From: Thiomicrospira sp. WB1
Lineage (GTDB): Bacteria > Pseudomonadota > Gammaproteobacteria > Thiomicrospirales > Thiomicrospiraceae
DNA length: 64,000 nucleotides
Direction of reading: 5' to 3'
Assembly (NCBI RefSeq): GCF_001507535.1
Contig: NZ_LQBN01000003.1
Location: 248,001-312,000 of the forward strand
Shown: positions 1 through 64,000 of the stretch, piece by piece
Layout of the letters: each line of letters opens with the position of its first letter
How positions within the stretch are numbered: the first letter of the stretch is position 1
Made by a program: the position numbers and the translations under genes
Notes under the pieces: model-generated
Database searches by the model: none
What the model was told of the DNA's origin: nothing
The model's input: only the letters and a program-made list of their open reading frames with translations

Positions 1-2
1 TC

Positions 3-215
3 CGTGAAAAGCGCATCACTCGTGATGAGGTTTATATCTGTGATGAGGCGTTCTTTACCGGGACAGCGGCCGAAGTGACGCCGATTCGTGAACTCGACGG
101 TCGTCAGATCGGTGCCGGTCGTCGCGGCCCCATCACCGAAACCCTACAGTCGCTTTATTTTGATGTGGTAGAAGGGCGCTCCCGGGCCCATCAGGATTGG
201 CTGGCGTTTGTTTGA
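3..215 (+). CDS. ilvE: Branched-chain amino acid aminotransferase, C-terminal part
   Basis: This is the last 70 residues of a gene that begins before the window. The fragment contains the fold-type IV aminotransferase C-terminal pattern: a GTAAEVTPI segment followed by a region resembling the IlvE tail (DGRQIGAGRRGPITETLQ). IlvE performs the last, PLP-dependent step of valine, leucine and isoleucine synthesis, using glutamate as amino donor. It reads in the same direction as the small zinc-finger gene that follows 27 bp later, so the two may be cotranscribed. The catalytic lysine lies outside the window, so a related class IV aminotransferase cannot be fully excluded. Confidence 0.85.
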   Translation, partial: REKRITRDEVYICDEAFFTGTAAEVTPIRELDGRQIGAGRRGPITETLQSLYFDVVEGRSRAHQDWLAFV

Positions 216-242
216 TGATGGTAATTGTGGAAAAGGTGTTTT

Positions 243-434
243 ATGACTAAGCAGACCAAAATTGAAGTGACTTACGATGACTTGCCCCTGTCCTGTCCCA
301 TGCGCGGTCAGACCAACTGGAATTCACACCCCAAGGTGATGTTGCCGATCGAGGCGACGGGTGAAGCCAAATGTCCTTATTGCGGGGCAGAGTATGTGTT
401 GAAGGATTTTGATCCGAAACGCGCCAAGCACTGA
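243..434 (+). CDS. Small zinc-finger (zf-CHCC type) protein
   Basis: A 63-residue cytoplasmic protein. It has one Cys near residue 19 (LSCPMR), a His about ten residues later (NSHPKVML), and a C-terminal CPYC pair followed by GAEYVL. This is the Cys-His-Cys-Cys zinc-binding pattern of the zf-CHCC family, also found in the mitochondrial complex I subunit NDUFS6. The ATG at 243 is preferred to an upstream in-frame ATG at 225 because a purine-rich ribosome site (GGAAAAGG) lies just before it. It follows ilvE closely and is convergent with glnA across a shared terminator. The function of bacterial members is not established. Confidence 0.8.
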   Translation: MTKQTKIEVTYDDLPLSCPMRGQTNWNSHPKVMLPIEATGEAKCPYCGAEYVLKDFDPKRAKH

Positions 435-455
435 CGGCTTGAGGCGAGGCGTTCG

Positions 456-467
456 ACCAGGCCTGGT
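456..467. repeat. Dispersed palindrome ACCAGGCCTGGT, copy 1
   Basis: Perfect 12-bp palindrome, extended by one G/C pair on each side, between the zinc-finger gene and the convergent glnA terminator. Confidence 0.9.
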
Positions 468-510
468 CAAACGTACCGTACGGTTTGCCCTGCACAGAAC
501 GAGCAGGCAC

Positions 511-538
511 AAAAAAACCCGCGAAAGCGGGTTTTTTT
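511..538. terminator. Bidirectional intrinsic terminator
   Basis: A CCCGC-GAAA-GCGGG hairpin is flanked by seven A residues on the left and seven T residues on the right, so it can end transcripts arriving from the zinc-finger gene and from glnA on the other strand. Confidence 0.9.
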
Positions 539-557
539 GTGGTCGAATGCGACGCGC

Positions 558-1964
558 TTACGAAGAGTAATACATGTCGAACTCGATTGGGTGCGTGGTC
601 GCACGCATGCGGGTGACTTCTTCCATTTTCAGATCAATGTAAGAGTCAATCGCGTCGTCAGTGAACACGCCACCGGCCTTCAAGAATTCACGGTCCTCAT
701 CCAGCGCGGCCAGCGCTTCTTCCAAAGACGCACACACGGTGTTGTAGGTCGCTTCTTCTTCCGGTGGCAGATCATACAGATCTTTTTCAGCCGGATCGCC
801 CGGGTCAATTTGGTTCATGATGCCGTCCAAGCCGGCCATCAGTGACGCAGAGAAGGCCAGGTAAGGGTTGGCCACTGCATCGGGGAAGCGCAACTCGACC
901 CGACGAGATTTTTCAGACGGTGCGTAAGGGATACGGATCGATGCCGAACGGTTTTTACCGGAGTATGCGATCAGAATCGGCGCTTCAAAACCTGGGACCA
1001 GACGCTTGTAGGAGTTGGTGGCCGGGTTGGTGAAGGCGTTCAGAGCGCGGGCGTGTTTCATCAGGCCGCCAATGTACCAAAGCGCTTCCTGTGACAGACC
1101 GGAATAAACATCACCGGCGAAAATGTTTTTGCCGTTTTTGGACAGCGACTGGTTGATGTGCATCCCGGAACCGTTGTCGCCAAAAATTGGCTTCGGCATA
1201 AAGGTCGCTGTTTTGCCTAGGGCGTGACAGGTGTTGTGCACCGCATACTTGAGGATCTGTACTTCATCTGACTTAGCGGTCAGGGTGTTACCGGCAACCG
1301 CCAGCTCACACTGGCCACCGGCAGCGACTTCGTGGTGATGAGCTTCTAGTTTCAGGCCCATGGATTCGGCCATGGCGCAGATGTCGGCACGCACTTCGTG
1401 CAACTGGTCAACAGGCGGGACCGGGAAGTAACCGCCTTTGACTTTCGGGCGGTGACCGATGTTGCCGTCTTCGTAGACTTTTTCAGAATCCCATGCCGCT
1501 TCACGTGCACCGATTTTGACGAAACTGCCGGACATATCTGAGCCCCAGCGTACGTCGTCAAAAATAAAGAATTCGGGTTCAGGACCAAAGAACGCGGTGT
1601 CGGCGATGCCGGTGGACGCCAGGTAGGCTTCGGCTTTTTTGGCGATGCCGCGCGGGTCTTTTTCATAGGGTTCCATGGTTGACGGCTCGACGATCATGCA
1701 ACGGATGATGATGGTCGGGTCGTTGGTGAACGGGTCCATGTAGTAACCGTCTGTCTGCGGCATCAGTAGCATGTCGGAATCATGGATGCCTTTCCAGCCT
1801 GCAATGGAGGACCCGTCAAAGGTTTCACCGTCGGTGAAGAAATCTTCGTCCAGCGCCGAAGCCGGCACGGTGACGTGCTGCTCTTTACCGTGGGTATCGG
1901 TGAAACGGAGATCTGCCCATTTAACGTCGTTGTCTTTAATGAGGTCAAAAATTTCCTGTGACAT
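558..1964 (-). CDS. glnA: Glutamine synthetase, type I
   Basis: A 468-residue cytoplasmic enzyme that makes glutamine from glutamate, ammonia and ATP; it is the entry point of ammonia assimilation. The length matches the dodecameric GS-I beta family. Visible landmarks are the early DGSSIAGW motif, the HHHEVA metal/ATP-binding stretch, the NRSASIRIP segment and, near the C-terminus, DLYDLPPEE, which contains the tyrosine that is adenylylated in this subfamily. An AAAGGA ribosome site precedes the ATG at 1964. No glnL/glnG two-component genes are adjacent. A sigma54-type promoter sits about 110 bp upstream, which fits nitrogen control. Confidence 0.97.
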
Positions 1965-2083
1965 AGTGAAAGTGTCCTTTTTGCTAGATTTTGCTTGGTG
2001 TGCGCCGCTGTGGCGTCACATTCTGCAGGCCGAAAGCCAATTGAAACAACCCCGAAAGGTTGGACGATTCTGCGTCAGATGAT

Positions 2084-2099
2084 AGCGGGAAGTGTGCCA
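2084..2099 (-). promoter_or_regulatory. Sigma54-type promoter of glnA
   Basis: On the minus strand the sequence TGGCACACTTCCCGCT has the -24 GG and -12 GC doublets separated by exactly ten bases, with a full TGGCAC upstream element. The -12 half is CCGCT rather than the ideal TTGCA. Its position upstream of glnA fits NtrC-controlled glnA promoters of gammaproteobacteria. NtrC sites were not identified. Confidence 0.55.
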
Positions 2100-2154
2100 A
2101 ATTGCCAATCAAATTTTAGGGGTTCTCTAAGTGTTTGACCGTGTTGTAAAAATT

Positions 2155-2166
2155 ACCAGGCCTGGT
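2155..2166. repeat. Dispersed palindrome ACCAGGCCTGGT, copy 2
   Basis: Perfect 12-bp palindrome in the divergent glnA/pstC region; A/T-rich on both sides. Confidence 0.9.
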
Positions 2167-2260
2167 GAAAAAGACATCAATAGCTGTTGCATCGCTTTGA
2201 ATTCTTGTGGTGCAAAACTGATTATTGTGGTGCTTTTGGTGTTTGGTTACGATGAGGGGA

Positions 2261-2288
2261 TTTCATCTGTTTGTCACATTATGTCATT
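2261..2288 (+). promoter_or_regulatory. Pho-box-like repeats upstream of pstC
   Basis: Three TGTCA-like half sites (TTTCATC, TGTCACA, TGTCATT) follow each other at steps of 11 and 10 bp, ending 38 bp before the pstC ATG. PhoB binds 7-bp repeats at 11-bp steps, so this is a probable but imperfect PhoB operator. Confidence 0.5.
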
Positions 2289-2325
2289 AAGATAAGCGAC
2301 GTTTTTACTGAATTGGGGTTCCGGC

Positions 2326-4593
2326 ATGGATAAGTCAGTGCAAAGAAAATTGGATGAAGCCCTGGATGGGCCGAAGTTTCAGCGTCGTATCAAGCGACGA
2401 AATCTGGTTGATCTGAGTTGGGCCTCCGGTTTTACCGTCGGCGGTATCGCTGTGATCGCCTCGGTGTTGCTGATTATGTTCTTTCTGGTGTATGTGGTCG
2501 CGCCTTTGTTTGCGCCCGCCGACATCGAGCAGGGCAAGACCTTTGACTTGCAGCAGAGTGGTCAGGAGCAGACGCTTTATTATGGCGTGGATGAGTACGC
2601 CGATTCGGCATTGCGCATTTCCGACAGCGGGCGGGTGTACGGCATTGATTTGAGCACGGGCGAGAAGCTGCGTGATGAGCGCCTGCCCATCGGTGATGCC
2701 CGCATTACCAGTTTTACCCGAATCAGTCAGGGCGATCAGCTGATGGGCATCGGTCTGGACAATGGTTCGGTTTTATTGGTGCAGTATGAGTACTCGGTTA
2801 CCTACCCTGATGATGTCAAAACCATTACCCCCAAGCTGACGTATCCCTTTGGTCAAACCCCGTTGACCCTTTCCGAGCAGCCGATTACCCATCTATCCGC
2901 ACGAAAAAGCGGCTCGCAGATTACGTTCGCCTATCAGGTGGATGGTGCCTCGCAGATTTATGTCAAACAGTATGACATGATCGAATCAATGCTTACGGAA
3001 GAGGTGACGCTGGATTTGTATCAACAGGGGCAATTTGCCGCCCCGGCTCCGTTTAAGTGGCTCAAGATGGGCATCAGTATGCGCAACCTGTATGCGCTCA
3101 AACAAGACGGCACCATTTTCTATTTTGACATCCGCGACCCGCAACAGATCAAGCTGGTGGAAACGGTGAACGCGCTGGCACCGGATCAGACGCTGACCGC
3201 GGTGCAGTTTCTGATTGGCGAATATTCCCTTTTGCTCGGCAACGATCAGGGGCAGGTGGCGCAATGGTTCCCGGTGCGCGATCAGGACAACAATTATTTC
3301 CTGAAGAAAATTCGTACCTTTGAGGTGTCGGATCAGCCGATTCAGGACATCAACGTCGAGCTTAACCGCAAAAACTTTGCGGTGCTGGATGCGTCCAATC
3401 AGGTGAGCATGTTCAATTCCACCGCACATAATAATTTTGCCAGTTTCACCCTGGATCAGACGGTGTCGCAAGTACATATCAGCCCGCGTGGGGATCGTTT
3501 GCTGATCGAAACCCCGGCACACCAGCTGGTCACGTTTGATGTGGACAATGAACACCCGGAGGTCTCAATGAGCAGTCTTTGGGGCGAGGTCTGGTATGAA
3601 GGGTATGATGAACCGGAATATGTGTGGCAATCCTCATCGGCGTCCAATGACTTTGAACCGAAGTTTTCTTTGATGCCTCTGACATTTGGCACCATCAAGG
3701 CCGCTCTGTATTCCATGTTGTTTGCGGTGCCGCTGGCGGTGCTGGGCGCGATTTACACGGCCTTTTTCATGGATGCCAAAACCCGCCAGGTGATCAAGCC
3801 GACCATTGAGCTGATTGAGGCGCTGCCGACGGTAATTCTGGGCTTTCTTGCCGGTTTGTGGCTGGCGCCTTACATGGAAGCGCATCTGGCCGGGTTCTTC
3901 TCCATTATTTTCCTGGTGCCGATCGGCATTCTGCTCTTTGGTTATCTCTGGTCGCGGTTGCCCGAACCGGTGCGTTTGCTGGTACCGACGTCCAAGCGCG
4001 CGGTGTTGATGCTGCCGGTGGTGGTCATCATCGGGTTTGTGGCCTTGAGTCTGAGCGGTCCGCTGGAGCATCTGCTGTTTGATGGTGATATGCGTCATTG
4101 GCTGACGGATTCGGCCGGCATTGATTTTGACCAGCGCAACGCCATGGTCATCGGTTTTGCCATGGGCTTTGCTCTGATTCCCACCATTTTCTCGGTGGCA
4201 GAGGATGCCATCTACAATGTGCCAAGTTATCTGGTCAATGGCTCTCTGGCGCTAGGCGCCAGTGGCTGGCAGACCATGGTGGGGGTGGTGCTGCCGACGG
4301 CCAGCCCCGGGATTTTCTCGGCCATTATGCTTGGGTTCGGACGCGGGATTGGTGAAACCATGATCGTGCTGATGGCCTCGGGTAATACGCCATTGATGGA
4401 TGCCAACCTGTTTGAGGGCATGCGAACGCTCTCGGCCAACCTGGCGGTGGAAATGCCGGAAGCGGCGCTGGACAGTACGCATTACCGAGTGCTGTTCCTG
4501 TCCGGGCTGGTGCTGTTCATCTTTACCTTTATTTTTAACACCCTGGCGGAAGTGGTGCGTGAACGGATGCGCCGTAAATACGGATCGCTGTAA
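2326..4593 (+). CDS. pstC: Phosphate ABC transporter permease PstC (long form)
   Basis: A 755-residue inner-membrane permease of the high-affinity phosphate importer. One membrane segment near residues 38-60 is followed by about 400 residues of extracytoplasmic domain. The canonical permease part starts near residue 450, with about six membrane helices and the cytoplasmic coupling segment containing GASGWQTMVGVVLPTA. The E. coli protein is only about 320 residues, but long PstC forms with this insert are common in marine and pseudomonad-like gammaproteobacteria. It leads the operon pstC-pstA-pstB-phoU-phoB-phoR; pstA follows after 12 bp. Confidence 0.93.
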   Translation: MDKSVQRKLDEALDGPKFQRRIKRRNLVDLSWASGFTVGGIAVIASVLLIMFFLVYVVAPLFAPADIEQGKTFDLQQSGQEQTLYYGVDEYADSALRISDSGRVYGIDLSTGEKLRDERLPIGDARITSFTRISQGDQLMGIGLDNGSVLLVQYEYSVTYPDDVKTITPKLTYPFGQTPLTLSEQPITHLSARKSGSQITFAYQVDGASQIYVKQYDMIESMLTEEVTLDLYQQGQFAAPAPFKWLKMGISMRNLYALKQDGTIFYFDIRDPQQIKLVETVNALAPDQTLTAVQFLIGEYSLLLGNDQGQVAQWFPVRDQDNNYFLKKIRTFEVSDQPIQDINVELNRKNFAVLDASNQVSMFNSTAHNNFASFTLDQTVSQVHISPRGDRLLIETPAHQLVTFDVDNEHPEVSMSSLWGEVWYEGYDEPEYVWQSSSASNDFEPKFSLMPLTFGTIKAALYSMLFAVPLAVLGAIYTAFFMDAKTRQVIKPTIELIEALPTVILGFLAGLWLAPYMEAHLAGFFSIIFLVPIGILLFGYLWSRLPEPVRLLVPTSKRAVLMLPVVVIIGFVALSLSGPLEHLLFDGDMRHWLTDSAGIDFDQRNAMVIGFAMGFALIPTIFSVAEDAIYNVPSYLVNGSLALGASGWQTMVGVVLPTASPGIFSAIMLGFGRGIGETMIVLMASGNTPLMDANLFEGMRTLSANLAVEMPEAALDSTHYRVLFLSGLVLFIFTFIFNTLAEVVRERMRRKYGSL

Positions 4594-4605
4594 GGAGGCG
4601 GAGAC

Positions 4606-6255
4606 ATGAGAGATTGGTTCAAACAAGGCGAACATTGGGTCTGGTTCAGTGCCGCCACCGTCAGCATCAGTTTTGTCCTGGTGATCGGTCTGGTGCTGCT
4701 GATCGCCGTTCGAGGTCTGGTGCACTTCTGGCCCCATTCGGTCTATGAGATCGAGCTGAAAAACGATCAGGGCAAACTCGAAACCCTGGTGGGGGAAATT
4801 CACGACACCCAGACCAAACCGATTGTGGACCCGCAAGATCCCGATATGGCCGTGCGTAAGGTGCCGCAATGGCTGGTGAAAGTGGGCAACCGGGATGTTT
4901 ATGGTACGGATTTTCGCTGGATCAATACCGATAACATCGTGGGCCAGGAGGATCGTCTGGCGCGCGACATTACCGTTCTGGAGCGTTACGAATGGGGCAA
5001 TGTCTACGGTCAGCTGACCAAACTGACCCGGGATGGTGAGATTCTGGCCGAGGGCGATAACGTCAAAAATGTGCTTGAAGATCTGGTCAGTACAGGACAA
5101 ACCCTGCATGACAAAATCAATACCATCGAGCGCGTGGACATTGGTGGTATTAATTATCGTATTGAGCAGTTGCGACTGGAAGAAAAACGTCTGCGAGCGG
5201 AAAACGCCTTCGACGACGAGGCTCGACAGGCGATTGAAGCCGAGCGGGCGGAGCTGAATAAACAGTTTCGGGACTATCAGGAAAAGCTGGCGATTCTGCG
5301 TGATCAGGCCAATGGACTGGGCGATGTGCATCTGAATCTGGCCGGCGGTCATGCCATTCAGGTGCCGATTAAACACATTGTGCGCATGTGGCAGCCCAAT
5401 AATATGAGCAATGCGGACAAGGTCGGTTTCTTTTTCAGCTCCATTGGCCATTTCCTGACCGGTGAGCCGCGTGAGGCCAACACCGAAGGTGGGGTGTTCC
5501 CTGCGATTGTGGGCACCGTCACCATGGTGATGCTGATGGCAATCTTTGTCACGCCGATGGGGGTCATTGCCGCGGTTTACATGAGCGAATACGCCCGCGA
5601 AGGCACCTTGTTACGGCTGGTGCGCATTTCCATTAACAACCTCGCGGGTGTGCCCTCGATTGTGTTCGGGATCTTCGGGCTTGGGTTCTTTGTCTATATC
5701 ATCGGGGGGTCGATTGATGATCTCTTTTACAGCTACGCCCAGCCCAGTCCGACCTTTGGGACGCCGGGCTTGTTGTGGGCCTCGCTGACCATGGCGCTGT
5801 TGACGCTTCCGGTGGTGATTGTGTCCACGCAGGAAGGCCTGTCAAGGATTCCCAGTTCTTTGCGTGAGGGCGGCCTGGCGCTGGGCGCGACCAAGTCGGA
5901 AACCATTATGAAGATCGTTTTGCCCATGTCGATGCCGGCGATTATGACCGGGCTGATCCTCGCCGTGGCACGCGCCGCGGGTGAGGTGGCGCCGCTGATG
6001 CTGGTCGGGGTGGTCAAGCTGGCCCCAGAACTGCCGGTGGATCTGAATGCCCCGTTTGTGCATCTGGATCGCAAGTTTATGCACCTGGGCTTTCATATTT
6101 ATGATGTGGGCTTTCAGAGCCCGAATGTGGAAGCGTCCCAGCCGCTGGTGTACGCCACATCGCTGTTGCTGATTCTGATCATCGTCAGTCTGAACCTGGG
6201 GGCGATCACCATTCGCAACAAGCTTCGGGAAAAATACAAAGCGCTGGACAACTGA
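4606..6255 (+). CDS. pstA: Phosphate ABC transporter permease PstA (long form)
   Basis: A 549-residue inner-membrane permease, partner of PstC. An N-terminal membrane segment (about residues 16-38) is followed by roughly 250 residues predicted to lie outside the membrane, with a charged, possibly coiled section around 180-225. The permease domain follows, with the coupling stretch [21 protein letters not shown] strong AGGAGG ribosome site precedes the ATG. Like PstC it is much longer than the E. coli protein, so the two long extracytoplasmic inserts probably work as a pair, for example in docking PstS. That last point is inference. Confidence 0.93.
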
Positions 6256-6298
6256 GTCAAGTGGCCACAGGAATTCAAATATTACGAGGAAAGGCATT

Positions 6299-7117
6299 AT
6301 GAGTGAGCAAAACGTCGGGTTGGCCATGGACCGGGACCATCGTGGCATGCACCTCGGTCAGGAAAAAATCGCGATCGAAGTCAAGGATTGGAATTTGTTC
6401 TACGGCAGCAATCAGGCCCTGAACGGCATCAATATGTCGTTGCCGGAAAACCGGGTAACGGCGTTTATCGGTCCGTCCGGGTGTGGTAAATCCACACTGT
6501 TGCGTTGTTTCAATCGAATGAACGACCTGATTCCCATTGTCCGGGTCGAAGGGGAGATGACCCTGCACGGTGAAGACATGTACGCCAAGGAAATGGACGT
6601 GGCCGCGTTGCGTCGCCGTGTGGGCATGGTGTTTCAAAAACCCAACCCCTTCCCCAAGTCCATTTATGAAAACGTCTGTTACGGCCTGCGTCTGCAGGGC
6701 ATCAATGACAAGCAGGTGCTGGATGAGACCGTTGAATGGTCCCTGCAAAGCGCCGGATTGTGGGAAGAGGTCAAAGATCGGCTGGATGCGAATGCACTGG
6801 GCTTGTCCGGTGGTCAGCAGCAGCGTCTTTGCATCGCTCGTGCCATCGCGATCAAACCCGAGGTTCTGCTGCTGGATGAGCCCACGTCTGCGCTGGATCC
6901 GATCTCAACCCTGGCCATTGAAGAATTGATTTTTGAATTGAAAAAAGACTTCACGATTCTGATCGTGACGCATAATATGCAACAGGCGGCCCGTGTGTCG
7001 GACTACACCGCTTTCATGTATATGGGCGATCTGATCGAGTACACCGACACCGATACGCTGTTTACCAATCCAAGTGTCAAGCGTACCGAAGATTATATTT
7101 CCGGGCGTTACGGATAA
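6299..7117 (+). CDS. pstB: Phosphate ABC transporter ATPase PstB
   Basis: A 272-residue ATPase that powers phosphate import. It shows the Walker A motif GPSGCGKST at residues 58-66, the Q-loop in [12 protein letters not shown], the signature LSGGQQQR, and the Walker B plus D-loop [11 protein letters not shown], followed by the switch His in IVTHNM. The [10 protein letters not shown] version of the Q-loop is specific to PstB. The protein is peripheral on the cytoplasmic face, bound to PstC and PstA. It lies 43 bp after pstA with a GAGGAAAGG ribosome site and is followed by phoU. Confidence 0.97.
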
Positions 7118-7158
7118 CCTCCGGTTCTGCATGCCGTCCGATCAGTAAGGAGAGAAAC

Positions 7159-7905
7159 ATGGAAAAAGAAAATTTTGGTCGCCACATTTCGGAATTGATG
7201 AACCAGAACCTGGAAGATCTGTTTAACCATATTCTGGAAATGGGCGGATTAGTGGAGCGTCAGTTCGAAGCTGCACTGGTTGCCCTGGGCAGTTCGGATA
7301 CCGCCAAAGCCTCGGAAGTGGTGGCGTTTGATAAAATCGTCAATCAGGCAGAAATGGAAATTGATAAGCTGTGTTCGCGTGTGTTGGCTCGCCAACAACC
7401 GACGGCTTCCGACCTCCGACTGATTCTGGCGGCCATTCGCATTGCCATTGATTTGGAGCGCATGGGTGATGAAATCGTTAAAATCGCCAAGATGGTGGTG
7501 ATGTTCGGCCATTCGGACAAAGACATTGCCTGTTCCGAATTGCCGGGTTATGGCGAACTGATGGATATTTCCACCCGCTCCAACCAGATGTTGAAGACCG
7601 CGCTGGATGATTTTGCACGCGTTTCCACCGAAGGGGCGGGCGAGCTGATTCAGGAAGAGGAGCGCATTGATGTGATTTTTGCCGAGGCCATGGCCGACCT
7701 GAAAGGGCAGCTACGCAGCCGTCCGGATGAGGTAGAATGTCTGATGGAAATGATCATTGCGTTGCGTGCGGCCGAGCGTGTGTCCGATCATGCGCGCAAT
7801 GTGATAGAGAGCATTGTTTATCTGGTCAAGGGCAAAGACTTGCGTAATATGGACCAGGCGCGGCTGACTGCTTTTTTGAGCTCACTGGATGAAGAACAGG
7901 CCTGA
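7159..7905 (+). CDS. phoU: Phosphate-signalling protein PhoU
   Basis: A 248-residue, all-helical cytoplasmic protein made of two PhoU repeats. Each repeat has an E/D-rich metal-binding signature; in the first this is seen around IDLERMGDEIVKIA and in the second around RAAERVSDHARNVIE. PhoU links the Pst transporter to the PhoR kinase and keeps the regulon off when phosphate is plentiful. Its place between pstB and phoB-phoR fits that role. A GGAGAG ribosome site precedes the ATG. Confidence 0.96.
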   Translation: MEKENFGRHISELMNQNLEDLFNHILEMGGLVERQFEAALVALGSSDTAKASEVVAFDKIVNQAEMEIDKLCSRVLARQQPTASDLRLILAAIRIAIDLERMGDEIVKIAKMVVMFGHSDKDIACSELPGYGELMDISTRSNQMLKTALDDFARVSTEGAGELIQEEERIDVIFAEAMADLKGQLRSRPDEVECLMEMIIALRAAERVSDHARNVIESIVYLVKGKDLRNMDQARLTAFLSSLDEEQA

Positions 7906-7947
7906 CGTCTGCCGGGCTTTTTACATCTGTCACAATAGGAAGCACGC

Positions 7948-8643
7948 ATGACCCAACAACGCATTCTGGTGGTTGAGGACGAAGCCGCCATTCGCGATAT
8001 GCTGAATTTCACTCTGACGGCCGCGGGCTATGACGTTGTTCAGGCCCCCAATGCGGAACAGGCCTGGCCGCTTTTGATGGACAAAGCCCCAGATTGTATT
8101 CTGCTGGACTGGATGCTGCCCGGTGTGAGTGGTGTGTCATTGGCACAACGCATTCGCAATCACGACCAGGTGGCGCATTTGCCCATTATTCTGCTCACCG
8201 CTCGCGGTGAAGAGAACGATCAGGTGGAAGGGTTTGAGGCCGGGGCGGACGATTACGTGATCAAGCCGTTTTCACCGCGTGCATTGGTAGCGCGGGTCAA
8301 GGCTCTGTTGCGCCGCCAGTCCAGTGATTCGGCGGTCTCCGAGCAGGTGGTTGTGGGGGATTTGAAGCTGGATCTGTCCAGTTATCGTTTCACGGTCAAA
8401 GGCGAAGAAGTGCGTCTGGGACCGACCGAATTCAAGCTGATGCATTTTTTCATGACGCATCGTGACCGCGTCTATACCCGCGCCCAGTTGCTGGATCAGG
8501 TCTGGGGTGAAAACGTGGTGGTTGAGGAGCGAACGGTGGATGTGCATATCCGCCGTTTGCGTAAATTGCTGGAGCCGGTGGGCGGTGCCGAGGCCATTCA
8601 GACAGTGCGTGGGGCCGGTTATCGGTTTTCCGTGGCCAGTTAA
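7948..8643 (+). CDS. phoB: Phosphate response regulator PhoB
   Basis: A 231-residue OmpR-family response regulator. The receiver domain (1-120) has the phospho-acceptor Asp54 in LLDWMLPG, the acidic pair DE near residue 11, and the conserved Lys in DDYVIKPFSP. The winged-helix DNA-binding domain (about 130-228) has the recognition-helix region RTVDVHIRRLRKLLEP, typical of PhoB. It activates phosphate-starvation genes through Pho boxes, such as the candidates before pstC and pstS. It is followed after 16 bp by its kinase gene. Confidence 0.96.
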   Translation: MTQQRILVVEDEAAIRDMLNFTLTAAGYDVVQAPNAEQAWPLLMDKAPDCILLDWMLPGVSGVSLAQRIRNHDQVAHLPIILLTARGEENDQVEGFEAGADDYVIKPFSPRALVARVKALLRRQSSDSAVSEQVVVGDLKLDLSSYRFTVKGEEVRLGPTEFKLMHFFMTHRDRVYTRAQLLDQVWGENVVVEERTVDVHIRRLRKLLEPVGGAEAIQTVRGAGYRFSVAS

Positions 8644-8659
8644 GTTCTGAGGTATCTGA

Positions 8660-9964
8660 TTGTCAAAAGGGATTGCGCGGGAACTCACTTGGATTATCAC
8701 CAGCCTCTGGATCGCGATTTTTATCGCCTGGGTGTCAGATCAGTGGTTCTGGGTTCTGGGCGCTTACCTGCTTTTGTATCTGGGCCGCCATCTTTACAGC
8801 GTTTCGCAATTTGAAAAATGGATCAAAGGCCATTCACGGGTTTCCTATCCGCCCAGCAGTGGTTTCTGGGGCGAAGTTAGTCACCTGGTGTCACGCAAGC
8901 AGCGTTCACTGGAAAAACACGCCAACCTGCAACTCTACAAATCCGAGCAGTTTCTGGCGGCTTCCATGGCCATGCCCGATGCGCTGGTCTCACTGAACGA
9001 AACGCATCAGATTGAATGGTTCAACCGCTCCGCACGCAAACTGTTCGTTCTCAAGCAGAGTGACATCGGGCGGCGCATCGAAAACCTCTATCGACACCCG
9101 GATTTTGTTACCTACCTCAAACGCGGGCATTACGATCAGTCGCTGGTCATCGAGGGGGTGAATCAACGTCCACGGGTGTTCAGTTTTAAGATTCTTCCCT
9201 ATCACCGTGTCCACAAATTGCTCATCGTCAAAGACATCCACGAGCTTTACAATCTGGCGCAGATTCGTCGGGATTTTGTGGCCAATGCGTCGCATGAATT
9301 ACGCACCCCACTGACCGTGCTCAGTGGTTATCTCGAGGTGATGCAGGATTCGGTTGAGCCGGATTCGCCCTGGGTCAAGCCGCTTAAGAGCATGGCGCAT
9401 CAGTCGGATCGCATGCAGGCGATCATTAATGATCTGTTGACCCTGTCGGCAATGGAATCTGAAACCCTGACTGGCGACGAAGGCCCGGTCGCCATCGGGA
9501 CGCTTTTGACGCAGATGCAGGAAAGCATGGATCAGATGACAACCGAGCACAGTGTGAGCTTTGAGATCGATCCGGCCCTTCAGATCGTCGGGTACGAGGA
9601 CCCGCTCAAAAGTGTGCTCACCAATCTGGTGTCTAACGCCATTCGTTATACCCCGTCAGGCGGGTCGATTACGGTACGCTGGTATGAAGACGCCAAGGGC
9701 GCGCATTACGAGGTGGAAGACACGGGCATCGGGATTGCTCAGGCGCACATCGGGCGTCTGACCGAGCGATTTTATCGGGTGGATACCGCCCGTTCCCGTG
9801 AAACCGGGGGCACCGGGCTGGGGCTGGCGATTGTGAAACACATTCTGGAGCGCCATCAGGCCAAGCTGGTGATCAAAAGTCAGGTGCAGAAAGGGTCAAT
9901 CTTTCGCTGTGACTTTTCACCGTCCAGGATCGTTCGCAAGCCGATCAGCGAGTCAGAAAAGTAA
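8660..9964 (+). CDS. phoR: Phosphate sensor histidine kinase PhoR
   Basis: A 434-residue membrane kinase. Two closely spaced hydrophobic segments (about residues 9-43) leave almost no periplasmic loop, as in PhoR proteins that sense through PstSCAB-PhoU. A PAS-like region (about 95-190) precedes the phospho-acceptor His212 in NASHELRTPLTVL. The ATPase domain shows the N box (LVSNAIRYTP), the G1 box (VEDTGIGI) and the G2 box (GGTGLGLAIVKH). The gene starts with TTG at 8660, supported by GAGGT upstream; no ATG lies nearby in frame. It ends ten bases before palindrome copy 3. Confidence 0.93.
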   Translation: MSKGIARELTWIITSLWIAIFIAWVSDQWFWVLGAYLLLYLGRHLYSVSQFEKWIKGHSRVSYPPSSGFWGEVSHLVSRKQRSLEKHANLQLYKSEQFLAASMAMPDALVSLNETHQIEWFNRSARKLFVLKQSDIGRRIENLYRHPDFVTYLKRGHYDQSLVIEGVNQRPRVFSFKILPYHRVHKLLIVKDIHELYNLAQIRRDFVANASHELRTPLTVLSGYLEVMQDSVEPDSPWVKPLKSMAHQSDRMQAIINDLLTLSAMESETLTGDEGPVAIGTLLTQMQESMDQMTTEHSVSFEIDPALQIVGYEDPLKSVLTNLVSNAIRYTPSGGSITVRWYEDAKGAHYEVEDTGIGIAQAHIGRLTERFYRVDTARSRETGGTGLGLAIVKHILERHQAKLVIKSQVQKGSIFRCDFSPSRIVRKPISESEK

Positions 9965-9974
9965 TCCGAAATTG

Positions 9975-9986
9975 ACCAGGCCTGGT
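9975..9986. repeat. Dispersed palindrome, copy 3, with long arms
   Basis: The 12-bp core is the centre of a perfect 28-bp palindrome spanning 9967-9994, filling most of the 41-bp gap between the convergent phoR and pit genes. Confidence 0.92.
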
Positions 9987-10005
9987 CAATTTCGAACATC
10001 GCCCA

Positions 10006-11577
10006 TCAGGGCAGCATAATTCCGCGAATGGTGAAGTAGATCAGGGCGGCCAGAATGCCGGAGGCGGGGACCGTGATCACCCAGGTGGCGACGATTTTCA
10101 GGAAGGCGGAACGCTTGACCAGTTCTTTTTGATAGACCTTGTTCAAGGATTTGCGTTCTTTTTTGGTCAGGACGGTGCTCTCTTTGTGTTCCTTCAGTTC
10201 GGCCAGCATCCACTTTTTGTCTCCAAAGCTGGCTTTGTCAAAACGCTCGATAAAGGCTTCGACTTCGGCCTGCTCATAGCCTGAGTGCGCATCGCGAATT
10301 TCCTGCAACGTTTTGGCATAAGAGCGTTTGAGATACTCGCGCAAAAAGCCGACCCCAAAGATGCCGCCCACGGCAATGTGCGTCGAGCTGACCGGCAACC
10401 CCAGCTTGGAGGCGACGATCACAGTGATGGCGGCGGCCATGGCGATGGAAAAGGCACGCATCTGATCCAGTTCGGTGATTTCCGAGCCCACGGTTTTGAT
10501 CAGCTTGGGACCATAGAGCAGCAATCCCAAACTGATCCCCAGCGCCCCAATCAACAATACCCAGAATGGAATTTGGGCCTGCCCGGAAACCGCTGAGGTA
10601 TTCAGTGCATCCGAGATGGCCGCCAGCGGCCCGACGGCGTTGGCCACGTCATTGGCACCGTGGGCAAAGCTCAGCAGGGCGGCGGCAAAGATAAGAGGGA
10701 TCGTGAAAAGGGTATTGATGCTGGCTTTGTCATTGGCCAGACCGTCGGCTTGGCGCTGAATCATCGGTTTAACGATCAGGTAGACCCCGGTGGCAATCGC
10801 CAGGCCGATCAGCAAAGCGGTGGTAAAGTCCACCGCGATGATTTTTTTCAGTCCTTTGAGGACCAGGTAGCTGGAAAAGGCCCAGGCCATCAGTGCCACC
10901 AGAATTGGGATAAGGCGTTTGCCTGCGGCCTTCATATCATCCTGGTAGGTGATGCCACGCTTGATCCAGTAGAGAAAGCCTGCGGCAATCAAACCGCCAA
11001 TGACCGGCGAAATCACCCAGCTGGCGGCAATGGCCCCCATCTGATCCCAGTTGGCAATGTGCCAGCCGCCCGCGGCAATCCCGGCACCGAGGACACCGCC
11101 GACGATGGAGTGCGTGGTGGACACTGGCGCCCCCATGGCGGTCGCCAGATTCAGCCAAAGGGCCCCGGACAGCAGGGCGGCCATCATTAACCAGATAAAG
11201 GTTTGGCTGTCGGCGATCATCTGCGGGTCAATGATGCCCTTTTTTACGGTGTTGATCACATCGCCCCCGGCGATGATGGCACCGGCCGATTCAAAAATCG
11301 CGGCCAGGATGATGGCGCCGGTCATGGTCAGAGCCTTGGAACCCACCGCGGGGCCGACATTGTTGGCGACATCGTTGGCGCCAATGTTCATGGCCATGTA
11401 ACCGCCAATCATGGCGGCGATGACCAGCTCGATGTGGACATGTCCGCTGCCCACCTGCATATTGGTGGAAAACAACATGATCAGGATAATAAACAGCAGC
11501 CCCGTGCCTAAGCGAAACATCTCCCGACGACCTTTTTTGGTCGCGCCTTCAATGTCATTGACGTTTTTGAATTCCAT
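10006..11577 (-). CDS. PiT-family inorganic phosphate transporter
   Basis: A 523-residue multi-pass inner-membrane protein of the PiT (PNaS) family, which import phosphate with low affinity using a proton or sodium gradient. The two inverted family signatures are visible: GANDVANNVGPAVGS near the N-terminus and GANDVANAVGPLAAI in the second half, plus the paired STTHSIVGG and SSTHIAVGG motifs. An upstream in-frame start would add 32 residues, but the ATG at 11577 (MEFKNV) gives a normal N-terminus. It is divergent from pstS across a region with Pho-box-like repeats. Co-ion and exact substrate cannot be read from the sequence. Confidence 0.92.
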   Translation of the reverse strand: MEFKNVNDIEGATKKGRREMFRLGTGLLFIILIMLFSTNMQVGSGHVHIELVIAAMIGGYMAMNIGANDVANNVGPAVGSKALTMTGAIILAAIFESAGAIIAGGDVINTVKKGIIDPQMIADSQTFIWLMMAALLSGALWLNLATAMGAPVSTTHSIVGGVLGAGIAAGGWHIANWDQMGAIAASWVISPVIGGLIAAGFLYWIKRGITYQDDMKAAGKRLIPILVALMAWAFSSYLVLKGLKKIIAVDFTTALLIGLAIATGVYLIVKPMIQRQADGLANDKASINTLFTIPLIFAAALLSFAHGANDVANAVGPLAAISDALNTSAVSGQAQIPFWVLLIGALGISLGLLLYGPKLIKTVGSEITELDQMRAFSIAMAAAITVIVASKLGLPVSSTHIAVGGIFGVGFLREYLKRSYAKTLQEIRDAHSGYEQAEVEAFIERFDKASFGDKKWMLAELKEHKESTVLTKKERKSLNKVYQKELVKRSAFLKIVATWVITVPASGILAALIYFTIRGIMLP

Positions 11578-11707
11578 GCAATTTTGGTCCCATTTACATC
11601 TCTGCCAACAGTGAGCGGAATTGTATAAAAAAACCCGTGCTGATTGGGGCAATTTATGACAATTATGTTGCAAAGTGTCGGATGTCTGCTTGTTTTTCGT
11701 TGATTTG

Positions 11708-11747
11708 TGTCATCTATTTGTAAAATTTGTTTCATCTGACTGTTACG
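11708..11747 (+). promoter_or_regulatory. Array of four Pho-box-like repeats, pit/pstS
   Basis: Four 7-bp units follow each other at an exact 11-bp step: TGTCATC, TGTAAAA, TTTCATC and TGTTACG, separated by 4-bp spacers. This matches the geometry of tandem PhoB sites. A CATAAT -10-like hexamer lies at 11757-11762, so the array occupies the -35 position of a pstS promoter. The divergent pit gene shares the region. Confidence 0.6.
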
Positions 11748-11839
11748 CCGTTTCCGCATAATGCACCTTGTCTGTTTTGTTGTACAGGCTTTCATTCATC
11801 ACAGGATGAGTCGAAACCTTTAATTTCAGGAGTAAGGTA

Positions 11840-12808
11840 ATGAAGCGCAAACTTTTGATCGCAATGGGCTTGGCCGCCTCAATGGCCTCAACAACGGCGA
11901 TGGCTGTGGAAGTCGATGCCAACATCCCCGAGTACAAAAAAGTCTCCGGCATTTCCGGTAACTTCTCATCCGTCGGCTCTGACACCCTGGCCAATCTGAT
12001 GACGCTGTGGGCCGAAGAGTTCAAGCGTATGTATCCCAATGTGAACATCCAGATTCAGGCGGCCGGCTCGTCCACGGCGCCACCAGCGTTGACCGAATCC
12101 ACGTCGAACGTGGGGCCAATGAGCCGTAAGATGAAAGCCAAAGAAGAAGCCATGTTTGAAAAAGAGCACGGTTACAAGCCAACGCCCATCGGTGTGGCCA
12201 TCGATGCCTTGGCGGTTTATGTGCACAAAGACAACCCAATCAAAGGTCTGAGCATCCCTCAGGTGGACGCGATCTATTCCAGCACGCGCAAGTGCGGCAT
12301 GAAAGACGACATCAAAACCTGGGGTGATGCCGGCATGAGCGGTGACATGGCCGACAAGAGCATTCAGTTGTATGGTCGCAACTCAGTGTCCGGTACCTAT
12401 GGTTACTTCAAGAAGATCGCTCTGTGTAAAGGCGACTACAAGTCATCTGTGAACGAGCAGCCTGGTTCCGCTTCCGTGGTTCAGTCCACCGCGACTTCTT
12501 TGAACGGCATCGGTTATTCCGGCATTGGCTATAAGACCGCTGGTGTGCGTGCCTTGCCTCTGGCCAAGAAAGAAGGCGGGAAATTTGTTGAACCCACGCC
12601 GAACAATGCGCTGAACGGCACCTACCCGCTGGCGCGTGTGCTCTATGTATACGTCAACAAAAAGCCAAACGAAAAGCTGGATCCGCTGACACGTGAGTTC
12701 ATGAACCTGGTGCTGTCACAGCAAGGTCAGAAAACGGTTGTGAAGGATGGGTACATTCCTCTGCCAGCCAACATGGTTGAAAAATACCGTGCTAAGCTGA
12801 ACAACTAA
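11840..12808 (+). CDS. pstS: Phosphate-binding periplasmic protein PstS
   Basis: A 322-residue secreted phosphate receptor for the Pst transporter. The first 22 or so residues form a signal peptide (KRK start, hydrophobic core, cleavage after AMA). The mature part shows PstS-type phosphate contacts, including [11 protein letters not shown] near the N-terminus, [11 protein letters not shown] and [14 protein letters not shown] strong AGGAGTAAGG ribosome site precedes the ATG. It is unusual that pstS is separated from pstCAB by the regulatory genes and pit, so it has its own promoter and terminator. Confidence 0.95.
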
Positions 12809-12835
12809 AACGTTCTATCCTCCCGGATAGGTTTA

Positions 12836-12863
12836 AAGCCCTCCTTGAGAGGGCTTTTTTTTT
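12836..12863 (+). terminator. Intrinsic terminator of pstS
   Basis: Stem AAGCCCTC / GAGGGCTT around a CTTGA-type loop, followed by a run of nine T residues. A smaller hairpin (CTATCC-TCCC-GGATAG) lies just before it at 12815-12830. Confidence 0.9.
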
Positions 12864-12875
12864 GCCTGGGTTTTG

Positions 12876-12887
12876 ACCAGGCCTGGT
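12876..12887. repeat. Dispersed palindrome, copy 4
   Basis: The core is extended to a perfect 24-bp palindrome (12870-12893) with TTTTG/CAAAA arms. It lies between the pstS terminator and the convergent ferredoxin gene. Confidence 0.92.
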
Positions 12888-12899
12888 CAAAACGGATGA

Positions 12900-13151
12900 T
12901 CAGACCAGTTCGATTTCCACATCGCCCAGTGGGATCACGCTGCAGGTTAGAACATGGCCGTTTTCCGGTTCATACACCGTGTCCTGAATCGCTTCCACAT
13001 TGCCTGAGACCAGTTTGACTTCGCAGGCACCGCAATTGCCGCCCCGGCAGCTGTATGGCATATCAAACCCAGCTTCGTCCAGCGCATCCAGTAATGAAAA
13101 ATGTCCTTCAAACTCGGCCTCACCTTGTCCGACCACGTGAATCTTGCTCAT
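12900..13151 (-). CDS. Plant-type [2Fe-2S] ferredoxin
   Basis: An 83-residue soluble electron carrier. The cluster ligands are seen as CRGGNCGACEVKL (three Cys in the Cx4Cx2C spacing) and a fourth Cys in VLTCSV about 30 residues later, the pattern of plant-type ferredoxins. It resembles the stand-alone ferredoxin YfaE, which serves class I ribonucleotide reductase, and short ferredoxins fused to oxygenases. No reductase or oxygenase is adjacent, so the electron partner is unknown. Confidence 0.9.
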   Translation of the reverse strand: MSKIHVVGQGEAEFEGHFSLLDALDEAGFDMPYSCRGGNCGACEVKLVSGNVEAIQDTVYEPENGHVLTCSVIPLGDVEIELV

Positions 13152-13261
13152 GAAATCCGTCCTTTTGTTGGGTCATCAAAAACTTTTATAAAACGATTGT
13201 GCGCGGCCCATTTTACCGTAAAATAGTGCGCCATTGCATGCATTCAAAGAGGGTTCCGAAC

Positions 13262-14092
13262 ATGACCTGGCAAGGGTTTCAAGCACACTTTCAGCGTATT
13301 CGCGACAACAAGGCGTTCGAGCTGTTTGTGATCACCGTGATCATTCTGTCTTCCCTGATGATCGGGGTGCGGACTTATCCGCTGCCGGATGCGGCCATGA
13401 GCTTTTTATGGGTGATGGATTATGCGGTGACGCTGTTCTTTCTGATTGAGATCATCATCCGCATGGCCGCGGAAGACCGATTGCGCGATTTCTTTAAAAA
13501 GGGCTGGAATATTTTCGATTTCACCATCGTGGTGGTGAGCCTGATCCCATTGGATGACGCCGAGTACGCGCTGATTGCGCGCATGTTGCGCTTGTTCCGG
13601 GTGATGCGTCTGATTTCCTTCATTCCTGAGTTGCGGGTGCTGGTCACAGCCTTGATTAATGCGTTGCCGCGCATGGGCTATGTGGCTTTGCTGATGTTCA
13701 TCATCTTTTATCTGTATGCGGTGGTGGGCACGCTGTTGTTTGCCAAGATCAACCCGGTGTTGTGGGGCGATCTGGGGACGGCATTGTTGACGCTGTTTCG
13801 GGTGGCGACGTTTGAGGACTGGACCGATGTGATGTATGAGACCATGGAGGTCTATGCCTTAAGCTGGATTTATTACCTGACGTTTATCTTTTTCTCGGCG
13901 TTTGTGTTTTTGAACATGATGATTGGGATTGTGGTGGAAGTGCTGGATGAGGAGCACAAAAAGATGCTGGCGGCGGAAAAAGCACTGGAAGAATCAGAGC
14001 ATCAGAGCCAGCAGGACGACATGCAGGCTCAGATCGAGGCACTGAACCGCAAAATGGATTTGTTGTTGGCGCAGAAAGGTGCGGGCCAGTGA
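13262..14092 (+). CDS. Voltage-gated-type ion channel subunit
   Basis: A 276-residue inner-membrane protein with the six-helix ion-transport fold: four helices of a voltage-sensor domain, then a pore domain. S4 carries arginines at three-residue steps (ARMLRLFRVMRL). The pore loop has the selectivity-filter sequence TFEDWTD between two helices, comparable with the single-domain bacterial sodium channels (NaChBac/NavMs type). The C-terminal 45 residues are charged and probably form the tetramerising coiled coil. The ATG at 13262 is chosen because GAGGG precedes it; an earlier start would add 21 residues. Ion selectivity is not certain. Confidence 0.85.
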   Translation: MTWQGFQAHFQRIRDNKAFELFVITVIILSSLMIGVRTYPLPDAAMSFLWVMDYAVTLFFLIEIIIRMAAEDRLRDFFKKGWNIFDFTIVVVSLIPLDDAEYALIARMLRLFRVMRLISFIPELRVLVTALINALPRMGYVALLMFIIFYLYAVVGTLLFAKINPVLWGDLGTALLTLFRVATFEDWTDVMYETMEVYALSWIYYLTFIFFSAFVFLNMMIGIVVEVLDEEHKKMLAAEKALEESEHQSQQDDMQAQIEALNRKMDLLLAQKGAGQ

Positions 14093-14122
14093 CCCGAGCC
14101 TGATCTGTGCATCAGGAAACGG

Positions 14123-14668
14123 TTACCAGACCAGAAGCTTGAAGCCTTCTTCCTGCAACTCCATCAGGGCTGCCGCGCCGACTTCGGCGTATTCGGCAAA
14201 GGGGCGCATGTCGCCATGGCTTAGATGGAGCGTGTTCATGGTGTTGCCACAGGCAATCCAGCGCACGTCATAATCTCTGGCAAAGCTGCCGATGCGCTCA
14301 TAGGCCAAGTCTTCCACCGGTTTTTGCGGGTCTTTGGTCAGGGCGTGAATGCCGGGGCCGATGGCCACCACGGCGATGTCCACGTTGTCACCGTACTTCT
14401 GAATCATGGCCTTGATCGAGTTGAGAATGCTGGTGTGGTAGGCGGGGTCGTCCTGATTCCACATATAGACCGCATGGTGTTCGGCCGGGTCACCCGGAAA
14501 ACGATCAGACGGCGGGTCCTGCAGCTCGGGAACGGGCTTGAGGCGAGCGTTGTTGTCCTCGTTGGTCGGGTCAGCCGCGTGCGCCTGAAAACTGGCCAAG
14601 GTCAGCGCCAGACTGAAGCCGCTGATGAGAATCTTTGACAGAAATGAAGATGGTTGGTTTGATAGCAT
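14123..14668 (-). CDS. Secreted DsrE-family protein
   Basis: A 181-residue protein with a signal peptide (hydrophobic stretch, cleavage after SFQAHA). The remainder matches the DsrE/DsrF-like fold, with a central VDIAVVAIGPGIHALTKD strand-loop and a single Cys in WIACGNTM at the position used by sulfur-carrier relatives. The GGGAGG ribosome site decides the ATG at 14668 over an ATG nine codons earlier. Exported DsrE-like proteins occur in sulfur-oxidising bacteria, but a role in sulfur trafficking is only inferred. It is divergent from the bolA-like gene. Confidence 0.8.
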   Translation of the reverse strand: MLSNQPSSFLSKILISGFSLALTLASFQAHAADPTNEDNNARLKPVPELQDPPSDRFPGDPAEHHAVYMWNQDDPAYHTSILNSIKAMIQKYGDNVDIAVVAIGPGIHALTKDPQKPVEDLAYERIGSFARDYDVRWIACGNTMNTLHLSHGDMRPFAEYAEVGAAALMELQEEGFKLLVW

Positions 14669-14706
14669 AAAGCCTCCCTGAAACGATGGCACCATGATAA
14701 TCGACG

Positions 14707-15021
14707 ATGAGTAATCTGACTATGAGTTTAACCCAACAAATTGAAAATACCGTGCAAAACACCTTCGATCCCGAGGTCTTGACGCTGGAGAATGAATCCG
14801 ATCAGCACGCGGGCCCCGCCCCGGAATCTCACTTTAAGCTGACGCTGGTGTCGGCTGAGTTCAACGGGCAAAGTCGCGTTAAACGCCATCAGGCGGTGTA
14901 CAAAGCACTGGCGTCACTGATGCCGCAATTTCATGCCCTGGCTTTGCACACCTATACACCTGAAGAATGGACGCAACGGGGCCAGGCGCCGGATTCGCCG
15001 CCTTGTCAGGGTGGTCATTGA
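14707..15021 (+). CDS. BolA-family protein
   Basis: A 104-residue cytoplasmic protein. The C-terminal half has the BolA signature: SHFKLTLVSAEFNGQSRVKRHQAVY, here split as a beta strand, the FxGxSRVxRH turn, and a helix, ending in HALALHTYTPEEW. BolA proteins bind [2Fe-2S] clusters with monothiol glutaredoxins and influence iron-sulfur maturation or the cell envelope. The His of RVKRH is a conserved cluster-ligand candidate. Translation may start at 14707 or at the ATG at 14722; neither has a strong ribosome site. Confidence 0.88.
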   Translation: MSNLTMSLTQQIENTVQNTFDPEVLTLENESDQHAGPAPESHFKLTLVSAEFNGQSRVKRHQAVYKALASLMPQFHALALHTYTPEEWTQRGQAPDSPPCQGGH

Positions 15022-15040
15022 GATCGATTTGGCTATTTTG

Positions 15041-15052
15041 ACCAGGCCTGGT
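15041..15052. repeat. Dispersed palindrome, copy 5
   Basis: Extended to a perfect 22-bp palindrome (15036-15057) with TTTTG/CAAAA arms, in the 52-bp gap between the convergent bolA-like gene and tesA. Confidence 0.92.
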
Positions 15053-15073
15053 CAAAAACGGGTCGCATGGCGT

Positions 15074-15799
15074 TCAGTCCGTCTGCAAAAGCGCCTCAAT
15101 GTCTGGCCAGAGGTAATTCAGAATCACCGGTTGGGCGTCGGCATTGGGATGCAGGCGGTCGTCCTGCATCAGTTCCGGTTTGAGCGCCACAGGCTTTAGA
15201 AAGAACGGCACCAGCGCAGCCCCGGTGCGTTCGCTGACCTCCACAAACGTCTGTTGCAGCAGGCGATCGTAAGCCGGGCCGTAATTGCTGGGCACGCGTA
15301 TCCCCAGTAGCAGCACCTGAGCCCCTTGTTGCTGGCTCTGTTCCACCATCTTCATCAGATTGCTCCGGGTCGCGCGCAGATTTTGTCCGCGCAAAGCGTC
15401 GTTGGCCCCCAGCTCCAAAATCACCCAATCAGGCTGGTGTCGGGCCAACAGTGGCGGCAGGCGGTTTTTTCCGCCGGAGGTGGTCTCACCGCTCAGACTT
15501 GCATTGACGACTTGGATGTTGCTCTGCGCCTGCGTCAGTTTTTGACGCAGCAGCGCCACCCAGCCCTGTTGCGTGTCCAATCCATAGGCGGCGCTCAAAC
15601 TGTCGCCAAAGACCAGAAGAGTGCCGTGGTCACTGAGTTTGGGTTTTGGTTGGGCTTGCGTTACACTTGAGTAACTTAAACCGATTCCCAACAAAAGCAG
15701 AACCAGCCATGCTAGCGAGCCCAGCCGCCGACCCCAGACAGGAGTTTGTGCGGCGCGGGCCTGGCCCTGGCAACTGATTTGGCATTGAGAGACACCCAT
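15074..15799 (-). CDS. tesA: SGNH esterase / multifunctional acyl-CoA thioesterase TesA
   Basis: A 241-residue exported hydrolase. A hydrophobic segment near residues 26-44 is the signal peptide core, with an unusually long 25-residue N-terminal tail. The four SGNH blocks are present: GDSLSAAYG (nucleophile Ser), a Gly in LSGETTSGG, GANDALRG, and DRLHPNA with the catalytic Asp and His. The family cleaves acyl-CoA, esters and lysophospholipids in the periplasm. The ATG at 15799 has AAGGA seven bases upstream. It overlaps head-to-head with ybbA: both ATGs lie in the same CATG. The divergent tesA/ybbA-ybbP order matches E. coli. Confidence 0.9.
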   Translation of the reverse strand: MGVSQCQISCQGQARAAQTPVWGRRLGSLAWLVLLLLGIGLSYSSVTQAQPKPKLSDHGTLLVFGDSLSAAYGLDTQQGWVALLRQKLTQAQSNIQVVNASLSGETTSGGKNRLPPLLARHQPDWVILELGANDALRGQNLRATRSNLMKMVEQSQQQGAQVLLLGIRVPSNYGPAYDRLLQQTFVEVSERTGAALVPFFLKPVALKPELMQDDRLHPNADAQPVILNYLWPDIEALLQTD

Positions 15800-16553
15800 G
15801 ACTGATCCTTCTGATTCATCCAATACTGACCGAGACCCCGTCCTGAAGCTGGATCAGGTCGGCTTTTGTGTGCCCCAGCAGTCGCAGACCCCGTCTGACG
15901 ATGGGCGCGCGGCCGAGCCGGGATTGCTTCGTATATTAAAGGGCTGTGACTTACGTGTCCAGCGTGGTGAGAGCGTCTCCATCATTGGACGTTCCGGGTC
16001 GGGCAAGTCCACCTTGTTGTCCTTGATGGCGGGGCTGGCGTTGCCCACTGAGGGCAATGTGCATTTGTTGGGTCAGTGCCTGAACCGTCTGCAGGAAGAT
16101 CAGCGGGCAGCGGTGCGGGCCCAGGCGGTCGGGTTTGTGTTTCAGAACTTTCAGTTGATGCCCAGCATGAGCGCGCTGGAAAACGTGCTCATGCCGTTGG
16201 AGCTTTTTCAGATGCCGCAGGCGCGCGAACGAGCTTTGGCGGCGCTCGATCAGGTCGGGCTGTCAGAGCGGGTGCATCACCGGCCAGCGCAATTGTCGGG
16301 CGGTGAGCAGCAACGGGTGGCGCTGGCACGGGCCTTTGTCACCGAACCTGATGTGTTGTTTGCCGACGAGCCGACCGGCAATCTGGACGAGGTGACCGCC
16401 GGCCATGTTCAGGAGCTGCTGTTTGATCTGAATGCTCGCACCCATACCACGCTGGTGCTGGTGACGCACGATAAAGCCTTTGCTCGCCATTGCCAAAAAG
16501 CGTATCAACTCACCGAAGGACGATTGGAGCCGGTGCATGCAACGAATGACTGA
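15798..16553 (+). CDS. ybbA: ABC transporter ATPase YbbA
   Basis: A 251-residue ATPase of the LolD/MacB class. Walker A is GRSGSGKST, the signature [15 protein letters not shown], and Walker [12 protein letters not shown], followed by LVTHD. It works with the YbbP permease encoded next, with which it overlaps by 17 bp. Type VII mechanotransmission ABC systems like this use ATP to move lipids or proteins at the envelope; the cargo of YbbAP is not settled. The start codon shares a CATG with divergent tesA and has only a weak GAGAGA upstream. Confidence 0.9.
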
Positions 16554-19017
16554 TGCCGCAACCAGCGTTCGCTGGCTGTGGCGGGGGCTGAAAAAAGGCG
16601 ACTGGCTTTGGTTGATGCTGGCGGTGGTAATCGCCAGTGCGACCGTCACCTTTGTGGAGCGTCTGGGCGACACCGCGAAGGAAAGCATGGTGCGCAAAGC
16701 CGCGATGAATCTGGGTGCGGACACGGTGCTTGAGAGTTCGCGCCCGATTGGCGATCGCTGGCGGGCACTGGCCGAGCAGTTGGACCTGTCTGTGGCCGAG
16801 TCACAAACGCTGGTAACCATGGCCTCCGTGGACGACGCCAAAGGGGGCAGCGCGTTTCAGTTGGTGCGTCTCAAAGGCGTCAGCCCCAATCTGCCGCTGC
16901 GGGGCAGTGGCGACCTGCCTCGCATTCCAGCGCAGTCCAATCAGGTGTGGGCCGAGCAGGCGCTGGTGCCGCTGATGGGGTTGAATACGCAACCGCCCAG
17001 TTCGATTGTGCTCGGCAACCGCAGCTTTGAACTGGCCGCGACCTATGCGTCCAATCAATCGGGTCTGGGAATGACTGCCTTTGCCTACGAAATGCGCGTG
17101 GCACTGGACCAACTCGATCAAACCGGCCTGAAAGGGCCTGGCAGTCGGGTCAGTTACCATCTGTCGGTGGCCGGCGACGCGGCATCGGTGGAAGCCTTTA
17201 CTCGGGCTGTGCGCGAGGCCGATACGCCGAGTTTGGAGGTGCGTTCGGCTCAGTCACCGTCGGAGGACCTGGGGCAGGCGTTGGACACGGCCTGGCAGTT
17301 TCTGGATCTGGCCGGTTTGTCTGCGGTGTTGGTGGCCGGCCTGTCGATTCTGATTGCCAGCCGGTTTTACCTGGGGCGCTGGCAAAATATGATTGCCTTG
17401 ATGCGTGCCTTGGGCGCGACCCGTGCACGGATTACCCGTCTGTTTGCGGTGCAGCTGATGGCGCTGGCGCTGGGGGCGGCGTTGATCGGCGTCTTGTTGG
17501 GGCAGCTGTTGTTTGTTGCGGTGACGCCATTGCTGGCGCATTATTTTGACCCGTTGGTGCTGTCGGATTGGCGCGGCGTCAGTCTATATGGATTGCTGAT
17601 GGGGGTGTTGGTGTTGTGGAGCTTTGCTTGGCAGGCGTTTCGTCGTGCGGTGGCCACACCACCGGTGGCGCTTCTCAAAACCATCTCAGATGCGGTTCCC
17701 ATGCAACACTGGCTGGCGAGCCTGGGACTGATTCTGCTGGTGATGGCCCTGATCAGTGCCGGAAGCTGGTGGGTTCTCAGTGCGGTGGCCGTGATGGCTG
17801 GGTTGCTATATCTGGCCGCTCAGGTTCTGATCTGGGCGCTCAATCACTGGCAGCGTCACGCCAGTGGCTGGTTGAAACTGTCGATTGCGGCGTTGACGCG
17901 TTCACCGGGCCTGGTCAGAATTCAACTGATGTCGATCGGGCTGGTGCTGTTTGTGTTGATGCTGATGACGTTTGTGCGGGCCGATCTGATGACCAACTGG
18001 CAGTTGTCGCTGCCGGCGGACACCCCTGATACGTTTGTGATCAATGTTCAACCCGATCAAAAAGAAACGGTGATTCGGTTATTGAGCGAACGGGGCATCG
18101 ATACGGATCTGGTTCCGATGGCGCGCGGCCGTCTGGTGGCGGTCGAAGGCGCCCCGATTCGGGCCGAAGATCAGAGCTCTTCACGCGGCAAACGACTGCT
18201 TCAGCGTGAAGCCAATATCGCAGTGATGCCTTCACCGCCAGAGTACAACCGGATTGTGGCTCAGCGCTCTCAGGCTGAGCAGGCAGCCTCCGAGCTGCCG
18301 TTTGTGTCCGTCGAGCAGGGCATCGCCGAACTGTATGGCCTGAAACTCGGCCAGACGCTGACTTTTGATTTCAGTGGCCAGCGTCAGACTTATGTGATCA
18401 ACAGTCTCCGGGAGGTGACCTGGCAGAGTTTTCGGTTGAATTTCTTTTTTGTGGTGCAGCCGCAACCCTCAGGGTCGTTGCCGATTTCTTATTTGGGGAA
18501 TTTTGCTCTGTCACAAACGGATACCACGCCGCAGGCATTGATGCAGGTGATGGGGCGTGAGGCCCCTGGCGTGCTGGTGATCGATGCCGGCCGCATTATG
18601 GAACAGATTCAGACCATTATGCGTCAGGCCAGCTGGGCAGTTTCCGGGCTCTATGGGTTTACTCTGGCCGCCAGTCTGATTGTGCTGTTGACGGCAACCA
18701 TGGCCAGCCAGCAGAGTCGGATTCAAAGCTGGCTGTTGTTGCGCACCATTGGCGCTTCGCAAGTCACCGTGTTGAAAGTCGGGTTGATGGAGTTTGCGCT
18801 GCTGGGTGCTCTGGCCGGGTTGCTTGCGGCCACCTTCGCTCAGATCACTGGCTTGTTGATCAGTCAGTTTGTGCTGGAGATGACGCCACAGTTGAGCCCG
18901 ATGCTCTGGGCGCTGAGTGTGCTGCTGGGCAGCACGATTCTGGTGATCATGGGGTGGTTAACCCAGCGCCATTACCTGAAACTGACCCCTTCTGCGATGG
19001 CGCAGAGGTGGGGGTGA
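16537..19017 (+). CDS. ybbP: ABC transporter permease YbbP (FtsX-like)
   Basis: An 826-residue inner-membrane protein with the layout of YbbP: one helix near the N-terminus, a large periplasmic domain, three helices (about residues 255-380), further helices around 390-450, a second periplasmic domain, and a C-terminal FtsX domain with three helices. The FtsX-type helix ends with MRALGATRARI and the equivalent LLRTIGASQVTV are both visible. GGAG lies before the ATG at 16537, which overlaps ybbA; 16546 is an alternative start. It is the only permease partner for YbbA. Confidence 0.9.
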   Translation: MQRMTDAATSVRWLWRGLKKGDWLWLMLAVVIASATVTFVERLGDTAKESMVRKAAMNLGADTVLESSRPIGDRWRALAEQLDLSVAESQTLVTMASVDDAKGGSAFQLVRLKGVSPNLPLRGSGDLPRIPAQSNQVWAEQALVPLMGLNTQPPSSIVLGNRSFELAATYASNQSGLGMTAFAYEMRVALDQLDQTGLKGPGSRVSYHLSVAGDAASVEAFTRAVREADTPSLEVRSAQSPSEDLGQALDTAWQFLDLAGLSAVLVAGLSILIASRFYLGRWQNMIALMRALGATRARITRLFAVQLMALALGAALIGVLLGQLLFVAVTPLLAHYFDPLVLSDWRGVSLYGLLMGVLVLWSFAWQAFRRAVATPPVALLKTISDAVPMQHWLASLGLILLVMALISAGSWWVLSAVAVMAGLLYLAAQVLIWALNHWQRHASGWLKLSIAALTRSPGLVRIQLMSIGLVLFVLMLMTFVRADLMTNWQLSLPADTPDTFVINVQPDQKETVIRLLSERGIDTDLVPMARGRLVAVEGAPIRAEDQSSSRGKRLLQREANIAVMPSPPEYNRIVAQRSQAEQAASELPFVSVEQGIAELYGLKLGQTLTFDFSGQRQTYVINSLREVTWQSFRLNFFFVVQPQPSGSLPISYLGNFALSQTDTTPQALMQVMGREAPGVLVIDAGRIMEQIQTIMRQASWAVSGLYGFTLAASLIVLLTATMASQQSRIQSWLLLRTIGASQVTVLKVGLMEFALLGALAGLLAATFAQITGLLISQFVLEMTPQLSPMLWALSVLLGSTILVIMGWLTQRHYLKLTPSAMAQRWG

Positions 19018-19061
19018 GCCGGTTGGGTGAAAAATATCTCGACTCGGTGCAGGCAGAGCGC

Positions 19062-19089
19062 TTGAAACCACGGGCAATGTCGCTATAAT
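19062..19089 (+). promoter_or_regulatory. Sigma70 promoter of tRNA-Pro
   Basis: TTGAAA (19062-19067), a 16-bp spacer and a perfect TATAAT (19084-19089), placed 15 bp before the mature tRNA 5' end. Confidence 0.8.
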
Positions 19090-19104
19090 AGCGACTTCAA
19101 TAAT

Positions 19105-19181
19105 CGGGGCATGGCTCAGTCTGGTAGAGCACCGTCATGGGGTGGCGGGGGTCGTAGGTTCAAATCCTACTGTCCCGACCA
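19105..19181 (+). tRNA. tRNA-Pro (anticodon GGG)
   Basis: A 77-nt cloverleaf with encoded CCA. Acceptor CGGGGCA pairs with TGTCCCG (one G-U), D stem GCTC/GAGC, anticodon stem CCGTC/GGCGG with loop ATGGGGT giving anticodon GGG, and T arm GTAGG-TTCAAAT-CCTAC. It reads the CCC and CCU proline codons. It stands alone with its own promoter, and no integrase or duplicated 3' end was seen nearby. Confidence 0.95.
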
Positions 19182-19459
19182 ATTATTGACTTCCTTTCTT
19201 CCTTCTTTTCTTTCTTTCCTCTTTGGTTGCAAGCAATCTCGGCTTATGCATGCCTGTCTGTGTCGTCACTTAGCCGTCTGCTACACAGGATGAACCAGCA
19301 GGCCTAGGCGCACACGTTCCAGATCGATCAGTTTCAGCCGGTGTGGCGGCGACAGGCAGGAAATATGCCCTAAATGATGACGTTCAGGCAGGCAGATTCG
19401 AGGTGGTTTGATACACCGGGCATCCTGGAATGAGATGCCTCGGTGCGAATTGAAAGAGG
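19182..19459. other. Gene-free stretch after tRNA-Pro
   Basis: About 280 bp without a supported gene. It begins with a CT-rich tract (roughly 19190-19222) after the tRNA and holds no repeat, phage scar or clear terminator that I can identify. Confidence 0.6.
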
Positions 19460-20311
19460 TTAACAGTAAGGCCAGTTGCGGCAGCTGCTGGGTGGGGGCA
19501 GATCAGCGGAGCTCGTTTTTTCAGTTTTGGCGGGTGCGGTGCGCTTTTTGCCAAAAAGATCAGCCACACTGTGCGATGCCACATCGCGGTTGTCCGCCAG
19601 TTGATCCGGTGCGGGGCGTTTGGGTTCCGCCTGCACAGGAGCTTTTTTTGCCACCTTGGTCGGCTTCAGAGTCGAGTTTGGCCGATCACCCGCGTCCACA
19701 TAGATCGTACAGGTATCAAGTTGACTGTTGTAGGCATAAGCTTGATTCTGCACTTTTTTGGCCACGCGTTTCAGCCAGGGTTTTTTGTGATAAGTACCGC
19801 GGTTATATCCACCCTGACCTTCGTGGTAGGCCAGATACAGGTTGTAAGCGTCTGTTTTGGCGATGCCTGAGCGCTCATAGGTCTGGTGGTTGTACCAGCC
19901 AATGAAATCCATGGCATCGTAAATGTTGTTACGTCGGGCGCCCATGTTGCCGGTGTTTCTGCGGTATTCGCCCCAGGTGCCATCGAGCGCCTGCGAATAG
20001 CCGTAGGCGGATGAGATGTGGCCGACCGGGACGCCACCGACGTATTTCATGCGAGGGCGGGCATCGGATTGGAACCGGGATTCCTGGTGAACAATGGCGA
20101 GTAGAATGTTGGCGGGCGTCCCCCATTTTTGCTCGGACAGTAACGCTGCTTTCTGATAATGCGGGTTTTCATCTGTGATTTTGCAGATGTTGCCGCTGAC
20201 GTGGCTGACGGATTTACCGCCTTTGTATGACGAGCTGGTGGAACAGCCTGTCCCCAAAACCATCAGGCCACACAGGCCCAATAATCCAATCAAACGATAT
20301 GAATAGGACAT
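19460..20311 (-). CDS. Transglycosylase-like lipoprotein (SLT domain)
   Basis: A 283-residue lipoprotein. The N-terminus has a hydrophobic stretch ending in a lipobox (VLGTGC), so it is probably anchored to a membrane through Cys24 or nearby. The SLT-type lysozyme domain follows, with the catalytic Glu in IVHQESRFQSDA and a conserved AYGYSQALDGTW segment. This family cuts peptidoglycan glycan strands. The last 80 residues are Lys/Pro/Ala-rich and low in complexity. The ATG at 20311 is preceded by AAGGGG; an upstream in-frame start would place 18 extra residues before the signal. Confidence 0.88.
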   Translation of the reverse strand: MSYSYRLIGLLGLCGLMVLGTGCSTSSSYKGGKSVSHVSGNICKITDENPHYQKAALLSEQKWGTPANILLAIVHQESRFQSDARPRMKYVGGVPVGHISSAYGYSQALDGTWGEYRRNTGNMGARRNNIYDAMDFIGWYNHQTYERSGIAKTDAYNLYLAYHEGQGGYNRGTYHKKPWLKRVAKKVQNQAYAYNSQLDTCTIYVDAGDRPNSTLKPTKVAKKAPVQAEPKRPAPDQLADNRDVASHSVADLFGKKRTAPAKTEKTSSADLPPPSSCRNWPYC

Positions 20312-20530
20312 AACGTTAACCCCTTGTGTGTATGTATTGGCTTTTCTTTCCGGTCTTTGGGGCAATCTGTTTTATTTTTATTATGTTTTAAGCACGTCTT
20401 CGGCGCCTGTAAGGATCGTAACGACGTCGTGCCAGAATACTTGAGCACAAAATGTGCCTTTGTGCAAAAAATAGGTCAGGGTGCTATAATCGCGCCCTTG
20501 AATTGAAACCGTTCGAAAATGGGACATGGC
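20312..20530. promoter_or_regulatory. Divergent region upstream of prfB
   Basis: A 219-bp region between the divergent lipoprotein gene and prfB. A perfect TATAAT at 20485-20490 lies 40 bp before the prfB ATG and is the likely -10; the best upstream match (TTGTGC, 20460s) has an overlong spacer, so the -35 is unsure. Confidence 0.45.
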
Positions 20531-21626
20531 ATGGAATTGAATCCGATTTATCAACAGATCAAAGACTTCCGGGAGCGAGGGGATTCGCTGAGGGGGTATC
20601 TTTGACTTTGATCAGAAACAAGAGCGTTTAGAAGAGGTCGCGCGCGAGCTGGAAGACCCCGACGTCTGGAGCCAGCCGGAGAAAGCGCAGGCACTGGGCA
20701 AGGAAAAAGCTCAGTTGGAATCGGTGGTGGACGTCCTGACCGATTTGGATGAGTCGCTGCAGTCAGTGGAAGAGCTGCTGGAGATGGTCGAAGCCGAAGA
20801 CGACGAGGAAATGGCCGATGAGGTGCGTGAGGAAATGACGTGCCTGGAAGCTTTGTTGGAAAAGTTGGAATTCCAGCGGATGTTTTCGGGAGAAATGGAC
20901 GCCAACAACGCCTACCTCGATATTCAATCCGGTTCCGGTGGCACCGAAGCGCAGGACTGGGCCAACATGCTGTTGCGCATGTATTTGCGCTGGGCGGAAA
21001 GCCATGGTTTCAAGGCCGATCTTCTGGAAGCCTCCGATGGCGATGTGGCGGGCATCAAAAGTGCCACCATCCATATTCAGGGCGATCACGCTTTTGGGTG
21101 GCTGCGCACTGAGACCGGCGTGCACCGCCTGGTGCGTAAATCGCCGTTTGATTCCGGTAATCGCCGACACACCTCTTTCGCTTCGGTGTTTGTGTCGCCG
21201 GAAATCGATGACAGTTTTGAAATCGAAATCAATCCGGCTGATTTGCGCATTGATGTCTACCGCGCCAGTGGGGCCGGTGGGCAGCACGTAAACCGGACCG
21301 AATCGGCGGTGCGGATCACTCACTTGCCCACCAACACGGTGACGCAATGTCAGATGGGGCGTTCACAGCACCAGAACAAGGCCGAGGCCATGAAGCAGCT
21401 GCGGGCCAAGTTATACGAGCAGGAGTTGCTCAGTCGCAACGCCGAGAAACAGGCGATGGAAGATAACAAGTCCGACATCGGTTGGGGCAGTCAGATTCGT
21501 TCTTACGTGCTCGATTCCGGTCGTATCAAGGATTTGCGCACCAATGTGGAAACCGGCAATACCCAGGCGGTGCTGGACGGCGATCTGGATCAGTTTATCG
21601 TGCCCAATCTGCAAGCCGGGGTATAA
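20531..21626 (+). CDS. prfB: Peptide chain release factor 2 (programmed +1 frameshift)
   Basis: RF2 releases peptides at UGA and UAA stop codons. Translation starts at ATG 20531 and runs 24 codons to CTT (20600-20602). It then meets an in-frame TGA, skips one base (20603) and continues from GAC at 20604 to 21626. The product is 364 residues, matching E. coli RF2. The stop-codon tripeptide SPF is in RKSPFDSG, and the catalytic GGQ is in [14 protein letters not shown]. The frameshift lets low RF2 levels raise its own synthesis. It is followed by lysS as in E. coli. Confidence 0.97.
20591..20606 (+). promoter_or_regulatory. RF2 +1 frameshift signal
   Basis: AGGGGG TAT CTT TGA C: an internal Shine-Dalgarno-like AGGGGG three bases before the slippery CTT, then the in-frame TGA followed by C. 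The sequence is the classical prfB frameshift site. Confidence 0.97.
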
Positions 21627-21631
21627 AATCA

Positions 21632-21643
21632 ACCAGGCCTGGT
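21632..21643. repeat. Dispersed palindrome, copy 6
   Basis: The 12-bp core lies six bases after the prfB stop codon, in the 82-bp spacer before lysS, with A-rich flanks. Confidence 0.9.
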
Positions 21644-21708
21644 AAAAAAGACCGGGCTTGAGGTTGTTCACACACTTATTTAACGCTTAATCAATCAGGA
21701 AACAAGGT

Positions 21709-23223
21709 ATGGCAAAAAACAAGCAGGCTGACACCCCCGAAGTGGATGAAAATCAGATCATTGCGGAAAGACGAGCCAAATTGCAAGCGTTGCGCGACAA
21801 CGGGCAGGCCTATCCCAACACGTTTCGTCGTACCGATGTCTCCGTTGATTTGCATGAGCAATACGATGCCTTGAGCAAGGAAGAGCTGGCCGATGCCGAA
21901 CCGGTGACGGTGAAAGTGGCCGGACGCATGGTGCTGCGTCGGATTATGGGCAAAGCCAGCTTTGCCACGCTGCAGGATACACAGGGCCGGATTCAGATTT
22001 ATGTGACCCGTGATGCCTTGCCCGAAGGGTTTTACAACACCCAGTTCAAAAAATGGGATCTGGGCGATATCGTCGGGGCCGAAGGCACGCTTTTTAAAAC
22101 CAATACGGGCGAATTGTCGGTGCACGTGACCCACATTGAGCTGATAACCAAGGCCATCCGTCCGCTGCCGGATAAGTTCCACGGTTTGCAGGATCAGGAA
22201 GTGAAATACCGCCAGCGTTACATCGACCTGATTGTGAATGAAGACAGTCGCGACACCTTTATGCTGCGCTCCAAAGTCGTGCAGCATGTGCGTGAATTTC
22301 TGATCCGTGAAGGTTTTATGGAAGTCGAGACGCCCATGATGCACGTGATTCCGGGCGGGGCCACGGCAAAACCCTTTGCGACGCACCATAATGCGTTGGA
22401 CATGCCGCTTTATTTGCGTATCGCGCCCGAGCTTTATTTGAAGCGCCTGCTGGTCGGCGGGTTTGAGCGGGTGTTTGAAATCAACCGCAGCTTCCGGAAC
22501 GAAGGTCTGTCGACGCGCCATAACCCGGAATTCACGATGGTCGAGTTTTATGCGGCTTACACGGATTACACCGAGTTGATGGATGCGACCGAACAGTTGC
22601 TGAAAGAACTGGCGGATTTGACGCAGGGAACGTCTCAGGTGCATTATCAGGGCGAAACCTACGACTTTGGCAAACCGTTTGCCCGCATGACTCTGAAAGA
22701 CGCCATCCTGAAATACAACCCGGATCTGTCGGCGGCTGATCTGGATGACGTGGCCTCGGCACGTGCCATCGCGGAACGCTTGAAAATCCAGGTGGACGCC
22801 GAAGCCGGACTGGGCAAAATCCAGACCGAAATCTTTGAAGAAACGGCGGAGCACCAGCTTAAAGATCCGACGTTCATCACCGAATACCCGGCGGAAGTGT
22901 CGCCCTTGGCGCGTCGTAATGATGACAACCCGTTTATCACCGATCGTTTCGAGTTGTTCATCGGTGGTCGGGAACTGGCCAATGGCTTTAATGAGTTGAA
23001 CGACGCCGAAGATCAGGCCGAGCGTTTCCGTGAACAGGCCAATGCCAAGGATGCCGGCGACGAAGAAGCCATGCACTATGACGAAGATTACATCGTCGCA
23101 CTCGAGCACGGCATGCCGCCCGCGGCCGGGGAAGGCATCGGTATTGACCGATTGGTGATGCTGTTCGCCGACAAGCCGAGCATCCGCGACGTGCTGCTGT
23201 TTCCGCACATGCGTCAGGTTTAG
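21709..23223 (+). CDS. lysS: Lysyl-tRNA synthetase, class II
   Basis: A 504-residue cytoplasmic enzyme that charges tRNA-Lys. An N-terminal OB-fold anticodon-binding domain (about 60-170) shows the [19 protein letters not shown] strand pattern. The class II catalytic core follows, with motif 2 ([21 protein letters not shown]) split across residues 245-265, and motif 3 [13 protein letters not shown] near the C-terminus. AGGAAACAAGG provides the ribosome site. It is downstream of prfB and ends at a strong hairpin terminator. Confidence 0.97.
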
Positions 23224-23244
23224 TCGGGCTCCATTGCGCTGATT

Positions 23245-23286
23245 AAAAACGCCGCCATGACTGTGTCAGGTCATGGCGGCGTTTTT
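23245..23286. terminator. Bidirectional terminator lysS / ygfZ
   Basis: A 16-bp perfect stem, AAAAACGCCGCCATGA paired with its complement around a CTGTGTCAGG loop, ending in TTTTT on one strand and AAAAA on the other. It separates the convergent lysS and ygfZ. Confidence 0.9.
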
Positions 23287-23309
23287 GTGTCTGACGAAGG
23301 TTGGCCGGA

Positions 23310-24374
23310 TCAGTCTTCGGATAGGATGTCGTAAGGCAGCGGTTCGATGGTGGCCGCCTGACCGGCTTCGGTGGTCAGTGGGGCCTGAGCCGTTTCCAGC
23401 GGCTTGAGGGTGGTAATGGCCAGACACACTTTGCCGTCTTCAATGTCTTCGGCGGCATTGATCAGGGTGAATTTATAGGGCTTTTCTTTCTGGTCGAGCA
23501 GCTTGAAGGTGTCGCCCGGGGCCAGTTCGGCCTGATTGTCTTTGAGGTGCAGGCGCACCATGCGCTTGGTAACCTTGCCGCGAAAATGCAAACGGGCGAT
23601 CACTTCCTGACCGGGGAAACAGCCTTTTCGGAAATTGATGGCGTCGAGTTTGTCCAGATTTAGAAATTGGGCAATAAACTGGCCAGCGGTGGCTTGGGTC
23701 AGGCGGGGCAGCCCGCTGACCACGTCCAATAGCTGCCAGTCGGCGTCATTGGTGGCTTCGCCATTGCCGGTCAATCCCTGCCAGATGGTTTCAGCCTGTT
23801 GCGGCGGTGCGACAAACAGATAGCGGTGATAGGGGCCGGGTACTTTGATTCCATAGCTGTCATCCAGCCCTTCCAGCGGCTGGACCTCATAGGTTTCCTT
23901 GATTTTGGTGTCGAGCAGTCGTTGAATGTTCAGGTCGGCGAATTCGCCCGCATAGCCGATTTGAACCAACTGGTCGCTGACGTTTTCGATTTCAACCTGA
24001 GCACGCAGTTTATACAGGTTTAGGCGCTGTACCACGGTGTCCGTGACGTCGGGGTCACAGTGAAGATACCAGGCCTGGTCAATTTTGAACACGGTAAACA
24101 GTCCCAGCAACTGCCCTTTGGGATCGCAATACCCGCTCAGTTGTGCCTGGGTGTCGGTGACGTTTGAGAGGTCATTGGTCAGTTGCCCCTGCAGAAAATT
24201 AAACGCTTCGTCGCCCTGGATCCGGATCAGTCCTTTGTGGGCGAGGCTGGCGCGCACCGGGCCGTGTTTGACCATGATGCGCTCCAGATCGGGTTGCCCC
24301 CAGCTGGTGACAACTCCTTGCTCGTTGAGTGTTGCGCCCTGGGATTCAAGAAATGCGTGCCATTGTGAATGCAT
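23310..24374 (-). CDS. ygfZ: YgfZ-type iron-sulfur protein maturation factor
   Basis: A 354-residue folate-binding protein of the YgfZ/GcvT-like family, which helps assemble or repair certain [4Fe-4S] enzymes such as MiaB. The family signature KGCFPGQEVIAR, with its essential Cys, is near residue 245. The N-terminal half has the GcvT-like fold, including LTNDLSNV. Palindrome copy 7 lies within the coding region, where it encodes Asp-Gln-Ala-Trp. The gene is divergent from fliO and unrelated to it by function. Confidence 0.93.
   Translation of the reverse strand: MHSQWHAFLESQGATLNEQGVVTSWGQPDLERIMVKHGPVRASLAHKGLIRIQGDEAFNFLQGQLTNDLSNVTDTQAQLSGYCDPKGQLLGLFTVFKIDQAWYLHCDPDVTDTVVQRLNLYKLRAQVEIENVSDQLVQIGYAGEFADLNIQRLLDTKIKETYEVQPLEGLDDSYGIKVPGPYHRYLFVAPPQQAETIWQGLTGNGEATNDADWQLLDVVSGLPRLTQATAGQFIAQFLNLDKLDAINFRKGCFPGQEVIARLHFRGKVTKRMVRLHLKDNQAELAPGDTFKLLDQKEKPYKFTLINAAEDIEDGKVCLAITTLKPLETAQAPLTTEAGQAATIEPLPYDILSED
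24068..24079. repeat. Dispersed palindrome, copy 7 (inside ygfZ)
   Basis: The core is in the ygfZ coding region; GACCAGGCCTGG is read in frame as DQAW. Confidence 0.9.
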
Positions 24375-24497
24375 GTGGGTTCCTTAATTTCTGACTGTTT
24401 AACTCTGGAATTTGTGCATTATACCTGACGCAGGCGGGTTGTCTGAAGGCGAATAATTACTGACAGGGCAGTGAATTATCCATTACAATTCAAGGTC

Positions 24498-25025
24498 ATG
24501 AAATCTCTATTCCCTTTGATTGTTTTGATTGGTGTGGCCGCACTGATGTTTGCCGGAAAAAGCTGGTCGCAGGAGGCGGTGCCTGCGGCCGATGCGTCTC
24601 TGACCCAACCGGCCGAGCCGAAAGCAGTACTGCCCGAGACCGGCATGACCGCGGGGCTGGAGCCGTCCAGTTACGTGTCGCAGATCATTTTGTCGCTGAT
24701 TTTTATTTTGCTGATCATTTTTGCCAGTGCCTGGTTGCTGAAGCGCTTTGGGCGAGTGCAGGGCGTCGCCGGTGAGGCGATGAAGGTATTGAGTGTGATG
24801 AGTGTGGGGCAGAAAGAACGCATTGTGTTGATGCAGGTGGGTGAGCAGCAGTTGCTGGTGGGCGTGACCACCGCCAAGATCACCCTGCTGAAAGAATTGG
24901 ACACACCGATTGAGGTGAACACACGCGGGACATTGACGTCGAATGCGTTTGCCAATCGCTTGCAGGAAGCGCTTTCTCGTACCGCCGCGTCGAATGAGTC
25001 CCCTCACAAGGGGCGTGAGCGATGA
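24498..25025 (+). CDS. fliO: Flagellar export protein FliO
   Basis: A 175-residue inner-membrane protein that helps assemble the flagellar type III export gate. It has a hydrophobic N-terminus resembling a signal sequence, a Pro/Ala-rich periplasmic section, one membrane helix (about residues 62-85) and a cytoplasmic domain with the FliO-like GRVQG...KVLSVMSVGQKERIVLMQVG pattern. The ATG at 24498 has AAGG upstream; an in-frame start nine codons earlier is possible. It overlaps fliP by four bases and is the first gene of the cluster; fliL, fliM and fliN are not upstream. Confidence 0.88.
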   Translation: MKSLFPLIVLIGVAALMFAGKSWSQEAVPAADASLTQPAEPKAVLPETGMTAGLEPSSYVSQIILSLIFILLIIFASAWLLKRFGRVQGVAGEAMKVLSVMSVGQKERIVLMQVGEQQLLVGVTTAKITLLKELDTPIEVNTRGTLTSNAFANRLQEALSRTAASNESPHKGRER

Positions 25026-25825
25026 AGCGCCGAGCCATGACATTACCCGCCTGGTCACGTCAGCTTTTCTGGTTCGGGCTGCTGGCTTTGGTGCCGATCA
25101 GCCTGATGGTCTGGTCGGTGCAGGCCTGGGCCGAGCCGGGGATTCCGGCTTTTACCGTGCAGACCGACGCCGATGGCAATCAGGATTACACCTTGACCAT
25201 GCAGATCCTGTTGTTAATGACGGGGCTGACGCTGTTGCCGGCGGTGTTGATTGCGATGACGGCGTTTTTGCGGATCATTGTGGTGCTGGCGCTGCTCAGG
25301 CAGGCATTGGGGACGATGCAGACCCCGTCCAGTCAGGTGTTGATCGGTCTGGCGTTATTTCTGACGTTGTTTATCATGTCGCCGGTGCTGGAGCGCATAT
25401 ACGACACAGCCGTGTCGCCGTATCTGCAAGAAGAAATTCAATTCAAAGAAGCGGTGGAAATTGCGTCCAAGCCCATGCATCAGTTTATGTTGCAGCAGAC
25501 GCGTCAGGATGATTTGGGCATGTTTGCCGAGATGGCGGAAGTTCAACTGACCGAACCGTCCGAGGTGCCGTTCAAAATTCTGATTCCCGCTTACATGACC
25601 AGTGAGTTAAAAACGGCGTTTCAGATCGGGTTTTTGATATTTATTCCGTTTCTGATCATCGATCTGGTGGTGGCCACGCTGCTCATGTCGATGGGGATGA
25701 TGATGCTCTCGCCCATGATTATTTCCCTGCCGTTTAAGATCATGCTGTTTGTGCTGATCGATGGTTGGGCGTTGATTATGGGCACCCTGGCCAACAGTTT
25801 TGTGGTCTCGGGCGGTGGGATTTAG
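25022..25825 (+). CDS. fliP: Flagellar export gate protein FliP
   Basis: A 267-residue core component of the flagellar export gate, forming a ring with FliQ and FliR. A signal-like hydrophobic N-terminus and several further helices are seen; family motifs are FLRIIVVLALLRQALG, QTPSSQVLIGLALFLT, and SMGMMMLSP near the C-terminus. Its start overlaps the fliO stop (ATGA), which indicates translational coupling. Membrane location is in the basal-body central pore. Confidence 0.96.
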   Translation: MKRRAMTLPAWSRQLFWFGLLALVPISLMVWSVQAWAEPGIPAFTVQTDADGNQDYTLTMQILLLMTGLTLLPAVLIAMTAFLRIIVVLALLRQALGTMQTPSSQVLIGLALFLTLFIMSPVLERIYDTAVSPYLQEEIQFKEAVEIASKPMHQFMLQQTRQDDLGMFAEMAEVQLTEPSEVPFKILIPAYMTSELKTAFQIGFLIFIPFLIIDLVVATLLMSMGMMMLSPMIISLPFKIMLFVLIDGWALIMGTLANSFVVSGGGI

Positions 25826-25839
25826 ATGGAGGTCTGGCT

Positions 25840-26109
25840 ATGACACCCGAAACGGTTCTATCCGTGGGGCAGCGAATGCTCGAAGTGATTTTCATGCTGG
25901 CTGGTCCCCTGTTGATTCCAGCCCTGCTGGTTGGTTTGCTGGTGGGGATGTTTCAGGCCGCGACTCAAATCAACGAAATGACTCTGAGCTTTATTCCCAA
26001 AGTGGCCATCGTTGGGGTGGTGATGGTGTTGCTCGGGCCTTGGATGCTGACCACACTGGTGTCTTTTTCGCGCGAGTTGTTTATGAACATTCCCAACTTC
26101 ATCGGGTGA
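25840..26109 (+). CDS. fliQ: Flagellar export gate protein FliQ
   Basis: An 89-residue protein with two membrane helices, the normal FliQ size. Conserved features are LLIPALLVGLLVGMFQAATQI followed by EMTLSFIPK between the helices, shown here in two parts. GGAGG precedes the ATG at 25840, so the longer upstream reading in the same frame is not used. It follows fliP after 14 bp and forms part of the FliPQR gate. Confidence 0.95.
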   Translation: MTPETVLSVGQRMLEVIFMLAGPLLIPALLVGLLVGMFQAATQINEMTLSFIPKVAIVGVVMVLLGPWMLTTLVSFSRELFMNIPNFIG

Positions 26110-26134
26110 GTGTATGCAGGCGGCCTTGCATGTT

Positions 26135-26146
26135 ACCAGGCCTGGT
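26135..26146. repeat. Dispersed palindrome, copy 8
   Basis: The core lies in the 78-bp spacer between fliQ and fliR, an unusually wide gap for this otherwise tight operon. Confidence 0.9.
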
Positions 26147-26187
26147 CAAAATTCCATGGCCGCGTTCGTCAAAGAGAGCCGGTCGTT

Positions 26188-26967
26188 ATGACGTTCAGTT
26201 ATAGCGAGTTTTTGCAGCTGCTTGGTTTGTATTTCTGGCCGTTTGTACGCATCTCCGGCATGTTGCTGATGGTCCCGGTGTTGTCGGGGTCTTATGTGCC
26301 CATGCGGGTGCGTCTGATGCTGGCGGTGTTCATCACTTTGGCGGTGGCGCCGACCATGGATTTGCCTCCGCCGGTGAGTCCGTTTACCCTGCATGGGATC
26401 ATGTTGATTGTGCAGCAGCTGGGCATCGGGATCGCGATTGGACTGGTGTTTGCCGTGGTCTTTCAGGCGTTTGTTATTGCCGGGCATCTGGCCTCCATGG
26501 CCATGGGTCTGGCGATGGCGCAGATGGTGGACCCTGCCACCGGCGTCAATACGCCGATCATCGGGCGCTATTTCACTATTATGGCAACCTTGCTGTTTTT
26601 GCTTTTGAACGGGCATGTGTTCATTTTCAAGGCGGTGGTTAACAGCTTTGAAACCCTGCCTATCGGGGTGTCGTTTTTCAATCAGGACAGTTTGAAGCTT
26701 TTGTATGAATTCGGATCACAGATGTTCATCTATGGGGTGGCGGTGGCGTTGCCGTTGGTGACGGCCTTGCTTCTGGTAAACATCTCATTCGGGGTCATTT
26801 CCCGAGCTGCGCCGGCCATGAACATTTTCGCGGTGGGCTTTCCGGTGACGCTACTCGCCGGTTTGGCCATGTTGATCTTCATTACGCCGCTGCTCTTACC
26901 CAATTTGCAGCACCTGATCCATGCCAGTGATGAAGTGTTGTCACAATTGCGTTTGACTCAACCCTGA
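26188..26967 (+). CDS. fliR: Flagellar export gate protein FliR
   Basis: A 259-residue multi-pass inner-membrane protein, the single-copy partner of FliP5Q4 in the export gate. It has about five helices and the FliR pattern RISGMLLMVPVLSG near the N-terminus and a C-terminal PLLLPNLQHL segment. An open frame reaches back to 26110, but that would include the palindrome and give a non-homologous N-terminus; the ATG at 26188, with AGAGAG upstream, gives the family length. Confidence 0.95.
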   Translation: MTFSYSEFLQLLGLYFWPFVRISGMLLMVPVLSGSYVPMRVRLMLAVFITLAVAPTMDLPPPVSPFTLHGIMLIVQQLGIGIAIGLVFAVVFQAFVIAGHLASMAMGLAMAQMVDPATGVNTPIIGRYFTIMATLLFLLLNGHVFIFKAVVNSFETLPIGVSFFNQDSLKLLYEFGSQMFIYGVAVALPLVTALLLVNISFGVISRAAPAMNIFAVGFPVTLLAGLAMLIFITPLLLPNLQHLIHASDEVLSQLRLTQP

Positions 26968-26980
26968 CAGGATATAGCCG

Positions 26981-28138
26981 ATGGCTGAGAACCAGGACGG
27001 AACCGAAAAAACCGAAGAACCCACTGAGAAAAAACTCAGGGAAGCGCGGGAAAAAGGGGATGTGGCCCGTTCACGGGAGCTGACCACTTTTGCCATGACG
27101 TTTGGTGCAGCGGTTTATCTGTATCTGTTTGGCGGCGGGATGCTGGCCAAGTTTGAAGATGTGTTCAAGCAGGGCCTGAGTTTTGACCGTGCGCATGCCT
27201 ACGATACCGGCATGCTGGCCAATCATATTATCGGCATGGTGATCGACTCGATCTGGATGATCACGCCGTTTTTGCTGTTGATGGTGCTGATCGCCATCAT
27301 TTCTTCCTCGTTGCTGGGCGGCTGGAATTTCAGTACCCAGGCCATGGCTCCCAAACTGAGCAAGATGAACCCGCTCAGCGGCCTCAAGCGCATGATGTCC
27401 ATGAATGCGCTGATGGAATTTCTCAAAGCCTTTGCCAAGTTTACCCTGGTGAGCATCATTGCCGGGTTTTTGCTCTGGTATTCCTATCAGGAAGTCTTGT
27501 CCATGGGCGTGGAGCCGCCGAAGCAGGGGCTGGCGCATGCCGGGCAGTTGATCACGGAGGCCTTTATTATTGTGTCGTTGGCCCTGTTGGTGGTGGCGGC
27601 GGTGGACGTACCGTTTCAAATGCACCAGCACATCACCAAGCTCAAAATGACCAAACAGGAAGTCAAAGACGAGCAGAAACAGCAGGAAGGGAGCCCGGAA
27701 GTGAAAGCGCGTATCCGTCAGGTGCAGCGTGAAACGGCACAAAAGCGTATGATGCAACAGGTGCCGGAAGCGGATGTGGTGATCACCAACCCCACGCATT
27801 TTGCGGTGGCCCTTAAGTACGAGGCCGAAACCATGAATGAGCCGGTGGTGCTTGCAATCGGGTCGGATTTTATGGCAGCGCAGATTCGCACCCTGGCGCA
27901 GGAAAATGACATTCCCATTGTGGAAGCTCCGCCCCTGGCGCGTGCTTTGTACTATAATGCCGAAGTGGATCGACCCATCCCCTACGACTTGTTCAAGGCG
28001 GTGGCGACGATTCTTGCGTATGTCTTTCAACTTAAAGAAGGCAAACCAACTCAATCGGTGGATTTTGATAATCTGCCGATCCCTGAGGCCATGCAAACCG
28101 ACAAGCCGACGTCGGCCGATGCCGAGCGGATGACGTAA
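26981..28138 (+). CDS. flhB: Flagellar export switch protein FlhB
   Basis: A 385-residue membrane protein that switches the export apparatus from rod/hook to filament substrates. The N-terminus is the typical charged segment (EKTEEPTEKKLREAREKG), followed by four membrane helices and a cytoplasmic domain. The autocleavage motif NPTH is intact in VVITNPTHFAVALKY. The ribosome site AGGATA lies 13 bases after fliR. All features expected of a working protein are present. Confidence 0.96.
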   Translation: MAENQDGTEKTEEPTEKKLREAREKGDVARSRELTTFAMTFGAAVYLYLFGGGMLAKFEDVFKQGLSFDRAHAYDTGMLANHIIGMVIDSIWMITPFLLLMVLIAIISSSLLGGWNFSTQAMAPKLSKMNPLSGLKRMMSMNALMEFLKAFAKFTLVSIIAGFLLWYSYQEVLSMGVEPPKQGLAHAGQLITEAFIIVSLALLVVAAVDVPFQMHQHITKLKMTKQEVKDEQKQQEGSPEVKARIRQVQRETAQKRMMQQVPEADVVITNPTHFAVALKYEAETMNEPVVLAIGSDFMAAQIRTLAQENDIPIVEAPPLARALYYNAEVDRPIPYDLFKAVATILAYVFQLKEGKPTQSVDFDNLPIPEAMQTDKPTSADAERMT

Positions 28139-28150
28139 AAAAGACACTGA

Positions 28151-30250
28151 ATGGATTTTCAACAGCTTCTCAATCAAGTCAAAGAATGGTTCAAGCGCGG
28201 CGTCGGGGTGCCGGTCGCGATTTTGGCCCTGTTGGCCATGGTGGTGGTACCTCTGCCGCCGTTTTTGCTGGATGTCTTTTTTACGTTTAACATCGCGCTG
28301 TCGCTCGTGGTGCTCATGGTGGCGCTGTACGCCACCCGTCCCCTTGATTTTGCCGTGTTCCCCACGATTATTCTGGTTGCAACCCTGTTCCGTCTGGCGC
28401 TCAATATTGCTTCGACGCGAGTGATTCTGCTTGAAGGCCATACCGGCGCCAATGCCGCCGGGAACGTGATCGAAGCATTCGGGGCCTTCGTGATCGGGGG
28501 CAACTTTGCGGTGGGCCTGGTGATTTTTGCCATTCTGGTGGTGATTAATTTCGTGGTGATCACCAAAGGTGCCGGGCGTGTGGCCGAAGTGAGCGCGCGT
28601 TTTACCCTGGATTCGATGCCGGGTAAGCAGATGGCGATTGATGCTGATTTGAATGCGGGGCTGATCACTCAGGAAGAAGCGCAGTTGCGTCGACAGGATG
28701 TGACCTCGGAGGCGGATTTTTACGGCTCGATGGATGGTGCCAGTAAGTTCGTGCGCGGGGATGCCGTCGCCGGGATTGTGATTTTGTTCATTAACCTGAT
28801 CGGTGGGTTCTCCATCGGTATGGGGCAGCACGGCATGCCGTTCAACGAGGCGATTGAGGTCTATACGTTGCTGACTCTGGGCGACGGGTTGGTGGCCCAG
28901 ATTCCGTCCTTACTCTTGTCGACGGCCACCGCTATTATTGTGACACGTGTTTCCACCGACAAAGACAAACAGGACATGAGCCAACAGGTACAGGCACAGA
29001 TGTTTGCCAACCCCAAGGCTCTGGGTACCACAGCCGGGATTGTGGCGGTGTTTGGGGTGATCCCCGGCATGCCCAATGTCGCGTTTTTGACATTTGCCGC
29101 CATCGCCGGCGGCGGGGCCTATCTGATTCATCGGCAATCCAAAAAGGCGCCACCGCCGGAAGAACTGTTGGGCGAGTCGGATGAGGAAGCGCCGGATCAG
29201 CCACCGGAGCTGAGCTGGGATGATGTGCAGTCGGTGGATATCCTCGGGCTGGAAGTGGGGTATCGGCTGATCCCGATGGTGGACCAGTCCCAGAACGGAC
29301 AGTTATTGGAACGGGTCAAAGGTGTGCGCCGCAAAGTGTCTCAGGAACTGGGCTTTTTGGTGCCGCCGGTACACATCCGGGACAATTTGGATTTAAAACC
29401 CAATGAATATAGAATTATGCTGATGGGTGTGGCCTCGGGTGAAGGCGAAGTGTTCCCGGATCGGGAGATGGCGATCAACCCCGGGCAGGTTTATGGCGAA
29501 ATCAAAGGCACCGCAACCAAGGACCCAACCTTCGGACTGGATGCGGTCTGGATTGATCCGGCCGACCGTGAGCAGGCACAGGCACTGGGCTACACGGTGG
29601 TGGACGCCAGCACCGTGGTGGCCACACACATCAGTCAGGTGATTCAGGACTATGCGCCGGAGCTTCTGGGACACGATGAAACCCAGAAACTTCTCGACAA
29701 GCTCAAAGAAGTGTCACCCAAACTGGTTGAGGAACTGATTCCGGACCGTTTTTCACTGGCGGGTCTGGTACGGGTCCTGCAAAATCTTTTGGCGGAGAAG
29801 GTGTCCATCCGTGATCTGCGAACCATTTTGGAAGCTTTGACGGAAAAGGTTTCCGCCACCCAGGACCCGTCCGAGCTGACCATGCATGTGCGCTCGGCTC
29901 TGGGGCGCTCAATTGTTCAAAACATTGTCGGTTCGGCGGACGAATTGAAGGTGATTACATTGGAGCCTAGTTTGGAACAGTTGTTGCTACAAGCTGCACA
30001 AGGCGCCCCCGAAGGTCAGCTGGCCATTGAGCCGGGGCTGGCAGAGCGTTTGCACAATACCTTGAAAGAGGAGTCGCAAAAGCTCGAAATGGACGGCCAG
30101 ACGGCGGTTCTGCTCGTGGCGCCCCAGATCCGGGCTCAGTTGGCACGTTTGTTTCGCTACAGCCTGTCAAATTTACAGGTGCTGGCGTATTCCGAGGTGC
30201 CAGAAAACCGACGCATCAGCGTGGTGGCCAATGTGGGGCAGGGAGATTAA
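28151..30250 (+). CDS. flhA: Flagellar export protein FlhA
   Basis: A 699-residue export-gate protein that uses the proton motive force and docks chaperone-substrate complexes. The N-terminal half has about eight helices and the FHIPEP-family motifs, for example ALNIASTRVIL and the cytoplasmic loop SARFTLDSMPGKQMAIDAD, here read across residues 140-160. The C-terminal half (from about residue 340) is the cytoplasmic ring domain. Palindromes are absent. It is followed immediately by flhF with no spacer. Confidence 0.96.
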   Translation: MDFQQLLNQVKEWFKRGVGVPVAILALLAMVVVPLPPFLLDVFFTFNIALSLVVLMVALYATRPLDFAVFPTIILVATLFRLALNIASTRVILLEGHTGANAAGNVIEAFGAFVIGGNFAVGLVIFAILVVINFVVITKGAGRVAEVSARFTLDSMPGKQMAIDADLNAGLITQEEAQLRRQDVTSEADFYGSMDGASKFVRGDAVAGIVILFINLIGGFSIGMGQHGMPFNEAIEVYTLLTLGDGLVAQIPSLLLSTATAIIVTRVSTDKDKQDMSQQVQAQMFANPKALGTTAGIVAVFGVIPGMPNVAFLTFAAIAGGGAYLIHRQSKKAPPPEELLGESDEEAPDQPPELSWDDVQSVDILGLEVGYRLIPMVDQSQNGQLLERVKGVRRKVSQELGFLVPPVHIRDNLDLKPNEYRIMLMGVASGEGEVFPDREMAINPGQVYGEIKGTATKDPTFGLDAVWIDPADREQAQALGYTVVDASTVVATHISQVIQDYAPELLGHDETQKLLDKLKEVSPKLVEELIPDRFSLAGLVRVLQNLLAEKVSIRDLRTILEALTEKVSATQDPSELTMHVRSALGRSIVQNIVGSADELKVITLEPSLEQLLLQAAQGAPEGQLAIEPGLAERLHNTLKEESQKLEMDGQTAVLLVAPQIRAQLARLFRYSLSNLQVLAYSEVPENRRISVVANVGQGD

Positions 30251-31423
30251 ATGAAACTCAAACGCTATTTAGCCCCGACCATGCGTCAGGCAATGGCGTT
30301 GGTGCGCGATGAGTTGGGCGACGATGCGGTGATTATGTCGAGCCGCAAAACCGATTCCGGGGTGGAAGTCGTGGCCGCCATCGACCCGGAAGCGCAGGCG
30401 TATAAGGCTCAGCCTAAGGAGGAACCCGCGGCTCGTAGCAGTTATTATTCGCCGGAGTATGAGGTGCAGGCCAGTGCTATGCCGCCTTCGGGAGGTCCTG
30501 AAATCCAGAAAATGGCCGATGAATTGCAAGCGGTCAAACAGATGCTGGAGAACCAGCTTTCGGGTCTGGCGTGGAACCAGACCGAAACCCGGGAGCCGGA
30601 GAAAGTGGCGCTGATCAAGCGTCTGGTCAAGCTGGGGCTGGGCTGGCAACTGGCTCAACGCCTGGCGGATGAAGCGCCTGCCAATTTTGACCAGGCCTGG
30701 TCTGACGTGCTGGCGCGCATCGAACAGGAGATTCCGGTCGATTCGCGCGACGTGATCGAAAGTGGCGGCATCGTCGCTTTGGTCGGGCCGACCGGGGTGG
30801 GCAAAACCACTACCATTGCGAAAATGGCCAGCCGGTTTGTGATGCGAAACAGCGCCAGCCAAATGGCACTGGTGACCACAGACTGTTACAAAATCGGCGC
30901 GCAGGCGCAATTGAAAACCTTCGCCGATTTGTTGGGCGTGCCGGTGCATGTGGCCAATTCGCAGGGCGAGCTATACAGCCTGCTCAGCTCATTGGCCAGC
31001 AAAAAACTGGTCCTGATTGATACCGCTGGCATCAGTCAGAAAGACATTATGTTGTCGCAGCAGTTTACCAAGGAACAACCTGGGTTGAATTCCATCCGCA
31101 ATTACTTGGTGATGTCAGCGGCCACTCAGTTAAATGTGATGCAGGATGTGGTGCGTTCTTTCAGCCAGGTCGGTCTGCACGGATGCATTCTGACCAAAGT
31201 GGATGAAGCCCTGCAATTGGGGCATATATTAACCGTATTGATTGAGCATCAGCTGTCGGTGTCCTATTTATCGGGCGGTCAGCGGGTGCCGGAAGATTTG
31301 GAGCCGGTCAAAGTGAGAGATCTGGTGGACAAAGCCATTGTACTGGGGCAGCAGAATACCCAGATGGACCCGGACGATGCATTGCGTCTGGGGCTGGGCC
31401 GGGAGATATCCGATGCACAATGA
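30251..31423 (+). CDS. flhF: Flagellar-placement GTPase FlhF
   Basis: A 390-residue SRP-type GTPase that places polar flagella. The basic N-terminal B domain (KLKRYLAPTMRQAM start) is followed by a helical N region and the G domain: G1 VGPTGVGKTTTIAKMA, G2 DCYKIGAQAQL, G3 DTAGISQ, and G4 ILTKVDE. The ATG directly follows the flhA stop; GGGAG at the end of flhA is the ribosome site. The gene overlaps flhG by 11 bp. Presence of flhF-flhG argues for polar rather than peritrichous flagella. Palindrome copy 9 is inside the gene and encodes DQAW. Confidence 0.95.
   Translation: MKLKRYLAPTMRQAMALVRDELGDDAVIMSSRKTDSGVEVVAAIDPEAQAYKAQPKEEPAARSSYYSPEYEVQASAMPPSGGPEIQKMADELQAVKQMLENQLSGLAWNQTETREPEKVALIKRLVKLGLGWQLAQRLADEAPANFDQAWSDVLARIEQEIPVDSRDVIESGGIVALVGPTGVGKTTTIAKMASRFVMRNSASQMALVTTDCYKIGAQAQLKTFADLLGVPVHVANSQGELYSLLSSLASKKLVLIDTAGISQKDIMLSQQFTKEQPGLNSIRNYLVMSAATQLNVMQDVVRSFSQVGLHGCILTKVDEALQLGHILTVLIEHQLSVSYLSGGQRVPEDLEPVKVRDLVDKAIVLGQQNTQMDPDDALRLGLGREISDAQ
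30690..30701. repeat. Dispersed palindrome, copy 9 (inside flhF)
   Basis: Read in frame as DQAW within NFDQAWSDVL, in the helical region before the GTPase domain. Confidence 0.9.
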
Positions 31424-32336
31424 TCAGGCGGCCGGGTTACGCGCCATGCGCTCAGCCCGACAAAGCGAACCAACTGGGCAAACAGCCCCAGCAGCACAGC
31501 CAAAGGGGAAAAGGGTGAAACAAGACAAGCCAGTCAGAGTGCTTGCAGTCGCCAGCGGTAAGGGTGGCGTCGGCAAAACCAATGTTTCGGTCAACCTCGG
31601 GGTGGCGCTCACCAAAATGGGCAACCGGGTTCTGTTGATGGACGCCGATATGGGCCTGGCCAATGTGGATGTCATGCTGGGCCTGCAGACCCAATACAAT
31701 CTATCACATGTGCTGGACGGTCAGAAAAGCCTGAAAGAGGTGATGGTGGATGCGCCGGGTGGGTTGAAAGTGATTCCCGCTGCGTCGGGTGTCAAACGGA
31801 TGGCGCAATTGACCCCTGCTGAAAATGCTGGAATAATTAATGCCTTTGATGAAATTGACGGTCTTCTGGATGTGCTGGTCATTGATACGGCCGCCGGGAT
31901 CGCGGACAGTGTGGTCAGTTTCTGTCGTGCCTCCCAAGAGGTGGTCGTGGTGGTAACTGATGAGCCCGCGTCCATGACCGATGCGTATGCATTGATCAAA
32001 GTGTTAAGCCGCGATTACGAACTGACCCGCTTTCAGCTTTTGGCCAATATGGCCAAGTCTGAAAAACATGGCAAAATGCTTTATGATAAGTTCTCACAGG
32101 TATGTGAACAGTTTCTGGATGTGCGCATCCAGTATTTGGGGACCATCCCGTTTGATACCGATTTGCGAGAATCGATTCAAAAGCAGACGCCGGTTACTCT
32201 GGCCAAACCCATGAGTGAATCGGCCAAAGCTTTCCGGAATTTGGCGCAAAAGATCAATGGTTGGCCAGTTCCGCAAGGCGTGACGGGCTATCTGCAGTTT
32301 TTTGTTGAGCGTTTGTTTCAGGCCAAATCGGACTGA
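31413..32336 (+). CDS. flhG: Flagellar-number ATPase FlhG (FleN/MinD-like)
   Basis: A 307-residue MinD/ParA-type ATPase that limits flagellar number by opposing FlhF. The deviant Walker A is SGKGGVGKTNVSVNLG near residue 50, preceded by a 40-residue Gln/Lys-rich tail that contains a DQAAGLRAM motif typical of FlhG. Walker B is seen in LLMDADMGLANVDVMLG and the switch in VLVIDTAAGI. The start ATG at 31413 overlaps the end of flhF. Confidence 0.95.
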   Translation: MHNDQAAGLRAMRSARQSEPTGQTAPAAQPKGKRVKQDKPVRVLAVASGKGGVGKTNVSVNLGVALTKMGNRVLLMDADMGLANVDVMLGLQTQYNLSHVLDGQKSLKEVMVDAPGGLKVIPAASGVKRMAQLTPAENAGIINAFDEIDGLLDVLVIDTAAGIADSVVSFCRASQEVVVVVTDEPASMTDAYALIKVLSRDYELTRFQLLANMAKSEKHGKMLYDKFSQVCEQFLDVRIQYLGTIPFDTDLRESIQKQTPVTLAKPMSESAKAFRNLAQKINGWPVPQGVTGYLQFFVERLFQAKSD

Positions 32337-32374
32337 ACGTCCCGAGGCAGCGCGTAAATGGGGATGAAGGGTTT

Positions 32375-33106
32375 ATGACAGGCACCCAGGTTTATGCCAA
32401 GGTTCAACAACAGTCCGCCGGGCAGGGCACGGGCATTGAAATTGAACCGTTTCTGCCCCTGGTCAAGCGCATTGCGTATCACCTGAAAGGTCGTTTGCCC
32501 GACAGTGTCATGGTCGAAGACCTGATTCAGTCTGGCATCATCGGTCTGATGGAGGCGGCTCAGAAGTTTGACGCCAATCAAGGGGCGACCTTTGAGACGT
32601 ATGCCGGTATCCGGATTCGGGGCGCCATGCTCGATGAAATTCGCAAGGGGGACTGGACGCCCCGTTCCGTGCATCGAAAATCGCGGGAAGTGGCCGAGGC
32701 GATCAATCAGGTTGAGTCGCGTTTGGGGCGCGAAGCGCGGGATGAGGAAGTGGCGGAACACTTGGGTGTGTCACTCGGCGATTACTACCGTATGCTGCAG
32801 GACACCAACTCGTCACAACTCTTGTCGATTGATGAGCCGGATCATGACGAGTTGTCGGAAGAGCGGATGGTCAGCCAGAACAAAACCCCGATCGCCGAAC
32901 TGGCTGAAGCTGGTTTTCATCAGGCGCTGGTGGCGCAGATTGAACATCTGCCGGAAAAAGAAAAGCTGGTCATGGCGCTTTATTATGACGAAGAATTGAA
33001 CCTGAAAGAAATCGGACAGGTGTTGGAAGTCAGTGAATCTCGCGTGAGCCAGATTCACAGTCAGGCGATCAAACGACTGAAATCCAGGTTGAGAGATTGG
33101 ATATAA
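32375..33106 (+). CDS. fliA: Flagellar sigma factor FliA (sigma28)
   Basis: A 243-residue sigma factor for late flagellar and chemotaxis genes. Region 2 contains LPLVKRIAYHLKGRLP and MEAAQKFDANQGATFETYA; region 3 and region 4 follow, the latter with the helix-turn-helix LKEIGQVLEVSESRVSQIHS. AAGGG precedes the ATG. It lies after flhG and before cheY as in Vibrio- and Pseudomonas-like flagellar clusters. FlgM, its anti-sigma factor, is not in the window. Confidence 0.96.
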   Translation: MTGTQVYAKVQQQSAGQGTGIEIEPFLPLVKRIAYHLKGRLPDSVMVEDLIQSGIIGLMEAAQKFDANQGATFETYAGIRIRGAMLDEIRKGDWTPRSVHRKSREVAEAINQVESRLGREARDEEVAEHLGVSLGDYYRMLQDTNSSQLLSIDEPDHDELSEERMVSQNKTPIAELAEAGFHQALVAQIEHLPEKEKLVMALYYDEELNLKEIGQVLEVSESRVSQIHSQAIKRLKSRLRDWI

Positions 33107-33163
33107 ACGGCAATGACAGCTGGCACGCGGTGTCAGGAAATGAATAAGATTTGAGGAACCACC

Positions 33164-33577
33164 ATGCAAATAGATCGTAATATGAACATCCTGGTCGTGG
33201 ACGATTTTTCGACCATGCGCCGAATTGTCAAAAACTTGCTGAAAGAACTTGGGTTCAGTAAATTTGATGAGGCGGATGATGGTGCGACCGCATGGCCCAT
33301 GATTCAAAGCGGCAAGTATGACTTCATCGTCAGCGATTGGAATATGCCGGAAATGACGGGAATCGATTTGTTGCGTCATGTTCGAGCCGACGAGAAATTG
33401 AAGTCAACGCCTTTCCTGCTGATCACGGCGGAAGCCAAGCGTGCCCAGATTCTGGAGGCGGCCGAAGCCGGTGTGGATGGTTACATTGTCAAACCCTTTA
33501 CGGCGGCCACGCTGAATGGCAAAATTGAAAAAATATTTGAACGGGTGGCCGAGCGCAAAAAGGCCGCAGGTGGCTAA
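33164..33577 (+). CDS. cheY: Chemotaxis response regulator CheY
   Basis: A 137-residue single receiver domain that binds the flagellar switch when phosphorylated. Acidic pocket DD follows NILVVDDFSTMRRIV, the phospho-acceptor Asp is in FIVSDWNMPEMTG, the conserved Thr in LLITAEAKR, and the Lys in GYIVKPFTA. The start at 33164 has GAGGAACC upstream, adding six residues before the usual CheY start. It precedes cheZ, with a hairpin in between. Confidence 0.96.
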   Translation: MQIDRNMNILVVDDFSTMRRIVKNLLKELGFSKFDEADDGATAWPMIQSGKYDFIVSDWNMPEMTGIDLLRHVRADEKLKSTPFLLITAEAKRAQILEAAEAGVDGYIVKPFTAATLNGKIEKIFERVAERKKAAGG

Positions 33578-33622
33578 ATGACGACGCGCTGTTCGCAACC
33601 ATATTAAAGAAAAAATAAAAGG

Positions 33623-33652
33623 AAGGCCTGTCCACGTGGATGGGCCTTTTTT
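33623..33652 (+). terminator. Terminator-like hairpin between cheY and cheZ
   Basis: AAGGCC, TCCA, CG, TGGA, GGCCT form an interrupted stem with a TG/TG internal loop, followed by TTTTTT. It may partly end transcription after cheY and give cheY more transcript than cheZ-cheA-cheW. Confidence 0.6.
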
Positions 33653-33669
33653 GGTTTCAGGGAGAGGAC

Positions 33670-34323
33670 ATGAAAAACATTAAACCCAAACAAGTCAAAT
33701 CACTGCTCAAGGCGCTGGAAAAAGAAAATTATGACAAGGCGTCAGAAATGTTGGATCAGATTGTGGCCAAGCGCAATGAATCCTTGATTGAAGGCGTGGA
33801 AGAGATCGCACAGAATTTGCACGATACGCTTGAAGGTTTTGGCCAGGATGCTCAGCTGTTGCGAGACACCAAGCACGGTTTGCCCGACGCCACCGAACGC
33901 CTGGAGTATGTGATGCAGACGACCGAGGAGGCCAGTAACAAAACACTGAGCGCGGCGGAAAACATGATTGGCCTGTTGGAATCGATTGAATCGCAGACAT
34001 CGGATGAAAAAATTGCCGGGTATGTCAGACAGGCGCACGCGGAAATGACCGAGATCATGACCGCTCAATCGTTTCAGGATTTAACGGGACAGGTGTTGAA
34101 TCGGGTGATTATGCTGGTGACCAGTCTGGAAGCCTCACTGAAAGATCTGATTCAGCGCTCCGGTCTCTCTTTGGATGCGATTCCGGCGGCTCACCAATCG
34201 GAAGCCGAACGCAAAGCTGAAGAAGAAAAAGGCATGGGCCCCAATGTGACCCGTGAAAGCCAAAAAGGCACGGTCGGTTCCCAAGCCGATGTGGATGCGA
34301 TGTTGGATGACCTGGGAATTTGA
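33670..34323 (+). CDS. cheZ: CheY-phosphate phosphatase CheZ
   Basis: A 217-residue, largely helical protein that removes phosphate from CheY. The catalytic helix carries the Asp/Gln pair region QSFQDLTGQVLNRVI, in which Gln is expected to attack via water. The C-terminal peptide SQADVDAMLDDLGI is the CheY-binding tail, matching the E. coli type. A GGAGAGG ribosome site places the ATG at 33670. It comes 92 bp after cheY. Confidence 0.94.
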   Translation: MKNIKPKQVKSLLKALEKENYDKASEMLDQIVAKRNESLIEGVEEIAQNLHDTLEGFGQDAQLLRDTKHGLPDATERLEYVMQTTEEASNKTLSAAENMIGLLESIESQTSDEKIAGYVRQAHAEMTEIMTAQSFQDLTGQVLNRVIMLVTSLEASLKDLIQRSGLSLDAIPAAHQSEAERKAEEEKGMGPNVTRESQKGTVGSQADVDAMLDDLGI

Positions 34324-34524
34324 TCAGCGCGCAATCATGGCATGTGGTTTGCTTTGCAAGGGGTAAGCATTTGAAGTGTGCCAGAAATTTGGCGGAGGAT
34401 GTCCGTCAGCGTTTGCGTTAAGTGGGTGCAGACGAACGTTGGATTGTTACCCATGTTCTGATGGACAAACCGTTTGCGACGCGCAAGGGGTGAGCTGGCC
34501 GCGTAATCAAAGAGGGTTGTCACC

Positions 34525-36537
34525 GTGGATGAAGAAATACTACAGGACTTTCTGGTTGAAGCCACAGAGCTGATCGAAGGACTGGATGAGCAGTTAACGG
34601 AGTTGGAGTCATCGCCGACTGATTCTGACTTGCTGAACGCCGTTTTTCGCGGGTTTCACACCATCAAAGGGGGCGCAGGGTTCCTGGGCATTACGCCTTT
34701 GGTTGAGCTGTGTCATCGTGCCGAAAACGTGTTCGATAAGATCCGCAACGGTGACCTGGAATACGACCATCACGCTTCCGATGTGATCATGCGAGCGTTC
34801 GATGAGATCAGTGACTTCATCGATCAGTTGAACGACGGTGTGCGTGAGTTTGATGATGAATCAAACAAGGATCTGATTGATGAGCTAGACCGTCTGCGCA
34901 GTGGCGGCGGAGACGACGACACGGCTCAGGCTGAGGCGGCCAAAGACGAAGGGGGGCAAGCCAGCGGTTCCGAAGCGTCGGCGCCCAAGCTTGAGCTGCC
35001 CGAAGGGGTCGACCCGGAAGGCGAAATCACCGATGATGAATTCGAAGCGTTGCTGCAACAGCGCGACCAATTGACGCAGTCTGAAGATGGCGGCAGCGGC
35101 GCGAAAAAGCTCGAACTGCCAGAAGGCGTGGACCCGGAGGGTGAAATCACCGACGACGAGTTCGAGGCGCTGCTGGCGCAACGCGACCAGTTGGAAGGTC
35201 AGGACAGCGGCGTTCCCGTCAGCGACAAGATCAGCGCCTACAGTGCGCCCAAAGAGGCTGCCCAGCCTGACAAGGCTGCGAAGCCCGAACCGAAAAAACC
35301 AGCAAAAGAAGCCAAAAAGCCGGAACCCAAAAAAGCGGATGCGGGCAAGGATAAAGCCCATAAGCCGGCTGCAGAATCCACCGTGCGAGTGGACACACGA
35401 CGTCTCGATGAGATCATGAACCTGGTGGGCGAGCTGGTGCTGGTACGCAACCGCTTGCTGACACTGCGTGGCAGTGATGACGACACCGCCGAAGAGCTTT
35501 CCAGTGCCGTGGGCAATCTGGATCATGTCACCACGGATTTACAGGCGTCGGTGATGAAAACCCGGATGCAGCCGGTGAAAAAAGTGTTCGGTCGATTCCC
35601 GCGCGTGGTGCGCGACCTGTCTCGCAAGCTGGGCAAAGAAATCAACCTGGAAATGAAGGGCGAAGACACGGATCTGGACAAAAACCTGGTCGAAGCCTTG
35701 GCCGATCCGTTGGTGCATTTGGTGCGAAACTCGGTGGATCATGGGGTGGAAATGCCCGATGAGCGTGAGGCGGAAGGCAAGCCCCGCGAAGGCACCGTTA
35801 TTTTGGCCGCGGAGCAGGAAGGGGATCACATTCTTCTGTCCATTACCGATGATGGCAAAGGCATGGACCCGGACAAACTGCGGGCCAAAGCCGTGGAAAA
35901 AGGGGTGATGGATGAGGTGTCGGCCAACCAGCTGGACGATAAATCCGCGTTTGAGCTGATCATGGCGGCTGGGTTCTCCACCGCGGATCAGGTCAGTGAT
36001 ATTTCCGGTCGCGGGGTGGGGATGGATGTGGTCAAAAACATGATCACCAAACTCAATGGCAGCATTGACATTCATTCCGCGCCGGGCGAAGGGACTCGAA
36101 TCAGTATTCGTGTGCCTCTGACGCTGGCGATTCTGCCCACCTTGATGGTGGCATTTGAAGAAGACAGCTATGCCATCCCTCTGACCAGTGTGCAGGAAAT
36201 CTTTGATTATGATGGGGATCAGATCAATAAAATCGACGGACAGATGATGGTGCGTCTGCGCGAAAAAAGCGTGCCCCTGCTGTTTTTGAAGGACTGGCTG
36301 AACCCCAGTTGCAGCAAAGACGATTTTTCCGGCGATAAGGTTGTGATCGTGTCGATCGGGAACCAGTATGCCGGACTGGTAGTGGATCAGGTCAATGGCC
36401 AGGAAGAGGTGGTCATCAAACCACTGGGTGTGATGATGAAACATCTGGAAGGCTATGCCGGGGCGACGATTACCGGCAACGGCAATATTGCGCTGATCCT
36501 GGATTTACCGGGTGTTCTCAAACGCTTTCAATTTTAG
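34525..36537 (+). CDS. cheA: Chemotaxis histidine kinase CheA
   Basis: A 670-residue kinase. Domains: Hpt (1-105) with the phospho-acceptor His45 in FHTIKGGAGFLG; an acidic section holding two copies of a 40-residue unit (starting at residues 155 and 195); an Ala/Lys/Pro-rich linker; the dimerisation helices from about 290 (RLDEIMNLVGELVLVRNRL); the kinase domain with N box HLVRNSVDHGVE, G1 DDGKGMD and G2 GRGVGMDVV; and a C-terminal CheW-like domain. No obvious full P2 CheY-binding domain is seen, and the repeats may replace it. The start is GTG, with AGAGGG upstream. Confidence 0.95.
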   Translation: MDEEILQDFLVEATELIEGLDEQLTELESSPTDSDLLNAVFRGFHTIKGGAGFLGITPLVELCHRAENVFDKIRNGDLEYDHHASDVIMRAFDEISDFIDQLNDGVREFDDESNKDLIDELDRLRSGGGDDDTAQAEAAKDEGGQASGSEASAPKLELPEGVDPEGEITDDEFEALLQQRDQLTQSEDGGSGAKKLELPEGVDPEGEITDDEFEALLAQRDQLEGQDSGVPVSDKISAYSAPKEAAQPDKAAKPEPKKPAKEAKKPEPKKADAGKDKAHKPAAESTVRVDTRRLDEIMNLVGELVLVRNRLLTLRGSDDDTAEELSSAVGNLDHVTTDLQASVMKTRMQPVKKVFGRFPRVVRDLSRKLGKEINLEMKGEDTDLDKNLVEALADPLVHLVRNSVDHGVEMPDEREAEGKPREGTVILAAEQEGDHILLSITDDGKGMDPDKLRAKAVEKGVMDEVSANQLDDKSAFELIMAAGFSTADQVSDISGRGVGMDVVKNMITKLNGSIDIHSAPGEGTRISIRVPLTLAILPTLMVAFEEDSYAIPLTSVQEIFDYDGDQINKIDGQMMVRLREKSVPLLFLKDWLNPSCSKDDFSGDKVVIVSIGNQYAGLVVDQVNGQEEVVIKPLGVMMKHLEGYAGATITGNGNIALILDLPGVLKRFQF

Positions 36538-36549
36538 AGGAGATTCCGC

Positions 36550-37071
36550 ATGAGTGTGGCCACAAAAGCGGCTTCCGCCGATGATCATGCCAGCAATCTG
36601 GCGCTGGACGGCATGTTGGACGAAGAAGGGCAGTTTTCAGGCCCCAGTGTTCGTTGTGTGCTGTTTGAGCTGGATCAGGAAGTGTATGGCATCAATGTCA
36701 AAAAAATTCGTGAAGTGTTGCGGGTGGGGCAAATTCGCCAGGTGCAGGGTGCCGACCCAACCGTTTTGGGGGTGATCAATGTGCGCGGCGTCATCGTCTC
36801 GGTAATTGATACCCGTATGACCTACGGGTTGGGCAGTAAAGAGCCAGATGAGTTATCTCGCATCATCATTGTTGAATTGGATGAAGATAATATCGTGGGC
36901 ATGCTGGTCGACAGTGTGATGGAGGTCAAAGACATCCCGGAAAAACAGTTTGAGCCTATGTCCTCCACCAAAGAAAACGCCTCACGCTATCTTCAGGGCA
37001 TTGCCCATTATCAGGGCGATGTCATTATCCTGATCGATGTGGACAGCATGTTTGCTGGGGCTATTGAATAA
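36550..37071 (+). CDS. cheW: Chemotaxis coupling protein CheW
   Basis: A 173-residue adaptor that joins CheA to chemoreceptors. The CheW fold is visible from CVLFELDQEVYGINVKKIREVL through the GVINVRGVIVSVIDTR turn, including the conserved NxRG. It has an N-terminal extension of about 30 residues compared with E. coli CheW. It is the last gene of the cluster; a 28-bp perfect palindrome follows its stop codon by one base. No cheB, cheR or mot genes follow. Confidence 0.95.
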   Translation: MSVATKAASADDHASNLALDGMLDEEGQFSGPSVRCVLFELDQEVYGINVKKIREVLRVGQIRQVQGADPTVLGVINVRGVIVSVIDTRMTYGLGSKEPDELSRIIIVELDEDNIVGMLVDSVMEVKDIPEKQFEPMSSTKENASRYLQGIAHYQGDVIILIDVDSMFAGAIE

Positions 37072-37079
37072 CCGTTTTT

Positions 37080-37091
37080 ACCAGGCCTGGT
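37080..37091. repeat. Dispersed palindrome, copy 10, with long arms
   Basis: The core is the centre of a perfect 28-bp palindrome (37072-37099) that starts at the base after the cheW stop codon and lies between convergent cheW and hslO. Confidence 0.92.
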
Positions 37092-37113
37092 AAAAACGGA
37101 GTTGTTTTGGTTC

Positions 37114-37980
37114 TTAGTGTTTGAGCGTGCTTTCATCCGTCGGATGAAACAGCGCTTCGATGTCGGCCAGATCAAATCGTTCGTGGAAATTGCACACTTC
37201 GTTGTGCACCACAATTTCCCCTTCCTGTTCAATGACGCGTCGGGCTTCTTCCTCGCCCAAGGACCGGATCATTTCTTTGACTTTTTCGCGGTCACGCGGG
37301 CATTCGTACGCCACCGTTGAAGGCTCGTAGAGTCGGACGGTTTCTTCGTGGAAAAGCCGATGCAACAGAGTCTCCGCAGGCAGGGTTAAGAGTTCTTCGC
37401 TGCCCACTGTGTCGGATAAGGCAGCAATGCGTTCCCAGCCATCGGCATCCTGTTCATCCGTGGTCGGCATTTTTTGAATCAGCAAGCCTGCGATGGCGTG
37501 CTCATTGGCGGCGAGCCAGAGTTTGGAGGGCAGTTGATCAGACTGGCTCAGGTAGTGCGTGAAGCACTCAGCCACCGTGTCGCCCTGGCGCAATACGTAA
37601 GATTGAAAGAGTTTATTGGTGACGGTGTTTTCCAGTGTGATCATGATCTGGCCATCGCCCAGCAAATCATGGATGCCTGCAAGCTCGGGTTCAATCGCGC
37701 CTCGCGTTTTGGCCACACCGCGTAATTGAAGCTGGTCGGTGACTTCCACCATCAACAAACTTACCGGCCCTTTTCCCTGTACTTGCAAAGTGAGGCGTCC
37801 CGGGTGCTTCATTCCCTTGGCCAGCAAAATGGCCATGGCAGTCAACTCGCCCAAAAGGGTTTGCAACGCAGGGGTATAGTGGCGGTCTTCGATCATGGCC
37901 TGCCAGGCTTGTGCGACCTGAAGGTGTTGACCTCGAATGTTGAGTTCGGAAAATAAAAAATTACGGGCTTGGTCTTCCAT
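37114..37980 (-). CDS. hslO: Redox-type chaperone Hsp33, altered zinc site
   Basis: A 288-residue cytoplasmic holdase of the Hsp33 family, recognised along its length. E. coli Hsp33 uses four Cys (CxC and CxxC) to bind zinc and act as an oxidation switch. Here the corresponding sites read AYEC and NEVC, so only two of the four Cys remain. Activation by disulfide formation would therefore differ. A GAGGAGG site lies before the ATG. In the ancestor it followed lipA by 29 bp; the transposon now separates it from lipB-lipA, so its expression may have changed. Confidence 0.9.
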   Translation of the reverse strand: MEDQARNFLFSELNIRGQHLQVAQAWQAMIEDRHYTPALQTLLGELTAMAILLAKGMKHPGRLTLQVQGKGPVSLLMVEVTDQLQLRGVAKTRGAIEPELAGIHDLLGDGQIMITLENTVTNKLFQSYVLRQGDTVAECFTHYLSQSDQLPSKLWLAANEHAIAGLLIQKMPTTDEQDADGWERIAALSDTVGSEELLTLPAETLLHRLFHEETVRLYEPSTVAYECPRDREKVKEMIRSLGEEEARRVIEQEGEIVVHNEVCNFHERFDLADIEALFHPTDESTLKH

Positions 37981-38015
37981 GGCGCCTCCTCAATAAACGG
38001 TGACCCTGTTTAAGC

Positions 38016-38020
38016 GCTGT
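38016..38020. repeat. Target-site duplication, left copy (GCTGT)
   Basis: GCTGT immediately before the left transposon end; the same five bases follow the right end at 49422-49426. Five-base duplications are typical of Tn7-family insertion. Confidence 0.93.
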
Positions 38021-38047
38021 TGTGACTTACATCGCTAGTTTGTACTG
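38021..38047 (+). repeat. Left terminal inverted repeat
   Basis: Starts TGTGACTTACATCGC and continues to ...TTTGTACTG; mismatches to the right end are at positions 6, 12, 14, 18 and 23. It includes the outermost TnsB-type site (38030-38047). Confidence 0.92.
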
Positions 38048-38143
38048 TCACCAACGATTTTACACCGTTTTTACATTGTTGTTTTGTATTGGGTTTAATA
38101 TGAATTCTGTTATAGTCGATTCGTACACCAGTGACTTGTACCG
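38030..38143 (+). promoter_or_regulatory. Left-end TnsB-type binding sites and tnsA promoter
   Basis: Eighteen-base units of the form CA-N7-TTTGTACTG or close variants occur at 38030-38047, 38074-38091 and 38126-38143, with a weaker candidate at 38050-38067. This spread-out arrangement resembles the left end of Tn7. TTGGGT (38089-38094), 16 bp and TATAGT (38111-38116) form a likely tnsA promoter between two sites, so bound TnsB could repress its own operon; that is inference. Confidence 0.7.
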
Positions 38144-38154
38144 GATTCAGCGCC

Positions 38155-38808
38155 ATGTCAGCCAGAAGCATTCCAAAAAACTATCGCAACGTAACGGGAA
38201 TTTATGCGTCCGCCAAGTCCGAGGATGCGGCTATGTTTGAATCGACCTTGGAGCGCGATTTTATCACAACACTAGAGTTCGACAGTAAGGTAACCAGCTT
38301 TGATGTCCAGCCTGTGCAAATTGAATGGTTCGACAAAAACGGCAAGCGGCGCTCTTACACTCCGGACATTCTTGTGAAAAGAAAAACTCGCTCCGGTGAG
38401 GAAACGGTCTTGGTTGAAGTGAAGTACCGCTCGGACCTGGAGAAGGATTGGGCGGACCTGAAGCCCAAACTGATGGCCGGTCTTCGCTATGCCAAACAGC
38501 GGGGCTGGAAGTTCAAAATCATGACCGAAGTCGAAATCCGCACGATTTTGTTGAAAAACGCCAAATTCCTGATGCCTTTCATCCGTCGTGGTGCGGATCG
38601 TGAAGGCGATATGACGTTGATCGACAACAAGCTTAAAGAGTTGAGGCAGTCGACGCCCAAGGCGTTACTCGAACAGCTCGCATACAGCGACTGGGACAAG
38701 GCGGCGTTGCTGCCCACGCTTTGGTACTTGATCGGGACGAAACAAATCCGGTGCGACCTTTATGGGGCGCAACTCAATATGAATACACCGATTTATTGGA
38801 AACCATAG
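38155..38808 (+). CDS. tnsA: Transposon endonuclease TnsA
   Basis: A 217-residue protein of the TnsA type, the endonuclease that cuts the 5' strands at the transposon ends so that the element leaves by cut-and-paste rather than replicative movement. Restriction-enzyme-like catalytic residues are visible: Glu33 in ESTLERDF, Asp71 in YTPDILV, and Glu88/Lys90 in LVEVKYR. The ATG at 38155 is favoured because the tnsA promoter would start RNA near 38122; a GTG at 38131 is in frame but lies within a TnsB-type site. It is shorter than Tn7 TnsA (273) because the N-terminal part is reduced. tnsB follows after 8 bp. Confidence 0.9.
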   Translation: MSARSIPKNYRNVTGIYASAKSEDAAMFESTLERDFITTLEFDSKVTSFDVQPVQIEWFDKNGKRRSYTPDILVKRKTRSGEETVLVEVKYRSDLEKDWADLKPKLMAGLRYAKQRGWKFKIMTEVEIRTILLKNAKFLMPFIRRGADREGDMTLIDNKLKELRQSTPKALLEQLAYSDWDKAALLPTLWYLIGTKQIRCDLYGAQLNMNTPIYWKP

Positions 38809-38816
38809 AGGTAGGT

Positions 38817-40694
38817 ATGGTGGCTGAATCCGGAATGCTGAAATTGGAACCGGGCGAATCCGTTTCTTATCACGGGGAAGAGTATTTCATTCGCCAGGTG
38901 ACCGACCTGACCCACGTCATGCTGATCCATCCGAAGACGAGCACACTTAAAGAAGTGCGAATCTCCGAAATCAGCGGCATCAATTTTGACGAGGCCAAAC
39001 CCACCGAGGATTTGGAGCTGATTCCGGAAGCCAAGTGGGATAAGGCCTTAAAGCGCTTCGGTATTATCAAGCCCCTGCTGGTTAAGGGAAGAACCCGCGC
39101 CATGGTCGAAAGCCGGGCCATTGAGCACGGATATTCCGCCAATACGCTTTACAACTGGATCAGGAGCTACGAGGAGACCGGCAAGGTAACGGATTTGTTG
39201 CCGGGAAAAAGGGCCGATAAGGGGGAAGCGAAACTAAGCCCGGAGCTGCAAGACCTGATCAAAAGCGTCATTAAGACCGAATATAAAACGAAGCAGAAGA
39301 AATCGGTCACCAAGGTACACCGAGAACTGAAGATCCAGTGCCGAGACAAGGGACTGAAGCCGCCGCACTACAACACTCTGAGAAACTGGATCAACAAGGA
39401 ATCTCCCAAAGAATTGCAAAGGGTCAGGGAAGGCGACAAAAAAGCGGCGGAAAAGTACAGCCATATTCAGGGCAAATTTCCCGGAGCCGACTGGCCTTTT
39501 TCCTACGTCCAGGTGGACCATACGTGGCTGGACGTCCAACTGTGCGACGACCATTGGCGTCGTCCCGTCGGTCGTCCCTGGATAACGGTCGTGTTCGACG
39601 TCTTCTCCAGAATGGTGCTCGGCTTCCGAGTCGGATTCGATGCGCCTTCCGGTTTGGTGACCGGTCTTGCGATTGCTCATTCGGCGCTGCCTAAAGAGGA
39701 TTGGCTGGCCAAATACAATGTCAACGGAGAGTGGCCGTGCTGGGGAATAAATTATGGTTCGCTTCACATGGATAACGCCAAGGAGTTCCGTGGCAAATTG
39801 ATTCAACGTGCATGCGACCAGTACGGCATTAACGTCGAGTGGAGACCGGTTGCGCGGCCTCATTACGGCGCGCACATCGAGCGTTACCTCGGCACCTTGG
39901 CCGAAGAGTTGAAAGGGGTGTCCGGCGCAACGTTTTCCAATGTTGCCGAAAAAGGAAACTACGACAGCGAAGGCAACGCCGTGCTTACGTTGTCCGACCT
40001 CGAAGAGTGGCTGACCCTGTATATTGTCGGCGTTTACCATAACACCAACCATTCGGCTTTGGGTATGCCGCCTTTGGCAAAGTTCCGGCAAGGGCTTTTA
40101 GGTGACAATGAGAATCCGGGAATCGGTCTGCCAGCTCAAATCCAAGGCCCCCGTCGTTTCCGTTTGGACTTTCTTCCGTTCATTGAAAGAACGGTTCAAA
40201 GAAGCGGGATCGTTGTCGACGAGGTGGTGTATTTTGCAGACGTCTTGCGACGCTGGATCAATGCGCCCGATCCTGAAAAGCCGAGCGTCAAACGCAAGTT
40301 TATCGTCCGACGGGACCCTCGGGACATCAGCACGATTTGGTTTTTCGACCCCGACGACAACGAATACTACCCGGTTCCCTACCGAAACACCGCCTATCCG
40401 CCGGTGAGCGTGTGGGAGTGGCGGGCCGCGCAAGCGAGGCTGAAACAGGAGCAAAAAGGCCGACAGGACGAAGACCTGATCTTCGCCACGATTAAGCGCA
40501 TGCGCGAGATTGAGGAAGAAGCGGCGAGAAAAACCAAGTCGGCTCGCAGGGCCCAGGAACGCAAGAAGCACGTATCCATGCTGCCGCTCCAGCCGGAACC
40601 CCAAACCGATACGAATGCGGATGAGGAGTCAAGTGAGGAAGTGGTTCCGAAGAAGACGATCACGCCATTCGAAGATCTGGACGAAATGCTATGA
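38817..40694 (+). CDS. tnsB: DDE transposase TnsB
   Basis: A 625-residue transposase that binds the ends and joins their 3' ends to the target. The catalytic triad is complete: Asp234 (VQVDHTWLD), Asp319 (HMDNAKEF) and Glu355 (GAHIERYLG), giving DDE with 35 residues between the last two. N-terminal helix-turn-helix regions (about 75-215) should bind the repeated end sites. The C-terminus is charged (RRAQERKKH, then acidic) and probably contacts TnsC. AGAGGTAGG sets the start at 38817. tnsC overlaps by four bases. Confidence 0.95.
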   Translation: MVAESGMLKLEPGESVSYHGEEYFIRQVTDLTHVMLIHPKTSTLKEVRISEISGINFDEAKPTEDLELIPEAKWDKALKRFGIIKPLLVKGRTRAMVESRAIEHGYSANTLYNWIRSYEETGKVTDLLPGKRADKGEAKLSPELQDLIKSVIKTEYKTKQKKSVTKVHRELKIQCRDKGLKPPHYNTLRNWINKESPKELQRVREGDKKAAEKYSHIQGKFPGADWPFSYVQVDHTWLDVQLCDDHWRRPVGRPWITVVFDVFSRMVLGFRVGFDAPSGLVTGLAIAHSALPKEDWLAKYNVNGEWPCWGINYGSLHMDNAKEFRGKLIQRACDQYGINVEWRPVARPHYGAHIERYLGTLAEELKGVSGATFSNVAEKGNYDSEGNAVLTLSDLEEWLTLYIVGVYHNTNHSALGMPPLAKFRQGLLGDNENPGIGLPAQIQGPRRFRLDFLPFIERTVQRSGIVVDEVVYFADVLRRWINAPDPEKPSVKRKFIVRRDPRDISTIWFFDPDDNEYYPVPYRNTAYPPVSVWEWRAAQARLKQEQKGRQDEDLIFATIKRMREIEEEAARKTKSARRAQERKKHVSMLPLQPEPQTDTNADEESSEEVVPKKTITPFEDLDEML

Positions 40695-41593
40695 GCTTGG
40701 AGCATCTGACCCCTAAAACGAGAGAGCTGCTCAAACTCGATGATGAAGAGCGTATCCGGGTTATCCGTGCCTCACGTTGGGTCGGCTATCCTCGGGCTAA
40801 AAAGCTGCTGGCAAAGCTTAATGAGCTGTTGGACTATCCGAGGACCGACCGCATGCCCAACTTGCTCATTATCGGCGACACGAACAACGGCAAGACGATG
40901 CTGGTCAAACGGTTCTGCAATATGCATCCCGCGTCCGACAATCCAGAGGGCTACAGCGTGTCCCTTCCGGTGTTGTACGTCGAGTGTCCTCCCAAGCCCG
41001 ACGAGGGGCGGCTATATGACGAGATTTTGGGCAAGCTCTACCAAAAGTTCAAGGAGCGGGACAATGCCGGTAAAAAGCAGTCCCAGGTGCTGAAAGTCTG
41101 TGAAACAATCGGCGTCAAAATGATCATACTGGACGAGGTGCAACATATTCTTGCGGGCAGCCACAACCAGCAGCGCCTGTTTTTGAACGTGCTCAAGACC
41201 TTGGGTAACAAGCTGAAGGTTCCGATCGTGGCCGTCGGTATTAGGGAGGCGTTCAACGCCATCCAAACGGACGCGCAGCTGGCGAACCGGTTCGAGCTCG
41301 CACCGCTGCCGCGATGGCGGCTCGGGGACGAGGATTACGAACGGCTTTTGGCGAGTTTCGAGGCCTTGCTGCCGTTGAACCAACCGTCCTACCTCTATGA
41401 GAACCAGCTGGCCAATAAGCTTTTTTCAATGACCGACGGTTACATTGGTGAACTGGCCCGCGTGCTTTCCAAGGCGGCCGAAGAGGCGATCCGTTCCGGA
41501 GAGGAAAGAATTACGCTGAAAATTCTCAAACAATTGGATTGGGTCGCGCCTTCCGAAAGGAAACGGCAAATGGACCGGATTTTGGGGATTTGA
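40691..41593 (+). CDS. tnsC: AAA+ transposition regulator TnsC (short, TniB-like)
   Basis: A 300-residue AAA+ ATPase that links target choice to the transposase. Walker A is GDTNNGKT at residues 62-69 and Walker B is IILDE at 145-149, followed by an arginine-rich sensor region near AQLANRFELAPLPRW. Tn7 TnsC has 555 residues; this protein has the smaller size of TniB and of TnsC from CRISPR-associated and related elements. Its ATG overlaps the tnsB stop (ATGA), so the two are translationally coupled. Confidence 0.93.
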   Translation: MSLEHLTPKTRELLKLDDEERIRVIRASRWVGYPRAKKLLAKLNELLDYPRTDRMPNLLIIGDTNNGKTMLVKRFCNMHPASDNPEGYSVSLPVLYVECPPKPDEGRLYDEILGKLYQKFKERDNAGKKQSQVLKVCETIGVKMIILDEVQHILAGSHNQQRLFLNVLKTLGNKLKVPIVAVGIREAFNAIQTDAQLANRFELAPLPRWRLGDEDYERLLASFEALLPLNQPSYLYENQLANKLFSMTDGYIGELARVLSKAAEEAIRSGEERITLKILKQLDWVAPSERKRQMDRILGI

Positions 41594-41595
41594 CC

Positions 41596-42657
41596 ATGTT
41601 ATCGGGTAAGCTTTGGCCGGTTCACCCACATCCTTACCCGAACGAATTGATGTCCTCTTGGTTGGTCAGAATCGCGCACGCCAATGGCGAAAAGGTGCAG
41701 ACGTTTTGCCATCAAGAGTTCGGTGTCAAACACCAGGTTTGGAACCGGGATATCGACCGGCTCGGACCTGACTGGCTTCTCAGTCAACTTGCAGAGAAAA
41801 CGGCGACAGCCATAAAGGTTGTCCGGCAGACGACATTAAAGCGTTATGAAGGTGTTCTGTTTCAACATGCAAGGAACTCTGGAGTCGAACCCTGGATCAC
41901 CCCGCTAAAGGTTTACCACCGTAAGCATAATGGTTTTGGTATGCAATTTTGTCCTCAATGCTTGAAAGAAGACGAAGAGCCTTATTTCAGGACGCATTGG
42001 CGGGTCGCGCTTTACACATTTTGCCCAAAGCACCAAATTATGATGCATGATCGGTGTCAGGAATGTGGAGAACCGGTGGCGTTTCATCGAATTGAACTAG
42101 GAAAGGGGAACGAAGAGGTGGGTTTGGAGAAGAAGCTCGCCACCTGCTTTAATTGCGGTTTCTACTTGGCGGCATCGAAAAGAGAAAAAGCTGACCATTT
42201 AACCTGGAATGTTTTTGAGAATTGGCAAGACACTCTGTTGGGTTTAGAAGGTGTTAGTTTGACCGAGTATGATATAGAGCGACTGGTCGTATTACATCAA
42301 TTTTCAAAACTTTTGACATCAAAAGCGACATCGGAAAAGTTATTGAAATTCATTGAAGAGACGATGTCTTTGAGTTTAAACCGGCCAAATTTAGAGTTAA
42401 AGTCTTTTGATAAAAATGACCTTTCTATACGTCATCAAACAATTGGATGCGGATGGTGGCTATTAATGGATTGGCCTAATAACTTATATTGGACTTGGCT
42501 GAACGGTGCCGTTCGTTACAATCAACTGTTGAAGGATTTATGGTTCATACCTAGCTGGTATTCAGCTGAAGTAACCTTTTTTAACGTTAATTACAGGAAA
42601 AGGCTTGATTTACTAGAGAAAGGCAACAAAACTCATTCTATTCATCTACCGGAATGA
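41596..42657 (+). CDS. tniQ: Target-selection protein TniQ/TnsD family
   Basis: A 353-residue TniQ-family protein that recognises a target site and recruits TnsC. The N-terminal motif PYPNELMSSWLVRIA is the family hallmark. Zinc-binding pairs follow: C119/C122, C143/H146, C154/C157, and a later CFNC. It is shorter than Tn7 TnsD (508 residues), having about 130 residues after the zinc region. It starts two bases after the tnsC stop. The last third becomes AT-rich, like the cargo that follows. Whether it recognises lipA, where the element sits, is open. Confidence 0.9.
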   Translation: MLSGKLWPVHPHPYPNELMSSWLVRIAHANGEKVQTFCHQEFGVKHQVWNRDIDRLGPDWLLSQLAEKTATAIKVVRQTTLKRYEGVLFQHARNSGVEPWITPLKVYHRKHNGFGMQFCPQCLKEDEEPYFRTHWRVALYTFCPKHQIMMHDRCQECGEPVAFHRIELGKGNEEVGLEKKLATCFNCGFYLAASKREKADHLTWNVFENWQDTLLGLEGVSLTEYDIERLVVLHQFSKLLTSKATSEKLLKFIEETMSLSLNRPNLELKSFDKNDLSIRHQTIGCGWWLLMDWPNNLYWTWLNGAVRYNQLLKDLWFIPSWYSAEVTFFNVNYRKRLDLLEKGNKTHSIHLPE

Positions 42658-42669
42658 AAAAATAACAGT

Positions 42670-42675
42670 TATAAT
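42670..42675 (+). promoter_or_regulatory. -10 box before the methyltransferase gene
   Basis: A perfect TATAAT 39 bp before the methyltransferase ATG, in an AT-rich spacer. No convincing -35 was seen, so this is tentative. AAGG near 42704 is the ribosome site. Confidence 0.4.
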
Positions 42676-42713
42676 TCCTTAAATTTCATTTTGTATTATT
42701 TTTAAGGCTGTTC

Positions 42714-44003
42714 ATGTCCACTTCCTTAGCTAATCAAGAAAATTTGTTTGATAAATGGGTTGATCAACTTAAGGTTGAAGCTCCTCACTCATCAAATCAG
42801 CCAAGTATAAACCTACCTTACCAAAGATGGTTTAGGTTTAAAGAAGCATATTCTCCACAATTGGTTTCCGACATTGTCTCGTCACTTGAGACTAGGCCTG
42901 TGACAGTTTTGGATCCGTTTGGAGGGTGTGGAACTACCGCAGTAACATGTCAATTTTTAGGCATTACGCCAACAGCCATTGAAGTTAACCCCTTTTTAGC
43001 GGATTTAACCCAATCGAAACTTTCTCAATATGACTTGAATGATTTAAAAAGTGCGAAATTAGACCTTCTTCAAGCAGTGGACCGTATACACATAACTCAA
43101 AAAGATATTGATAAATATCCCCCTACATTTTGTGAGCCAGGAATAAAAGATAGGTGGTTGTTTAGTGAAGCATTATTTCATCGAATTTTACAGTATAAGG
43201 CTGTTATTAATTCATTTGAAGATCAAGACGTTAAGCGTTTATTTAAGGTTGTTTTAGGTAGTTGTCTGATTCCGGTTAGCAACGTGTTGATCGATGGAAA
43301 AGGAAGGAAATATAGAAAAAACTGGCTAGAAAATCAATCTAAAGTAGATGATTTTGAAGAGCTGTTTCTGCAAAAATTAGACGAAGTAATATGTGATATA
43401 AGAGAGTATGGTGCGAAGACTAGAGACTTTAATTTATTAAAAGGTGATTGTCGTGAACAAATAAAAAATGTTCAAAGTTTTGATTTGTCGATATTTTCTC
43501 CACCTTATCCCAATACTTTCGATTATACCGATGTTTATAATGTTGAACTTTGGATTTTGGATTATATAAAGTCTAATGAGCAGTGTCTTTCATTAAGATC
43601 AGAAACGTTGCGATCTCATGTTCAAGTTAAAAGAGATTATGGGAATATTTATGCAAAATCCTTTTTGTTGGAGCAGGTAGAAAAACAACTAAAGGAAATT
43701 GAGCAGAATCTTTGGCATAAAGATATACCAAGTATGGTTGGAGCTTATTTTAGTGATTTGGGTGGATTGTTAATGGAAATGCGAACCAAGATAGCAGTTG
43801 ATGGAAATATCATTATGGTTGTTGGTGATAGTGCATATAAGTCAATCAGAGTACCTGTTGCCGATATACTTGAAGAAATTGCTATAAGTATTGGATACAA
43901 AACACATAAAAAAGAAGTTCTTAGAAAGCTAAGGACGAGTTACCAACAGGGGAGGCGACAAGATTTAGATGAAACTATGCTTTGGGTTGTTCCTTCATCC
44001 TAA
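42714..44003 (+). CDS. Site-specific DNA methyltransferase (SPPY type)
   Basis: A 429-residue amino-methyltransferase. AdoMet-binding motif I is DPFGGCGTT at residues 67-75 with an acidic residue in AIEVNPF after the next strand. Catalytic motif IV is SPPY at 262-265. SPPY is commonest in N4-cytosine enzymes but also occurs in N6-adenine ones, so the base is unsure. The roughly 190 residues between the motifs probably include the target-recognition region. The gene is AT-rich and ends one base from the convergent nuclease gene. It may protect host DNA from that nuclease; this is inference. Confidence 0.85.
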   Translation: MSTSLANQENLFDKWVDQLKVEAPHSSNQPSINLPYQRWFRFKEAYSPQLVSDIVSSLETRPVTVLDPFGGCGTTAVTCQFLGITPTAIEVNPFLADLTQSKLSQYDLNDLKSAKLDLLQAVDRIHITQKDIDKYPPTFCEPGIKDRWLFSEALFHRILQYKAVINSFEDQDVKRLFKVVLGSCLIPVSNVLIDGKGRKYRKNWLENQSKVDDFEELFLQKLDEVICDIREYGAKTRDFNLLKGDCREQIKNVQSFDLSIFSPPYPNTFDYTDVYNVELWILDYIKSNEQCLSLRSETLRSHVQVKRDYGNIYAKSFLLEQVEKQLKEIEQNLWHKDIPSMVGAYFSDLGGLLMEMRTKIAVDGNIIMVVGDSAYKSIRVPVADILEEIAISIGYKTHKKEVLRKLRTSYQQGRRQDLDETMLWVVPSS

Positions 44004-44004
44004 A

Positions 44005-45030
44005 TTATGAACTTGTCGTTAATATTGGTTCAATAAAGAACCGCAGCGGTTCATCAAAATCTGGCCGTATTTCATCATATTTTGGATCATATTCTATTTC
44101 TTTATTTTGGTAGAAGAATAAGTCTTCGTCTTTTCGACGAGCATCAAAGACAATTAAATATCCCCTAGTTTCATTTTGTGGCTCGTGAGAGCTTATTTTA
44201 TCAAGATAGTCGTTGAGTTGTTTTGCACCTTCTTTGGCTCTGGCATCACGATATTTAATCTTTTTTCCTGAGTTACTTATAGAGTCTCCAAGCCACTTGA
44301 CTTCTAGTATTGCTGTTCTATTAGTATTTTTAAAGGTAACCTTGATATCAACTGGATGTGAGTCGTCAACATTCTGTTCAGGGTGAACAACTGCTCTCCT
44401 TGTGAAAACATTTTTAAGAAACTGAGTAAGAGAATCGCGCATATAATGTTCAGGTCTTGATTTGAACTCCTTTCTGTCTTTGGGGTTGTGCCATGCATCG
44501 TTTAAAAGCATACAAGTACTTTTTCTCGCTGATTCATCTTTGTAGGCTTTTAGTTGGCACCTTAAAAATTCAAAATCAAGATTTGTAAAACAGGATTTTT
44601 TATTATCTGGTTGAGTTAATTGTATTGTCACATTGTTGTGAGTGATAAATTCTTTTTTATCAGAAGTTAGTTTATAAAAATTTCCTTCTAATTGAAGCTT
44701 CTCAATTTGTTCAATATCTAAAATAGATGACCAAATTTGCTCTTCTTCATCTACGAAAAGACAGATGTCATTATTCCTATTTTCTTTTGAATAAAAATAT
44801 AGAAGCTCATCCATACAATCTATCTTATTAAGTTGCGTATTTTTGATCGATTCATTAGTAACTGTACCTATTAAAACTTGGCCATTAATAGATTCAAAAG
44901 ATACATAGTTAAAAAAATGCTTTATATTTCTGACTAAATTAATCATTTCTATTGTTGGTATGCCATTAATCGAAGCAATAGAAAAAAACATATTTTTTAT
45001 GTGGTTTATTGTTGAGTTTAAATTGTTCAT
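44005..45030 (-). CDS. PD-(D/E)xK nuclease, cargo effector
   Basis: A 341-residue cytoplasmic protein. The C-terminal half has a restriction-like active site: Asp228 in HPVDIKV, and Glu243-x-Lys245 in LEVKWLG, on two strands separated by the usual short loop. Residues 1-160 show no recognised domain. It is the third gene of an operon after the SMC-like ATPase and the middle protein, beginning 17 bp after the latter. By position it would be the DNA-cutting effector, with activity controlled by the ATPase. I do not recognise the precise family. Confidence 0.7.
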   Translation of the reverse strand: MNNLNSTINHIKNMFFSIASINGIPTIEMINLVRNIKHFFNYVSFESINGQVLIGTVTNESIKNTQLNKIDCMDELLYFYSKENRNNDICLFVDEEEQIWSSILDIEQIEKLQLEGNFYKLTSDKKEFITHNNVTIQLTQPDNKKSCFTNLDFEFLRCQLKAYKDESARKSTCMLLNDAWHNPKDRKEFKSRPEHYMRDSLTQFLKNVFTRRAVVHPEQNVDDSHPVDIKVTFKNTNRTAILEVKWLGDSISNSGKKIKYRDARAKEGAKQLNDYLDKISSHEPQNETRGYLIVFDARRKDEDLFFYQNKEIEYDPKYDEIRPDFDEPLRFFIEPILTTSS

Positions 45031-45047
45031 ATTAAAATAAAATCAAT

Positions 45048-45656
45048 CTAGCCGCTATGTGTTTTTTTCTCTGTATTATTATATGTAACCCATGTCAATG
45101 TAGACAAAATTGGGTCACGTATATCGAGGCCGACTTGTTCGGTAATATTTATTAGATTTTTATACATGTGCTCTGTAGCAACTTCACCAAGAACTTCTTT
45201 TATAGAGCTTCTTAAATCTGGGTTATTTAACTCATCGTTGCTATAAATTCCGTTCAAAACTGTTGATAAGTCCGAAAGCAAGCAGATGTCACAACTATTA
45301 CTAATACTATTTTTCCTGTTTTCAAAAACCGATAATTTGGAAAAAAATTGGACAGTTTTTTTTCCAGATGAAGTTAAAGAAACGTTAGTAATTTCTTCTG
45401 GTGAAAAAACTATATATTCCATTTCTTGTGCCATTTCAATGGCTTTTATTATTTCCTTGGAAGTAATGCGACTTTCAGATAAGTAAAACTTATATCCCCA
45501 AGCTGAATATGAGAGCCCTTTGTTGATTCCAATAAAAGCAGATAAGTAAAGAATAACAAGTAATTCATCAACGCTTATATCATTAATGAAGTTGTCTTCT
45601 AGTCTTTTAAGGGTAAATAAAAGGTCAAACAGAGCGTAGTCTTGGTAATCAGTCAA
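45048..45656 (-). CDS. Middle component between ATPase and nuclease
   Basis: A 202-residue protein with no family I can name. It is helical and AT-rich; a short segment (VSLTSSGKKTVQFF) resembles the wing of a winged helix. It starts with TTG at 45656, supported by AGGAG seven bases upstream, two bases after the ATPase stop codon. A small protein between an SMC-type ATPase and a nuclease is the layout of ABC three-component and Lamassu-type systems, in which it bridges sensor and effector. The assignment is by position only. Confidence 0.65.
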   Translation of the reverse strand: MTDYQDYALFDLLFTLKRLEDNFINDISVDELLVILYLSAFIGINKGLSYSAWGYKFYLSESRITSKEIIKAIEMAQEMEYIVFSPEEITNVSLTSSGKKTVQFFSKLSVFENRKNSISNSCDICLLSDLSTVLNGIYSNDELNNPDLRSSIKEVLGEVATEHMYKNLINITEQVGLDIRDPILSTLTWVTYNNTEKKTHSG

Positions 45657-45658
45657 GT

Positions 45659-47593
45659 TTAGGCTCCTAAGTGTTTTGCAATTTCATCGTAAGCATCATT
45701 GAATAGTCCTTCAGAGTCTTGTTGAACCTGTGATAAATCTGCCCAACCAGTCATTCTCTCAACATGCATTTTTTGATGACCACAGTTCTTCGCTAGTTGA
45801 GTAAGTATTTTTGAACTATTCAAGTTTGCAGTCAAAAATAAGCTATTCTTTAAAGCAAACTGAGAGAACATTTCTCCAACCATCGCCTCATAAGCAATAT
45901 CTAGCGATCCTTCTGGGGTGTCTAGTAGCATTGTTACATTTTCATCCTCTTTGGTTGCAAACTGAATTAAACTCATTTTAAGTGCTATGTCGATGAAGAA
46001 CCGTTGGCTTTCTGAAAGTTCATGTTTAGCAGCCCTAGCTGAGCCTCCTATAAATAAAGATAGAGGAGGTTTTTTGTGGTTAGGTTTTTTGTTGGGTGAC
46101 ATGTCCATGTTGATTTCAACCTCAACACCTATGAATTTTTGGGCTAATTTTTTAAATAAAGGAACAAATTTATTTTCAATGGTCAGATATTGGTCTGCAA
46201 GCAGCTTGAAGCCTTCAGCATAACTTTTATCAATTTTTGCTTTTTCTTCTATGTATTTCCTTTTGGTTTTCTCTAGAGCATCAATATGAGAATTTTTTTT
46301 AATTGTATTTTCATGCTCTTCAATGGAAAAACCTTCTGGAACAAGTTGATGCAATTCTGATTGTAGTTGTTCTTTTGATGTTATTTGTGCTGTAATTCTG
46401 TTGTTTAAATTTGAGCACTTTTCTTCAATTTTTACTATTTCGGCTTGAGCCTCTTGAATTTCTAAATCTGCTTTAGTGAGTTCACTTGTTAAACCCTCGT
46501 TAAGCTCATTCTTTTCAATGTAAGTGTTACATACTGGACAGCACTCGCTATCAGTTAATTTTCTTATATTTTTAATAGATTCTTCGCTTGTTGAGCCGCA
46601 TGAAAAACAACTTTGGTCGATTATGGATTGTTCGACTTTTTTATAAAATTTTGTTTGCAATGTTCTAGAAGAGAAGTTTTTAAATAAATTTCTGAATTTT
46701 ATTTCTTTATCAAATTTATTTTGTACTTCTTGTGCTAGTAAAGACTCTTCATCCCTTTTTTGCCTTTCCAAAAGCTCAATTTCGTCCTGAATTGAGTCAA
46801 TTTCTTCTTGTAATTCTTGAGCTTTTTCCATGTCAAGGATGCCGATATCGATATCTTTTAGGGATTCACTGATTGCTTTTTTTGCTTGAGAAATGGCCCA
46901 TTGCGTGTTCCTGATATGAGAAGCTATTCGTTCTGACTCGAATTTGTCAGCGTTCGTTTTGTCTGCAATAGACGGATCTAACCCGATACAACTAAATAGA
47001 GCATATTCCAAAGCATGAGAGTCCCAAAATAATAAATGGTGGTTTTCGTCAAAAGACATTACATCTTGAATAAGAAAGGCAAAACGATGAAAGGATTTAA
47101 GATTTGTGTGGAGTGCAATGTACTTTTCAAAAATATCTGTTTTAACGTCTGTGCTATCAGTAGCGTTGTCTTGGTACAAATCTTTATTACCATTGCTTAT
47201 ATCGATTATGTTTAAGCTTAATATCTCTCCTGCTTCGGAAATTTTTCTCTTGATAGAATATTGATAGACTTCTATTGTGAACTTTAAGGAAATCGACGAT
47301 TCTCCATTAAAGTCTGAACGGCCTGAAAAATAATTTCTAGCAATTTTTCTTCCTTCTTTTTCCCTTTTATCAGGAGCTGTTAGATCTGTACTTTGTCCTC
47401 TCAAAAATCCGCAGAAACCGTAAATAATTGAAGTTAAAAAGGTCGATTTTCCCAAACCATTAGCGCCTGTTAGGCAATATACATCTTTTGAAATGTCCAG
47501 GCTGATTTTGCCATCCACTTTTTTATAAATAGAAAAACCATCAAGCTCTACGTATGTAAGCTTGGGGAGCCTTATTTTGTTTAAATCTTCCAT
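45659..47593 (-). CDS. SMC/Rad50-like ABC ATPase
   Basis: A 644-residue ATPase with split nucleotide-binding halves around a coiled coil. Walker A is GANGLGKST at residues 43-51; the signature is LSESQ at 527-531, and Walker B with D-loop is LLDTPEGSLD at 556-565. The usual catalytic Glu after the Walker B Asp is Thr559, with a Glu at 561 instead. At the tip, C329/C332 and C352/C355 form two CxxC pairs likely to hold zinc. Such ATPases sense DNA ends or structure and control partner nucleases. It is the first gene of the cargo operon. Confidence 0.85.
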   Translation of the reverse strand: MEDLNKIRLPKLTYVELDGFSIYKKVDGKISLDISKDVYCLTGANGLGKSTFLTSIIYGFCGFLRGQSTDLTAPDKREKEGRKIARNYFSGRSDFNGESSISLKFTIEVYQYSIKRKISEAGEILSLNIIDISNGNKDLYQDNATDSTDVKTDIFEKYIALHTNLKSFHRFAFLIQDVMSFDENHHLLFWDSHALEYALFSCIGLDPSIADKTNADKFESERIASHIRNTQWAISQAKKAISESLKDIDIGILDMEKAQELQEEIDSIQDEIELLERQKRDEESLLAQEVQNKFDKEIKFRNLFKNFSSRTLQTKFYKKVEQSIIDQSCFSCGSTSEESIKNIRKLTDSECCPVCNTYIEKNELNEGLTSELTKADLEIQEAQAEIVKIEEKCSNLNNRITAQITSKEQLQSELHQLVPEGFSIEEHENTIKKNSHIDALEKTKRKYIEEKAKIDKSYAEGFKLLADQYLTIENKFVPLFKKLAQKFIGVEVEINMDMSPNKKPNHKKPPLSLFIGGSARAAKHELSESQRFFIDIALKMSLIQFATKEDENVTMLLDTPEGSLDIAYEAMVGEMFSQFALKNSLFLTANLNSSKILTQLAKNCGHQKMHVERMTGWADLSQVQQDSEGLFNDAYDEIAKHLGA

Positions 47594-47680
47594 TAGTCAC
47601 TCGAATATTTGTCTAGTTATTTTTCGCTTAATTAAAAAATTCGATATTAGCATAGTTATAAAATGATAGGGGAATTTTAC
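47594..47680 (-). promoter_or_regulatory. AT-rich promoter region of the cargo operon
   Basis: An 87-bp AT-rich spacer between tnsE and the ATPase gene. It holds TATAAC- and TAATAT-like hexamers on the minus strand but no clear spacing, so only a promoter region is claimed. Confidence 0.4.
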
Positions 47681-49351
47681 TTAAGTTAGCTCTAGTGTTT
47701 TTGATTCAAGGCAATTTACTAGTTTCGTTACAGAATTCCAAGTATGCAAAACTCGTTTCAATGCAATGTTTGTTCCATCTACTGCTTTACCATTAGCCCC
47801 TACCCAAACCCCTTTTAGTCTTGAGAGATTACGAAGAATTAAGCTAAGAGTTTCTTCGTTTATTGGTTCTTTATGCTTTAGTAAGCCGACGGCGCACTCT
47901 CCTTTGTGTCGCTGCTCAATATCGACCCAGCAGTAGTGTTTGTTGTTGCGCTCAATGTCGATGACGATGACCGTTCTCTTGGTATGGCTTGAAGACTCAA
48001 GGTAGGCCCATTGTCTTTTGCCTTCTGGGCCGGATAATGGCATATGGTCAACCGTTCGTATGCCGATTTTCATTCCTTCTTCGGACAGTAGGTTTACAGC
48101 TTCGGTCAGCATTTCAAGATCGGCTCCGACGCCTTTCTTTCTTTTGATTTTGGCCTGTTGGTTTGTGGAGTCTTGGCTGTAGTCGCCTTGCCCAGTTCCA
48201 AACCCGGTCGGGCTGGGTGTTTTGGGTTGGTTGGGAACGGATTTGTATTCGTTGTATTCTTTGCTGTCCGGCTTAATGATTTCCTTGTCTTCCAGGAAGT
48301 CGAATTGCGATGACTGATTCAGGATATTGGTGATCGGGAAGTTTTTGTTCGTTTCGGCCTCGCTGTTAAGCGCTCCCTTGTTTCCGTTTTTCTTGTCGTT
48401 TTTTCCCCTTTGGTAGGGCTTTTTTTCTCCCGGAGGAATGTCTTTTTCCGGATCTGCCTGTGAGGCGTTGTTGTCACGGTTGGCTTGAAGTTCCGAGAAC
48501 GGGAAAGGGTGTGAGCATTTTTGAAGCTGTAGCACCAGGTATCTGGGGTGGTCTTTCGTTCCCGTTTGGATGCCTTTTGCGATCCAGCGAGTGTTGCCGA
48601 TAAAAGGCATTCCGCAGTTGAACAGGCCCGATTCTTCCGTGTCCATGTAGCGTAACAGACTATTGTGAATCTCCTGCACGCCTTCTCGGGCCGTTTCGTC
48701 GAAAAGGATACGACCGATCGTCCAGGCATCTTTTGTTTCAAACTTTTGTCTGAGGTGAACGATCGCACGATCGTTTTCTTCGTCGTAGCCGCATTTTTTT
48801 GGGTTGACGATTTGATCGACGGCAAAGCTATATTCGCCCCAAAAAGCGCTGTGGGAAAGGTCTGTCGAATTGCAGTAATATAATCGAGCGATTTCGGAAG
48901 CCGGGATGATAATGCCGTAAGGATCGTCGTTGTATTCGATGGCGAGGCATTTGGAGTTGGCCGCTTCTCGCGGAATTTTTAGACTATGGGGTTTAATTGC
49001 ATACCTGCCGTCATCAATCTTCTCCCAGGCGGCGATGGTCCGGGTCGTTTCCGGTGAGATATGGATGCCGGGGAGTGTGAATTTTTTTATTTTGGAGGGA
49101 GTTCCGGTCGTCAATCTGCCGTCAACCCAATAGGTTCCTATTTTTAGAATAGGGAGCTGCCCGGTACCGACTTCAATTGTTTTATCTATGAGCTGGTCGC
49201 CCTGTTTTGAGCGAATGAACAACTCTATCGTGGGTTCCGAAGATACGTTGGGGTTTCTTTTGACCCTTCCGTGCCAGACGATTGACCAGCCTCCCTTGGG
49301 GAACTCTTTAATCGGAGGGATGTCTGCTTGGTATCCGTATCTCAAACCCAC
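47681..49351 (-). CDS. tnsE: TnsE-like target-selection protein
   Basis: A 556-residue protein, close to the 538 of Tn7 TnsE. I recognise it by its overall pattern: an N-terminal beta-rich part, a segment like ASEIARLYYCNSTDLS matching the LARSLFL region of TnsE, a low-complexity Gln/Asn/Lys-rich middle (about 300-400), and a C-terminal domain with IRTVDHMPLSGPEGKRQW. TnsE steers Tn7 into replicating DNA, especially conjugating plasmids. Unusually it lies at the far end, apart from tnsABC and in reverse orientation. The start is GTG at 49351, or TTG at 49345. Similarity is modest, so a profile search is needed. Confidence 0.72.
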   Translation of the reverse strand: MGLRYGYQADIPPIKEFPKGGWSIVWHGRVKRNPNVSSEPTIELFIRSKQGDQLIDKTIEVGTGQLPILKIGTYWVDGRLTTGTPSKIKKFTLPGIHISPETTRTIAAWEKIDDGRYAIKPHSLKIPREAANSKCLAIEYNDDPYGIIIPASEIARLYYCNSTDLSHSAFWGEYSFAVDQIVNPKKCGYDEENDRAIVHLRQKFETKDAWTIGRILFDETAREGVQEIHNSLLRYMDTEESGLFNCGMPFIGNTRWIAKGIQTGTKDHPRYLVLQLQKCSHPFPFSELQANRDNNASQADPEKDIPPGEKKPYQRGKNDKKNGNKGALNSEAETNKNFPITNILNQSSQFDFLEDKEIIKPDSKEYNEYKSVPNQPKTPSPTGFGTGQGDYSQDSTNQQAKIKRKKGVGADLEMLTEAVNLLSEEGMKIGIRTVDHMPLSGPEGKRQWAYLESSSHTKRTVIVIDIERNNKHYCWVDIEQRHKGECAVGLLKHKEPINEETLSLILRNLSRLKGVWVGANGKAVDGTNIALKRVLHTWNSVTKLVNCLESKTLELT

Positions 49352-49354
49352 TCC

Positions 49355-49412
49355 CGGTACAAATTACCTTTGTTCAATCCAAAATAGCGATGTTCAGTCC
49401 AAATTAGTGTTG
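49355..49412 (-). promoter_or_regulatory. Right-end TnsB-type binding sites
   Basis: Three 18-base units (49395-49412, 49375-49392, 49355-49372) repeat at an exact 20-bp step with the same CA-N7-TTTGG/TACTG pattern as the left end. This compact arrangement resembles the right end of Tn7, yet here it faces tnsE and lipA rather than tnsA. The tnsE start codon is four bases from the innermost site. Confidence 0.75.
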
Positions 49413-49421
49413 TAACTCACA
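49395..49421 (-). repeat. Right terminal inverted repeat
   Basis: Read on the minus strand it starts TGTGAGTTACAACAC and continues to ...TTTGGACTG; 22 of 27 bases match the left end. Its first 18 bases also encode the last five LipA residues and the stop codon. Confidence 0.92.
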
Positions 49422-50417
49422 GCTGTGCGCCGCACGTGCCTGTCGATCAGCATGGTAGGACGATCGCACCATCGGCCCTGAGGCAACGTGGGTAAAGCCC
49501 ATTTCATAGCCTTTTTCTTCAATGGTGGCGAACTCCTCCGGCGTCCAATAGCGAGCCACCGGCAGGTGATAATCCGAAGGCTGCAGGTACTGGCCCACCG
49601 TCAACATCTCTACATTGTGCGCGCGCAAATCCTGCATGACCTCAAGCAGTTCTTCCATGGTTTCCCCCAAACCGACCATTAGGCCGGATTTGGTCATGCA
49701 ATCGGGGGCGCGGCGCTTAAATTCCTCAAGCAGGGTCAGCGAAGCTTGATAGTTGGCCCCAGGGCGAGCTTCTTCATAGAGTCTGGGGACGGTTTCCAGA
49801 TTATGGTTCATCACATCTGGCGGGCAGTTCTGCAGAGTTTCCAATGCAACGGTCAGGCGACCGCGGAAATCCGGTACCAGGGTTTCAATGGTGATGTCCG
49901 GGCTGCTATGGCGAATGGCGTCAATACAGGATTGGAAATGTTTGGCACCGCCGTCGCGTAAATCATCCCGGTCCACGGAGGTGATCACCACATGCGACAG
50001 CCCCATGGCTTGAATGGTGTCGGCGAGGTGTTGCGGTTCCTCTTGATCGAGCGCCTGGGGGCGTCCATGGGCGACGTCGCAAAAAGGGCATTTGCGCGTG
50101 CAGATCTGGCCCATGATCATAAACGTGGCCGTGCCATGGCCGAAGCATTCGCCCAGATTCGGGCACGATGCCTCTTCGCAGACGGTGTTGAGCTTTTGTT
50201 CTCTCAGGATCGCTTTGAGTTCTTTGACTTTGCCAATGTGTCGGGCCGGTGGCAGCTTGGCTTTGATCCAACGGGGTTTTTTGAGCTTGGGTTGACTGGG
50301 GTCGGGCTTATGACGCAACGATTTGGTTTTGTATTCCCCCTTGCTCATCGCCTGGTTGCGTGCTTTAAGTCCGGCGACCGCGTCGAGAGAAATTTCCTGA
50401 TAGTTGGGAGCACTCAT
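49404..50417 (-). CDS. lipA: Lipoyl synthase, C-terminus supplied by the transposon
   Basis: A 337-residue radical-SAM enzyme that inserts two sulfurs into octanoylated proteins to make lipoate. The auxiliary cluster Cys are in [12 protein letters not shown] and the radical-SAM Cys in CTRKCPFC. The stretch ending MVRSSYHAD is the normal LipA tail. The final residues CELQH and the stop TAA come from the right end of the Tn7-like element. Joining the flanks without it gives a tail ending RAAHSA and a TAA stop, so the protein grew by four residues and is likely still active. lipB lies upstream on the same strand. Confidence 0.95.
49422..49426. repeat. Target-site duplication, right copy (GCTGT)
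   Basis: Directly follows the right transposon end and matches 38016-38020. Confidence 0.93.
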
Positions 50418-50495
50418 AAAGGCCTGTTTGTTTTGTTCATAAAAGATGGATTATAGGCGATGGTTCTCGCTTTGGAAACCATTGTCCGGTCTGAA

Positions 50496-51128
50496 TCAGA
50501 GCGATCTAAACGCCTGAACGAATGCCTGGGCCAGTTGTCGGCTTGCCTCCTCCAGTGAGGGCAAAGGGGTGTTGTGCAGGCAGTCTCGAACCTGTGTGAC
50601 GCTGGTCTGATGCAATCCGCAGGGGGTGATGGCATGAAATGGAGTCAGATCCATGTCATAGTTCAGGGCCCAGCCGTGATAGGTTCGGCCACGGCGGACC
50701 TTCAGGCCTAATGAGGCAATTTTGGCGTTGTGAACGTAGACGCCGGGTGCGTTTGGGCGCGTATGAGCGTCGATTCCGTGTTGCGCTAGAAACTCAATCA
50801 GGATGGATTCCATTACGCTGACCAGCGCCCGGACACCGAGTTGATGGCGCTTCAAGTCCAGTAGCAGATAGCCAATGATCTGGCCCGGTCCATGGTAGGT
50901 GATTTGGCCTCCCCGGTCGGTGTCGACAATGGGGATGCCGCTGTCGTAGGCGGCGGGTAAAACAAAGCGGGCATCGCCATTAAGTCCCTGGGTATAAACC
51001 GGCGGGTGCGAAACCAGCCAGAGCTCATCCGGTGTCTCTGCCGTGCGCTCATCGGTGAAACGCCGCATGGCTTGCCAGGTCTCGAGGTAGGGCTGCTCGC
51101 CTTGGTAACGAATTTGGAGGGTCGACAT
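50496..51128 (-). CDS. lipB: Octanoyl-ACP:protein octanoyltransferase LipB
   Basis: A 210-residue enzyme that transfers octanoyl from acyl carrier protein to lipoyl domains, the step before LipA. The family motifs are GGQITYHGPGQIIGYLL and the acyl-binding Cys in ITPCGLHQTSVTQ, with the Lys of NAKIASLGLKV. It starts three bases after the end of the ybeD-like gene and precedes lipA by 78 bp, giving the usual ybeD-lipB-lipA order. Confidence 0.96.
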   Translation of the reverse strand: MSTLQIRYQGEQPYLETWQAMRRFTDERTAETPDELWLVSHPPVYTQGLNGDARFVLPAAYDSGIPIVDTDRGGQITYHGPGQIIGYLLLDLKRHQLGVRALVSVMESILIEFLAQHGIDAHTRPNAPGVYVHNAKIASLGLKVRRGRTYHGWALNYDMDLTPFHAITPCGLHQTSVTQVRDCLHNTPLPSLEEASRQLAQAFVQAFRSL

Positions 51129-51131
51129 GGC

Positions 51132-51407
51132 TTAGAGCATCATCAGGATTTCGGGGTGATCCTTGAGCTCGGCGTAAATATTGTGCAGCTGTTCCATACT
51201 GGTGGCATGAAAGGTGACGTTGACCGAGACAAACCGGCCCTTGCTGGAATGTTTGAGTTCCACATTGTCCTGCGGGGTATCCGGTGCGTATTTACGAGTA
51301 ATGGTCAGCACGGTGGTTTCCAATGTCTCTGACTGGCGTCCCATCGCTTTGAGGCGGTAATCGCAGGGGAAATCGATCAGGTTTTCGGTATGTAAATCTC
51401 GTGTCAT
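51132..51407 (-). CDS. YbeD/DUF493 family protein
   Basis: A 91-residue small cytoplasmic protein with the ferredoxin-like (ACT-like) fold pattern of YbeD: PCDYRLKAMG near the start and a VTFHATSMEQLHNIYAELK segment near the C-terminus. The family lies next to lipB widely, hinting at a role around lipoylation, but no reaction is known. It begins six bases after the aminotransferase gene stop and is translated in the same operon. Confidence 0.92.
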   Translation of the reverse strand: MTRDLHTENLIDFPCDYRLKAMGRQSETLETTVLTITRKYAPDTPQDNVELKHSSKGRFVSVNVTFHATSMEQLHNIYAELKDHPEILMML

Positions 51408-51413
51408 ATGCGT

Positions 51414-52295
51414 TCAATCCGTCAACGAAGTGGGCCAGGCCTGTTTGATTTGTTCAAAGCGGGTGTTGAGCTTTTGCCAGATCGGCCCCGGTTGGCCGTT
51501 GCCGACTGGCTGATGGTTGAGTTGCGTGACGGGCAAAGCGTTTTTGGTGGAACTGGTCAGCCAGATTTCATCGGCGTCATCAAGATCCCGGCGTGTCAGG
51601 AGCTGTTCGCAAACGCGCAAGTCACAGGCCTGAGCCAGTTCGATGACCACCTGGCGGGTCACCCCTGCAAGCAAGTGATCAGACAAAGGAGGCGTGCTGA
51701 CCTGGTCACCGGCCACCACAAAAACATTGCTTGCGGTGCCTTCGGTGATCAAACCGTCTTCCCGATACAGAATGGCGTCATCCGCCCCTTGATCTTGGGC
51801 CTGCAGTTTCAAAAGAATGTTCGGCAAAAGGGTAATGGCTTTGATATTGCAGTGCTGCCAGCGATCATCCGGCAAGGTCACCACTGAGAGCCCACCCGCC
51901 AACCACTCTGAGTTCACTGACTTGAGTTCACTGGCGTAGGCATACAAAGTGGGGGACAAATCCGGATCCGGGAGGTGGTCACGCCGCATTTGGGTGCCGC
52001 GTGTGACCTGCAGGTAGACCACCTGGTTGGGCCAGGGGTGGTAGCTGATTAATTTGGTCAGCATGGCCTGCCATTGCTCTGCATCCATCGGATTTAAAAT
52101 CCGACTTTGATCCAGGCTTTGGCTCAATCGGTTCAGGTGCGCCTCAAGCTTGAAAGGGGTGCCGTTAAACACCGGGATGACTTCGTAGACCCCGTCCCCG
52201 AACAGAAAGCCACGATCCTGGGGGGAGACGCGGCACTTTTCCAGTGGCAGAAAGTCGCCATTCAAGTATGCAAACTGCCCGCTGGATTTTGCCAT
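51414..52295 (-). CDS. D-amino acid aminotransferase-like (class IV)
   Basis: A 293-residue PLP-dependent enzyme of fold type IV. Conserved elements include GFLFGDGVYEVIPVFNG near the N-terminus, LPNILLKLQAQDQGADDAI containing the PLP Lys, and EGTASNVFVV. This pattern fits D-amino acid aminotransferase, which makes D-alanine or D-glutamate for peptidoglycan; aminodeoxychorismate lyase is the main alternative. Its ATG overlaps the dacA stop by one base (TGATG). A GTG one codon earlier is also in frame. Confidence 0.85.
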   Translation of the reverse strand: MAKSSGQFAYLNGDFLPLEKCRVSPQDRGFLFGDGVYEVIPVFNGTPFKLEAHLNRLSQSLDQSRILNPMDAEQWQAMLTKLISYHPWPNQVVYLQVTRGTQMRRDHLPDPDLSPTLYAYASELKSVNSEWLAGGLSVVTLPDDRWQHCNIKAITLLPNILLKLQAQDQGADDAILYREDGLITEGTASNVFVVAGDQVSTPPLSDHLLAGVTRQVVIELAQACDLRVCEQLLTRRDLDDADEIWLTSSTKNALPVTQLNHQPVGNGQPGPIWQKLNTRFEQIKQAWPTSLTD

Positions 52296-53500
52296 CACTC
52301 GCCGCCGTTCAACCAGGAAAACAGGCTGGCAAACAACTGTTGGATCTGGTCAAACAGTTTCTTGAAAAAAGAGCCTTCTTCCACATCGGCCAGTGCGACC
52401 AGCGGTCGATCAACGATGGCCTCACCGTTGAACTGAACGGTCAGACGCCCCAGTTCCTGGCCAGCTGTTACCGGTGCGGTTACCTGCTGGTCAATGCGGG
52501 TTTCCACCTGCAGATTCTGGTACTGACCGCGGGGAACCGTAACAAAGACGGGTTTTTCAATCCCCAGCCCAATGGTGTCCAGCTTGCCTTCCCAGACGCG
52601 TGCATCGTCCAGGCGCTGGCCACCTTCATACATGGCATGGGTTTCAAAGAATCGGAAACCGTAGTTAAGCAGTTTTTGGCTTTCGCGCACCCGGGCTTTG
52701 GCACTTTCGGTGCCCAGAATCACGGAGATCAAGCGCATCTGATCGCGCTCGGCCGAAGTCACGAGGCAATAGCCCGCGGCTTCGGTGTAGCCGGTTTTGA
52801 GTCCGTCGACACTTGGGTCTTGCCACAACAGTTTGTTGCGGTTGTACTGGGTAATGCCATTAAAGGTGAATTTCTTCTGGGAATACCAACTGTATTGTTC
52901 CGGAAATTCGGTAATCAGGGCTTTGGTTAGGCGGGCCATGTCGCGCGCACTGGAATAATGTTGGGGATGGGGCAGGCCGGTCGCATTCATAAAATGCGTG
53001 TCGTTCATGCCCAAAGATTTGGCGTATTTGTTCATCAGCTCGGCAAACACCTCTTCGCTGCCTGCGATGTGCTCCGCCAGGGCGACGCTGGCATCATTAC
53101 CGGATTGGATCACCATGCCTTTAATCAGGTTTTGAACACTGACCTGCTTGCCCACCTCGATGAACATTTTTGATCCGGGCATTTTCCATGCCTTGGACGA
53201 AATCGTGACCATGTCGTCAAGCGCAATGTTGCCTTTGTTCAGCTCGTTGAAGACGATATAGCCGGTCATGATTTTGGTCAGGCTGGCCGGTTCGAATTGT
53301 TTGTTTGGGTTTTTGCTGGCAATAATGTGGTCGCTGTGATAATCGATCAATACATAGGCATCCCCTTGGGTGTTTGGTGGCGAAGGCACCACATGAGGGG
53401 TGGGTTTAGGCTGTGGGGATTCGGCCTGGACGGGCAGAATCAAACCGGATAATAATAGCGTCGCAAATGTGACGAACACAGACAGTTTGGGGAATGCCAT
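52295..53500 (-). CDS. dacA: D-alanyl-D-alanine carboxypeptidase (PBP5/6 type)
   Basis: A 401-residue exported penicillin-binding protein that trims the terminal D-Ala of peptidoglycan stem peptides. A signal peptide covers about the first 27 residues (cleavage near VQAES). The active-site motifs are SLTK (PASLTKIMTG), SGN (QSGNDASVA) and KTG (DGLKTGYTEAAG). The C-terminal beta domain ends in an amphipathic helix (KKLFDQIQQLFASLFSWL) for membrane attachment. The in-frame reading extends 20 codons upstream, but the ATG at 53500 gives a proper signal peptide. Confidence 0.95.
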   Translation of the reverse strand: MAFPKLSVFVTFATLLLSGLILPVQAESPQPKPTPHVVPSPPNTQGDAYVLIDYHSDHIIASKNPNKQFEPASLTKIMTGYIVFNELNKGNIALDDMVTISSKAWKMPGSKMFIEVGKQVSVQNLIKGMVIQSGNDASVALAEHIAGSEEVFAELMNKYAKSLGMNDTHFMNATGLPHPQHYSSARDMARLTKALITEFPEQYSWYSQKKFTFNGITQYNRNKLLWQDPSVDGLKTGYTEAAGYCLVTSAERDQMRLISVILGTESAKARVRESQKLLNYGFRFFETHAMYEGGQRLDDARVWEGKLDTIGLGIEKPVFVTVPRGQYQNLQVETRIDQQVTAPVTAGQELGRLTVQFNGEAIVDRPLVALADVEEGSFFKKLFDQIQQLFASLFSWLNGGE

Positions 53501-53665
53501 GGGGTTCTTTTTTCCTGTTCTTAAGGGGTTGGCAGTATGGGCATCTCTGGAAGCCGTCATTGAATGGCGCCGACGGCCAGCTTCTATGATACCGCGCTAT
53601 TTTAGCGAAATTCGATGGGAATACAAAGCCTCGACGCCATCTTCTCCATGGTTCTGTCAGGAACC

Positions 53666-53677
53666 ACCAGGCCTGGT
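53666..53677. repeat. Dispersed palindrome, copy 11
   Basis: The core lies in the 206-bp spacer between rodA and dacA, 30 bp after the rodA stop codon. Confidence 0.9.
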
Positions 53678-53706
53678 GATTTTTGCAGGGATGGAGGTCT
53701 GTTGGA

Positions 53707-54855
53707 TTATTCGCTGGCTGAGAGCAGGCGTTTATGGGTGTGAAAGGACATTAAAATACCGAAACTGATCATCAGGGTGACCATCGAGCTGCCACCATAG
53801 CTCATCAATGGTAGAGGTAGCCCCACAACCGGCAGCAAACCGCTGACCATGCCGATGTTAACAAACACATAAATGAACAGCGTCATCACCACGCTGGCAG
53901 CGGTTAGGCGTGCAAAATTGTCCTGCATTTGCGTGGCCATGTACAAGCCGCGCGCAATCACCAGGAAATACAGTGTGAGTAACACCAAAACGCCCATCAA
54001 GCCAAACTCTTCGGCCATAACGGAGAAGATAAAGTCGGTGGTGCTTTCCGGTAGAAAATCCAGGTGGGCTTGAGAACTGCCCATAAAGCCTTTGCCTTCT
54101 AATCCCCCGGAGCCGATGGCGATTTTGGATTGGATAATGTGATAGCCGCTTCCCAGTGGATCGCTTTCTGGGTTGAGGAACGTTAAAACGCGCTGTTTCT
54201 GGTAATCATACATATAAAAGTGCCATACAATGGGCAGGCTGCCGACCACCGCGACCATGGCTGAGAGAATCCATCGCCACGAAAGGCCGGCAAAAAACAC
54301 CACGAACAAACCACTGGCGGCAATGAGTACCGCGGTGCCCAGATCAGGCTGCATAATAATCAGGCCCGAGGTCAGTCCGATCAGTCCCAGTCCCAAAAGC
54401 AGGTATTTTGAAGCAGGGGGCAGGGTGTTCTGCGCAAACAGCCAGGCCAGCATCAGGGGCAGGGCCACTTTCATGATTTCCGAGGGCTGAAATCGTACAA
54501 ACCCCAGGTCCAGCCAACGCTGCGCTCCCTTACCCAGGTCCCCAAACAAAAATACGGCAATCAGCATGCCGATGCCGGCCCCGAATATCCATGGGGTGTG
54601 TATGCGGATTTGATTGGGCGGGATTTGCGCAAACGCCACCATAATCCCGAAAGCCAAGCCAAGTCGGATGATGTGGCGCCATAAAAGCTCCTCGTCTCCG
54701 CCGGAAGCACTGTAAACCACGGCGCTGCCTAAGGCAGCCAAAGCCAGCAGCAGCAAAACCAACCATAAATCCAGGTGAAACATTTCCAGCCCGCCCCGGT
54801 TTTGGCGATAAACGGTTTCTTTTTCCGGTAGATCAATTTTCATTGCGTAACTCAT
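53707..54855 (-). CDS. rodA: Peptidoglycan glycosyltransferase RodA
   Basis: A 382-residue SEDS-family membrane enzyme that polymerises glycan strands for side-wall growth together with PBP2. It has about ten helices. Family signatures seen are LGKGAQRWLDLGFVRFQPSEI and, near the end, MVSGLLPVVGLPLPLMSYGGSS. The catalytic Asp equivalent is expected in the large loop FLPESTTDFIFSVMAEE. Two possible starts, 54855 and 54843, both overlap the end of mrdA. Confidence 0.95.
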   Translation of the reverse strand: MSYAMKIDLPEKETVYRQNRGGLEMFHLDLWLVLLLLALAALGSAVVYSASGGDEELLWRHIIRLGLAFGIMVAFAQIPPNQIRIHTPWIFGAGIGMLIAVFLFGDLGKGAQRWLDLGFVRFQPSEIMKVALPLMLAWLFAQNTLPPASKYLLLGLGLIGLTSGLIIMQPDLGTAVLIAASGLFVVFFAGLSWRWILSAMVAVVGSLPIVWHFYMYDYQKQRVLTFLNPESDPLGSGYHIIQSKIAIGSGGLEGKGFMGSSQAHLDFLPESTTDFIFSVMAEEFGLMGVLVLLTLYFLVIARGLYMATQMQDNFARLTAASVVMTLFIYVFVNIGMVSGLLPVVGLPLPLMSYGGSSMVTLMISFGILMSFHTHKRLLSASE

Positions 54856-56656
54856 TCATGTAATAGTCGGCAATTTTGACGGCCATGTCCGCGGCTTTGA
54901 TTTGCGCGTTTTCGATCACGACCGTGACCGCAATTTCCGGGTTTTTGACAGGGGCAAACCCGACAAAGAGGGAGTGATCCAGCAGCCGATCACTGAGTTC
55001 CTCTTCATTGTATTCTTCGTCCTGACCCAGGCTGAACACCTGTGAGGTACCGGTTTTCCCAGCCATGGGGAAGTCAATGTCGCGGGCATATCGCCAGGCG
55101 GTGCCGCGTGGAATTCTCAGCACGTCAACCATGGAGTCGATCACTTGGTCCCAGTTTTCGATGCGCTGAATCGGGATTTGCTGCTTGTCGGGTGAGGGGG
55201 CAGCCAGATTTAAATGAGGCCGCACAATTTCGCCATAATTGGCAAGGGTGGAAATGGCTTTCGCCAGTTGGATCGGGGTGGTCAGAAAGTAGCCCTGGCC
55301 GATGATGGCAATGATGGTCTCCCCTGTGTACCAGTTTTCTCCTTTGGCTTCTTGTTTCCAGGCCTTTGAAGGTAGGATGCCGACTGATTCCTGTGGCAGG
55401 TCGATATCGGTTTTGTGGCCAAACCCAAACGGGTAAAGTTGGTCATGGATCATGTCGATGCCCATGTCCAGGCTCAGTTCATAAAAATAGGTGTCGCAGG
55501 ATTGCACCACCGCATCATGCATGTCGACCAGGCCATGTCCTTCACGCTTCCAGTCCCGGTAGCGGTGGCCTTTGAACTCCATGTAACCGGGATCAAAGAT
55601 TTTTTTTGTGGGGGAGATAATGTTCTGTTCAATCGCGCCCAGGGCCACAAACGGTTTTACCGTGGAGCCGGGCGGGTATTGCCCATTGACAACGCGATTG
55701 ATCAGAGGACGATCGTAGTCTGACAGCAGCGCCTGGTAGCGGGATTGCGAGATGCCATCAACAAAGTGATTGGGGTCGTAGCCGGGTAAGCTCACATAGG
55801 CCAGAATTTCACCATTGTTGGGGTTTGTCACAACGACGGAGGCCTTCTGGTCGGCCAGTAAGGATTCAATGTAGAGTTGCAGCCGAATGTCCAGTGCCAG
55901 TTGGATGTCCTGACCTGCTTTAGGCGGGGTGGTTTCGAGTTTGCGAATGACGCGTCCATTGGCATTGGTTTCTATTTGTTGTACCCCTGGGTAGCCATGT
56001 AGAGTCGATTCGTATTGCTTTTCGACACCGAGTTTGCCTATGGCATCGGTCCCGGCATAGCGAGCCGGGTCAACCGTGGCAAGTTCCCGGCGGTTGATGC
56101 GCCCCACGTACCCCAGCGCATGGACTGCGGCTTTGCCATGAGGGTAGTAGCGTTGCAGCTTTGAAACCAGCGAAATGCCGGGGAAACGGAAATTGTTCAC
56201 CGCGAAACGCGACGCTTCTTCCTCACTGAGCGTATAAGAGAAAAAAATCGGGCGGTGGATGCTCGCTTTCTGAAAACGTTCGGCAAACTGATCGAAACGA
56301 TGGGCCGGCAGATTAGGCAAAAGCGTGCCCAGCTCTGACAGCGTCGTCTCAATGTCGTTGATTTTGGTTTTATCGAATTTTAATGCGAAAACCGGGCGGT
56401 TACCGGCCAGCAGAACATGATTGCGATCGTAGATGCGCCCACGGACGGGTGAGATGGCTTCGACTGAAATCCGGTTGCCCTCTGCCAGTGCATGGTATTG
56501 ATTGTAGTTAAACCATTGCAAGTACGCCATTCTGGCAAGCAGGATCAGAAAGAAGAGCAGCGCCAGTGCAAAGGCAGCCAACACTCGGTTACGAAACAGG
56601 CGGCGTTGTTGCTTCCGTTCGGTTTCTGTTTGGTAGGCGCCTGATGAGTGCAGCAT
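54833..56656 (-). CDS. mrdA: Penicillin-binding protein 2
   Basis: A 607-residue transpeptidase that cross-links side-wall peptidoglycan with RodA. One membrane helix near residues 28-48 is followed by a pedestal domain and the transpeptidase domain with the SxxK nucleophile in PPGSTVKPF, SCD in VQSCDTYFYE, and KTGT in AGKTGTSQVF. The order mreB-mreC-mreD-mrdA-rodA on one strand is the classical elongasome cluster, and each gene is spaced or overlapped by only a few bases. Confidence 0.96.
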   Translation of the reverse strand: MLHSSGAYQTETERKQQRRLFRNRVLAAFALALLFFLILLARMAYLQWFNYNQYHALAEGNRISVEAISPVRGRIYDRNHVLLAGNRPVFALKFDKTKINDIETTLSELGTLLPNLPAHRFDQFAERFQKASIHRPIFFSYTLSEEEASRFAVNNFRFPGISLVSKLQRYYPHGKAAVHALGYVGRINRRELATVDPARYAGTDAIGKLGVEKQYESTLHGYPGVQQIETNANGRVIRKLETTPPKAGQDIQLALDIRLQLYIESLLADQKASVVVTNPNNGEILAYVSLPGYDPNHFVDGISQSRYQALLSDYDRPLINRVVNGQYPPGSTVKPFVALGAIEQNIISPTKKIFDPGYMEFKGHRYRDWKREGHGLVDMHDAVVQSCDTYFYELSLDMGIDMIHDQLYPFGFGHKTDIDLPQESVGILPSKAWKQEAKGENWYTGETIIAIIGQGYFLTTPIQLAKAISTLANYGEIVRPHLNLAAPSPDKQQIPIQRIENWDQVIDSMVDVLRIPRGTAWRYARDIDFPMAGKTGTSQVFSLGQDEEYNEEELSDRLLDHSLFVGFAPVKNPEIAVTVVIENAQIKAADMAVKIADYYMNELRNEN

Positions 56657-56659
56657 GGT

Positions 56660-57163
56660 TCAGTGAAACAGCAGTTTTTGGGTAAAGCGGGCCAGTGTCA
56701 TGGTAATCACTGGCCACAACAAGCCCGCGAAGACCGGTTCCAGAACATAAAACGTCCACCCAGCGCCGGAGAGCGCTGGTTGAAGCAGAAGCCAGCTCAG
56801 GGCTTGAAAAATGGCATAGTAAATCACGATCATCATGCTTTGCTGCCAGACCGGGAAGGCCTTGAAGCTTTGACGGATGCGCAGCATCATGAAGGTGATC
56901 AGAACAAAGAGCAGAGCATGGGCACCGAGAGGGCTGGCAAGGATGGCGTCAAACAGCAACCCCAGAATAAACGCGGAAAAAAGGTGGGTGTGCTCAAAAA
57001 TTTGTGTGGTCCAAAAGATCAAAATCAGTAAGGTTAAAGACGGCGCGTTATGGATGTCGGCACTGATCATGAGCATGGTGTCCAGTACCAGGCCGATTAG
57101 AAAGCTGGCAAGCCAGAGCCATTTCACATCGCTGAGTTTGAGCGAAAACACCTTAGTCGTCAT
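56660..57163 (-). CDS. mreD: Rod shape-determining protein MreD
   Basis: A 167-residue inner-membrane protein with about five helices, the normal MreD size. It links MreC and the synthetic enzymes to the elongation complex. The family is poorly conserved, so identification rests on the hydrophobic pattern, the length and the position between mreC and mrdA. It overlaps mreC by 11 bp. Confidence 0.92.
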   Translation of the reverse strand: MTTKVFSLKLSDVKWLWLASFLIGLVLDTMLMISADIHNAPSLTLLILIFWTTQIFEHTHLFSAFILGLLFDAILASPLGAHALLFVLITFMMLRIRQSFKAFPVWQQSMMIVIYYAIFQALSWLLLQPALSGAGWTFYVLEPVFAGLLWPVITMTLARFTQKLLFH

Positions 57164-58028
57164 CGTGCGGGTCCCTCATTGACACGGGCCGGGTCAGAAT
57201 CAGTACTTTTTGCGATCGGTTGAGTTCTGCCACGGGCTCGGCCTGAATGCTCAGGTACGGTCGGCCTTGCGTCTGACTGACCTGTGTGACCCGAGCGATG
57301 GGGTAGCCTTCCGGGTACACATGCCCCAGCCCCGACGTTTCCAGGAGGTCTCCGACCCGAATGGCTGCGCCATCTGGAATGAACATTAGTTTGAGCCGGT
57401 CATGCCCCATGCCGCTGAGCATGCCGCGTTGCCCGTTACGTTGGACTCGAACCGGCACCTGAATTTCGGGATCGGTAATCAAGCGCACTCGACTGCTGAC
57501 GGGGGTGGTGCTTGTGATTTGCCCGACCACCCCTTTGGCATCAATCACCGTTTGATTCAATTCCACCTGATCCAGCTGCCCTTTGTTTAGAGTGTAAAAG
57601 TGGGTATATGGCGTTTGGCTGTAGAAACTGACCGAGGCGATTTGGACCTGGGTGTCATCCATTTGGCTGGCCGTGCCCAGCAGGCGGTTGAGACGTTCGA
57701 CATCCAGTTTGAGTTTACTGAATTGTTGTTGCTGTGCTTTGAGCAGCAGAATTTCGGTTTTCAGGCGTTGGTTCTCAAGCTGGACTTCATTGAGTGTTTG
57801 GTAGTCTTGTTGAAACCAGTCATACCACTCGCCAGGCAGCGCGGCAGCACGCTCAATCGGGTCGAGCGTGGTCAACAGCAGGGAGCGGAAATGCGTTAAT
57901 GCCTGGCTGTAGTGGTCAGCCACCATCAGCGCGATCGACAGAATAAACAGGGCCAGAAATTGAGTGGCTTCCTTTTGGGGGGAGGTCGTGGTCAGATTGA
58001 TTGCAAACCTCCTTTTGGCTGAAAGCAC
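57153..58028 (-). CDS. mreC: Rod shape-determining protein MreC
   Basis: A 291-residue bitopic protein: one helix (about 23-40), a coiled coil (about 70-110) and a periplasmic beta domain with GVVGQITSTTPVSSRVRLITD. It activates PBP2-RodA. The start is assigned to GTG at 58028. A strong AAAGGAGG lies just inside this reading, but no normal start codon follows it at a suitable distance in frame, which leaves the true start uncertain. A 51-bp gap separates it from mreB. Confidence 0.93.
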   Translation of the reverse strand: MLSAKRRFAINLTTTSPQKEATQFLALFILSIALMVADHYSQALTHFRSLLLTTLDPIERAAALPGEWYDWFQQDYQTLNEVQLENQRLKTEILLLKAQQQQFSKLKLDVERLNRLLGTASQMDDTQVQIASVSFYSQTPYTHFYTLNKGQLDQVELNQTVIDAKGVVGQITSTTPVSSRVRLITDPEIQVPVRVQRNGQRGMLSGMGHDRLKLMFIPDGAAIRVGDLLETSGLGHVYPEGYPIARVTQVSQTQGRPYLSIQAEPVAELNRSQKVLILTRPVSMRDPHDDD

Positions 58029-58079
58029 GCCATGACCATGCCCTTTTCCCTTTGTTGAGTTGTTTTATGCGCTCAGGTA

Positions 58080-59651
<1,572 letters not shown>

Positions 59652-59945
59652 ATGGCCATAGAAAAAAAGGACGTGACCGCCATTGCGCGATTGGCTGCTT
59701 TGTCTGTTGAAGAAGAAGAGATCGGGCAGGTCGCCGGTAAACTGAATCATATTCTGGATGTGTTGCAGACCATGCAATCGGTCGAGACCGACGGCGTTGA
59801 GCCGATGTCCCACCCACTGGACCAGGTGCAGCGCCTGCGGGAGGACACGGTCACCGAAACCAATCAGCGTGATCGCTATCAACGCATTGCCCCGGCCGCC
59901 GAAAAAGGACTTTATCTGGTGCCTCAGGTGATTGAGCAGGTTTAA
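59652..59945 (+). CDS. gatC: Asp/Glu-tRNA amidotransferase subunit GatC
   Basis: A 97-residue small subunit that wraps around GatA and holds the GatCAB complex together. Conserved features are ARLAALSVEEEE near the N-terminus and the VEPMSHPLD turn, ending with APAAEKGLYLVPQVIE. The ATG at 59652 follows GGAG; an earlier in-frame start would add a non-homologous tail. It opens the gatC-gatA-gatB operon. Confidence 0.95.
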   Translation: MAIEKKDVTAIARLAALSVEEEEIGQVAGKLNHILDVLQTMQSVETDGVEPMSHPLDQVQRLREDTVTETNQRDRYQRIAPAAEKGLYLVPQVIEQV

Positions 59946-59991
59946 CCCCGATCGGGGGCGGACCCATTAAAACTGAAATTCAGAGAGAATC

Positions 59992-61446
59992 ATGCATAAC
60001 CTATCATTAAAGACGCTCAGTGAGCGCTTGCAGCGCCGTGAGTTGACGAGTGTTGAACTGACGCAGCATTTTCTGGATCGGATTGCCCGTTTCGACGGCG
60101 AACTCAATTCGTATGTCACCGTGACGCCGGAGCTGGCTTTGGACATGGCCAAAGAAGCGGATGAGCGGTTGGACCGGGGAGAAGGCCACCGTTTAACCGG
60201 GATTCCCGTTGCCCACAAAGACATTTTTTGCACACGCGATGTCAAAACCAGCTGCGGTTCCAAAATGCTGGATCAGTTTTTGTCACCGTATGATGCGACC
60301 GTGGTGGAGAAGCTGAACGCATTGGGCATGCCTATCCTGGGCAAAACCAACATGGATGAATTTGCCATGGGCTCTTCGACGGAAAGCAGTTATTACGGCC
60401 AGACCTTGAACCCATGGGATAAAAAGGCCGTGCCCGGCGGCTCGTCCGGTGGCTCTGCCGCAGCCGTGGCCGCCGGACTGGCACCCGTGGCCACCGGGTC
60501 TGATACCGGTGGCTCCATTCGCCAGCCAGCGGCATTCTGTGGCATCAGTGGTATCAAGCCAACTTACGGTGCGGTTTCTCGTTATGGCATGATCGCCTAC
60601 GCCTCCAGCTTTGACCAGGGCGGCCCCATGACGCGCTCGGCCGAGGATGCGGCCTGGATGCTGGAGGCCATGGCAGGCTTGGATGAGCGCGATTCCACCA
60701 GTGTGTCTCTGGCGCGGACCGATTATGCCCGGGATTTAGCACAGCCAGTGAAAGAGCTCAAAATTGGGGTGCCGGAGGAGTATTTCTCCGAAGGACTGGA
60801 TAACGAAGTGGCGGAAACGGTTCAGGCCGCCATTCAGGTTCTGGCTGACCAGGGAGCCGAAGTGGTCCCGGTTCACCTGCCCAACAAGGATTTGGCCGTC
60901 TCCAGCTATTACGTGTTGGCGCCGGCGGAGGCGTCTTCCAATCTGTCGCGGTTTGATGGGGTGCGTTACGGGCATCGCTGTGAAGCACCCAAGGATCTGA
61001 ATGATCTGTATACGCGTTCACGCTCGGAAGGGTTTGGCGAAGAGGTCAAGCGCCGGATCATGGTCGGGACCTATGTGCTGTCGGAAGGGTATTACGATGC
61101 CTATTATCGCAAAGCTCAGAAACTGCGCCGTCTGGTACGGGACGATTTTGTCAAAGCCTTTGAACAGTGTGATCTGATTGTGGGCCCGGTGGCGCCTTCG
61201 GTGGCATTTGATATCGGTGAAAAAACCGATGATCCGGTGAGTATGTATCTGGCGGATTTGTACACCATTCCGGTCAATCTGGCCGGTTTGCCTGCCATGT
61301 CCGTGCCAGCCGGTTTTGCGCAGGGTCGGCCGGTGGGGCTTCATATCATCGGCCCCTATTTCGAAGAACACAAAATTCTGCAACTGGCCCACCAGTATCA
61401 GCAGGTGACAGACTGGCACCACTCGGTGGCCACCGACTATCGTTAA
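59992..61446 (+). CDS. gatA: Asp/Glu-tRNA amidotransferase subunit GatA
   Basis: A 484-residue amidase-signature subunit that releases ammonia from glutamine and feeds it to GatB. The Lys-Ser-Ser triad is visible: Lys in VAHKDIFC, the structural Ser in [11 protein letters not shown], and the nucleophile in [13 protein letters not shown]. Its presence indicates that Gln-tRNA or Asn-tRNA (or both) is made by the indirect route in this organism. It follows gatC after 46 bp. Confidence 0.97.
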
Positions 61447-61459
61447 GGGAGACGTTGCA

Positions 61460-62896
61460 ATGCAAGATTGGGAAGTGGTCATTGGTCTGGAGATACACGC
61501 TCAGCTCACCACGCAAACCAAAATTTTTTCCGGCTCGTCCATCGCCTACGGTGCCGAGCCCAATACGCAAGCCAATTTGCTGGATTTAGGGATGCCGGGC
61601 CAACTGCCGGTGCTCAACAAAGCGGTGATCCCCAAAGCGATTCGTTTCGGGTTGGCGATTGGCGCCAACATCGGGCGGCGCTCGGTGTTTGACCGTAAAA
61701 ACTATTTTTATCCAGACTTGCCCAAAGGCTATCAAACCTCTCAGTTTTCTTACCCGATTGTGGAAGACGGCGGCAGTTTGGAAATCGAAGTGGAAGGCGA
61801 GACCCGGCGCATCGGTATTACCCGGGCCCACCTGGAAGAAGATGCGGGCAAGTCGATTCATGATGCGTTTCCCGGCATGACCGGGGTCGATTTGAACCGG
61901 GCGGGGACGCCGTTGTTGGAAATCGTCTCCGAACCGGATATGCGTTCGGCACAAGAAGCCGTGGCTTATGCACGCAAGATGCACGAACTGGTGCAATTTT
62001 TGGACATTTGTGATGGCAACATGCAGGAAGGCTCGTTCCGTGTGGATTCCAACGTATCCATCCATAAGCCGGGCACGCCATTTGGCACGCGCGCCGAGCT
62101 GAAAAACATCAACTCGTTTCGGTTTATTGAGCAGGCGATTGAATTTGAGGTGGCCCGTCAGATCGAGATTCTCGAGTCAGGTGGTGAGGTCGTGCAGGAA
62201 ACACGGCTTTATGACCCGGAGCGCAATGAAACGCGCTCCATGCGGGAAAAAGAAGAAGCCAACGATTACCGCTACTTTCCGTGCCCGGATCTGTTGCCGG
62301 TTGTGATTGAGCAGGCGGACATTGAGCGCGAAGCCGAAGCCATGCCCGAGTTGCCGGATGCCAAGCGAGCGCGTTATCAGCAGAACTGGGGCTTGTCCGA
62401 GGACGATGCCCAGGTGTTGACCGCCTCGCGTGCGATGTCGGACTACTTTGAAACCTTGGTGGATCTGACCGGTGAAGCCAAAAAAGCCGCCAACTGGCTC
62501 ATGGGCGATTTGTCCAAGGCTCTGAATCAGGCAGGCTTGCGCATCGACCAATCACCGGTGACGGCTAAAATGTTGGCCGGGCTGATGGCGCGCGTGGATG
62601 ATGGCACCATCTCCGGCAAAATGGCCAAACAGGTCTTCAGTGCCATGTGGGACGGTGAAGGCCATGCCGATGAGGTCATTGAGGCCAAGGGGCTGAAGCA
62701 GATCACCGACGAAGGTGCGATCACCGAAATGGTGGACCAGGTGCTGGCCGATCACCCGGATCAGGTAGCGGCCTATCAAGGCGGACAGGAAAAAATGCTG
62801 GGCTTCTTTGTGGGACAGGTGATGAAAGCCTCCAAGGGTCAGGCGAACCCGGCGCAGGTCAACGCTGTGCTGAAAGCACGTTTGGCGCAATCCTGA
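61460..62896 (+). CDS. gatB: Asp/Glu-tRNA amidotransferase subunit GatB
   Basis: A 478-residue subunit that activates mischarged Glu-tRNA-Gln or Asp-tRNA-Asn with ATP and transamidates it. Motifs include [19 protein letters not shown] near the start, and [14 protein letters not shown], plus the helical tail and C-terminal YqeY-like domain (from about residue 330) that binds the tRNA. GGAGA precedes the ATG. Palindrome copy 12 lies 24 bp after its stop codon. Confidence 0.97.
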
Positions 62897-62919
62897 TGGC
62901 AAGGTTTTCCCAACTTTTT

Positions 62920-62931
62920 ACCAGGCCTGGT
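62920..62931. repeat. Dispersed palindrome, copy 12
   Basis: The core, with nearly symmetric ACTTTTT / GAAAAGT arms, lies between gatB and the htpX promoter. Confidence 0.9.
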
Positions 62932-62960
62932 GAAAAGTCGGGATTTGCCTTCATTAAAAC

Positions 62961-62988
62961 TTGAATCCCGATAAAAAATCTTTATATT
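62961..62988 (+). promoter_or_regulatory. Promoter of htpX
   Basis: TTGAAT (62961-62966), a 16-bp spacer and TATATT (62983-62988), about 87 bp before the htpX ATG. A sigma32-type CCCCAT -10 is absent, so a heat-shock promoter is not evident. Confidence 0.5.
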
Positions 62989-63074
62989 AAACTCAGTTGA
63001 GGCAGTGAAATGGGAGAGAGTTCCATTAGGCTGTCTGCTGACTTGAATCAACGTTACCCTGGAGGTTTCAACGC

Positions 63075-63971
63075 ATGAAACGCATTGGCTTGTTTCTTTT
63101 AACCAACATTGCCGTCCTGGCCGTGGCCATGATTACTCTCAACCTGTTGGGGGTCGGCAGCTACATGCAGGGCACCAGTCTGGATCTGGGCAATCTCTTT
63201 GCTTTTGCTCTGGTATTTGGTTTTGCCGGGTCGTTTGTGTCCCTGGCCATGTCCAAATGGATGGCCAAAATGGCGACCGGTGCCAAGGTCATTGAGGAGC
63301 CTCGCACTCAGGATGAGCGCTGGTTGCTGGAAACCGTGCACCGTCAGGCGCAAAAAGCCGGGATCAAAACCCCGGAAGTGGCGATTTATGATGCGCCGGA
63401 ACCGAATGCGTTTGCCACAGGTATGACCAAGAACAAGTCAATGGTGGCGGTGTCCACTGGCTTGATGCGCGCCATGACGCAAAACGAAGTCGAAGCGGTT
63501 CTGGGGCATGAGGTGGCGCACGTGGCCAACGGCGACATGGTGACCATGGCCTTGTTGCAGGGCGTGCTTAACACCTTCGTCATTTTCTTTGCCAAAATCG
63601 CGGCGTTTATCGTGGATCGCATGATTCTCAAAAACGAAGAAGGGGGGCACAGTCTGGCTTTCATCGTGGTCGACATTGTGGCCCAGATTCTGTTGGGCAT
63701 TCTGGCCAGCATCATCGCCATGTGGTTCTCGCGCTATCGCGAGTTTCATGCCGACAAAGGCGGGGCCTATCTGGCAGGCAAGGAAAACATGATCGCGGCG
63801 TTGCAGCGCCTGCAGAGCATGCAGCCAGGTCAGTTGCCGGATCAGATGGCCGCGTTTGGTATCTCGGCGGCGCCGTCAAGCTTTGGCGATCTGTTCCGCT
63901 CCCACCCGCCGCTGGAAGATCGCATCGCCGCCCTGCAGAATACGCCGCAGGAAAAGCTCAAAGTGGCGTAA
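63075..63971 (+). CDS. htpX: Membrane zinc protease HtpX
   Basis: A 298-residue M48-family metalloprotease of the inner membrane, which degrades misfolded membrane proteins with FtsH. Two helices at the N-terminus (about 5-23 and 35-58) precede the catalytic HEVAH motif in LGHEVAHVANGD; two more helices (about 155-220) lie between it and the third zinc ligand Glu in SRYREFHADKGGA. The length is normal for the family. A GGAGG ribosome site lies before the ATG. The window ends 29 bp after the stop. Confidence 0.96.
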   Translation: MKRIGLFLLTNIAVLAVAMITLNLLGVGSYMQGTSLDLGNLFAFALVFGFAGSFVSLAMSKWMAKMATGAKVIEEPRTQDERWLLETVHRQAQKAGIKTPEVAIYDAPEPNAFATGMTKNKSMVAVSTGLMRAMTQNEVEAVLGHEVAHVANGDMVTMALLQGVLNTFVIFFAKIAAFIVDRMILKNEEGGHSLAFIVVDIVAQILLGILASIIAMWFSRYREFHADKGGAYLAGKENMIAALQRLQSMQPGQLPDQMAAFGISAAPSSFGDLFRSHPPLEDRIAALQNTPQEKLKVA

Positions 63972-64000
63972 GCCGCAAGAGGGTTTTTTAAGCGAATAAA

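Follow-up and report, generated by a model that had tools for sequence, protein, structure and literature searches.

An iterated 12-bp palindrome with lineage dialects in Thiomicrospira sp. WB1 and its relatives, a possible uptake-sequence-like motif that doubles as a hairpin near gene 3′ ends

Results

Two convergent junctions share a palindromic core

The window analyzed here, a 64,000-nucleotide stretch of the 2.28-Mb genome of Thiomicrospira sp. WB1 (G000), contains two perfect 28-bp palindromes. One lies at 9967–9994 between phoR (PF11808/HisKA) and the gene of a PHO4-family phosphate transporter (pit), and the other at 37072–37099 between the genes of a CheW protein and Hsp33 (hslO), as the initial annotation had described. 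The convergent gaps that hold them measure 41 bp (phoR–pit) and 42 bp (cheW–hslO). It had also been proposed that both junctions lack any other clear terminator, and our own scan of the two gaps agreed, finding none; in a looser terminator scan the palindrome itself was the sole match, weak and on one strand in each gap. The further claim that the two copies have different arm sequences held for the outer arms, but it had missed a 12-bp core, ACCAGGCCTGGT, that is common to both.

The inner 10 bp of this core, CCAGGCCTGG, was present in 12 exact copies in the window, and allowing at most one mismatch gave 16 matches against 2.43 expected, a number reached in none of 100 shuffles. The core copies of the window and their surroundings are listed in Table 1. 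Strong terminator-like hairpins with T/A tracts were observed at two other convergent junctions of the window, at 508–541, where the hairpin adjoins a core copy, and at 23245–23286, in a gap without a core.

Table 1. Palindromes and core copies in the window.
Feature	Position	Remarks
28-bp perfect palindrome, phoR–pit	9967–9994	core ACCAGGCCTGGT at 9975–9986; RNA fold: 12-bp stem, GGCC loop
28-bp perfect palindrome, cheW–hslO	37072–37099	core at 37080–37091; in H. halophilus core kept, arms changed; RNA fold
Core copy, 14-bp palindrome, convergent junction	455–468	
Core copy, divergent gap	2155–2166	
Core copy, 24-bp palindrome, convergent junction	12870–12893	
Core copy, 22-bp palindrome, convergent junction	15036–15057	
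Core copy, 3′ of RF-1/PCRF-domain release-factor gene	21632–21643	
Core copy inside gene 23310–24374 (minus strand)	24068–24079	core kept in H. halophilus
Core copy between codirectional genes	26135–26146	kept in H. halophilus
Core copy inside gene 30251–31423 (plus strand)	30689–30702	kept in H. halophilus
Core copy between codirectional genes	53665–53678	kept in H. halophilus
Core copy with long imperfect symmetric arms, 3′ of gene	62908–62943	core at 62920–62931; kept in H. halophilus

A search with the pit protein recovered Hydrogenovibrio and Thiomicrorhabdus records among the relatives, the closest being H. halophilus (G006), whose best segment was 92% identical in protein sequence. At the phoR–pit junction, H. 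halophilus (L009) has the core with asymmetric arms and two loci (L010, L011) have xCAGGCCTGx; in several other relatives the junction has a separate terminator-like hairpin and no core.

Iteration and dialects of the core

Core counts were compared among 62 genomes of Hydrogenovibrio/Thiomicrorhabdus relatives, which we take to belong to the family Thiomicrospiraceae. The results showed that ACCAGGCCTGGT occurs 400 times in G000, or about once per 5.7 kb, against 0 for the reversed pattern as control. Across the family set the exact core ranged from 0 to 718 copies, with at least one copy in 41 of the 62 genomes and at least 80 in 27 of them, and in a class-wide draw of 274 genomes each of the 271 from other families had at most 5. 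Three core types, differing by genome within this one family, were distinguished. Besides the exact core, a dialect xCAGGCCTGx, without the outer C/G pair, reached 933 copies in G041, 520 in G023, 457 in G047, 448 in G046 and 328 in G033, and a dialect ACCGGCCGGT was found in 1025 copies in G026 and in at most 15 in every other genome. Four genomes of the window's own genus (G007, G008, G012, and G013) had no exact core and few or none of the three core types, and no other genome-wide iterated palindrome was detected in the 80–140 kb read from each of G007, G008, and G012; the 40 kb of G042 was too little for such a search.

Two further candidates, TATCGATA in G005 and AGCCGGCT in G008, appeared dialect-like in 40 kb, failed in 140 kb and were dropped. 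Their local clusters, 18 copies in 40 kb each (L116/L117 for TATCGATA, L111/L112 for AGCCGGCT), are apparently confined arrays and not genome-wide motifs. In a literature search by title and opening lines of the abstract, no paper on the motif was identified, and the ACCAGGCCTGGT string was found in none of the papers of the library searched.

In G000 and H. halophilus, single mismatches were nearly absent from the central CAGGCCTG, and the two outer pairs tolerated some, which fits the dialects. Exact copies outnumbered near-misses by 80 to 22 in 464 kb of G000. On both sides the core was followed by any base and then, at about +8 to +12, by an A/T tract in G000, H. halophilus, and G061. In G005 the tracts were shifted outward, in G020 they were less pronounced, and the 15 sites of G056 did not show them clearly; the flanks in G026 had a distinct pattern of their own.

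The core is conserved at the DNA level inside and outside genes

Sequence was sampled from G000 (864 kb), H. halophilus (958 kb) and, in smaller pieces, other relatives, and genes were called with a simple custom script in place of a standard gene finder. Nearly half of the copies lay inside genes (74 of 159 in the G000 sample, 105 of 220 in H. halophilus), where they were read mostly in the frame xAC-CAG-GCC-TGG, encoding Gln-Ala-Trp (54/74 and 66/105, respectively).

Conservation was counted on the 109 of the 159 G000 copies that could be aligned to H. halophilus stretches, the 50 unaligned copies being excluded. The 12-mer was identical in the two species at 56 of 62 gene sites and at 33 of 47 intergenic sites (possibly 34 of 47, as one site scored as not identical shows 0 mismatches when ungapped). 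Other 12-mers in the same alignments agreed in 9.5% (gene sites) and 13.4% (intergenic sites) of cases, and the control words AGGCCT/GGCCTGG outside the motif agreed at 6 of 65 places in genes. At third codon positions, 242 of 248 agreed within the core, compared with 5233 of 8938 (59%) in the same genes 40–300 bp away. These results showed that selection or biased gain maintains the core at the DNA level, inside genes as well as outside them. The core is the main feature, since it is conserved in genes too, where the arms are asymmetric.

Placement along the chromosome

In genes, G000 and H. halophilus had 0.10 and 0.13 cores per kb, respectively; in convergent gaps the values rose to 1.74 and 2.09. 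Apart from one island, core density was flat over 800 kb in both genomes. The coefficient of variation (CV) of the spacing was 0.60 over 800 kb of G000, calculated with an 83-kb gap excluded, and 0.68 over 800 kb of H. halophilus, compared with 0.97 in context-matched simulations, none of the 3000 for each genome reaching the observed value. Spacings below 1 kb made up 4.1% and 7.0% of those observed vs. 17% and 19% of those simulated. For the positions listed in G005, which comprise the ACC...GGT form alone, the CV was 1.02, and even spacing was not shown.

The 83-kb gap, at about 209–292 kb of contig 1 of G000 (L099–L103), contained no core and had a GC content of 0.44–0.50 against 0.53–0.56 in the adjoining bins; it is probably an acquired island. 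Low-GC 10-kb bins of G000 held 5 cores in 12 bins vs. 152 in the 74 others, and the corresponding depletion in H. halophilus was slight (24 cores in 13 bins vs. 195 in 82). In the window, no exact core was found between 37.1 and 53.7 kb. At 38721–44003, and on to about 49351, lies a Tn7/Tn5053-like transposition module (TnsB/TniA-like, TniB, TniQ) followed by a type II-like N6/N4 methyltransferase gene and low-GC genes, one of them weakly LmuB/AAA-similar; this is probably a transposon with defense or restriction cargo.

Long symmetric arms occur near gene 3′ ends

The symmetry of the arms was assessed by permutation, in which left arms were newly combined with right arms within each gene context. 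The statistic used at first, total pairing, gave a weak result for the convergent sites of G000 (58 of 5000 permutations reached the observed value), and for those of H. halophilus 2002 of 5000 permutations reached it. With this result known, the statistic was switched to unbroken extension (4000 permutations); new sequence was added after the switch, and the effect persisted in the enlarged data, in which the earlier sites are included.

Symmetry over at least 22 bp was reached by 21 of 59 convergent sites, against a permuted mean of 5.05 that no permutation brought up to the observed number. The convergent sites of G000 showed the same at 22 bp or more (10 of 24 vs. 2.70; 0/4000) and at 28 bp or more (3 of 24 vs. 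0.29; 4/4000). Long arms were likewise in excess where codirectional sites lay no farther than 80 bp from a 3′ end (16 of 91 vs. 5.89; 0/4000). For codirectional sites beyond this distance (3 of 38 vs. 2.52 expected) and for divergent sites (0 of 11 vs. 0.45), both small classes, the numbers were near expectation, and in-gene sites showed no significant excess (10 of 179 vs. 6.98; 556/4000). The excess being confined to the neighborhood of gene 3′ ends, the arms are tied to transcript ends; they serve, or result from, something there, most simply an RNA hairpin.

The initial annotation had suggested that symmetry itself is selected, for dimer binding or for a hairpin in the transcripts. Arm symmetry does exceed what composition gives near 3′ ends, but the copies are not merely symmetric, having the fixed 12-bp core in common. 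The hairpin agrees with the restriction of long arms to 3′ ends, and the RNA hairpins fold stably. A bound dimer may account for the core; the symmetry of the arms varies with gene context and is not explained in this way. Compensating changes, whose count had been put forward as a check, were not clear: at sites with a hairpin in G000, 14 arm pairs differed between the species, and pairing was kept through a double change in 3 of them and lost in 11. Long arms at orthologous sites were often present in one species only, and, with double changes not clearly in excess, the hairpins therefore turn over quickly.

As a class, the hairpins did not resemble intrinsic terminators, as the 8 nt after the hairpin contained on average 2.08 T against a background of 2.23. 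In G000, 41 of 55 distances to 3′ ends were at most 60 bp, and at 9 of 14 convergent sites the order was T-tract, core, A-tract, the reverse of a terminator. Forty-two convergent gaps were examined, nine longer ones being skipped. Canonical terminators were found in 3 of the 12 gaps with a core and in 3 of the 30 without, and cores therefore do not visibly replace terminators. In G005 (L116, L117, L133–L137), in contrast to G000, many copies had the form of a classical bidirectional terminator (A-tract, GC stem with the core, T-tract).

Discussion

A possible uptake-sequence-like motif

The iteration of the core, its A/T segments, dialects, preferred reading frame, silent-site conservation, absence from the island, even spacing, and gene-end hairpins together resemble what has been reported for the uptake sequences of Pasteurellaceae (USS) and Neisseriaceae (DUS) (PMC1626085, PMC3630211, PMC1939737), except that the motif is palindromic and less dense. 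On this likeness we propose, as a reading that is plausible if just short of probable, that the motif is a palindromic uptake-sequence-like element that doubles as a transcript-end hairpin. It has two layers. The first is a family-specific, highly iterated recognition site, in which ACCAGGCCTGGT and one arbitrary base are bordered on either side by an A/T tract lying roughly a helical turn away from the dyad. Its most likely role would be in natural transformation, where a surface receptor, possibly dimeric, would read it as a DNA uptake signal and every few kilobases of the bacterium's own DNA would bear one tag. In the second layer, a copy just past a stop codon often has its flanks extended into a perfect RNA hairpin, in keeping with the 3′-end specificity shown above, and this hairpin may set or protect the end of the transcript from either or both of the converging genes. 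As it lacks the U-tract of an intrinsic terminator, it would probably act once transcription has been terminated through Rho or in another way.

Slightly less probable is that these genomes represent a third bacterial family with uptake sequences of its own, with perfect palindromes, two-sided A/T tracts, a putative symmetric receptor, at least three dialects, and reuse as transcript-end hairpins. The motif may be a label by which these sulfur-oxidizing bacteria recognize DNA of their own kind.

The protein data bear on how the motif is to be classed. No match above the cut-off to PF16732 (ComP, the DUS receptor) was found in the 62 family genomes. Since this receptor family is missing and the uptake preference is one we infer, the motif is not filed as a DUS or USS member, only as working like one. 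The uptake receptor of Pasteurellaceae is itself only predicted, so a receptor of another type may operate here. PF12019 (GspH/FimT-type) matched in 3 of the 62 genomes, none of them with many copies of the counted motifs, and ComEC, present in 56 of 62, was equally common in genomes without the motif and does not separate them. Against uptake stand the palindromic form and low density of the motif, its even spacing, the long arms often confined to one species at orthologous sites, and the surplus of exact copies over near-misses, which is sharper than expected for an uptake motif.

Alternative explanations

The strongest rival, given that the core has dyad symmetry and its copies are very evenly spaced, is that the core is the site of a putative dimeric intracellular protein that organizes, partitions or marks the chromosome and contacts or bends the A/T flanks. 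The fixed central CAGGCCTG, the two-sided tracts, the scarcity of short spacings and the flat density all speak for such a protein, and even spacing suits a role in chromosome compaction at least as well as uptake; according to Bakkali, Karlin and colleagues concluded from the even distribution of uptake sequences that these might have a part in replication, repair or compaction (PMC1939737). However, an essential organizer should not be lost as easily as the absence of the exact core from four genomes of the same genus would require, three of these relatives showed no replacement palindrome in the sequence read, and the marked concentration of copies near gene 3′ ends and in convergent gaps is not expected of it. 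We regard the organizer as a somewhat unlikely explanation.

A second alternative concerns the arms alone, whose symmetry could come from mutation, with template switching turning imperfect palindromes into perfect ones that are tolerated outside genes and have no hairpin function. Long palindromes do come and go, and orthologous sites have different arms in the two species, but the excess of long arms stops short of the distal codirectional and divergent classes, small as these are, and we consider this origin unlikely.

A HIP1-like origin, in which the palindrome is made and kept through a cognate DNA methyltransferase acting on GGCC or AGGCCT, as proposed for cyanobacteria, would account for the same kind of object, a GC-rich palindrome in hundreds of copies with lineage-specific replacements and palindromic extensions (PMC4390886). 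No PF00145 (C5 methyltransferase) match was found, however, in G000, H. halophilus, any of the nine genomes of genus g6, G025, G049 or G061 (181–688 copies), nor any PF01555 match in H. halophilus, and the single PF01555 gene of G000 sits in the core-free transposon island. With C5 methyltransferases lacking in genomes that carry hundreds of copies, an origin through methylation is very unlikely within the two enzyme families covered, PF00145 and PF01555, and C5 methylation as the driver was rejected.

That the palindromes are bidirectional intrinsic terminators and nothing more, with the core as a favored stem, would suit their stable folding, their crowding near stop codons and the several terminator-like copies of G005, but it is highly improbable with about half of the copies inside genes and conserved at the DNA level, no T excess after the hairpins, a reversed tract order in G000 and no visible substitution for terminators, and it was discarded.

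If the uptake-like reading is true, a palindromic, evenly spaced, dialect-bearing motif in environmental sulfur oxidizers would be an independent case for the origin of such sequences; otherwise, it would mark the chromosome sequence-specifically at hundreds of places. Both readings can be tested directly, as the family has cultured members.

Comparison with known systems

REP elements are repeated palindromic sequences outside genes. The motif resembles them in its repeated palindromes outside genes, but it is not extragenic as a class, as nearly half of its copies lie within genes, and the 12-bp core plus tracts alone are common to the copies. Compared with intrinsic terminators, the hairpin is present and the T content after it is at background.

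HIP1 of cyanobacteria is likewise a palindrome in very many copies, and it too has alternates specific to lineages and palindromic extensions. Cognate methyltransferases accompany HIP1, whereas genomes here carry hundreds of copies without C5 enzymes, and A/T tracts and gene-end preference are not among its features in the account drawn on here (PMC4390886).

The DUS of Neisseriaceae share with the motif lineage dialects and gene-end copies that form hairpins (PMC3630211). They are non-palindromic 10–12-mers whose terminator hairpin requires an inverted pair, and the ComP receptor that reads them was not found in the 62 family genomes. The USS of Pasteurellaceae have a short core, hundreds of copies inside and outside genes, AT-rich segments about one turn away, and subclade types (PMC1626085). 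As described, they are non-palindromic 9-mers with A/T on one side at nearly one per kb, unlike the present 12-bp palindrome, with tracts on two sides, about one copy per 5.7 kb and a possible role in uptake; the uptake sequences treated in PMC1939737 and PMC12616744 are not palindromes. In common with both USS and DUS, the motif shows genome-wide over-representation, dialects within one family, and scarcity in recently acquired DNA, the last being weaker in H. halophilus.
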